A DNA stretch of 32,737 nt, taken from assembly GCF_009711405.1 (NCBI RefSeq), contig NZ_SMLW01000661.1, forward strand, positions 1 to 32,737, written 5' to 3'. Under the pieces are notes generated by a model. That model saw only the letters and a program-made list of their open reading frames with translations, did not search any database and had not been told where the DNA came from. Of the stretch, positions 1-32,737 are shown one piece after another; position 1 is the stretch's first letter; every line of letters begins with the position of its first letter. The translations under genes and the position numbers were made by a program. The stretch is from Fulvivirga kasyanovii (GTDB taxonomy: Bacteria > Bacteroidota > Bacteroidia > Cytophagales > Cyclobacteriaceae).

Positions 1-2218
1 ACGACGCCAGGTCGTAAAGGAAAAGCTTGACGAGGGTAATAGCAAAAAGTGAAATGGCAGCTATACGCAGATACTTTTGCCTCTTCATAATGCCCAATAC
101 GATCAGCAACACAGCATAAAACCCCCACAAAATGCTAAGCGCCAATTTGTAGGATTGTTCTGATCCCGCCAGATCCATCCAGTTGATCAACTCACTACTG
201 GCCACCCAAAGTATGGTGATATGCATTATCACGTAAAAAGCCCGTTTAAAATCTGTACTGGTAAAGAATGTTTTAACATTGTTATAAATAGCAAATATGA
301 GCAATGCCACAAAACCATAGCTTACATAGCGTATCCCAATGTAAAAAACGCCCCTGCTGTAGTACTCGGCCAATGTCTGATCGATATAAAAATCCCTCAA
401 TTCGCTCAAAGCAAATAGTCCCTGTGTGAGGAATACCAAAAGCACAAAAAGGTTGAGTACCATGTTTATGTACGACAGGATCTTATTTTTAACCTTTCTT
501 ACATTGGCGATTGACAATAAAGAAAGAAACAGGATGGTATAATTAAGCACCCAGATACTCTTGAAGTGCCCCAATGCAAAATTCCGATCATAACCCTCAT
601 CCTGCACCCCGGAAAGCATAAATAACTGGTCCCAGTAACTGACAATCTCTGCCTGAAATGCTTTGTAGAGTGTGATCAGGAATATGGCAGGTATGGCATA
701 ACGTACTATTTTAAACAAGCCCCGTCTGTCTGTAAAACTTTCCGGCACCCGGATTGTGGCATTTAAGTAGGTAATGAAACCAAAAGCCGCTGCAAAGAGA
801 ATGGAAGTGAGGAAGTTAATATTAAGTAAGAATGTTGTTCCTTCTACAGAATCACCGTAGTAGTAATTTTGATAATTCTCTGACCAGTCGTGAAGGAGGC
901 TGATAAAGGCCAGTGCCATCATTGGGTAGGACAGCTTTTCATAAACAGGAACATTTTTGCTTCTTCCAATCCAGAAAAGCAGTGTAGCCTCACCGACCCA
1001 AAGCAGCGTAACCCAGTTACCGTCCAACTGCACCGGTACAGAGATGGTAACGAAAACCATTACAAGCCCCACGGCCATGTAGAACAGGTTTTTATCGGCT
1101 TGCTGCTTGCGATAAATGATAAAGCTTACCGCTGCATGTATTGCTGCGTTCAACAGCGTAAACAGCCCCAGCAGGTGTTCACCTGTTTCATGGCCTTGCA
1201 GTAAATCAAACCCAAAAGCATAGAATATAAATGAATTGAGCAAAAGCAGCACCACATCGGCTTTGCCATATTTCTCCTGCCGGATAAGTTTATAGGAGAG
1301 GAATGTAACGTAAAAAATTATAAAATAAGCGCCCAGGAAAGTGAATGCAAGACCAAATTTCCCTGAATCATAACCACCAAAAAACCATGCACTGTAAATA
1401 AGCCATGTCAGTATGAAGGCTGAATAATAAAGTGACTTCCAGTACTTTTTAAAGGCTACGATGAGAATACCTGTATTGATGATGCCGATGTAAGTAAACA
1501 AAACACCGACTTTACCAGACCCTTCACTCAGCAGGAAAGGCACTGCATAAGCGCCTACAAGACCGATATGGGCAATGACGGGCCGATCATATTGAAGGGC
1601 TGCAAATACGGTAAAGGCCGTGAATACCACCATCAGCACAAAAGCCACCGGCTGGGGGAACAGATCGTAAAAAGAGTAGGCTGCAAATGTAATGAAATAC
1701 ATTATCGCCATGGCACCGCTGAGCAGCACAGCACTGAAATTCTCGTATTTCGGCTTAAGCTTAAAGGCAAAACCTAAAAGGCCGCCACCAACCAGGTATC
1801 CGAGAATAATCCTCGTAAGTGGACTGATAAGCTGATTATCAATAGCATACTTCGCTCCTACAGCCACTCCAAAAACAGTAATAGCTATACCAATCTTGCT
1901 GATCAGGTTCTCTCCAACAAATTTTTCAAAGTCCGATTTTACTTTTGGAATGGCCTTATGGATGGCAGACTCAACGAAGTTCTCCTTTTTCTCAACTTGA
2001 GAAACTAATTTAACGGGTTCAGGTACAGGTTTTGGAGGTACTGACTCTGCTACAAAGTTTTTTTCCTCACTTTCGATCTTTGGCTGATCAGTAGTGCCTT
2101 TTAACCTGTAAATCTCTGCTTTTAATTGATCTATTTCCGTCTTGAACTGCTCTTGTCGATACAGAAGTCTCTCCAGCTTTTCAATAAGCTCATCTATTCT
2201 TTCCTCGTTGTTTGCCAT
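1..2218 (-). CDS. DUF2339 family multi-pass membrane protein (C-terminus cut by window edge)
   Basis: An open frame runs from an ATG at 2218 to the window edge, giving 739 visible residues without a stop. The N-terminus (about residues 1-35) is a charged coiled-coil segment. A Pro/Glu/Val-rich linker follows, then from about residue 95 a long series of hydrophobic segments, probably more than 20 membrane helices. The visible end reads RIAAISLFAITLVKLFLYDL, which resembles the conserved C-terminal signature of DUF2339 proteins, so only a short tail should be missing. DUF2339 proteins are large inner-membrane proteins of unknown biochemical function. The gene lies 110 bp downstream of pdeM on the same strand, so read-through is possible, although it need not belong to the repair genes. 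The family call rests on overall architecture and the C-terminal motif. The function is unknown. Confidence 0.8.
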   Translation of the reverse strand, partial: MANNEERIDELIEKLERLLYRQEQFKTEIDQLKAEIYRLKGTTDQPKIESEEKNFVAESVPPKPVPEPVKLVSQVEKKENFVESAIHKAIPKVKSDFEKFVGENLISKIGIAITVFGVAVGAKYAIDNQLISPLTRIILGYLVGGGLLGFAFKLKPKYENFSAVLLSGAMAIMYFITFAAYSFYDLFPQPVAFVLMVVFTAFTVFAALQYDRPVIAHIGLVGAYAVPFLLSEGSGKVGVLFTYIGIINTGILIVAFKKYWKSLYYSAFILTWLIYSAWFFGGYDSGKFGLAFTFLGAYFIIFYVTFLSYKLIRQEKYGKADVVLLLLNSFIFYAFGFDLLQGHETGEHLLGLFTLLNAAIHAAVSFIIYRKQQADKNLFYMAVGLVMVFVTISVPVQLDGNWVTLLWVGEATLLFWIGRSKNVPVYEKLSYPMMALAFISLLHDWSENYQNYYYGDSVEGTTFLLNINFLTSILFAAAFGFITYLNATIRVPESFTDRRGLFKIVRYAIPAIFLITLYKAFQAEIVSYWDQLFMLSGVQDEGYDRNFALGHFKSIWVLNYTILFLSLLSIANVRKVKNKILSYINMVLNLFVLLVFLTQGLFALSELRDFYIDQTLAEYYSRGVFYIGIRYVSYGFVALLIFAIYNNVKTFFTSTDFKRAFYVIMHITILWVASSELINWMDLAGSEQSYKLALSILWGFYAVLLIVLGIMKRQKYLRIAAISLFAITLVKLFLYDLAS

Positions 2219-2328
2219 ATTATTGCTAAGAGTAATCTGAATTAAAGGTTGTTGTAATTACTCCATCCCCGAAATATAACAAAATGATTTTAAATTGATA
2301 GGATTTTAAGCCAAATGCTTTAAAAGGG

Positions 2329-3012
2329 CTAAACTTTAAGCACCTTATTGTCAACAATTACAAAAATCTGATCATCAACCTTGGGCTTTATTTTATATAA
2401 GCCTGTAAACGCACCGAATGCCGGTAGCAAAGACTGATCTTTACTAAAATAGAAGCATGGTAAAGTTATACCCTGGCGCCCTTTTCCCCTCAAGTGTACC
2501 CCAGGATGAATATGGCCTGCAAAATTATAACACGCTTCCGGCACCTCATCTATAGGCTCATGCGACATGATAAATGAACCTACTTTCAAAGGTTCTCTGT
2601 GAATGATTAATTGATGTTTCAGGTACTGATAATCGCTCATGATATCATGATTGCCCATAACCAACTCGAAAGAAACGGCCGGAAAGTATTTAAGCACCTG
2701 CCCGAACACCTCCCATTCCTGGTTGTAATGACTATGAAAAAGATCGCCCATGAACAATACCCGTTCTGGCTTCACCTCCTGCAATAAGGCTATTAAGCGC
2801 TCTATGTTTTGGTCATTAGGGCTGTGAGGTACGGCTATCCCAGACCGCCGAAAGTGGTTAACCTTGCCCAGATGCAGATCCGATATGAGGAGAATACCCT
2901 TAGTTTTCCACAAAACAGCCTTTTCGGGATATAGAACAAATGTATTGTCGCGTATGGTAACTTCTTCAGACACTAAGCCAACCTTGTAAGTCAAATCATT
3001 AGAGGCAGGCAA
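2329..3012 (-). CDS. pdeM: Ligase-associated DNA damage response endonuclease PdeM (metallophosphoesterase)
   Basis: This 227-residue protein is a binuclear calcineurin-like metallophosphoesterase. All the metal-binding blocks are visible in order: DLHLGK at 45-50, GDLFHS at 89-94, GNHD at 120-123, SHEP at 150-153 and GHIHPG at 166-171. This short layout, with HFRRSGIAVP directly after the first block, is that of the PdeM/MPE family. A Pseudomonas putida member of that family has been shown to be a Mn-dependent single-strand DNA endonuclease. In many bacteria the gene clusters with an Lhr-type helicase, an ATP-dependent ligase and an MBL exonuclease, and all three are in this window. The gene follows trxA by 61 bp and probably shares the helicase transcript. 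The first Met is used as the start. A start a few codons further in cannot be excluded, because the first 15 residues look poorly conserved. Confidence 0.9.
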   Translation of the reverse strand: MPASNDLTYKVGLVSEEVTIRDNTFVLYPEKAVLWKTKGILLISDLHLGKVNHFRRSGIAVPHSPNDQNIERLIALLQEVKPERVLFMGDLFHSHYNQEWEVFGQVLKYFPAVSFELVMGNHDIMSDYQYLKHQLIIHREPLKVGSFIMSHEPIDEVPEACYNFAGHIHPGVHLRGKGRQGITLPCFYFSKDQSLLPAFGAFTGLYKIKPKVDDQIFVIVDNKVLKV

Positions 3013-3073
3013 AGTAATTCAAAAGAAGTATATAGAACAATTCGCCTTAAAAATTTTTCACACTCGAATGTTA

Positions 3074-3373
3074 TTAGTTTGCATTCTGCTCAATAACAGC
3101 CTTCAACTGATGTACCGGCACCACACCTGACTGTCGCCATTTGATCTGGCCGTTTTTGAAGAGGATCAACGTTGGAACTCCCCTAACGCCATAAGCAGCA
3201 GCGGCTTGCTGGTTTTTATCCACATCAATTTTAATGATCCTGGCCTTACTTCCAATTTCTGACTTCAGCTCATCCAGCATTGGGGCCATCATTTTACAAG
3301 GGCCGCACCAGGTTGCATGAAAATCTACTAACACCGGCTGGTCTCCATTTATCAATTCCTGAAATTTTGACAT
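3074..3373 (-). CDS. trxA: Thioredoxin
   Basis: This 99-residue cytoplasmic thioredoxin has the classical active site WCGPC at residues 22-26 and the cis-proline loop GVPT at 65-68. It has no signal peptide. Its role would be dithiol reduction of cytosolic proteins using electrons from thioredoxin reductase. The length is about that of a bare thioredoxin fold (100-110 residues). The position is unusual: it lies between the ligase-associated helicase (83 bp upstream) and pdeM (61 bp downstream), all on the same strand, so it is probably co-transcribed with DNA repair genes. Whether it serves those proteins or is simply a housekeeping copy cannot be told from the sequence. Confidence 0.92.
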
Positions 3374-3456
3374 AATCTTTGAGTTAATATTCTATTTCAG
3401 GATAATCAAAATCCATTCCTTTCAATAAAACCTGCTAAAATGGCAGATTCCCTAGC

Positions 3457-5925
3457 TTACTGATCAAACTGCAACTGCATGCGCCTCACCCTGTCCTCCA
3501 GTTTTTCGGAGCTCAGCTTCTCCCTGCTGAGCCTGTCTACCATGATGGGGAAGGCCAGTGGGGTAGGCTTATCGGGTTCTGTAATGATAATCTTCTGTTT
3601 ATTTATCCGCTGCAGTGCATTCCGCATCCTGGCTTCTTCCAGTTGAAACTCCATAACCTCTTCATAGGCCTGCAGTAAAAGTAAGTTGTGGGATTCATAA
3701 TCATTAAAAACATCAAAAAATAACTGTGAAGAAGACTGCAGGTGCCGCTCTTTTACCTGCTGCCCCGGGTAGCCTTTAAATACCAGCCCTGAAATCGAAG
3801 CTATATCCCGAAACCGCCTTCTGGCCATCTCTACACTGTTGATACTAGCCTGGATATCCTGCCATAGGTTATCTGCTGACAGCACATCGGTTTCTATGGC
3901 TTCGTAAAGCGGGATTTCCTGGTCGGAAAGTAGCTCAAAGCCATAGTCATTCATGGCAATGCTAAAGGTAATAGGGATAATTTTTGCTATGCGATAGGCC
4001 AGTAAAGCAGCCATGCCTTCATGCACAGCCCTGCCTTCAAAAGGGTACATCAACACATGAAAGCCTTCGGTACTTTTGAAGTATTCAACCAAAAACTCAT
4101 TTTTAGTCGGCAGGTGCGATCTCTTCTTTTGCAAGTCCATCAAAGGCTGGAGAAATCGCAGCTCCACGTCATGATCAAAATCCTTAATGGTGATCTCATG
4201 TAGTTTTTTCCTGAGTACCACAGACATCTGGGACGATAAAGGCATTCGCCCACCTTGCCAGGAAGGTACTACTTTGGCCTTCTTTTTAGTTTTCCTTACC
4301 TGAACAGTCATGTCTTTTATCCGCACAAGTTCCAGATTACGACCGGCAAACCAGAACACATCCCCGGGATTAAGTCTGGCGATAAACCACTCTTCTATTG
4401 TGCCTATATATTTCCCACTTACATATTTTACCTGCAAGGATGAGTCGCTTACAATAGTGCCAATGGAAAGCCTGTGCCTCATGGCTATGCGCCTGTTGGT
4501 TACTTTATAGACGCCATTCTCGACCTCTACTTTACGATATTCGTCGTAGGCTGTCAGCGCCGCCCCTCCGGTAGTGATAAAATCCAGCAACCACCTCCAC
4601 TCTTCTTCAGTGATGCTGCTATAACAAAAAGTACCTTTTACTTCCTGAAATATTTCATCGGGTCTGAAACCATCCGAAACAGCCAGTGTTACAAGATACT
4701 GGATCAAAACATCAAAAGACCGGATATAAGGCACCCTGTCTTCCACTACTCCGTTGGCAATAGCATCACGCAAGGCGGCCGCTTCTATTAGCTCCAGAGA
4801 ATGAGTCGGCACAAAATATATTTTACTCAAAGCTCCCGGCTGGTGCCCGCTTCGACCGGCACGCTGCATAAAACGGGCTACCCCTTTGGGACTGCCAATT
4901 TGGATGATAGTTTCGACAGGCCTGAAATCGACGCCCAGATCGAGGCTGGATGTACACACCACTGCTTTGAGCTGCTCAGTATGCAGGGCCTCCTCCACCC
5001 AGTCCCGCAGCTCACGGCTGATGGAGCCGTGGTGCATGGCCATAATACCGGCCAGATCGGGAGACCTTTCCAGCAGCTTCTGATACCATATTTCGGCAAA
5101 TGAACGGGTATTAGTAAAAATCAGTGTGCTTTTACTCTTTTGAATAATAGGTATTACTTTATCGATCAGCTTAGTACCCAGATGCCCTGCCCACGGGAGT
5201 TGCTCAACATCATCGGGCAAGACGGACTCTACTTCTATGGCCTTTTTAATATCGGATTTGATAACTCTATATTTTCCTTTTTGCAGTGAAGACCCCAGCA
5301 ACGCCTGCAAAGCTTCATCCATGTTGCCAATGGTTGCGGATATTCCCCAAACCCTGAGATTGGGACATATGGTTTTGAGGCGGGACAGGGCCAGCTCCAT
5401 TTGCACTCCCCTTTTTGACCCCATGAGTTCATGCCATTCATCGCAAACTACTGTTTTCAGGTTTTTAAAGAACTTCTCATACCCCTTTTGTGCCAGCATA
5501 AGCTGCAGGCTTTCCGGGGTGGTGATCATAAATTCAGGAGGGTTCCGTTTCATCTTTTCCCTTTCAGAAGGTGAGGTATCGCCGGTGCGCAACTTCACCT
5601 GCCAGTCAACATCGAGGCCTTGCACCGCTCTTTGAGCAGAATTGCTGATTTCCTTTGCCAAAGCCTTTATCGGTGTTATCCAAATGGCCCTTAATCCTTT
5701 GGCTTTGCTACCGGGTGATATCCCGGTTTCCTGCTGCTCACGTATGTACTCCAGCAAAACGGGCATGACCAATGAATAGGTTTTACCACTACCCGTAGGT
5801 GCATTAACGAGGCCATGATACCCATGAAGGTACGCCTGCCATGCTTCTTCCTGAAAAGCAAAGGGCTTCCATCCTTTCTCAGTAAACCAGTTATGGGCCA
5901 GGGTCAATAATTCAGGGTCTGTCAT
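3457..5925 (-). CDS. Ligase-associated DNA damage response DEXH-box helicase (Lhr-core type)
   Basis: This 822-residue superfamily 2 helicase shows all core motifs. The Q motif is FAFQEEAW (22-29), Walker A is APTGSGKT (42-49), and Ia is TPIKALA (84-90). TTPESL is at 135-140, DEWH at 162-165 and SAT at 196-198. In the second RecA domain are TLIFTNTR (267-274), MHHGS (297-301), LDLGVDF (328-334) and QRAGRSGH (354-361). A long C-terminal half of winged-helix and Lhr-core type follows. The DEWH box and the length of about 820 residues match the ligase-associated DEXH helicases, ATP-dependent 3'-5' translocases that work with an ATP-dependent ligase, an MBL exonuclease and PdeM. Here the gene heads a probable helicase-trxA-pdeM operon, with a good candidate promoter at 5960-5989. 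The start at 5925 is the first Met and leaves a 5' leader of about 28 nt. Confidence 0.93.
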   Translation of the reverse strand: MTDPELLTLAHNWFTEKGWKPFAFQEEAWQAYLHGYHGLVNAPTGSGKTYSLVMPVLLEYIREQQETGISPGSKAKGLRAIWITPIKALAKEISNSAQRAVQGLDVDWQVKLRTGDTSPSEREKMKRNPPEFMITTPESLQLMLAQKGYEKFFKNLKTVVCDEWHELMGSKRGVQMELALSRLKTICPNLRVWGISATIGNMDEALQALLGSSLQKGKYRVIKSDIKKAIEVESVLPDDVEQLPWAGHLGTKLIDKVIPIIQKSKSTLIFTNTRSFAEIWYQKLLERSPDLAGIMAMHHGSISRELRDWVEEALHTEQLKAVVCTSSLDLGVDFRPVETIIQIGSPKGVARFMQRAGRSGHQPGALSKIYFVPTHSLELIEAAALRDAIANGVVEDRVPYIRSFDVLIQYLVTLAVSDGFRPDEIFQEVKGTFCYSSITEEEWRWLLDFITTGGAALTAYDEYRKVEVENGVYKVTNRRIAMRHRLSIGTIVSDSSLQVKYVSGKYIGTIEEWFIARLNPGDVFWFAGRNLELVRIKDMTVQVRKTKKKAKVVPSWQGGRMPLSSQMSVVLRKKLHEITIKDFDHDVELRFLQPLMDLQKKRSHLPTKNEFLVEYFKSTEGFHVLMYPFEGRAVHEGMAALLAYRIAKIIPITFSIAMNDYGFELLSDQEIPLYEAIETDVLSADNLWQDIQASINSVEMARRRFRDIASISGLVFKGYPGQQVKERHLQSSSQLFFDVFNDYESHNLLLLQAYEEVMEFQLEEARMRNALQRINKQKIIITEPDKPTPLAFPIMVDRLSREKLSSEKLEDRVRRMQLQFDQ

Positions 5926-5959
5926 CCCGGTAAAAGAAAACGCTTAACTAACATTCATT

Positions 5960-5989
5960 TAAATCTACTAACATTGTGTTTACGATCAA
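5960..5989 (-). promoter_or_regulatory. Candidate Bacteroidota promoter for the helicase-trxA-pdeM operon
   Basis: Reading the minus strand, TTG (complement of 5987-5989) is followed after exactly 19 nt by TAGATTTA (complement of 5960-5967). The Bacteroidota housekeeping consensus is TTG ... TAnnTTTG, so only the last base differs. Transcription would begin near 5953, about 28 nt before the helicase ATG. Confidence 0.5.
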
Positions 5990-6048
5990 TGTATTGCCAT
6001 CACTATCCATTAGTGAAATGTAATGAAATAAGTTCAATTCAATAAAAT

Positions 6049-6951
6049 ATGACCAGAACGATGCTGCCCAAATACATCATTCTTCCACTTCTGATACTGA
6101 CTATCCATAATAGTTTTGCTCAACAATATAGTTCCTCCAGCCTTTACATGTATGACATGAAGCTGGTAAACCCGGCTTTTGCAGGGACTGGTGAGAAGCA
6201 GATATTCACTGCGGATTATCATACCACGCTCACTAACTTTAATGGACACCCATACAGACTCTTTATTACGTATGAAAACAATCTATCAAAAATTAATAGT
6301 GGTATTGGTACCATTGTATCTTATAACGAAATAGGCCCGTTCACTGAGTTTAGCGGGAATTTACTTTATGATTATCAATACAAACTCGGAGAGCAAAAGA
6401 AAGTTTCCTTTGGAACTTCATTGACTTATAAAAGGAGCTCAATCGATGAGAACGAAATTCGCCCCCTTGACCCTAATGATCCCGTTCTTGCGCAATCAGA
6501 CTTTTCTTCTAATGATGTTAGCCTCCATTTAGCCGTGTTATTAATGGTCAAAAGCACAAGAGTTGGCCTAGGAGCCTACAATCTTTTAAAAACAGAAAAC
6601 AATGAATATTTGGCACAAGCAGATAGCCGGGTACTCTTTTTCAACCTTGAAAACAAATACAACCTTGTCGAATGGTTATCCCTCAGACCATCACTTTTAT
6701 ACCAGACTGATTTTTCAAATACCTGGCTAGACGTTAATACTATAATCGAAATTAAAAAACTTGTATTAATAGGAGCTAATTACCAAATCAGAGGAGATAG
6801 AGACAATAACCTCAACATTAATGGTGGGGTTGCCATAAAAGACCGTGCGGAAATATTATTGCATGCTTATTCAAGCGCCTATAAAAAGACATTCAAAGGC
6901 CTGGATCCTGGCTTGAATTTCGAGGCCATGGTTAGGTTTAAGATTCAATAA
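6049..6951 (+). CDS. PorP/SprF family (type IX secretion-associated) outer-membrane protein
   Basis: This 300-residue protein has a cleavable signal peptide ending near NSFA-QQY (about residue 24). The N-terminal signature of PorP/SprF proteins follows: a Ser/Tyr-rich start and then YDMKLVNPAFAGTG, the family's NPA(F/Y)AG motif. The rest is an alternating beta-strand pattern suited to an outer-membrane barrel. PorP/SprF proteins act with T9SS substrates and gliding adhesins such as SprB, and genomes often carry many stand-alone paralogues. No large adhesin gene adjoins this copy, so it is probably one of those. The ATG at 6049 is used. A second ATG at 6061 (MLPKY) gives an equally good signal peptide. 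Base composition here is more AT-rich than in the helicase gene next to it. Confidence 0.85.
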   Translation: MTRTMLPKYIILPLLILTIHNSFAQQYSSSSLYMYDMKLVNPAFAGTGEKQIFTADYHTTLTNFNGHPYRLFITYENNLSKINSGIGTIVSYNEIGPFTEFSGNLLYDYQYKLGEQKKVSFGTSLTYKRSSIDENEIRPLDPNDPVLAQSDFSSNDVSLHLAVLLMVKSTRVGLGAYNLLKTENNEYLAQADSRVLFFNLENKYNLVEWLSLRPSLLYQTDFSNTWLDVNTIIEIKKLVLIGANYQIRGDRDNNLNINGGVAIKDRAEILLHAYSSAYKKTFKGLDPGLNFEAMVRFKIQ

Positions 6952-7048
6952 TTTTATATAATAATATTAATAAAAAATTGATTATTAATTTAATTACTTT
7001 TATTACTTTATTAAACTAGATTACATCGAAACCTAACCTAAGATATTC

Positions 7049-9361
7049 ATGAGAACAACCTTCTTCACTTTCGCTATACTTTGTTTTTCCTTTTATTGCT
7101 TTGGTCAAACCCCTCAAATGATAGATAATCTGGAATCATTTGCCAAAGTCTATGGATATGTGAGGTATTTTCATCCTAGTGATGAAGCTTCTGATATTGA
7201 TTGGGAATTGCTAGCTATTTATGGAGCTAAAAAAGTAGAAAGGTGCAAAACGCAGGAAGAATTAAAAAAAGCCCTACTGGAAATATTTAGACCTGTAGCC
7301 CCACTTATACAGATTGAAAAACACAATAAAATATCCTTTGACAGCTCCATGTTGGTTCCTCCATCGTTGAATGGCATGAAGGTTATTACCTGGCAACATC
7401 TTGGTTTAGGTATGGGACATAAAAATAGCATTTACCAAAGTGCTAGGCTCAATCGTAAGCAGAAGTTCAGAGGCCAAAGCACATTCGGAAGTGTATTCAC
7501 TAAAATTCCCGTGCAAAAATATGCCGGGCTCCCTTTCAAATTATCTGCAAATACAAGAATGATAGAAGGGGGTGGAGCAATGCATTTATGGGTTCGTATT
7601 GAAGATAAGAATAGCAATCGTGGATTCTTTAATAATATGCAGGATCAACCCATTAAAGATACAGAGGCCAGACAATATGAAATAACGGGCACCCTTGACA
7701 GTGATGCTGAAAGTGCCTTTTTTGGAGGGTTTCTATCTCACGGTGACATAGGAGAACTCGATGAATTTGAATTTAAGGTTCTACTGAATAACGAGTGGAC
7801 AAGCATATTTAATGAAGATTTTGATAACCCATCCGACTCTTCCCTTTTCAGCTTTGAACCTGGAATAGGCAGATACGATTCCGGAATAGATGGCTATAAA
7901 TTCAAAATTCAAAAAATACTACCAGGTGATCAGGCATTGGTTATTTCAAAATCCAATGCTATTGAAGTGGGGGAAGTTGCAACTGCTATTTTTGAAAAGC
8001 ATGCCCAAATCGGCGAATGTATTAAAAAAGACATAAACTCTGAATTGGCATGTATCATTCCACTAGCGCTTTACGGAGATGATAACCATACATATCCTCA
8101 GGTACCTCAAAAAGAGCTAATGAGCCTGAAGGAGGAGCTAAAAACGATTGAAAAAAGTCATATTTCAGGTTCTAATCTCTATGTACGCCTAGCTGATATT
8201 ACCATCACATGGAATATATTTCAACATTTCTTCCCCTATTCCAACCTGGTTGAGGTTGACTGGCTCTCAAACCTTAGAAATACATACAAAAACACATATA
8301 ATGACCACTCTGAATATGACTTCCTTAAAACACTTCAAAAATTTACAGCTCCTTTAAAGGATGGACATATTAATGTTTATAACAGTAAAACAGCTCATAA
8401 GGAGGCTCATGTGGCCCCAATAGACTGGGAATGGATTGAAGGTGAACTTGTTATAACCCAGGTGATGGATAGTTTACCACTAAAACAGGGGTCATTGGTC
8501 AAGATGATCAATGGCATAAAACCATCTGACTATTTCGTCGAAATATACAAGTATATCTCCGCAGGAACAAAAGGGTATATGCAGCATAGAGCGTCACTTG
8601 AAGCACTGCGGGGTAAAAAGAATACTGAACTCACACTTTTGGTTGAAGATTTTTCTGGCAGACAAGAAACCCTAACCATTAACCGGAGCATGACGGTTTA
8701 TGATCACTTCAATAATAAGCATGCCCGAGATGTACATAAAGAGGTAGCTGAGGGGATTTATTATATTGATCTTGATCAAATTTCAATGGAAAAGATCACA
8801 GAAATAATGCCTGAACTGGAAGCCTCAAAAGTCATTATTTGTGATCTGAGAGGGTATCCTAATGGAAATGACGGGTTAATTGAGCACCTTTTGACGGTAA
8901 AAGACACTTCTGACCATTGGATGAAAATACCTGAAATTATTTATCCTGACCAAGAAAACATCGTAAATTTCAAACCATATAATTGGAGCTTAGAACCTAA
9001 ATCTCCACATATTAATGCTGAGATTATTTTCATAATCGATGGAAGGGCTATAAGCTATGCGGAAAGTTATATGGGATTTATTGACCATTATGACTTAGCC
9101 ACTATCATCGGCCAGCCAACAGCAGGCACCAATGGCAATATAAATCCTTTTACCCTCCCTGGCGACTATAGAATATCATGGACGGGCATGTGGGTCGAAA
9201 AACATGATGGCTCTCAACATTATGGAGTAGGCACTCTACCCGATATTACCGTAGATAAAACCATTTCAGGAATACGAGAAAACAGAGATGAGTTTTTAGA
9301 AAAAGCCATCGAGATAGCTAAGGAAAAAACGAGACAAAACGGAAGCATTAAAACAGAATAA
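7049..9361 (+). CDS. Secreted S41-family (tail-specific/tricorn-like) peptidase
   Basis: This 770-residue exported protein has a signal peptide (cleavage near CFG-QTP, residue 20). Two related helical modules resemble the N-terminal domain of S41 peptidases: YGYVRYFHPSDEA near residue 35 and WNIFQHFFPYSN near residue 390. A PDZ-like segment lies near 470-560. The C-terminal S41 catalytic domain has DGH (His440), GRAISYAES (candidate nucleophile Ser669) and GQPTAGTNGN. Where the Ser-Lys CtpA/Prc enzymes have a catalytic Lys (G-K-G), this protein has Thr. This fits the Ser-His, tricorn/IRBP-like branch that is common in Bacteroidota. The expected role is processive cleavage of proteins or peptides in the periplasm or at the surface. 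The gene lies 97 bp after porP on the same strand, in AT-rich DNA. The family call is firm; the catalytic assignment is inferred. Confidence 0.87.
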   Translation: MRTTFFTFAILCFSFYCFGQTPQMIDNLESFAKVYGYVRYFHPSDEASDIDWELLAIYGAKKVERCKTQEELKKALLEIFRPVAPLIQIEKHNKISFDSSMLVPPSLNGMKVITWQHLGLGMGHKNSIYQSARLNRKQKFRGQSTFGSVFTKIPVQKYAGLPFKLSANTRMIEGGGAMHLWVRIEDKNSNRGFFNNMQDQPIKDTEARQYEITGTLDSDAESAFFGGFLSHGDIGELDEFEFKVLLNNEWTSIFNEDFDNPSDSSLFSFEPGIGRYDSGIDGYKFKIQKILPGDQALVISKSNAIEVGEVATAIFEKHAQIGECIKKDINSELACIIPLALYGDDNHTYPQVPQKELMSLKEELKTIEKSHISGSNLYVRLADITITWNIFQHFFPYSNLVEVDWLSNLRNTYKNTYNDHSEYDFLKTLQKFTAPLKDGHINVYNSKTAHKEAHVAPIDWEWIEGELVITQVMDSLPLKQGSLVKMINGIKPSDYFVEIYKYISAGTKGYMQHRASLEALRGKKNTELTLLVEDFSGRQETLTINRSMTVYDHFNNKHARDVHKEVAEGIYYIDLDQISMEKITEIMPELEASKVIICDLRGYPNGNDGLIEHLLTVKDTSDHWMKIPEIIYPDQENIVNFKPYNWSLEPKSPHINAEIIFIIDGRAISYAESYMGFIDHYDLATIIGQPTAGTNGNINPFTLPGDYRISWTGMWVEKHDGSQHYGVGTLPDITVDKTISGIRENRDEFLEKAIEIAKEKTRQNGSIKTE

Positions 9362-9370
9362 AACTATAAA

Positions 9371-9401
9371 AAGTCGTTCACACCCCTGATGTGAATGACT
9401 T
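9371..9401 (+). terminator. Hairpin downstream of the S41 peptidase gene
   Basis: The two 12-nt arms at 9371-9382 and 9390-9401 pair with one G-T wobble around a 7-nt loop, starting 10 nt after the stop codon. Only a weak pyrimidine stretch (tctctgcctctt) follows, so this may be a transcript-end stabilising hairpin rather than a classical intrinsic terminator. Confidence 0.5.
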
Positions 9402-9541
9402 CTCTGCCTCTTATAATTCACAAAACACTAGATGTAATTTATGCTATCGTCGGTCTCGATTGAAATAGTATAATTATAAAACCCTACTGCATTTCTCATT
9501 AAATCTGAGGTATGATTTCTAACATATAATTACTAACTTAT

Positions 9542-9566
9542 AAAGAGCCGGAATCGCAGGCTTTTT
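9542..9566 (+). terminator. Second candidate terminator between the S41 gene and the beta-propeller gene
   Basis: AAAGAGCC at 9542-9549 pairs with GGCTTTTT at 9559-9566 (one G-T pair) around a 9-nt loop. The right arm runs directly into T-rich sequence, which is the usual form of an intrinsic terminator. It could separate the upstream transcript from the gene starting at 9635. The rest of this 273-bp gap shows no gene and no clear consensus promoter. Confidence 0.4.
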
Positions 9567-9634
9567 CTGTTTGGTATGGATATTGGGTATTCGGCAATAA
9601 CACTTATCAGATTTTGTCACCAATCTCTATCGTT

Positions 9635-11590
9635 ATGAATATAAAATCTACAATAACTGTATTACTGACCGCAATCAGCACGGTCTGTATATCACAGGTC
9701 AAAGAACAATGGAGTACCTCGCTACAGGGAAATGTCAACTGGCAGCAGGTTACCCCGGCAGGCCACTTGCTCATAGGAACCGAATCTGCACTGACATCCG
9801 TTGATCCCCAAACAGGTAAAATACAATGGGAAATCTCCCGGTTCGGAGGTGTACCTCAGGATAAGGTACAACAAGCAGGTTCTTCACCACTGGTATCAGT
9901 GAATAGCAATGGTGATATCTTTATGATAGACCCATTTACCGGCGAAGTGAAATTTGACTCTCAAAAAGCCGGGATTGCAGAAATACTGGACGACTATGTG
10001 CTTTACAAAGCCAATGGTATTTTAATAGCTGGAAAAGATGCTTCCAATAAACCAGCAATGGTTTTCGCTAACCTAGCTGACGGAAAAATAGCCTGGAAAC
10101 TTAGTGATGACTACGGCCGGGTTGTAAGCGTAAATGAGCTTAGCCCAAACGAACTTCTTATTGTCACTTTGTTCAACAACTACAAGATCAACAGCAAATC
10201 AGGGGAAGTGATCTGGAGAAATGATGTATCGGAGGCCAACAAGCAACTGGAAAAGCTGGGGGCTTTTGGCAGCCTTATGAAGCAGGCAGCGACCCAGCAC
10301 GCTGAAGGCATGGATTTCAATGTCAAGTTTTACAAGCATCCTAAAATGGATATTTTCTATGTGGGTTCAGAGCAGAAAAAGGAGTCTTCCTTTAGCAGCT
10401 CATCCTCATCTCCTCCTCCTGTTACTTACTCATCGGTATTTTATGCCTATAACATGGGCGACGGAAGCCGCATCTGGGAAAGTCCGCTTGAAGTTGACGG
10501 CAGGCTAAGCCACCTGTTTTTTCATGATAAGGGCCTGGTAATTCTGCCTGATGATGGTGCCAATACAAAGATCAACCTGTTCAGCAACAAAACCCAGGAA
10601 GGTAGCTGGGGCAAAAAAGGAAGAGGTGTAAAGGTAAAGGGTGGTATTTATGATTACATCCCAGTAGGCAGTGGCCTTTTGCTAATTTCCAAAAATGGAG
10701 ATAAAAATTACCTTACTTTCCTGGATACCAACCTGGGCATACTGACTTTTGAAAAACCGGTAAAAATAGATGGAGAAGTGGTGCGTAGTGAGAAAATTGA
10801 TAATGGTGTATTCTACGTAACCACGGAAGAGGCCAATGTACTTAATACATCTACAGGTGAGCTTTTACTGGATAAATCCATCAATACATCTCCAGCGCTG
10901 GTTGGCAGCAAGGATGATAAATTTTACATTTTTGATACCAAAGAGAATAAGCTGAAAGTAATGAACAAAGCCGATGGAAAAGTTAGCAACCTGTCGGATG
11001 TGGCACTCAAATTTGAAGGCAAGGAAGCCCCAACCGGCCTGGAAGTGAGAAATAATGGCATCTTCATTCATTCAGACCAAAATGTGGCCTTATTTGACCT
11101 GTCAGGAAAATTGAACTATCAAAGTTATTATGAAGCCCCAAGAGAACCCGGCTTAAAAAGAGCGTTGTTATATGCTCAGGCCGTACGTGCTGCCTATATC
11201 GGTGCGAGCGCCTATGCGGCTTCGGGAGTCTATCAATCGGCAGCGCCTCAGGTAAAGCAGGAAGATGCACTGGCCGGCGCTATGGTAGAGGGTATCGGCC
11301 AGGCCTATGGCGAACTTGGTGATGCAGCCTCTGACTTCGCAATGAAATCATTCAAGCAGGCCAGCGCCCGCTTCAAAGCATCTACTCAGTCCCGTGATTT
11401 TATGATGATATTGTCAAAACAGGAGGGCAACAAAAACGCCTTGCTGAAAGTGAATAAAAACACCGGAAAGGTTGATGCATACATAGACCTCGGAAAGGAA
11501 AGAATGCCAAACTATGCTGTGGACGATGTCACCGGGCAGGTATTTTACCAGACCGGATCAAGCATTGTAGCAGGGTATCAGCTTGATTAA
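9635..11590 (+). CDS. Secreted PQQ-binding-like beta-propeller protein
   Basis: Using the ATG at 9635 the product has 651 residues, with a signal peptide ending near ISQ (about residue 21). An in-frame TTG at 9614 would add seven residues in front of the signal peptide and is less likely. Repeated blade motifs of the type SVDPQTGKIQWEI, NLADGKIAWKL, NMGDGSRIWESP and NTSTGELLLDKS indicate a PQQ/WD-like beta-propeller. There is a Ser/Pro-rich insert at about 250-265. An Ala/Tyr-rich helical insert at about residues 505-585, between the last blades, is not typical of a plain propeller. No PQQ-dehydrogenase catalytic residues are evident, so a scaffold or binding role in the periplasm or envelope is more likely than an enzyme. 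No neighbouring gene indicates its partner. Confidence 0.75.
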   Translation: MNIKSTITVLLTAISTVCISQVKEQWSTSLQGNVNWQQVTPAGHLLIGTESALTSVDPQTGKIQWEISRFGGVPQDKVQQAGSSPLVSVNSNGDIFMIDPFTGEVKFDSQKAGIAEILDDYVLYKANGILIAGKDASNKPAMVFANLADGKIAWKLSDDYGRVVSVNELSPNELLIVTLFNNYKINSKSGEVIWRNDVSEANKQLEKLGAFGSLMKQAATQHAEGMDFNVKFYKHPKMDIFYVGSEQKKESSFSSSSSSPPPVTYSSVFYAYNMGDGSRIWESPLEVDGRLSHLFFHDKGLVILPDDGANTKINLFSNKTQEGSWGKKGRGVKVKGGIYDYIPVGSGLLLISKNGDKNYLTFLDTNLGILTFEKPVKIDGEVVRSEKIDNGVFYVTTEEANVLNTSTGELLLDKSINTSPALVGSKDDKFYIFDTKENKLKVMNKADGKVSNLSDVALKFEGKEAPTGLEVRNNGIFIHSDQNVALFDLSGKLNYQSYYEAPREPGLKRALLYAQAVRAAYIGASAYAASGVYQSAAPQVKQEDALAGAMVEGIGQAYGELGDAASDFAMKSFKQASARFKASTQSRDFMMILSKQEGNKNALLKVNKNTGKVDAYIDLGKERMPNYAVDDVTGQVFYQTGSSIVAGYQLD

Positions 11591-11600
11591 AATAACTTTT

Positions 11601-11632
11601 GTAGCCGTTTCCTGATTACCGGAGACGGCTAC
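11601..11632. terminator. Shared hairpin between convergent genes
   Basis: Arms at 11601-11612 and 11621-11632 pair over 12 bp with one wobble, around an 8-nt loop. The structure starts 10 nt after the stop of the beta-propeller gene. Its right arm covers the stop codon of the convergent DUF3667 gene (11629-11631). The symmetric position suggests that it ends both transcripts. A strong T-run is absent on either side. Confidence 0.5.
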
Positions 11633-12369
11633 AACCCTTTCAGTTTATCTCCTATAAATAAATAGATGCCATAGTTTAGCATAAATTGCAGCAAATAAGC
11701 ACATGCCAAAGCAAGCAGCACCTTAACCACCTGAATCAGCTTTCTGATCTCAAAAAAAGAAAAATACACCCAGAAATTGTAGACCAGGGTAATAGCACTG
11801 TAAACAGCAATAACCTCACCCTTCAGCGCAGGCATTACTGCAATGACCGGAAACATCAATAGCAGCATGAGCAGTTGCTGCGCGGTGATGTAGATATTCA
11901 GGATCAGGTTTTCGGTATAGTTATATTTGCTGCCGATAAAAAAGAGCCATGAAAACAAGGCGAAGACAGGAATGGCTATAATATTGATAACCGTGGTATA
12001 CTGCTCCGCAAATGACAGGAACATCGCTAAATAATCAACCGGCAGTATGTGTAGAACAGGTCCGGGTTTTTCGCTCAGGAAAAGATCAAAACGTATGGAT
12101 ACATATGTGGCCAGGGCACCGATAAGCAGCAGATATTTGACAGGCACATACAAACTCACCCGTTTACCTTCCAGATAAGCTCTGATTGCCGCTCCCGGTC
12201 TCAAAAAAAGCTGACTCACGGTATAAAAGAGACCTTTCTCTATATCCAGGGACGAAAAGAAGGTTTCCTTCACAAAATAAGGAAAGTTAAAGCGCCTTAC
12301 ACTGGCACTCTGCCCGCAGACATTACAAAAACTACCTTCATAACTGTTGCTACAATTCTTACAGATCAT
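11629..12369 (-). CDS. DUF3667 domain membrane protein with N-terminal zinc ribbon
   Basis: Starting at the ATG at 12369 the protein has 246 residues. It begins MICKNCSNSYEGSFCNVCGQ, a four-cysteine zinc ribbon of the form CxxC...CxxCG. A conserved amphipathic block follows (FSSLDIEKGLFYTVSQLF, LRPGAAIRAYLEGKR), and then about five hydrophobic helices. This is the layout of Bacteroidota DUF3667 proteins, whose function is unknown. An upstream in-frame Met at 12405 would put 12 extra residues before the ribbon, and the ribbon normally starts the protein, so 12369 was chosen. The gene is convergent with the beta-propeller gene and lies downstream of the aldo/keto reductase on the same strand. 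Confidence 0.8.
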   Translation of the reverse strand: MICKNCSNSYEGSFCNVCGQSASVRRFNFPYFVKETFFSSLDIEKGLFYTVSQLFLRPGAAIRAYLEGKRVSLYVPVKYLLLIGALATYVSIRFDLFLSEKPGPVLHILPVDYLAMFLSFAEQYTTVINIIAIPVFALFSWLFFIGSKYNYTENLILNIYITAQQLLMLLLMFPVIAVMPALKGEVIAVYSAITLVYNFWVYFSFFEIRKLIQVVKVLLALACAYLLQFMLNYGIYLFIGDKLKGL

Positions 12370-12488
12370 GACCGGCAATATACAAACATGCCGATTGTAT
12401 AGCACTTAAAATCTATGGATTGGCAGCTCAAAATTGAATAAGCATCAAGAGCGTCCCCGGGAGAGTACTCTTAATGCTTTCAAAAACT

Positions 12489-13484
12489 TTAATAAACAGG
12501 GTGCTCCGGCTTATTGGCAAGTATACTTTCTATTTTTTCCATCACCTCAGCCGTCAGCTTTTCCTTAGCTTCCAGTGCTTTCAGGTTTTCCTGTAGTTGT
12601 TCTTTTTTTGATGCCCCAAGGATCACAGTGCTTACATCATCATTTTTAAGACACCAGGCAAGGGCCAGCAAGGGCATGCTCATGCCAAGTTCTTTAGACA
12701 ATCCGGTAAGCTTCTTCACCTTGGCGAGGTTCTCCTCAGCCAGTGACCTGTCCTTCAGCCATTCCAGTCCCTCTATTCCCAGCCGTGTGCCTTCCGGAAA
12801 TCCATCATTGTACTTACCGGTTAGTACTCCACTGGCCAATGGCGACCAGATGGTAGTCCCAAGCCCTACGGTTTTATAGATTTGTGAATATTCGACTTCT
12901 ACTTTATTGCGCACAAACATATTATACTGCGGCTGCTCCATAGTGGGTCCGATGAGGTTATACTGCCTGGCCACCATATGGGCTTCCATGATCTCCTGGG
13001 CGCTCCACTCTGAAGTCCCCCAATAAAGCACCTTCCCTTGCTGGATCAGATTGTGCATGGCCCAGACAGTCTCCTCAATAGGTGTCTGTTTATCAGGGCG
13101 GTGGCAAAAGTAAAGGTCAAGATAATCTACCTGCAACCGTTTCAGAGCCTGGTGACAGGCCTCCACCACATGCTTTCTGCTCAACCCGACCTGGGTAGGT
13201 TTTAAGTCCTTCATACCCCCATCTGCCCCAAAAAACACTTTGCTGGACACAATATAGCTATCCCTTCTCCAGCCTTTCTTTTTGAGCACCTCCCCCATTA
13301 CTTCTTCTGACTTACCCCCTGCGTAAGATTCAGCATTATCAAAAAAATTGATACCATTGTCATAAGCCACCGTCATCAGATCTTCCGCGGTATTGTCTCC
13401 TATTTGCTTCCCAAAGGTCAGCCATGATCCAAACGATAATCGGCTTACTTGTAGTCCTGATTTTCCTAGTCTTTTATATTCCAT
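12489..13484 (-). CDS. Aldo/keto reductase (voltage-gated K+ channel beta-subunit-like subgroup)
   Basis: This 331-residue (alpha/beta)8-barrel NADPH-dependent oxidoreductase has the complete catalytic tetrad: Asp49 and Tyr54 in DNAESYAGG, Lys82 in SSKVFF and His128 in YFCHRPD. The N-terminus MEYKRLGKSGLQVSRLSFGS is typical, as is the C-terminal cofactor loop VILGASKKEQLQENL. Similarity of the GTSEWSAQEIMEAH segment and overall length to the K+-channel beta-subunit/YghZ group suggests reduction of aldehydes or methylglyoxal-type carbonyls. The substrate cannot be fixed from sequence. The 118-bp gap to the DUF3667 gene leaves co-transcription uncertain. Confidence 0.92.
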   Translation of the reverse strand: MEYKRLGKSGLQVSRLSFGSWLTFGKQIGDNTAEDLMTVAYDNGINFFDNAESYAGGKSEEVMGEVLKKKGWRRDSYIVSSKVFFGADGGMKDLKPTQVGLSRKHVVEACHQALKRLQVDYLDLYFCHRPDKQTPIEETVWAMHNLIQQGKVLYWGTSEWSAQEIMEAHMVARQYNLIGPTMEQPQYNMFVRNKVEVEYSQIYKTVGLGTTIWSPLASGVLTGKYNDGFPEGTRLGIEGLEWLKDRSLAEENLAKVKKLTGLSKELGMSMPLLALAWCLKNDDVSTVILGASKKEQLQENLKALEAKEKLTAEVMEKIESILANKPEHPVY

Positions 13485-13644
13485 GTTTTTTCTGGTTTCT
13501 GGTCGTTGGTTGCTGGTTTGGCACTGCGATTACCGGTTACCGGTCACTCCTGCTTTCCTGGTAAAATTATTAAATGCCTTTTAATTGAGAACTATGAATT
13601 AATGGAGAACTATGAACTGTAAACTAAGAAATTGTAATCCTGCT
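13485..13644. repeat. Non-coding gap with short degenerate repeats
   Basis: This 160-bp gap between the ligase and aldo/keto reductase genes contains a degenerate run at about 13493-13530. On the minus strand the run reads as repeated ACCAG/ACCAA units (AACCAGCAACCAACGACCAG). It also contains a 12-bp direct repeat GAGAACTATGAA at 13587-13598 and 13605-13616 (offset 18 bp). No ORF, hairpin terminator or promoter stands out. It looks like the repeat-derived intergenic debris often seen in Bacteroidota genomes. Confidence 0.4.
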
Positions 13645-15234
13645 TCATCCGTAAACATCCAGCAGTTGCCAAAGGTCTGCGAGCGTATTGGCTTCATCTT
13701 TGTTTTTGTCTTTTCTCCATCGTTTTATTCTGGGGAACCTCAGTGCAATGCCTGATTTGTGTCTCGTGGATTTATTGATACCTTCAAAAGCAATTTCAAA
13801 TACCAGTTCAGGGGTTACACTTCTTACAGGGCCAAACCTGTCGATGGTATTTCTCTTCACAAACCGGTCTACTTCTCTGATCTCTTCATCAGTAAGGCCC
13901 GAGTAGGCTTTGGTAAACGGCACCAGTTGGTCATTATCCCAAACGGCAAAGGTGTAATCGGTATATAAATTTGCCCTTCTTCCATGCCCCCGCATGGCAT
14001 AGATCATTACAGCATCAACCGTAAGCGGATCGACTTTCCACTTCCACCAGTCCCCTCTTTTTCTTCCGGTCTGGTACACCGAGTCCTTTCTCTTTAGCAT
14101 AATGCCTTCACTGTAAAATTCCCTCGACCTCTCCCTCTCTTCCGCCAGTTGCTCCCAGGTATCAAAGTCTACCACATCCGACAGTTGGAGTATACCTCCG
14201 GTACTGGTACTACCCACCAGCTCCTCCAAAGCCCTCCTTCTTTTATCCATGGCCCAGTTTCTTATGTCTTCCCCCTGCCATTCGATAAGATCGTAGGCTT
14301 TGAACACCACAGGTGATTTTTTAAGGACATTGCTGGTGAGGTTTTTCCTGCCAATGCGGGTCTGGAGTAAACTGAAAGGCAAAGGTTGCCCGTCTTTAAA
14401 GGGCAAAATCTCCCCGTCGATGACCGTGCCATCAGGTAGCTGCTCCCTGAAAATCTCATACTCAGGGTACTTGTCGGTAACCAGCTCTTCGCCTCTTGAC
14501 CAAACATAAAGCTGACCTTTTCTGACAATGACCTGCCCTCTTATGCCGTCCCATTTTCGTTCAGCCATCCATTCATCCGGACTGCCTATTTCATATGGAT
14601 CATCCAAAGCATAAGCAAGGTAAAAAGGGTAAGGCCGGGATTGGTCTTCTCCCTTATCCGCGGAAAGCACGAGGTCTTCAAAGGTTGTGGTATCAGGAGT
14701 CCAGTTGCCCATCAGCCGGTGGGCGAGCATATTTTCCTCAATACCGGTGTACTTCGCCAGCGCCCTTACCATCAGCTTCTGCGATACACCCATGCGAAAT
14801 GCTCCGGTGATCAGTTTATTAAAAACAAACCGCTCCGTAGATGACAATGAAGCCCATGCCTCCCTGAGCCTGCTTTTCTTGACCTCCTCCTCCAAACCTT
14901 CCAGCGACATGATATACTTTATCCAGTAAGTTAGAGAATGATCGGTATGAGTTTCCCTTTCGGGCAATATTAAAGCTATTGTTTCAGCCAGATCTCCTGC
15001 CACATGATATGACTCTTCAAAAAGCCAGTAAGGAAGGTTGCTGAACTCAGCAGCCCATATTTTCAGAAAGCTGACATTTACAGTTCGTTTAGGCCTTTTA
15101 TGAGATAGAAGGGCAATAGTCCAAAGTTTATCGTCTGATGAAGCTTTCTCAAAGTACTGTATTAAGGCATCAACTTTTACCAGTGTTTTAGTGGTTTGGT
15201 CAAGGCGGGTGAATAGCTCTGCAAAATTTTTCAT
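13645..15234 (-). CDS. ATP-dependent DNA ligase (PP_1105-type, ligase-associated repair cluster)
   Basis: This 529-residue protein has an N-terminal DNA-binding domain (about 1-200) rich in helices. The nucleotidyltransferase core has motif I KWDGIR with adenylated Lys227, motif III DGE at 273-275, motif IV EGIMLKRK at 376-383 and motif V WWKWK at 396-400. A C-terminal OB fold follows. It seals 3'-OH/5'-phosphate nicks using ATP. Cells normally have NAD-dependent LigA for replication, so this enzyme is a repair ligase. The length and the GAFRMGVSQKLMVRALAKYTG block match the bacterial family that is genetically linked to an Lhr-type helicase, an MBL exonuclease and PdeM. Its ATG overlaps the exonuclease stop by 4 nt, so the two are translationally coupled. 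The start is well supported by this overlap. Confidence 0.94.
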   Translation of the reverse strand: MKNFAELFTRLDQTTKTLVKVDALIQYFEKASSDDKLWTIALLSHKRPKRTVNVSFLKIWAAEFSNLPYWLFEESYHVAGDLAETIALILPERETHTDHSLTYWIKYIMSLEGLEEEVKKSRLREAWASLSSTERFVFNKLITGAFRMGVSQKLMVRALAKYTGIEENMLAHRLMGNWTPDTTTFEDLVLSADKGEDQSRPYPFYLAYALDDPYEIGSPDEWMAERKWDGIRGQVIVRKGQLYVWSRGEELVTDKYPEYEIFREQLPDGTVIDGEILPFKDGQPLPFSLLQTRIGRKNLTSNVLKKSPVVFKAYDLIEWQGEDIRNWAMDKRRRALEELVGSTSTGGILQLSDVVDFDTWEQLAEERERSREFYSEGIMLKRKDSVYQTGRKRGDWWKWKVDPLTVDAVMIYAMRGHGRRANLYTDYTFAVWDNDQLVPFTKAYSGLTDEEIREVDRFVKRNTIDRFGPVRSVTPELVFEIAFEGINKSTRHKSGIALRFPRIKRWRKDKNKDEANTLADLWQLLDVYG

Positions 15235-16274
15235 GATGCCGTATCCTTTCCCTCAGATTTAGCATCTTTTTCCACGCCTTCACCTATCTCTTCAAGCTCC
15301 CCCTCAAATTGGGTTTCTATCCTGGCTGCCTCAATGCCTTTTTCATTGAGCCAGCGACTGAAAGTGGTAGTGTAGCCGTGGGTCACAAACACCCGCTCGG
15401 CCTGCGAAGCCTCCACAGCCTGGTTTAACCCATTCCAGTCAGCATGGTCTGACAGTGAAAAGCCCCTGTCTACTGACCGCCGTCTTCTGGCTCCTCTAAG
15501 CCGCATCCACCCTGAGGCCACTCCTACGCTATAGGGCAGAAATTTTTTCATCCATGGAGAACCCCGAGCCGAAGGAGTAGCTATCACTATTCCTCCTTCA
15601 AATTCCCCTTTGTTCATTTCCGGCGTCACTCTCGTAGTTGGTTTTAGATTAACCCCCTGGCCCCTGATTATTTCATTGACATTCTCAACGGCACCATGGG
15701 TAAATATCCGGCCAATGGAATCGTCAAGCCCCTGGATCAGCCGCTGGGCTTTCCCAAGGGCATAGCCGGAAAGTACAGTTACCTTGCCCTGCTCCTTGTT
15801 TTGCTTCCACCAGCTATTGATCTCACTGAAAATTTCTTGCTGTGGAAGCCATGAGTATATGGGCAGCCCAAAAGTAGATTCGGTAATGAAAGTATGGCAC
15901 TTTACAGGCTCAAAGGCCTCGGAAAGGCCATCATCTTCCACTTTATAGTCTCCTGAAACTACCCAGACTTCGCCGTTATATTCTACCCTGATCTGCGCTG
16001 AACCAATGATGTGCCCCGCAGGATGAAAAGAAAAATGTACGCCATTGATGGTCACTATCTGGCCGTACGTTACGGTTTCAATATTGATATCATTACCCAA
16101 ACGATATTTAATTACCGGCATGGCTGATACAGTACTCAGATAGTACTGGTGTCCCCACCGGCTGTGGTCAGCGTGCCCATGGGTGATCAGTGCTTTTCGC
16201 ACAGGTTTCCATGGATCAATGTATACATCCGCCTTGGGGCAGTAGATGCCCTTGTCCGTAAATTCCAATAACAT
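15231..16274 (-). CDS. Ligase-associated DNA damage response exonuclease (MBL fold, beta-CASP-like)
   Basis: This 347-residue metallo-beta-lactamase-fold nuclease has the metal-binding signature HGHADH at 32-37, HPAGHIIGSAQ with His88, SGDYK with Asp109, and the downstream motifs SDHADW (275-280) and VTHGY with His299. These resemble the CPSF-73/SNM1-type nucleic-acid nucleases. In Pseudomonas putida a homologue is a Mn-dependent DNA exonuclease. It is coupled to the ligase by a 4-nt ATGA overlap and probably prepares ends for it. The C-terminus is an acidic, Lys/Glu-rich tail of about 20 residues with no recognisable function. The 82-bp gap upstream to the amidase gene leaves open whether this is an independent operon. 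No consensus promoter was found there. Confidence 0.93.
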   Translation of the reverse strand: MLLEFTDKGIYCPKADVYIDPWKPVRKALITHGHADHSRWGHQYYLSTVSAMPVIKYRLGNDINIETVTYGQIVTINGVHFSFHPAGHIIGSAQIRVEYNGEVWVVSGDYKVEDDGLSEAFEPVKCHTFITESTFGLPIYSWLPQQEIFSEINSWWKQNKEQGKVTVLSGYALGKAQRLIQGLDDSIGRIFTHGAVENVNEIIRGQGVNLKPTTRVTPEMNKGEFEGGIVIATPSARGSPWMKKFLPYSVGVASGWMRLRGARRRRSVDRGFSLSDHADWNGLNQAVEASQAERVFVTHGYTTTFSRWLNEKGIEAARIETQFEGELEEIGEGVEKDAKSEGKDTAS

Positions 16275-16355
16275 ATCCGGGATATAAACAAGCCTGGCTA
16301 CTCAATGTTTAACCTTTGACATGCCAGCCTTTAACAAAGACTCCCTTAAATATAA

Positions 16356-17588
16356 TTAATCGGTGATTATCAAACGCCTTTTGATAAGTTCACTTCCTGA
16401 TTGGTAATGCAAAATATAGAGCCCTGCGGCAAAATCGCCGGTGGAGAAGGAAGCAATTCCGTCCTGTACAAGGTAAGGATGTACATTAAACGGCAGCCCT
16501 CTCATATCATACAGCACAAATTTATGCGTCTCACTATTTAGCAGTTCTACTTTGAAGTACGATTCGGCCGGGTTTGGAAAGAGGGTAAAAACCAATGGTT
16601 CCTCATCCCCACAAGTCTCCATGGTTTCAGCCGTTGCATAGCGGATTTCCGATAGACGCTCATACGTTTCCTGTCCGGGGCATTCGGTACTACACCCATC
16701 CCGGTGGCCGGCTATTACGGGCAAAGAAGCATTCAGGGGATGTGGATCAATGCCAAAAGGATCAAGCTCATCTTTTTCTGCTTTCCAGGCCAGCAACTGC
16801 GACAGCGAAGCCAGGGTTTCGTCTGATGGAGGTATCTGTGTATAGGTACCCATCAGGCATACACCCATGGTAGTGCTGTTCTTTCCGCAAAAGTGTGCTC
16901 CGATTACGACATCCTGTTCCCCGCTTCCCGGATCTCTTCCTTTAAATATGGTACCATCAGGGGCAATTAAATAGTTATACCCAATGTCCGACCAGCCATT
17001 GCTCTGGGTATGGTATATGTAAATATTGCGGATCACGTTCGTATAGTCCTCCACGTTATTGGAAGTAGCGGAATGGTGAATAATAATATTTTCGGTAACG
17101 GTAAATGACCTGTTATAAGAAGGCTCCGGCAACCCTTCACGCCATACACTTTGGTCTACCATCTCAGGTTTGGCACACTCATCCTGTTGCTTGTTAAGGC
17201 GTGGTGCTTTTAACGGATCTTTCACGCTTCCTGCATCTATGATTACGACCTCAACCTCGCCTGTTATACCACCGGTAAACAATTGAAACTGAGTTATGAC
17301 AGCATCAAAAACCACCAGGTTTGTCACCTTTCCTTCACCAGAGTAGTGATCGTCCCGTGTCAGGGGGTACTCTTTTCCATCCACTTCGATGTACGCTCCA
17401 TCGAGCGACCCCTGATATTTTATAGCAATACTTGTGGCCTCGATGCCGGTAAATGACTGAGATTGCCCAGGCCCTGCTTTGGTTTGCAAAAGGCGGGTAT
17501 TAGCTCCGATTTTCCGTCCCCGGTCTTGCTGTGCGCCCGCTAATAATGGTATAATTAATAAGATCAGTACCCATAAATATTGCCTCAT
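16356..17588 (-). CDS. Secreted N-acetylmuramoyl-L-alanine amidase (PGRP fold) with T9SS sorting domain
   Basis: This 410-residue exported protein has a signal peptide (cleavage near AGA-QQD, residue 19-20). A beta-rich N-terminal region (about 45-120) carries no family name I can give. A PGRP/amidase_2 domain lies at about 165-315. The zinc ligands are visible: His171 in IIIHHSAT, His295 in AGHRD and Cys303 in TECPG. Tyr204 in IGYNYLI matches the catalytic Tyr of the T7 lysozyme fold. The last about 75 residues begin FTLFPNPAE and end LYILHYQSGSELIKRRLIITD, a type A T9SS C-terminal sorting domain. The enzyme should therefore be secreted or attached at the cell surface and act on peptidoglycan, possibly of other bacteria. 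It lies 35 bp downstream of the histidine phosphatase gene in a three-gene cassette of exported proteins. Confidence 0.9.
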   Translation of the reverse strand: MRQYLWVLILLIIPLLAGAQQDRGRKIGANTRLLQTKAGPGQSQSFTGIEATSIAIKYQGSLDGAYIEVDGKEYPLTRDDHYSGEGKVTNLVVFDAVITQFQLFTGGITGEVEVVIIDAGSVKDPLKAPRLNKQQDECAKPEMVDQSVWREGLPEPSYNRSFTVTENIIIHHSATSNNVEDYTNVIRNIYIYHTQSNGWSDIGYNYLIAPDGTIFKGRDPGSGEQDVVIGAHFCGKNSTTMGVCLMGTYTQIPPSDETLASLSQLLAWKAEKDELDPFGIDPHPLNASLPVIAGHRDGCSTECPGQETYERLSEIRYATAETMETCGDEEPLVFTLFPNPAESYFKVELLNSETHKFVLYDMRGLPFNVHPYLVQDGIASFSTGDFAAGLYILHYQSGSELIKRRLIITD

Positions 17589-17623
17589 GCCTCTTCTTCA
17601 ATTGCTGGTTTTAAATAAATAAT

Positions 17624-18142
17624 CTATTCTATGCTCGTGGGCTCTCCGTACTGAAGCTGGAGAACTTTTGCTTTGCCAACTGCTAAATAATAGACTATAT
17701 ATAAATTATCGTAATCCGATTCGTTTAGTTGCCCAAATTTATCTTCGCCCAGCAGCATATTCAGAATAGCCGGTGTTGTATTGGAGTGCCCCGAGATCAG
17801 CAGCGTCTTTCCCCGGCTTTCCTCAATAGTCTGGATCATGTCTTCAAGTTTGAAAGGATTGTAGTCCACTATCTCCAAACCTTTACTTTTTACCACGGGT
17901 TCCACGGTCAACCTTGTCCTTTTAAAGGGGGTTGAATAAACAGCGTCAATATTAACAGCCTCCAGTGTTTCGGCGAGTACTGCTGCGCGTTTCTCTCCCT
18001 GCTCGGTCAGGACAGGGTCTCCTTCTTTATCAAATGCTTTTTCAGCGTGCCGTACCAGAATAAGGGTCGTTATTTCATCATCCTGAGCATGCACATGCCC
18101 CAGTAATAGAATGGCAACCAGTGCGAGTAGATACTTTTTCAT
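17624..18142 (-). CDS. Exported histidine phosphatase (phosphoglycerate mutase-like/SixA-like)
   Basis: This 172-residue protein has a signal peptide (cleavage near VHA-QDD, residue 19-20) and a compact branch-1 histidine phosphatase domain. The phosphoacceptor motif is LVRHAEK with His32. Arg75 in PFKRTR and the second catalytic His119 in SGHSN complete the pocket. The short domain length is like SixA or other small phosphatases rather than mutases or phytases. The predicted location is the periplasm, so a small phosphoester substrate is more likely than a phosphoprotein, but the substrate is unknown. Its start codon overlaps the stop of the NTF2-like gene by 4 nt, so the two are translationally coupled. 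Confidence 0.88.
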   Translation of the reverse strand: MKKYLLALVAILLLGHVHAQDDEITTLILVRHAEKAFDKEGDPVLTEQGEKRAAVLAETLEAVNIDAVYSTPFKRTRLTVEPVVKSKGLEIVDYNPFKLEDMIQTIEESRGKTLLISGHSNTTPAILNMLLGEDKFGQLNESDYDNLYIVYYLAVGKAKVLQLQYGEPTSIE

Positions 18143-18639
18143 GGTTTGTCTTTATGTTTCTTCTTCACATCAGCAGGGATATCACAGTTCTTCCATTCCC
18201 TGGTATCGGTCAGGTGAAAAATCTTCCAGCCCACTTCCGACTTAAACAGGTGAAAAGCATCCACTCCGCAATGGCTGAACTTGTCCCCTGCATAAAATGC
18301 ATATTTAGTCCATACCTGGGCCAGGTTTCCGTCTATCCTTATTTCGGTATCCCAGATAGGTTCGTCCCATACCACATCATGCGGAGACCCCACGGCATCC
18401 AGAAACCCCTGTAACGATCCCTTGTGAAGTACCGGCTTACCTTCTTTATTGGTAAGTGTGGTATAAAGCTCTACTTCATCGTAAAATACGGTATGCACCA
18501 TAGAACTGTCACCAGCCCGCATCCCTTCAAATAGCTGTTCTACAACCGCCAGTACGGCCTCTTCTTCACTGTTACTTTGGGCATAGAGGCCATTGCAAAA
18601 CCAAAAGCACAGCGTAATGGGAATTATAATCTTTTTCAT
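18139..18639 (-). CDS. Exported NTF2-like (SnoaL/DUF4440-type) protein
   Basis: Starting at the ATG at 18639 (MKKIIIPITLCFWFCNGLYA-QSN) the protein has 166 residues and a good signal peptide. An in-frame Met at 18669 would place 10 residues before it and was rejected. The mature part begins with EEEAVLAVVEQLFEGMRAGD, then has ...DEVELYTTLTNKEG, WDTEIRIDGNLAQVWTKYAF and CGVDAFHLFKSEVGWKIFHL. This is the conical alpha+beta fold pattern of NTF2-like/DUF4440 proteins. Such proteins bind small ligands or act as accessory subunits, and no catalytic residue can be assigned. It is the first gene of the cassette with the histidine phosphatase (4-nt overlap) and the T9SS amidase. Confidence 0.8.
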   Translation of the reverse strand: MKKIIIPITLCFWFCNGLYAQSNSEEEAVLAVVEQLFEGMRAGDSSMVHTVFYDEVELYTTLTNKEGKPVLHKGSLQGFLDAVGSPHDVVWDEPIWDTEIRIDGNLAQVWTKYAFYAGDKFSHCGVDAFHLFKSEVGWKIFHLTDTREWKNCDIPADVKKKHKDKP

Positions 18640-18794
18640 ATTTATAAATTTAATATCAACAAGAAGCACCAGGAATATGTATTAAGGTAACGGCCCACCC
18701 TAAATGTATGAAGGGTTATTATTTAAGCGGCAAAAAATAGGCTTCCGGTTATCGATTATAATGTTAACTTTATAATGTAAAGTGACTAATAAAC

Positions 18795-19946
18795 ATGAAA
18801 AAACACCTTTTGTTAACCATTACCTGTGTACTTATGGCTTTTGCACTGAAAGCTCAGGTATTGGATAGTCTTGAGGAAAAACTGGCTACAGCGGAGGGAA
18901 AGGAAAAAGTGAATACCCTCAACGCTTTATACGCTGTTTACAACCAGCTAAACCCTGCAATGGCATTGGAGTACGCAAAAAGTGCACTCGAACTGGCCTC
19001 TGAGATTAACTACCCCAAAGGTAAAGCGGCAGCCCTGAACAATATGGGTATTATCTACAAAAACCAGGGGGTGTACGATAAGGCTCTGGAATACTACATA
19101 GAATCGCTGCGAATATCCGATGAAACCGGCGACAAAGAGGCGCTTGCCTCCACCATGAACAACATAGGCACCGTCTATTCCCTCAAAGGCATTTATGACA
19201 AGGCACTCATCTATTTCATAGAATCTTACGAGGCCTTCAAAGAGCTTAAAGATGACCAAAAGCTGATTGGAACGCTCAACAATATCGGGAATGCATACAG
19301 TGATAAAGGGCGAGAAGATAAGGCACTGGAGTACTTTTCTGAAGCTATTAACCTATCACAAAGTCTGGGGCAACTCAACAGCAGTTCTGACCCGCTTAAC
19401 AACATTGGCAACATATACTTTTACAGGAAAGAGTATGATAAAGCGCTGGAGTACTACAACAAATCGCTTGAAGTAGAACTGAGCAACAATAACCTATTGG
19501 GACAGGCCCTGGCTTACTCCAATCTTGGGTCTACCTATTTGGAGCTAGGCAACATAAAGCAGGCCGAAGAGCATCAGAATAAAGCCAGGGAAATAGCCGT
19601 TAATATTCAGGCCAATCCCATCCTAAAGCTAATCTATCAGGGTCTATCAACTATTTACTATCGCAAAGGGGATTACAAACAAGCCTATGACTACCGTTTG
19701 CTCTACGATGAAACAAAGGAAAGCATACAGAATGAGGAAAGCAGCAGAAGGCTTGCCCAACTGGAAATTGCCTTTGAACTTCAGCAAAAGGAAAAAGAAC
19801 TGGAACTGCTCAAGCAAGACAGGGAAATAAAAGACTTGCAGGTAGAAAACAGCCGGATAGTCATCCTGCTGGGCCTAATGGGCACGATTATGTTTATTGG
19901 TGCCGGTTTTGTTATCTTCAAGCTTAGAAAGATCAAGAGACTATAA
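18795..19946 (+). CDS. TPR-repeat protein with coiled coil and C-terminal membrane anchor
   Basis: This 383-residue protein has a signal peptide (cleavage near LKA-QVL, residue 20). About six tetratricopeptide repeats lie between roughly 40 and 290; repeated cores include NNMGIIYKNQGVYDKALEYY, NNIGTVYSLKGIYDKALIYF and NNIGNIYFYRKEYDKALEYY. A Glu/Lys-rich coiled coil follows at about 300-350, then one hydrophobic helix (VILLGLMGTIMFIGAGFVIF). The protein stops seven residues after that helix. The order exported TPR, coiled coil, membrane helix is the sensor half of many Bacteroidota TPR histidine kinases and TPR-HTH proteins, but no output domain follows. It may signal through a partner, be a decayed sensor, or be a periplasmic scaffold. 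The HD hydrolase gene starts 4 nt downstream. Confidence 0.85.
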   Translation: MKKHLLLTITCVLMAFALKAQVLDSLEEKLATAEGKEKVNTLNALYAVYNQLNPAMALEYAKSALELASEINYPKGKAAALNNMGIIYKNQGVYDKALEYYIESLRISDETGDKEALASTMNNIGTVYSLKGIYDKALIYFIESYEAFKELKDDQKLIGTLNNIGNAYSDKGREDKALEYFSEAINLSQSLGQLNSSSDPLNNIGNIYFYRKEYDKALEYYNKSLEVELSNNNLLGQALAYSNLGSTYLELGNIKQAEEHQNKAREIAVNIQANPILKLIYQGLSTIYYRKGDYKQAYDYRLLYDETKESIQNEESSRRLAQLEIAFELQQKEKELELLKQDREIKDLQVENSRIVILLGLMGTIMFIGAGFVIFKLRKIKRL

Positions 19947-19950
19947 ATTC

Positions 19951-20490
19951 ATGACCAGAGAAAAAGCCCGGGAAATACTGGAGAGTATGACCCAAGGAGA
20001 CAGCCTGCTGCGCCATGCCCGTAGTGTGGAAATTGTAATGGAAAGCTATGCTCATAAATTAGGGGAAGATCCGGTAGAATGGGCCAACACCGGCTTGCTA
20101 CATGATGCCGACTATGAAGCTTACCCGGAAGAGCACCCCAACAGAATAGTGAACCAACTGCGCGAACTTGGTGAGGAAAAAATGGCCCACGCCATATCCG
20201 CCCACTACACCAAGTGGAATGTACCCTATGAAAACAGCCTGGACAAGGCACTGCTGGCTTGCGATGAGCTCACCGGCTTCGTGATAGCCTGCTGCCATGT
20301 ACGCCCGGAAGGTATCGACAGCCTGACCAGCAAATCGGTAATTAAGAAACTAAAACAGAAAGGCTTTGCTGCAAAAGTTGAGCGCGATGAGGTTTACAAA
20401 GGAGCTGAACTATTTGAAGTAGACCTGAAAGAACATATCGATTTTATCATTGAAGCGCTAAAGGAGCATAAGGAAGAACTAGGGATATAG
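19951..20490 (+). CDS. HD-superfamily predicted hydrolase (COG2316-like)
   Basis: Starting at the ATG at 19951 the protein has 179 residues. An upstream in-frame Met at 19897 would overlap the TPR gene by 50 nt and add unrelated sequence. HD-domain metal ligands are visible as His22 in LRHARS, His51-Asp52 in LLHDADYE, later His residues near 62-85, and Asp105 in LACDELTGF. The block DELTGFVIACCHVRPEGIDSL, followed by SKSVIKKLKQKGFAAKVER (split here for length), is characteristic of the COG2316 family of small HD hydrolases, probably phosphohydrolases of unknown substrate. The 4-nt spacing to the TPR gene implies co-transcription, which would be an unusual pairing. The fold is confident; the substrate is unknown. 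Confidence 0.85.
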   Translation: MTREKAREILESMTQGDSLLRHARSVEIVMESYAHKLGEDPVEWANTGLLHDADYEAYPEEHPNRIVNQLRELGEEKMAHAISAHYTKWNVPYENSLDKALLACDELTGFVIACCHVRPEGIDSLTSKSVIKKLKQKGFAAKVERDEVYKGAELFEVDLKEHIDFIIEALKEHKEELGI

Positions 20491-20503
20491 GTATTACTGT
20501 CCA

Positions 20504-20953
20504 TTACGGCCTTTCCTTCAAATATCCTACATGTTCATCCAGAGGGATATTACTTTTTACAAAACTTCCGCTGCCCCTGGCTATTTCTTTGCCTTTTTCA
20601 TTGAAAAGTACGGCCTCCGCCACAAATGATTTTCTTGAATTGGACACCACCCTCCCCTCAGCCCTGATCTCGCCGTAAACTACAGGCCTGAGCAGGTAAA
20701 TATTAAAAGAGGTGGTGAGTACAAAAACGTCATCAACCAATGAGTTCACTGCAAAAAAAGCAGCATCATCAAGCATCTTGAAATATACAGAGCCATGCAC
20801 GGCATTTGCTGCATGAAAATACTTGGTATCACTCTTTATTTTTACTTCCGCATACCCTTCTGCGATTTTGATCTCCGGTTTATAATATTTATTGATCGGA
20901 GCCTCATGTATATACATCCACTCCAGCTTTCTGTAATGTTCTTCGTCTGGCAT
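20504..20953 (-). CDS. Hotdog-fold thioesterase (PaaI-like)
   Basis: The start was set at the ATG at 20953 (149 residues); the frame extends three codons further to a TTG. The hotdog core is visible: HAANAVHGSVYFKMLDDAAF with the HGS..F..LDDAA active-site motif of PaaI-type acyl-CoA thioesterases, then LTTSFNIYLLRPV and AEGRVVSNSRKSFVAEA. It probably hydrolyses acyl-CoA thioesters; the substrate is unknown. It is convergent with the HD gene (13 bp between stops). A perfect -7 box (TATATTTG) lies only 6 nt before the ATG, so the message would be leaderless or nearly so. Alternatively, translation could begin at the internal Met at residue 13. Confidence 0.82.
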   Translation of the reverse strand: MPDEEHYRKLEWMYIHEAPINKYYKPEIKIAEGYAEVKIKSDTKYFHAANAVHGSVYFKMLDDAAFFAVNSLVDDVFVLTTSFNIYLLRPVVYGEIRAEGRVVSNSRKSFVAEAVLFNEKGKEIARGSGSFVKSNIPLDEHVGYLKERP

Positions 20954-20959
20954 AATTTT

Positions 20960-20967
20960 CAAATATA
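20960..20967 (-). promoter_or_regulatory. Candidate -7 box for the thioesterase gene
   Basis: On the minus strand this reads TATATTTG, an exact match to TAnnTTTG. The -33 region is T/A-rich without a clear TTG. Its closeness to the ATG implies a start point at or beside the first codon. Confidence 0.35.
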
Positions 20968-21038
20968 GCTTACAACGTAAAATAACTTAATCTTATGATA
21001 ATTACCCTGGGTTTACTTTCTCTTTAACAAAGAATGAT

Positions 21039-21046
21039 TAAATTTG
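21039..21046 (+). promoter_or_regulatory. Candidate -7 box for the 42-residue membrane protein gene
   Basis: TAAATTTG matches TAnnTTTG exactly. The -33 position has TTT instead of TTG. Transcription would start near 21053, giving a leader of about 30 nt before the ATG at 21083, a normal distance for this phylum. Confidence 0.45.
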
Positions 21047-21082
21047 ACCTCGATTAAAACAACCGCTGAAAATTCGATTATT

Positions 21083-21211
21083 ATGGAACAATACGTTGGA
21101 GACGGAGCAAGCTTATTCATTACCATAGTGGCATGTCTTGCAGGTTTTGGAGCAGCAATTGGACTGCTTGACTTCATGAAAACAAAAAAAGAAGAGCCTA
21201 AAGAAGAATAA
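21083..21211 (+). CDS. Small single-pass membrane protein, 42 residues
   Basis: The ATG at 21083 opens a 42-codon frame that ends at TAA 21209-21211. The product starts MEQYVGDGASLF, has one hydrophobic helix rich in small residues (about 11-31, ITIVACLAGFGAAIGLLDF) and ends in a charged tail (KTKKEEPKEE). Support for a real gene comes from three things: an exact TAnnTTTG box 37-44 nt upstream, a strong terminator starting 23 nt after the stop, and a protein-like composition with a positive-then-acidic tail after the helix. I do not recognise a family. The Gly/Ala-spaced helix could pack against other membrane helices, so a small accessory subunit is possible; that is inference. Confidence 0.65.
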   Translation: MEQYVGDGASLFITIVACLAGFGAAIGLLDFMKTKKEEPKEE

Positions 21212-21233
21212 TATATAAAGGTCGTTATAAAAC

Positions 21234-21270
21234 AAAAAAGGCATGAGTGGAATCCATTCATGCCTTTTTT
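21234..21270. terminator. Strong bidirectional intrinsic terminator
   Basis: An A-run (21234-21239) is followed by GGCATGAGTGG (21240-21250), loop AAT, CCATTCATGCC (21254-21264; one wobble pair) and T6 (21265-21270). The A-run/T-run symmetry makes it work on both strands. It would serve the 42-residue gene on + and the FKBP gene on -, whose stop is at 21289. Confidence 0.85.
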
Positions 21271-21288
21271 GTACAGGTACTGAGATTA

Positions 21289-21717
21289 TTAACCAATCTC
21301 TACTAACTCTATGTCAAAAACAAGATCCTTACCAGCCAAAGGATGGTTAGCATCAATTTCAATAGTGTCAGCTTCCACTTTAGTAACTACTACCGGGATA
21401 GACTGTCCGTTAGGCTGTTGCATAGCTAGCTGTTGGCCTACTTCAGGCTTTAAGTCAGCAGGTAGCTGGGCTTTAGGTACTTCTACCACCATTTCATCAT
21501 TTCTTTCTCCGTAAGCCTCATCAGAAGGAATATTAGCAGTTTTTGTATCTCCCACTTTCATTCCTGTTACAGCTTTATCAAATCCGGCTATCATCATACC
21601 GGCTCCTAATTCAAATTCCAAAGGTTCTCTATTCACTGAAGAATCAAATACAGACCCATCATTCAGTTTACCTGTGTAGTGTACTTTTACTCTGTCGCCT
21701 TTTTTTGCTTCAGACAT
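21289..21717 (-). CDS. FKBP-type peptidyl-prolyl cis-trans isomerase (SlyD/SlpA-like)
   Basis: This 142-residue cytoplasmic protein has an FKBP core split by an insert-in-flap domain. Residues 1-70 include GDRVKVHYTGKLNDGSVFDS and GAGMMIAGFDKAVTGMKVGD. The flap domain lies at about 70-120 (YGERNDEMVVEVPKAQLP). The C-terminal DANHPLAGKDLVFDIELVEI is the SlyD/SlpA signature. It catalyses proline isomerisation and acts as a folding chaperone. There is no His/Cys-rich metal-binding tail as in E. coli SlyD. The gene has its own promoter candidate (21770-21777) and ends at a strong bidirectional terminator, so it is probably monocistronic. Confidence 0.93.
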   Translation of the reverse strand: MSEAKKGDRVKVHYTGKLNDGSVFDSSVNREPLEFELGAGMMIAGFDKAVTGMKVGDTKTANIPSDEAYGERNDEMVVEVPKAQLPADLKPEVGQQLAMQQPNGQSIPVVVTKVEADTIEIDANHPLAGKDLVFDIELVEIG

Positions 21718-21769
21718 AATAAAATATTTAATAGTAATTTATAATCGATCCTTGACTTTCAAGGTTGTG

Positions 21770-21777
21770 CAAAGGTA
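21770..21777 (-). promoter_or_regulatory. Candidate -7 box for the FKBP gene
   Basis: On the minus strand this reads TACCTTTG, followed by C, the classical Bacteroidota TAnnTTTGC form. The expected -33 position is T-rich (TTT) rather than TTG. The leader to the ATG at 21717 would be about 45 nt. Confidence 0.55.
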
Positions 21778-21861
21778 CGGAAACAAGCCCTAATAAAAAA
21801 TTTTGAAGCATTGTGTACCTTTTCGTATTTCGCTGCATTATGTAAGTAATTCATTTCCAAA

Positions 21862-21955
21862 ACAATGTTTGTGTGGTTCCGTCTGCAGCGGAAAAACATT
21901 GTGAAGGCGGACAATATCCGGCCGCTGAGCCGAAGACAGCAGGCCGGATATTTTT
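21862..21955 (+). ncRNA. Structured leader or small RNA ending in a terminator, upstream of the sigma factor gene
   Basis: Two consecutive hairpins are seen. The first pairs ACAATGTTT (21862-21870) with AAACATTGT (21894-21902) perfectly; after a one-sided 6-nt bulge, TTCCG (21877-21881) pairs with CGGAA (21889-21893) around a 7-nt loop. The second pairs AATATCCGGCC (21913-21923) with GGCCGGATATT (21942-21952) perfectly, with inner GCTG/CAGC pairing, and runs into T5 (21951-21955). No plus-strand gene lies just upstream, because the 42-residue gene already ends at its own terminator. This is therefore either a small RNA or an attenuator in the leader of the sigma gene, whose ATG is 31 nt further on. 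CAGCGG (21886-21891) could alternatively pair with CCGCTG (21922-21927). No Rfam family is recognised. Confidence 0.45.
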
Positions 21956-21986
21956 AAAATACCTTTAATGATCGTAAATTATAGTA

Positions 21987-22661
21987 ATGCTTACCCATAC
22001 CACAAACATCGTACTCCCATGGCCCAAGGCGGTACGCAACCTTGTTGATGTTATATTCAACATCTTCTATGATCAGGTTAGCACTTCCACATATCACAAA
22101 AAAGAGGAGGAAATCCTTACTGAGTACAACATCATCAAAAAATGCCAGAACAACCCCGAGCATTTTGCCCCTTTGTACAGGAAATACTACGATCAGGTGT
22201 TCATGTTCACCTATAAAAGGGTAGACCACCTGGAGGCAGCCGCAGATATTACCTCACGGGTTTTCTTAAAATGCCTGAAAAACATAGGCAGGTACAAATA
22301 TCAGGGAGTGCCATTCTCTGCCTGGCTGTATAAGATCGCCATCAATGAAGTAAATATGTTTTTCCGGCAGCAAAGCAAAATGGAGCGAACCGTAAGCCTG
22401 GATCATCATGACATGCGACAGCTTTTTGATGAAATTGACTACCAGGAAGTCCAAATTGATCCCGAGGTACTCATTACCGTGCTGCTTGAGCAACTGGATG
22501 AAAAAGAGATACAGTTTATAGAGCTGAGGTTTTTCGAAAACAGATCATTCAAAGAAATAGGGTATTTGCTCGGCCTGTCAGAGACCAATGCCAAGATAAA
22601 AACCTACAGAATACTTAAAAAGCTAAAGAAGATCTCAAAGCAGGTTAACTATAACGACTAA
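21987..22661 (+). CDS. ECF-like sigma-70 family RNA polymerase sigma factor
   Basis: This 224-residue protein has region 2 at about 60-130 (FAPLYRKYYDQVFMFTYKRV, DITSRVFLKCL, FSAWLYKIAINEVNMFFRQ). Region 4 is at about 165-218, with a helix-turn-helix (SFKEIGYLLGLSETNAKIKT). Regions 1.1 and 3 are absent, as in ECF (group 4) sigma factors. It redirects RNA polymerase to a special promoter set. The first about 45 residues (starting MLTHTTNIVLPWPKAV) precede the usual ECF start (near LTEYNIIKKC). No internal ATG lies closer to that point, so the ATG at 21987 is used with some doubt. A terminator-like hairpin ends 31 nt upstream. A membrane protein gene (4-nt gap) and an exported protein gene follow. 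No ZAS-type or FecR-type anti-sigma is present. Confidence 0.9.
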   Translation: MLTHTTNIVLPWPKAVRNLVDVIFNIFYDQVSTSTYHKKEEEILTEYNIIKKCQNNPEHFAPLYRKYYDQVFMFTYKRVDHLEAAADITSRVFLKCLKNIGRYKYQGVPFSAWLYKIAINEVNMFFRQQSKMERTVSLDHHDMRQLFDEIDYQEVQIDPEVLITVLLEQLDEKEIQFIELRFFENRSFKEIGYLLGLSETNAKIKTYRILKKLKKISKQVNYND

Positions 22662-22665
22662 TCCC

Positions 22666-22929
22666 ATGGCAAAAATAAAAGTAAAAATTAACGCACCGGC
22701 ACCGTCTATAGAAACCATTCACCAGTATCGGAACTTCAACCGGTTTATGGACCAGTATAAAAAATACTACTCCACCACCGGGATCAGGGACATGCTCTAC
22801 AACGATCGAAAAAAACTGGTCTACATTGTGATTATTATCCTGTTTCTGATGTTGCTGTTGTTTGTAGAAGATCTACATGGTACGGGGTCGGGAAAACATG
22901 CGAAATCAAAAATTGAACTATTGGATTAA
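22666..22929 (+). CDS. Small single-pass membrane protein next to sigma factor (possible regulator)
   Basis: This 87-residue protein is not one I recognise. About 50 polar, basic residues come first (MAKIKVKINAPAPSIETIHQ, then FNRFMDQYKKYY and DRKK). One strongly hydrophobic helix follows at about 51-67 (LVYIVIIILFLMLLLFV), then a short hydrophilic tail. Basic residues before the helix suggest that the N-terminus is cytoplasmic. It starts 4 nt after the sigma factor stop, the position normally taken by an anti-sigma factor, and the cytoplasmic-domain/one-helix layout would suit one. It lacks the HxxxCxxC zinc-binding anti-sigma motif. The anti-sigma role is inferred from position only. Confidence 0.72.
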   Translation: MAKIKVKINAPAPSIETIHQYRNFNRFMDQYKKYYSTTGIRDMLYNDRKKLVYIVIIILFLMLLLFVEDLHGTGSGKHAKSKIELLD

Positions 22930-23521
22930 AGCGGGCCTTTTCATTTTGCTTTTGGCAGTACTGCCACAGATGGCTTGTGCCCAATACGTTGAACCTCACG
23001 AAGTATACACCGTTACTTCCGGCGACTCCACATTATCTAAAAAATTCATCAAGGCACTATGCGAGGCGGCACGCACCAAATCAGGTGCCGAACGCCCGGG
23101 CCTGCCATCCGACCTTGAGGCACTGATCGTACTGGCTGCCGGTACCGGTTACAACGATGCCGACCAACCACAAAAAAGCCTGAAATGGCATGAGAAATAT
23201 GGTAGCAGTTGCTACTGCCCCGCATCTAAAAACTTCCCTGAAGGCAGTATCCTCCGCCAGGTAGTACATGCCAACTTTCGGGAGTTTGCCAATATCGTAG
23301 GCCCAAACAACAGGCTTACCCTTGACCTGCTTCAAACAGACGCCGACGGACTCAATATTTTCGAATATATCAACAAGCGGCGTATGGAGATAGAAGCCAG
23401 CCATAATGATAAGCGGTTTGAATTTCAGCAAGACGAACAATGGAAGGACGTTATGTTCTTTTACTTTCTGTTTTCGGAATACCGGGTCATTTTAATGCGC
23501 CAGATGGAAGAAGGCCATTGA
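22898..23521 (+). CDS. Exported protein of unknown function, third gene of the sigma operon
   Basis: The ATG at 22898 gives a 207-residue product with a clear signal peptide (WIKAGLFILLLAVLPQMACA-QYV). A Met at 22877 would add seven residues before it. The reading frame overlaps the preceding gene by 32 nt, an unusually long overlap that implies coupling. The mature part has a helical start (STLSKKFIKALCEAARTKSG), a Gly/Asp-rich middle with two close cysteines (SSCYCPAS), and a C-terminal helical half (LDLLQTDADGLNIFEYINKR, then an aromatic MFFYFLFSEYR stretch). No enzyme motif is recognised. It could be the periplasmic sensor or a target of the sigma factor; this is inferred from gene order only. 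Confidence 0.75.
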   Translation: MRNQKLNYWIKAGLFILLLAVLPQMACAQYVEPHEVYTVTSGDSTLSKKFIKALCEAARTKSGAERPGLPSDLEALIVLAAGTGYNDADQPQKSLKWHEKYGSSCYCPASKNFPEGSILRQVVHANFREFANIVGPNNRLTLDLLQTDADGLNIFEYINKRRMEIEASHNDKRFEFQQDEQWKDVMFFYFLFSEYRVILMRQMEEGH

Positions 23522-23551
23522 CTTCAAAAATTTTTCAGGTATTTAACTCTA

Positions 23552-23581
23552 TTGCAGTCTACTTCCCAATATGTAACTTAG
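23552..23581 (+). promoter_or_regulatory. Candidate promoter for the TRIC channel gene
   Basis: TTG (23552-23554), a 19-nt spacer and TAACTTAG (23574-23581; one mismatch to TAnnTTTG) sit in the 92-bp gap before the gene. The predicted start near 23588 leaves a leader of about 26 nt. Confidence 0.4.
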
Positions 23582-23613
23582 CTGCCTCTTGTAACTCATG
23601 ACTGATATAACTT

Positions 23614-24243
23614 ATGTCTTTACTCTACGCCCTTGACATTATCGGTACGTTTGTATTTGCCATTAGTGGCATCCGATTGGCTGCAAAAAAGAAAATGGAT
23701 CTTTTTGGGGCTATGGTTATCGGCTTCGTTACGGCAGTTGGCGGCGGTACCACACGGGACGTCCTCCTTGGGAGCTACCCCGTAGCCTGGGTGCAGGACA
23801 TCAACCTGCCACTTACTATTGCCCTGGCTATGCCCTTTACCTTTATTTTCAGGAAGTATATAGTCAATCTCAAAAGGACTTTCTTCGTATTTGACACCAT
23901 CGGTATTGCACTGTTTACCATTAGTGGTATGCAAAAGGCCTTGTCTACAGGTATTCATCCGGCACTGGCGATTGTGATGGGTATGGTGTCGGCGGTTATG
24001 GGTGGTGTAATAAGGGATATTCTATGTAATGAAATTCCATTAATATTCAGAAAAGAAATTTATGCCACAGCTTGTCTGGCAGGTGGGTTGGTGTTCTTCC
24101 TGCTTGATTATTACACCGGTCTGTCTGAAAGCATCATTTACTTGATCACCACCATAGTGATCATAGTTATAAGGGTAGTATCTATAAAATACGATCTTTC
24201 TATGCCAAAAATGAAGGACGCTCCGATGGACGACAGCGATTAA
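23614..24243 (+). CDS. Trimeric intracellular cation (TRIC)-type channel, UPF0126 family
   Basis: This 209-residue inner-membrane protein has about seven hydrophobic helices in two homologous halves. Each half carries the family signature: VTAVGGGTTRDVLLGSYPVA near residue 39-58, and VSAVMGGVIRDILCNEIPLI (about 125-144) followed by FRKEIYA. The Gly-rich bend plus Arg-Asp in each half is the hallmark of prokaryotic TRIC channels (YadS/YicG type), which form homotrimers that conduct K+ or other monovalent cations. The physiological role in bacteria is poorly defined. Its 3' end overlaps the convergent thioredoxin-fold gene by 4 nt, so the two stop codons share bases. Confidence 0.92.
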   Translation: MSLLYALDIIGTFVFAISGIRLAAKKKMDLFGAMVIGFVTAVGGGTTRDVLLGSYPVAWVQDINLPLTIALAMPFTFIFRKYIVNLKRTFFVFDTIGIALFTISGMQKALSTGIHPALAIVMGMVSAVMGGVIRDILCNEIPLIFRKEIYATACLAGGLVFFLLDYYTGLSESIIYLITTIVIIVIRVVSIKYDLSMPKMKDAPMDDSD

Positions 24244-24806
24244 TTAATACTGGATTCGAAGGTCTTTTCCCAGTCTGCCCAGGAAGTGCTTTTGTAGTGG
24301 TCCCCACCAATATATTTGATAACTTTCTCAAACTGATCCGGTTTTTGATACCCCGGCATAGGCTGGATCATATTAAAATCCTCATCTAAAAAGACTACTG
24401 TCGGATAGCTTAGTTTATTATTGAGAAGGGATGCAGCCAATTGATGGTAGCCTCTTCTGCCAGATTCCACATATTTAAATACGTGGCCCCTGAACTCAAT
24501 ATCTTCAGTTTGTTCAGCATCAAGTTTAACCGGGTAATAGTTCTCGTTCAGGTATTTTGCAATTACAGGCTGGCTAAAAGTGTTTTTGTCCATTACCTTA
24601 CACCATCCGCACCAGTCGGTATATACGTCTATGAATATCTTTCTTTTCTCCTTTTTAGATTTTTTCACCGCTTCTTCAAAACTCATCCAGTTTACCGGCC
24701 CCTCACCTGCTGCTTTTTTAGATTGCTTGTCGGATATGAATGCAGAGCTCCCTAAGAATACCAGTATAAAAGCCAATGGAAATATAATTAATGCTGCTTT
24801 TCTCAT
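24240..24806 (-). CDS. Exported thioredoxin-fold protein (thioredoxin_7/DUF255-like)
   Basis: This 188-residue protein begins with a hydrophobic signal or anchor segment (MRKAALIIFPLAFILVFLGS). The thioredoxin-fold domain has the redox motif WCGWC in VYTDWCGWCKVMDKNTF (Cys pair near residues 66 and 69) and the cis-Pro loop LSYPTVVFLDED. The segment WMSFEEAVKKSKKEKRKIFI before the active site is typical of periplasmic DUF255/thioredoxin_7 proteins that reduce or shuffle disulfides in exported proteins. It lacks a long C-terminal extension. It is convergent with the TRIC gene with overlapping stops. A promoter-like TTG-N18-TATCTTTA ends 5 nt before the ATG. Confidence 0.87.
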   Translation of the reverse strand: MRKAALIIFPLAFILVFLGSSAFISDKQSKKAAGEGPVNWMSFEEAVKKSKKEKRKIFIDVYTDWCGWCKVMDKNTFSQPVIAKYLNENYYPVKLDAEQTEDIEFRGHVFKYVESGRRGYHQLAASLLNNKLSYPTVVFLDEDFNMIQPMPGYQKPDQFEKVIKYIGGDHYKSTSWADWEKTFESSIN

Positions 24807-24811
24807 AATTC

Positions 24812-24840
24812 TAAAGATATACGTCTAAAACGCCTTTCAA
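24812..24840 (-). promoter_or_regulatory. Candidate promoter for the thioredoxin-fold gene
   Basis: Minus strand: TTG (complement of 24838-24840), an 18-nt spacer, then TATCTTTA (complement of 24812-24819; last base off consensus). The start point would fall at or beside the ATG at 24806, implying a leaderless message. Confidence 0.35.
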
Positions 24841-24871
24841 GTTAAAATAATTTCAATTCAAATACTACTTA

Positions 24872-25774
24872 TCAAATGTGCATTACTGCTTTGATATGTT
24901 TTAATATATCCTGAAAGTCATCAGGATGGAACCAGGTAATTTCCTGATCCTTGCCAAACCAGGTCATTTGTCGCTTGGCATACCGTCGTGAATTGCGTTT
25001 CAATAACCGTACCGCTTCCTCCCGATCATATATACCATCAAAAAAATCAAATATCTCTTTGTACCCTACGGTCTGCAAAGCATAGTGGTCTTTGTACGGG
25101 TACAGCTCCCTGGCCTCTTCAAACAATCCCTGCTCAATCATCAAATCCATGCGTTCATTGATCCTGGCATAAAGTTCTTCCCTTGGTCTGTCCAGCCCTA
25201 TTTTTATGACCTCAAAGTCCCTTTTCTTCTTGCTGTTCTTTCTGAGGTCGGAGTATTTCTCACCTGTACCGATGCACACCTCAAGGGCACGCGTGACCCG
25301 TTGTGGATTTTTAAGGTCTACTACCTCATAATAGTCTGGGTCAAGCTTTCTAAGTTCCTCCGCCAGCACATCCAGGCCTTCCTTATTCAGCCGGTCGTTC
25401 AGCTCTTTACGAATAGAAAGGCTCACTTCCGGTATATCCGCCATGCCTTCGGTAACGGCATTTATGTACAAACCCGAACCACCTGTCATGATCAGACAGT
25501 CCTTGTACCGGAATAGCTCCTCAATCTTTTGCAAAGCCTCTCTTTCAAAGTCACCCGCATTAAATTTATCATGGATAGAATGGGAGTTGATAAAATGGTG
25601 TGTTACCTGCTGAAGCTCTTCTTCACTGGGTTTTGCCGTTCCGATCTCCATCTCCCTGAAAAATTGCCTGGAGTCCGCAGATATGATCCCCGTATCCAGC
25701 TCGCGGGCCAAATCAATACATAAACTGGTCTTTCCTACCGCTGTTGGCCCTACAATTACTATCAGAAACTTCAT
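24872..25774 (-). CDS. miaA: tRNA dimethylallyltransferase
   Basis: This 300-residue enzyme transfers a dimethylallyl group to N6 of A37 in tRNAs that read codons starting with U. The P-loop GPTAVGKT is at 9-16. SADSRQFFREMEIGTAKPS (base and substrate contacts), TGGSGLYINA and LKNPQRVTRALEV follow. The C-terminal NSRRYAKRQMTWF block is the family's tRNA-binding signature. The ATG at 25774 is chosen over the in-frame TTG three nucleotides upstream, because a near-perfect promoter lies at 25791-25822 and the ATG gives the normal MKFLIVIVGPTAVGKT start. It is divergent from the hybrid kinase operon. Confidence 0.96.
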   Translation of the reverse strand: MKFLIVIVGPTAVGKTSLCIDLARELDTGIISADSRQFFREMEIGTAKPSEEELQQVTHHFINSHSIHDKFNAGDFEREALQKIEELFRYKDCLIMTGGSGLYINAVTEGMADIPEVSLSIRKELNDRLNKEGLDVLAEELRKLDPDYYEVVDLKNPQRVTRALEVCIGTGEKYSDLRKNSKKKRDFEVIKIGLDRPREELYARINERMDLMIEQGLFEEARELYPYKDHYALQTVGYKEIFDFFDGIYDREEAVRLLKRNSRRYAKRQMTWFGKDQEITWFHPDDFQDILKHIKAVMHI

Positions 25775-25790
25775 CAAAAGTGGTTTTGGG

Positions 25791-25822
25791 CAAATTTACC
25801 ATTTATAAAATGACTTCACCAA
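25791..25822 (-). promoter_or_regulatory. Promoter for miaA
   Basis: Minus strand: TTTTG (its TTG is the complement of 25820-25822), a 21-nt spacer, then TAAATTTG (complement of 25791-25798), an exact match to the Bacteroidota consensus. The predicted start is about 10 nt before the miaA ATG. This is the best promoter in the window. It also argues that the divergent kinase gene starts to the right of it. Confidence 0.7.
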
Positions 25823-25875
25823 AAGCGGGGGATGGTGAATTCCGATTGGTGATTATTTGTTATCTTCACGAGGAA

Positions 25876-28239
25876 ATGAAGGATAGATCGAAAAAAGCAG
25901 AAGACCTCGTCGTCAAGGTAAATGAACTAAAGGAAAAACTCTTCGCGGAGAAGAACAAAAACTCCTTTACCAATTCCATTTTGGAGGGGGGCACCTTGAT
26001 CATATGGGCGGTCAACAACGATTTTGAACTTATCTCTTTCAATCAAAATTACTTCAACTTCTTTCTCCAGGAGAACCCTGGTATTAAGATAGGCTATGAG
26101 GAAAAGGGGGTAGTAAAAATTGCCAACTCCGATACTTTCTGGAAGCAAAAATACAAAAGGGCACTTACCGGCCGCTCCCATAATTTTGAGATCATGCTCA
26201 AGGTAATGGGCGAAGAACAATGGAAAGAAGTATTTTTAAATCCTATCTACGATACACGCGGTGAAATAACCGGTGTATCAGGTCTGGCTTATGACATCAC
26301 CGAAAAGATGCAGTCGCGGATCGCCCTTATGAAGAGCGAGGAAAAGTTCAGGAATATTTTCGAATCATTTCAGGACCTTTACTTCCGTTGCGATTTCAAC
26401 GGCAAGCTGACCATGCTTAGCCCTTCGGTGTGTGATATCATGGGCTATACGGAAGGTGAGCTTCTGGGGAAGCACGTTACCAACTTTTATCTTTATAATA
26501 TCCAGACCAAATTCCTGATCAGAAAGCTGGCCCAGGAGAAGCGCGTCCGGAATTTTGAAGCCAGTGTAATCCACAAGTCCGGAAAAATCATTCCGTGTAT
26601 TTGCAATGTCAGGGTAATACAGGATGAGCAGGGGCGCCTGAAACATGTGGAAGGTGTAGCCCGCGACATTACCGAATTGAAAAAGACCAATCAGGAGCTG
26701 CAGAGATCAAAAGAGCTTGCTGAAAAATCCCTTAAAATAAAGGAGCGCTTTTTGGCGAACATGAGCCATGAGATAAGGACCCCGCTCAATGGCATCATAG
26801 GTATGCTCCACCTGCTCGACGAAACCCAGCTTGATCCTAAGCAAAAAAAGCACATCCAGACGCTTAAAAGCTCTGCCGATATATTACTAACTATCCTCAA
26901 TGACCTGCTTGACCTATCCAAGATCGAGGCAGGCAAAATGGAGCTCAAGCATGTGCCTTCAAATACGGAGGCTATATTTGAAAAACTCACCCTGCTTTAC
27001 CGACAGCAGGCCTATGACAATGCCATTACCCTTAAATTTAAAAAGGGAAGCGATATCCCCGATTATATAGAAGTTGATGAAACCAAACTGATCCAGGTGT
27101 ACTCCAACCTGATATCCAATGCCATTAAATTTACCCCTCCGGGAGGCGTGGTAACTGTAAGCCTTGAGGTGTATAAAAAAAGAAAAAATGGCACTATCAT
27201 CATGGAGGGATATGTCAAGGACTCAGGGATCGGCATATCGAAGGCAGACCAACGAAAGTTATTTTCCAGCTTTACCCAGTTGGATAGCTCAAGCAAAAAA
27301 AGCTACAAAGGCACTGGTCTGGGGTTGTACATTTCCCGTAAGATCGTAGGCCTCTTCAACGGTAAGATTGGCATTAAATCCACGGAAGGAAAAGGGAGCA
27401 AATTTTGGTTCACCTTTGAAACCAAAGAAGTGGAAAAACCCGAAGAACAGGCTCAGCCGGCAGTTAAAATCACAACACTGGAACACTCACCCACCGTACT
27501 GGTAGTAGATGACAACAGTGTAAACCTTGACCTGGCTTATGAGATCCTGAAAAACGCAGGCTGTAAAGTAACCGTGGCATCCAGCGGAAAGGAAGCACTG
27601 GCTTTATCCGAAGGGCTGTGCTTTGATGTGATACTGATGGATATTCAAATGCCGGATATGGACGGTCTTGAAGCCACCCGGCAAATAAGGAAACAGTGTA
27701 AAGAGCAAACCCCACCGATAGTTGCCATGACGGCCTACTCCATGAAAGGTGATGAAGCAAAGTATCTCTCTGCAGGTATGGACGACTATATTGCCAAACC
27801 TATCAACCCACAGATACTAATACAGAAAGTAAACCAGTGGACGACGGATAAGGTAACTGAACCGGAAGTTCAAAAAGAAAAGACCGACAAACATCTGACA
27901 ATTAACCAAAACACCTTAGATTTACTTAAACAATATGCGGGTGAAGAAGCCGTGCAGGAGGCCCTGGAAGAGTTTGACGAGGAGTGTCGCATGCAGATAA
28001 GCGACAGTGCCAAAATGTTTGAAAGCAAAAACTTTAAGGAAGTTCTGGATATTTTACATACCTTGAAAGGCAATGCGGGTACGCTCGGTGTTGAAAAGAT
28101 GGCATTCCAGGCCGCAAAAATGGAAGACGAATTAAAAGAAAAAAAATATTCTAATTTTGTCAGGGATTTACAGTTTCTTAAATCCCTTCATGAAGAATTT
28201 ATTGAAGAAACTAAAAAGGTTGGACCAAAAACAAATTAA
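25876..28239 (+). CDS. Hybrid sensor histidine kinase (PAS-PAS-HisKA-HATPase-REC-HPt)
   Basis: From the ATG at 25876 the product has 787 residues and no membrane helix, so it is a soluble sensor. In order: a short coiled coil (1-30), PAS 1 (about 35-150), PAS 2 (about 155-270), and HisKA with phospho-His298 in NMSHEIRTPLNG. The ATPase domain has LISNAIKF, DSGIGIS and GTGLGLYISRKIV. A receiver domain has phospho-Asp589 in LMDIQMPDMDG, and a C-terminal HPt domain has His728 in HTLKGNAGTLG. All parts of an internal phosphorelay are intact. The frame is open upstream to 25744, with an ATG at 25810, but those starts lie inside miaA or its promoter. The next gene, a lone receiver, is 5 nt downstream and is the likely final acceptor. 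The signal sensed is unknown. Confidence 0.93.
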   Translation: MKDRSKKAEDLVVKVNELKEKLFAEKNKNSFTNSILEGGTLIIWAVNNDFELISFNQNYFNFFLQENPGIKIGYEEKGVVKIANSDTFWKQKYKRALTGRSHNFEIMLKVMGEEQWKEVFLNPIYDTRGEITGVSGLAYDITEKMQSRIALMKSEEKFRNIFESFQDLYFRCDFNGKLTMLSPSVCDIMGYTEGELLGKHVTNFYLYNIQTKFLIRKLAQEKRVRNFEASVIHKSGKIIPCICNVRVIQDEQGRLKHVEGVARDITELKKTNQELQRSKELAEKSLKIKERFLANMSHEIRTPLNGIIGMLHLLDETQLDPKQKKHIQTLKSSADILLTILNDLLDLSKIEAGKMELKHVPSNTEAIFEKLTLLYRQQAYDNAITLKFKKGSDIPDYIEVDETKLIQVYSNLISNAIKFTPPGGVVTVSLEVYKKRKNGTIIMEGYVKDSGIGISKADQRKLFSSFTQLDSSSKKSYKGTGLGLYISRKIVGLFNGKIGIKSTEGKGSKFWFTFETKEVEKPEEQAQPAVKITTLEHSPTVLVVDDNSVNLDLAYEILKNAGCKVTVASSGKEALALSEGLCFDVILMDIQMPDMDGLEATRQIRKQCKEQTPPIVAMTAYSMKGDEAKYLSAGMDDYIAKPINPQILIQKVNQWTTDKVTEPEVQKEKTDKHLTINQNTLDLLKQYAGEEAVQEALEEFDEECRMQISDSAKMFESKNFKEVLDILHTLKGNAGTLGVEKMAFQAAKMEDELKEKKYSNFVRDLQFLKSLHEEFIEETKKVGPKTN

Positions 28240-28244
28240 ATAGA

Positions 28245-28616
28245 ATGGCAAAGAAAATCTTACTTGCGGATGACAGCCCGGTAATACAAACCTTGTCAAA
28301 GAAAATATTCCAGGGACAAGGGTATGATTTCAAAGGAATAAAAACAGGAACACGAGTAATTGAGGAAATCGAGAACAACGACTACGACGTTATCATCCTG
28401 GACATAATACTTCCCGGAGCCGATGGCATGGAGCTTGCCAAAAAGATCAGGGGACTAAAAGACAAGAAAAAAGCTGAAATGCCCATAATTGCCATATCAG
28501 GCAACTATAAAAACTACTCAAAATCCGATTTTGACGAAGCAGGCATCAATGAGTACCTGATCAAACCTCTGGATTATGACGCCCTCGTGAATGCTGTAAA
28601 AAAATACACGCAATAA
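28245..28616 (+). CDS. Single-domain response regulator (CheY-like)
   Basis: This 123-residue lone receiver domain has the acidic pair Asp9-Asp10 in LLADDSP, phospho-Asp53 in ILDIILPGADG, Ser85 in AISGNY and Lys107 in LIKPLD. It has no output domain, so it would act by protein-protein contact or as a phospho-shuttle. It starts 5 nt after the hybrid kinase and its stop overlaps the next ATG by one base, so it is the natural partner of that kinase's HPt domain. Charged, Lys-rich linkers (GLKDKKKAEM) are the only departure from a minimal receiver. Confidence 0.92.
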   Translation: MAKKILLADDSPVIQTLSKKIFQGQGYDFKGIKTGTRVIEEIENNDYDVIILDIILPGADGMELAKKIRGLKDKKKAEMPIIAISGNYKNYSKSDFDEAGINEYLIKPLDYDALVNAVKKYTQ

Positions 28617-28891
28617 TGAGTATTAAGTATTCTAAGCATTTTTTGAATAAGCTTGAGGACCTGCTGGCTGAAACAGAATATATTCTTAGATACGAAAGAG
28701 GTAATTTTAAGTCAGGCTGGTGCATTCTCAATGAAAACAAAGTTATCATTGTTAATAAATATTATGCCATTGACGGTAAGATCAACTGTCTTCTGGACAT
28801 CATCAAAACGGTTGACATAGATAAAAACCAGCTAAGCGATAAAAACAGGAAATTATATTTGGAACTGGCACAAACCGAACTTGAGCTTTGA
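28616..28891 (+). CDS. Uncharacterised 91-residue protein in two-component/RqcH operon
   Basis: The ATG shares its A with the stop codon of the response regulator (TAATG), and the end overlaps the next gene by 4 nt, so expression is coupled on both sides. The sequence starts MSIKYSKHFLNKLEDLLAET, then has YILRYERGNFKSGWCILNEN, VIIVNKYYAIDGKINCLLDI, and a Leu/Glu-rich helical end. It has no signal peptide or membrane segment. The pattern of helix, beta hairpins (Y-x-RGNFKSGWC, K-x-IIVNKYY) and helix suggests a small compact domain, but I do not recognise a family. The two cysteines are not in a metal motif. The coupled gene order suggests a link to the downstream hydrolase. Confidence 0.82.
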   Translation: MSIKYSKHFLNKLEDLLAETEYILRYERGNFKSGWCILNENKVIIVNKYYAIDGKINCLLDIIKTVDIDKNQLSDKNRKLYLELAQTELEL

Positions 28892-29649
28892 GAATTACAC
28901 TGCTAGGAACCGGAACATCCCAGGGTGTGCCTGTCATTGCTTGCGGCTGTGCGGCATGTCAGTCTCTTGACTTTAGGGATAAGCGGTTACGCACATCCAT
29001 ACTAATTGAGAAAGACGGGAACAGCTTTGTTGTAGATACGGGCCCGGATTTCAGACAACAAATGCTTAGGGAAGGCGTCAAAAAACTTGACGCCGTTATT
29101 TTTACCCATGAGCATAAAGACCACACAGCAGGCCTTGATGATGTAAGGGCATTCAACTTCCGTCAAAAAAAAGACATGCCTATCTATGGCAGACCCAACG
29201 TTATAGAGCAGCTAAAGCAGGAGTTTAGCTATGCCTTCGGAGAAAAAAAGTATCCCGGTGTACCCCAACTGGAAGTTCACACCATTGACAACAACCCTTT
29301 CTCCATTGAAGGTGTTGATTTCATGCCTATAGAAGTAATGCATTTGCGTTTGCCGGTTTTTGGGTTCAGGATTGGTGACTTCACCTATATCACAGATGCC
29401 AACTATATTAGTCCTGAGGAAAAAGAAAAGATCAAAGGCTCAAAAGTACTGGTACTTAATGCCCTGCAAAAAGAACCACACGTGTCTCATTTTAATCTGG
29501 AAGAGGCGATAGAGCTGGCACTGGAAATAAAGGCAGATGCCACCTACTTCACCCACATCAGCCACCGGATGGGACCTCACAAGCAAGTGGACGAAGAGTT
29601 GCCAGAAGGAATAAACCTTGCTTACGACGGATTGGTTATAGACTTGTAA
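28888..29649 (+). CDS. PhnP-like MBL-fold metallo-hydrolase (TTG start)
   Basis: This 253-residue protein of the RNase Z/PhnP branch starts MRITLLGTGTSQGVPVIACG. The structural-zinc motif CGCAAC (Cys19, Cys21, Cys24) matches the three cysteines of PhnP. The dinuclear site signature is THEHKDH (His74, His76, Asp78, His79), and THISHRMG near the C-terminus supplies further His ligands. PhnP hydrolyses cyclic ribose phosphates in phosphonate breakdown, but no phn genes are near, so the substrate here is probably different. The start codon must be TTG at 28888: an in-frame TGA sits two codons upstream (28882-28884), and the conserved N-terminus begins exactly there. It overlaps the preceding gene by 4 nt and the following ATG by 1 nt. 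Confidence 0.9.
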   Translation: MRITLLGTGTSQGVPVIACGCAACQSLDFRDKRLRTSILIEKDGNSFVVDTGPDFRQQMLREGVKKLDAVIFTHEHKDHTAGLDDVRAFNFRQKKDMPIYGRPNVIEQLKQEFSYAFGEKKYPGVPQLEVHTIDNNPFSIEGVDFMPIEVMHLRLPVFGFRIGDFTYITDANYISPEEKEKIKGSKVLVLNALQKEPHVSHFNLEEAIELALEIKADATYFTHISHRMGPHKQVDEELPEGINLAYDGLVIDL

Positions 29650-31202
29650 TGCATAATAACTATTATTTCCTAAAACAGCTCAGTGCCCGGCTGGCAGAAG
29701 AGTTAAAGGGCTTTCAGCTCGTTGAGGCGTTTTCTCAAAACAAGAATGAGCTGATAATCGGGTTTGCCCGGCAAACCGAAGAATTCTATATCAAAGCCCA
29801 CCTCAACCCTGCCTTTTGTTGTTTATCATTTCCCGCCGATTTCAGCCGGGCCAGAAAAAACAGTGTTGACCTCTTCACTGATCTATCTATGGCCGAAGTT
29901 GAAAATATTGAGCAGTTTGACAATGAACGTTCATTCGCTATCGTCTTTAAAAACAACTATAAGTTGCTCTTTAAAATGCATGGCAACAGGTCCAACATTG
30001 TGCTATTTAAAGACGATGAAGTTGCTGAAGTATTTAAAAAGAGTCTGAAAAAAGATTTTGAAATAGACATCAACCAGCTTCACAGGCCAATTGACCAGTC
30101 ATATGAAGCCTTTGTTCAGCAAGGCGGTGACTACAAGGATCTGTTCCCTACTTTCGGAAAAGTGATTAAAAAGTACCTGCTCACCCATGGTATTAAAGAG
30201 AAAGATACTGATGCGAAATGGAAACTGATCCGGGAAACCCTGGGGCACCTTACAGAACAAAAGTATTACATTACCGAAATAGAAGGCCAGTTACACCTTA
30301 GCTTAATAAAGACCGGGTCGGTACAGCACGAATTCCATGACCCAGTCAAAGCCATTGACAGTTTTTTTATTCAATATATAAGCGAGCATGCTTTCAAAAG
30401 CATTAAAGGTGAGGCATTGCTCGACATCAATAAGCAGCTTAAGCAAACAGAGAGCTACGTCAGAAAAACCCAAAAGAAGCTTGAGGAAATAGAAAGCAGG
30501 CTTAACTATCACATACTGGCGGATATTTTGATGGCCAACCTTCATCAGGTGCCTGCTAAGGCCGAGGAGGTGACCCTTCAAAACTTTTATGACAACAATG
30601 CTCCCATCACCATTAAACTGAAACGTGACCTTTCTCCTCAAAAAAATGCGGAAGTTTATTACAGAAAGGCCAAAAACCAATCGGTAGAGATAGAAAACCT
30701 CAAAACAAACCTGAGACAAAAGCTACAGGCCATAGAAACCCTGGAAGAGCAAAAGATGGTGATTGAGGAAGAGCAGAGCCTTAAAGCACTCCGCAACCTT
30801 GTGAAGCGGGACCAAAACCAGGCGTCAAAGAAAAAAGAACACCTGCCATTTAACGCCTTCACCTACGACGGCTTTGATATATGGGTAGGAAAAAATGCCA
30901 GGAGCAACGATCGCATGCTCCAGCAGCACTCATTCAAGGATGACCTATGGCTTCACGCCAAGGATGTAAGCGGCTCTCATGTGCTTTTGAAGTATAAGGC
31001 AGGCAAACCCTTCCCGAAAGATGTGATAGAAAAAGCGGCGGAACTGGCAGCGCATTTCTCTAAAAGAAAGTCAGACACTCTCTGTCCGGTAATCGTGACG
31101 CCAAGAAAGTTTGTAAGAAAACGAAAAGGAGACCCAGCGGGGGCAGTGATGGTAGACAAGGAAGAAAAGACCTTACTTGTCAGGCCGAATAACTGGTCCT
31201 GA
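29649..31202 (+). CDS. NFACT-family protein (RqcH/Rqc2-like ribosome quality control factor)
   Basis: This 517-residue protein has an NFACT-N domain (1 to about 130, including FKNNYKLLFKMHGNRSNIVL), a helix-hairpin-helix-like segment near 165-185, a long coiled coil (about 255-395) and an NFACT-R domain from about 400 (FTYDGFDIWVGKNARSNDRM, DLWLHAKDVSGSHVLLKY). RqcH binds the obstructed 50S subunit and recruits tRNA-Ala to add Ala tails to stalled chains. B. subtilis RqcH depends on an Asp-Arg pair; here the aligned residues appear to be Glu93-Arg94 (FDNERSF), so activity may differ. The length is slightly below the about 570 residues of RqcH. Its ATG overlaps the upstream stop (TAATG). The gene ends in a hairpin that covers its stop codon. 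Confidence 0.9.
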   Translation: MHNNYYFLKQLSARLAEELKGFQLVEAFSQNKNELIIGFARQTEEFYIKAHLNPAFCCLSFPADFSRARKNSVDLFTDLSMAEVENIEQFDNERSFAIVFKNNYKLLFKMHGNRSNIVLFKDDEVAEVFKKSLKKDFEIDINQLHRPIDQSYEAFVQQGGDYKDLFPTFGKVIKKYLLTHGIKEKDTDAKWKLIRETLGHLTEQKYYITEIEGQLHLSLIKTGSVQHEFHDPVKAIDSFFIQYISEHAFKSIKGEALLDINKQLKQTESYVRKTQKKLEEIESRLNYHILADILMANLHQVPAKAEEVTLQNFYDNNAPITIKLKRDLSPQKNAEVYYRKAKNQSVEIENLKTNLRQKLQAIETLEEQKMVIEEEQSLKALRNLVKRDQNQASKKKEHLPFNAFTYDGFDIWVGKNARSNDRMLQQHSFKDDLWLHAKDVSGSHVLLKYKAGKPFPKDVIEKAAELAAHFSKRKSDTLCPVIVTPRKFVRKRKGDPAGAVMVDKEEKTLLVRPNNWS

Positions 31203-31209
31203 CAAGTAA
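31173..31209. terminator. Perfect 12-bp hairpin across the NFACT gene stop codon
   Basis: TTACTTGTCAGG (31173-31184) and CCTGACAAGTAA (31198-31209) are exact inverted copies around a 13-nt loop. The right arm contains the NFACT stop codon (31200-31202). No T-run follows. The convergent pyk gene stops 19 nt further on at 31221, so the structure probably ends or stabilises both transcripts. Confidence 0.55.
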
Positions 31210-31220
31210 AGCAACTATAT

Positions 31221-32651
31221 TTAATCTACAACATTAAGCTTAACGGTGTTAGTACGGCCCTTGGCATGTATTGGCATACTTGCCGTGGTAATAAACACGT
31301 CACCGGTCTGGATGTGTCCCTTCTCCTTCAATATCTCCTCGATATCCGCAAAAGTATCGTCGGTTGACACCTCTTTATCATAGTAGTAACCTCTTACTCC
31401 CCAGATAAGGTTTATGGTGTTCAACAACGGCCTGTTGCTTGTAAAAATAAAAATATTGGCTTTTGGCCTGTGCGATGACAATTTAAATGCTGTATATCCC
31501 GACTGGGTCATACCTATAATAGCTTTTGCCTTGGAAGCTTTCGCCAATCGACATGCAGCCAGCACTAAAGTGTTATTATAAAATAGAGGATCGTTCTGAT
31601 CAGGCAGGTCGTGACGGAAATATACGTCTGCCTCCCTTTCCACACTGGTAATGGTTTTCACCATACTTCTGATCACTTCTATAGGATAAGCACCGGCAGC
31701 AGTCTCTGCGGATAGCATGAGTGCATCAGCACCATCCATAACGGCATTAGCCACGTCATTGGTCTCTGCACGTGTTGGTCTGGGGCTTTCGATCATACTT
31801 TCCATCATTTGAGTAGCGATAATTACAGGCTTGGCCAGTTTATTACACTTTCTCACGATCATCTTCTGCGCCATTGGCACCTCTTCCATAAAGATCTCCA
31901 CACCCAGGTCACCACGGGCAACCATCACGGCATCCGCCGCATCAATTATAGCATCTATATTACCGATAGCTTCAGGCTTTTCTACCTTGGCTATGATCTT
32001 GGTCTGTTTTCCGGCAGCCTTTATTCTCTCCCTGAGGTTATGAATGTCCTCGGCTGTTCTTACAAATGACAACGCCACCCATTCAACATCGTTGGCCAGA
32101 CCGAACTCAAGGTCTTTAACATCCTTATCAGTCAGCGAAGGTGCTGAAACTTTTGTAAAAGGCATATTGATACCCTTTCTGGATTTCAACTTACCACCAT
32201 AAATAACCTCAGTTACTACCTCGGTATTTTTTATCTCGGTTACTTTTAGCTCTATTTTACCGTCATCGATCAGGATCATATCACCCACGCCAACATCTTT
32301 GGGAAGGTCCTGATAGACCGTGCTGGCCATTTTTGAATGCCCTACAATCTCTTCTACAGTAATCGTAAACTGCTCTCCTGATTTTAGCTTTGCACCTTTT
32401 TCTACTTCACCAACCCTGATCTTGGGTCCCTGAAGATCCTGTAAAAGGCAAACACATGCTCCCATTTCTTCATTCAGCTCGCGAACACTCTTTATTACAT
32501 GAAGGTGGTCCTCATGAGTACCGTGTGAAAAATTAAGCCTGAAAATATCAACGCCCTCCTGGATGAGCTTTTTCAGAATTTTTTTATCGCTCGAGGCTGG
32601 CCCGACAGTAGCGATGATTTTAGTCTTATTAAATTGTATTTTTTGATCCAT
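31221..32651 (-). CDS. pyk: Pyruvate kinase
   Basis: This 476-residue glycolytic enzyme converts phosphoenolpyruvate and ADP to pyruvate and ATP. The A domain opens with TKIIATVGPASSD and IFRLNFSHGTHEDH, then LQDLQGPKIRVGE. The B domain lies at about 70-170. The substrate signature is IIAKVEKPEAIGN and VMVARGDLGVEI, and the metal/PEP block is ATQMMESMIESPRPTRAE. The C domain ends in GRTNTVKLNVVD. The ATG at 32651 is chosen over the in-frame TTG at 32657, because homologues begin shortly before TKIIATVGP and the upstream gene stops at 32654. A 2-nt spacing to that gene means co-transcription and probable coupling. Confidence 0.96.
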   Translation of the reverse strand: MDQKIQFNKTKIIATVGPASSDKKILKKLIQEGVDIFRLNFSHGTHEDHLHVIKSVRELNEEMGACVCLLQDLQGPKIRVGEVEKGAKLKSGEQFTITVEEIVGHSKMASTVYQDLPKDVGVGDMILIDDGKIELKVTEIKNTEVVTEVIYGGKLKSRKGINMPFTKVSAPSLTDKDVKDLEFGLANDVEWVALSFVRTAEDIHNLRERIKAAGKQTKIIAKVEKPEAIGNIDAIIDAADAVMVARGDLGVEIFMEEVPMAQKMIVRKCNKLAKPVIIATQMMESMIESPRPTRAETNDVANAVMDGADALMLSAETAAGAYPIEVIRSMVKTITSVEREADVYFRHDLPDQNDPLFYNNTLVLAACRLAKASKAKAIIGMTQSGYTAFKLSSHRPKANIFIFTSNRPLLNTINLIWGVRGYYYDKEVSTDDTFADIEEILKEKGHIQTGDVFITTASMPIHAKGRTNTVKLNVVD

Positions 32652-32653
32652 AG

Positions 32654-32737
32654 TCAAGTTAAAAAGTTGTCTTTAGACTTTAGTTTTTCTACTTCGATGG
32701 CGGCAATATATTCAATCCACGGGACTTCTTTTAATTC
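32654..32737 (-). CDS. C-terminal end of an IPExxxVDY-type small protein (partial)
   Basis: Reading leftwards from the window edge, an open frame encodes 27 residues (ELKEVPWIEYIAAIEVEKLK, then SKDNFLT) and stops at TGA 32656-32654, two bases before the pyk ATG. In Bacteroidota the gene directly before pyk is commonly the small IPExxxVDY-family protein, within an acpP-fabF-rnc-IPExxxVDY-pyk cluster. The Leu/Lys-rich end followed by a K-x-NFL tail is compatible with that. The assignment rests mainly on gene order and a short sequence. Confidence 0.6.
   Translation of the reverse strand, partial: ELKEVPWIEYIAAIEVEKLKSKDNFLT

Follow-up and report, generated by a model that had tools for sequence, protein, structure and literature searches.

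Our analysis of a 32,737-nucleotide stretch of Fulvivirga kasyanovii DNA (GCF_009711405.1, contig NZ_SMLW01000661.1, positions 1-32,737; the window) reveals a unit of five genes, coding for a hybrid histidine kinase (HK), a lone receiver (REC), a 91-residue protein (X), a metallo-beta-lactamase-fold hydrolase (MBL) and an RqcH-type protein (NFACT). Judged from gene order in related genomes, X-MBL is the stable core of a widely conserved operon and NFACT is a detachable extra, not the obvious target of the signalling relay, which probably feeds into the X-MBL pair. The best explanation, which we favour tentatively, is that the relay controls X-MBL and that the RqcH-type NFACT is co-expressed.

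Organization of the five-gene unit

The unit and the gap in front of it are laid out as follows:

25778..25875, no strand: gap between the divergent miaA and the kinase gene, the likely promoter site of the unit (from gene coordinates)
25876..28239, + strand: HK, hybrid histidine kinase PAS-PAS-HisKA(His298)-HATPase-REC(Asp589)-HPt(His728) (Pfam, residue positions)
28245..28616, + strand: REC, single-domain response regulator with Asp53 (Pfam PF00072, 82 bits)
28616..28891, + strand: X, a protein of 91 residues whose family has no name, with a possible zincin-like fold lacking HExxH (conservation, models, fold comparison)
28888..29649, + strand: MBL, metallo-beta-lactamase-fold hydrolase with HxHxDH from residue 74 (Pfam PF12706, PDB sequence match)
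29649..31202, + strand: NFACT, RqcH-type protein with NFACT-N, middle and NFACT-R domains (Pfam PF05833, PF05670)

The coordinates agree with the tight packing described in an earlier note on this DNA, with a 5 nt gap between HK and REC and overlaps of 1 nt (REC-X), 4 nt (X-MBL) and 1 nt (MBL-NFACT). The MBL start codon is TTG; the HK start was taken as the ATG at 25876, a longer ORF with a TTG start at 25744 being the alternative. The unit is bounded by the divergent miaA (start 25777) and the convergent pyk (end 31221), which also flank it in many related loci. A promoter consensus scan gave no site in 25778..25875 and no excess over shuffles, and an Rfam search of the window returned no family at threshold. 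A terminator inside the MBL gene (29074-29094) was considered and rejected, the scan giving 11 sites against 6.7 (sd 2.6) expected.

The relay proteins are as complete as the earlier note had claimed. Pfam confirmed the PAS-HK-REC-HPt domains, and the four phospho-acceptors (HisKA His298, internal REC Asp589, HPt His728 and lone REC Asp53) each lie in the right domain, the positions named beforehand, His728 and Asp53, being exact. Among aligned lone receivers, Asp53 and a Ser or Thr at position 85 were kept in 65/65 and Lys107 in at least 95%. The set resembles ArcB/BarA-type hybrid kinase phosphorelays in its HisKA-HATPase-REC-HPt order and separate receiver, but the F. kasyanovii HK scores far below the equivalog cut-offs and has PAS input, and its receiver has no output domain.

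Regarding the hydrolase, the HxHxDH metal motif was found in all 79 MBL proteins, and the nearest solved structure by sequence is PDB 6b9v (E 1.9e-68, MBL residues 3-252). In this match and motif MBL is like PRK02113/6b9v and PhnP; it differs in scoring 295 bits against a cut-off of 386 for PRK02113 and 95.2 bits against 272.25 for the PhnP equivalog TIGR03307. A PhnP identity was rejected on the latter score, which also makes the previous label, PhnP-like hydrolase, too specific.

In bacteria with RqcH, this protein performs alanine tailing on the 50S subunit, and its Asp97-Arg98 pair recognises tRNA-Ala. The last gene of the unit was rightly described as RqcH-type in its architecture (NFACT-N, coiled-coil middle, NFACT-R), with PF05833 at 110 bits and PF05670 at 52 bits; NCBIfam RqcH_arch, by name an archaeal model, gave 57 bits against a cut-off of 400. 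The NFACT profile aligns with Bacillus subtilis RqcH residues 231-561, and Glu93-Arg94 stands at the Asp97-Arg98 position in an N-terminal alignment that is weak (only 8 bits). Across 110 NFACT rows (106 distinct) the Arg is invariant, and the Asp97 position holds Glu in 91, Asp in 18 and Asn in one. NFACT is like RqcH/NFACT proteins (NEMF, Rqc2) in its three domains and in the Arg at the place of the tRNA-Ala-selecting pair, and unlike them in the prevailing Glu, in its strongly diverged NFACT-N and in lying within a phosphorelay/MBL operon.

Conservation of the gene order and the X-MBL core

The named X loci (n=80) cover the closest relatives, in Cytophagales. All five genes are present in 49 of them by a tblastn recount (48 in the first, ORF-based count), and in 28 of the 34 fetched genomes of the F. 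kasyanovii family, a count in which L075 (G039) was entered as X-MBL-NFACT, its REC lying 157 nt off (limit 150), though all five are in order. Because 49/80 loci keep the whole set, the packing goes beyond chance. The order is thus kept well beyond close strains, which rejects the idea of a close-strain curiosity and, therefore, the earlier note's proviso that it might not extend further does not apply. The same note had called it not a standard arrangement, and this fails in this lineage, where the order is the norm for the family. Among the papers listed by a literature search on NFACT/RqcH with two-component systems, operons and Bacteroidetes, none described the operon.

The remaining loci in the recount were X-MBL-NFACT (12, plus three with a receiver remnant), HK-REC-X-MBL (13, some cut by contig ends), HK-REC-X (2) and X-MBL (1). 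The ORF-based figures were 14, 12, 4 and 2 for X-MBL-NFACT, HK-REC-X-MBL, HK-REC-X and X-MBL; owing to ORF starts and ends, that count missed MBL in L131 and both MBL and NFACT in L201. L179 carries a short NFACT piece at its contig end. Within the family, one genome (G027) is without X and without NFACT. Identities to F. marina, the nearest named genome, are 98% for X, 93% for REC and MBL, 90% for HK and 84% for NFACT, X being more conserved than NFACT.

X and MBL were adjacent in 78/80 named loci by tblastn and in 76/80 by ORFs, where 64 of the pairs overlap (median -4 nt). Adjacency also held in 26/40 wider regions (23/37 when only those outside the F. kasyanovii family are counted), and MBL was not the next gene after X in 14/40. 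Many of these wider regions have no receiver beside X, one genome (G047) has HK-REC-MBL and no X, and in distant genomes X stands beside aroQ- or lolA-type genes. In one draw of class genomes X was present in 28/139.

Directly upstream of X, an intact receiver is found in 64/80 named loci, preceded in 64/64 by an HPt protein (phmmer or sequence pattern), whose kinase part was undetectable in ten: nine loci and L165, which is cut by its contig. At one wider locus (L110) an HPt protein overlaps X by 4 nt. Furthermore, in one family (f23) PorX lies directly upstream of X-MBL in 6/8 loci, taking the place of the receiver. PorX adjoins X in 2/26 genomes of the same draw where both are listed, and the PorX of F. 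kasyanovii is on another contig (C567). PorX is described as a response regulator of type IX secretion with a metal-dependent phosphodiesterase output and no DNA-binding domain (PMC11320123, PMC11974810), whose catalysis matters less in secretion than a zinc-induced change of shape (PMC11320123). The F. kasyanovii receiver is like PorX in its place, but it is a lone 123-residue domain with no phosphodiesterase part, scoring 48.5 bits against the 300-bit cut-off of the full receiver and effector model NF052313. It is X and MBL that accompany the receivers from locus to locus.

These patterns also bear on a somewhat unlikely alternative, namely that the genes form a growth-linked operon sharing transcription, with no functional contact among relay, X-MBL and NFACT. 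The kept miaA and pyk flanks, the modules that come and go and the aroQ- or lolA-type neighbours of distant X genes fit such neutral clustering; on the other hand, X-MBL adjacency recurs across the phylum as other neighbours change, the X-MBL overlap is very constant, and two kinds of receiver, and once an HPt protein, occupy the same place upstream of X.

The X protein and its predicted fold

X, the 91-residue unknown of the earlier note, reached the cut-off of no family in Pfam or NCBIfam. Two structure models of X agree, and their leading fold-comparison matches are zincin-fold chains. Model 1 gave a best Z of 8.1 (rmsd 5.6, 81 aligned), to a chain of PrpR, one transcriptional regulator, and model 2 gave 7.9 (rmsd 5.6, 80 aligned) and 7.8 (rmsd 3.5, 74 aligned) with PrpR chains, on a scale where Z under about 8 can reflect a common arrangement. 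Foldseek matched the models to selecase with E 0.039 and 0.019, the latter the best. HExxH was found in 0/151 distinct X sequences. Conserved residues of X include R25, E27, G29, F31, G34, C36 and N47. These models suggest, as a weak call, that X may have a zincin fold (IrrE/selecase/PrpR-like) without HExxH. In this regard, X would share its predicted fold with Peptidase M78 (IrrE/ImmA), minigluzincins (selecase) and the PrpR ligand domain, and it differs in being a stand-alone protein of 91 residues, without HExxH and below the Pfam cut-off. PMC6765138 describes the PrpR ligand domain as a CoA binder in which the HExxH residues are likewise missing.

Profile support varied with the alignment used, and here a different fold has to be weighed: X could be a nucleic-acid or peptide-binding protein, for example TBP-like, in which case its likeness to zincins would reflect a general alpha-beta arrangement of the kind that such Z values allow. 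TBP-TOTE was the commonest weak Pfam match (5/56 X members, best E 0.0029); M78 (PF06114) was listed for 1/56 (E 0.065, short of its gathering score) and not for the F. kasyanovii X; with a close-relative alignment (A2), hhalign also placed TBP-TOTE (14.1) above M78 (7.9). Against this, the broad alignment A4 gave 19.6 for HExxH-bearing M78, above the maximum of 10.45 in 200 shuffles, and 10.4 for TBP-TOTE, within its own shuffles (up to 13.7), alignment A1 gave 19.4 for M78 and 14.7 for TBP-TOTE, and no TBP chain was among the fold-comparison matches listed. Thirteen M78 relatives with HExxH scored 19.6 with X and eleven without it 1.6. We regard the TBP-like reading as somewhat unlikely; it is a statement about X alone and is compatible with any other explanation. 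Additionally, the X profile had two matches only among PDB sequences, coiled-coil chains with E 0.2 and 0.79, and a PD-(D/E)XK nuclease-like fold had no support among the fold matches listed.

The relay and NFACT

The earlier note suggested that a cytoplasmic signal could tune stalled-ribosome rescue or RNA-end processing; spelled out, the phosphorylated receiver would act on the RqcH-type NFACT, perhaps with MBL processing RNA ends. The single five-gene unit at most named loci and in the fetched family genomes, and the retained RqcH architecture with its invariant Arg, speak for this idea. Nevertheless, NFACT and the relay each occur without the other, and their presence is not associated (table of NFACT against HK-REC 49/8/13/1, Fisher p 0.68, with independent pairs too few for a phylogenetic test). 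On the MBL tree, HK-REC needs at least three changes and NFACT at least six. Table and tree predate the tblastn recount and left out four loci (L131, L163, L170, L201); with L131 and L201 included, the table becomes 50/9/13/1 and p stays at 0.68. X-MBL occurs without an intact relay upstream in 16/80 named loci (one, L200, near a contig end), 15 of them with NFACT, and the three with an apparent receiver remnant (L185, L186, L194) still keep X-MBL-NFACT. Outside the family, only 2/17 NFACT-bearing genomes have NFACT behind X-MBL, and HK-REC-X-MBL can persist without it. A relay dedicated to NFACT is rejected by the table and tree, and because NFACT and HK-REC vary independently, ribosome quality control as the relay target is unsupported and the tuning proposal unlikely.

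A proposed model for the unit and its significance

We return to the favoured reading, in which the relay would control X-MBL. The unit would be translationally coupled and built of three modules of unequal stability: a phosphorelay, made up of a hybrid kinase or REC-HPt protein followed by a lone receiver; the X-MBL core; and the RqcH-type NFACT, which this lineage carries behind the core. A signal from the cytoplasm, received by the PAS domains, could start phosphotransfer from His298 through Asp589 and His728 to Asp53, and the phosphorylated receiver, having no output domain of its own, would then bind X, MBL or both. X, with its putative zincin-like fold and no catalytic motif, could act as an adaptor tuning a presumed phosphodiesterase-type activity of MBL. 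NFACT, presumably co-transcribed, would work independently on stalled large subunits.

X is small, strongly conserved and without a family name, and recurs beside receivers (lone REC, PorX) and one hydrolase. It is conceivable, though unlikely, that X founds an unnamed family of non-catalytic zincin-like adaptors, present in a large part of Bacteroidota taken broadly, coupling response regulators to an MBL-fold phosphodiesterase as a new kind of two-component output. If this were true, the PorX-X-MBL arrangement of the other family would represent this module as well and link X with oligonucleotide signalling and with type IX secretion, and in Cytophagales ribosome quality control would be connected to it. 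Lastly, our results call for caution over the appealing but poorly supported notion of a relay that serves to control ribosome rescue, and the recurrence of X beside receivers and the hydrolase opens the output of these orphan response regulators to tests with a few purified proteins.

Gene content and order of the unit

The five genes of the unit lie on the plus strand at the coordinates proposed in the earlier note, bounded by miaA (divergent) and pyk (convergent):

25876-28239, plus strand, hybrid histidine kinase (HK); Pfam PAS, HisKA, HATPase, REC and HPt
28245-28616, plus strand, lone receiver (REC); Pfam receiver and no other domain
28616-28891, plus strand, 91-residue protein of a family without a name (X); Pfam none above cut-off
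28888-29649, plus strand, metallo-beta-lactamase-fold hydrolase (MBL); TTG start, Pfam metallo-beta-lactamase fold
29649-31202, plus strand, RqcH-type protein (NFACT); Pfam NFACT-N and NFACT-R

The phospho-acceptors of the relay (His298, Asp589, His728 and Asp53) are also as expected, and Asp53 is invariant in all 65 aligned receivers. A terminator-like hairpin with a T-rich tail is found within the MBL coding region (29074-29094), such sites being not clearly more frequent than chance in the window. Elsewhere, at 21987-22929, a 224-aa ORF, sigma-factor-like by reading of its translation, is followed 4 nt downstream by an 87-residue ORF.

The order, whose conservation across Bacteroidota the earlier note had proposed to measure, is usual in the window's family, Cyclobacteriaceae, with all five genes present in 28 of 34 regions, and is kept in 49 of 80 named loci. 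The named loci fetched with X are the best 80 of at least 581 confirmed stretches, that is, the closest relatives only; besides the 49 complete units (48 in an earlier ORF-based count), tblastn found among them HK-REC-X-MBL in 13, X-MBL-NFACT in 12, X-MBL-NFACT plus a partial receiver match in 3, HK-REC-X in 2 and X-MBL in 1, some of the shorter loci ending at contig edges (certainly so L170, for MBL). The nearest named relative among the fetched loci, Fulvivirga marina (L123), shows 98% identity in X and 84% in NFACT. Additionally, NFACT and X each had a match in 52 of the 58 genomes searched, the window's included. Sixty regions were fetched, 11 NFACT-only regions were left out and two of the 49 counted lacked X, so that 47 were used, 34 from the window's family and 13 from other families. 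The remaining regions of the window's family carried REC-X-MBL-NFACT (2), X-MBL-NFACT (2) or HK-REC-X-MBL (2). Those of other families were scored as HK-REC-X-MBL (4), HK-REC-X (1), REC-X (1), REC-X-MBL-NFACT (1), X-MBL-NFACT (1; L075, which in truth carries all five genes) and X without these neighbours (5). NFACT follows X-MBL in two of the 17 NFACT-bearing genomes of other families (G039 and G044); in genome G052 the contig starts at NFACT and the genome has no X match, and in G047 NFACT lies about 550 nt behind MBL. HK, REC and MBL stand in order in the latter genome (L117:7418-12000) with X missing, and a search of the whole genome for X gave no match.

The relay and NFACT around an X-MBL core

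Among the best 80 of at least 581 stretches, X adjoins MBL in 78 loci by tblastn and an intact receiver stands upstream of X in 64. ORF-based gaps between X and MBL, measurable in 76 named loci, had a median of -4 nt, with 64 overlaps, and those between MBL and NFACT, measurable in 62, a median of 2 nt. The earlier note had suggested that the relay tunes ribosome rescue through NFACT. A quickly built tree with 76 MBL proteins requires at least three changes for HK-REC and six for NFACT, with too few independent pairs for a phylogenetic test. Of the 71 rows in which both states were scored, 49 have relay and NFACT, 8 have the relay alone, 13 have NFACT alone and 1 has neither (Fisher p 0.68). 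We thus saw no sign of mutual dependence between relay and NFACT. Furthermore, at three of the loci the relay has apparently decayed while X-MBL-NFACT stays, although all three come from metagenome assemblies: before X there are only receiver fragments (L185:2486-2752, L186:7628-7991, as two pieces in different frames, and L194:7824-7991), with no kinase.

An HPt domain was detected, by phmmer or sequence pattern, in all 64 signalling proteins upstream of X, 54 of which are kinases with REC and HPt. Ten had no detectable kinase part by the same means, one of them (L165) being cut by its contig; the other nine (L128, L129, L130, L138, L141, L143, L157, L161 and L162) are proteins of 239-265 residues, mostly from Roseivirga, with REC detected in eight. 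Judged from their domains, an HPt protein replaces the hybrid kinase at these nine loci, the relay being apparently kept and the kinase gone. Elsewhere, in L110:5511-6816, X shares 4 nt with the gene of an HPt protein on one side and 4 nt with the next gene on the other.

The NFACT protein aligns with Bacillus subtilis RqcH over residues 231-561. Its N-terminal part matches weakly (8 bits), with Glu93-Arg94 falling on Asp97-Arg98, reported as needed for tRNA-Ala selection (PMC8373112, in part). The Arg94 position is kept in all 110 aligned rows and the Asp is replaced by Glu in 91 (106 rows are distinct, some genomes having been fetched twice). NFACT may well be a functional RqcH. The metal motif HxHxDH is present in 79 of 79 MBL proteins.

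A proposed zincin-like fold for X

An alignment of 56 X sequences has four invariant residues (Gly29, Phe31, Cys36 and Asn47) and three that hardly vary (Arg25, Glu27 and Gly34). AlphaFold models of the window's X (pLDDT 80.8, pTM 0.67) and of a Pontibacter relative (pLDDT 85.7, pTM 0.74) share the order helix-strand-strand-strand-helix-helix. Neither had a Foldseek match at E 0.001 (best E 0.039 and 0.019, respectively); the top 20 and top 19 rows held selecase, Mycobacterium tuberculosis PrpR, IrrE/PprI and minigluzincin zymogens. Structural re-alignment gave best Z scores of 8.1 and 7.9, both to PrpR chains (we take the sister entries of 6cyj to be PrpR), on a scale where, by the tool's own warning, values below 8 can reflect a common arrangement. 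The 38 rows listed for the second model are presumably zincin-type proteins, by titles and folds; the first model's list includes chains of Hsp90 and HECT as well, with Z scores of 2-3. In addition, the broad X alignment scored 19.6 against the HExxH-bearing M78 profile (200 shuffles at most 10.45), and X scored 17.4 against all M78 (200 shuffles at most 11.4; 37 control families at most 9.7). Profile comparison of the broad alignment thus favours a link to M78, yet hhalign assigns it a probability of just 9%, and TBP-TOTE outscores M78 when the narrow alignment is used. HExxH occurs in none of 151 distinct X sequences. Because of the fold matches, the profile scores and this missing motif, we consider it fairly likely that X has a zincin-like fold without catalysis. 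PrpR (6cyj by the listing of PMC6765138) offers a precedent: as described in an excerpt of that paper, it resembles IrrE, has no HExxH residues and binds CoA.

X and PorX in the wider phylum

A phylum draw gave X in 241 of 296 genomes but a class draw in only 28 of 139, so that X is widespread and patchy. Forty regions came from the phylum search, three from the window's family and eight from one other (f23). MBL is next after X in 26 of the 40, and in 23 of the 37 outside the window's family. A gene of one cluster, whose L255 member, the one compared with Pfam, is a type II dehydroquinase (aroQ-type), is a second recurrent neighbour, following X in seven of the 40, from distant genomes (L255, L256, L259, L260, L262, L264 and L272). 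PorX is the response regulator of type IX secretion. It lies directly upstream of X in six of the eight f23 regions (795-819 bits against a model cut-off of 300), forming PorX-X-MBL loci in six genera of one family (L236, L237, L238, L239, L241 and L242) with gaps of -4 to 191 nt. In the class draw PorX adjoins X in G064 and G090, and the adjacency is absent in 24 of the 26 genomes with both positions listed; in the window's genome PorX is on contig C567. The effector part of PorX is a zinc-dependent phosphodiesterase, whose catalysis is less important for secretion than the shape change induced by zinc (PMC11320123, in part), and earlier work cited in PMC11974810 (in part) has it degrading cyclic nucleotides.

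That these genes cluster by shared expression only is a serious rival explanation. The most economical account of these arrangements is a conserved X-MBL pair that would be fed by response regulators in at least two lineages, the RqcH-type gene being attached behind it in Cytophagales.
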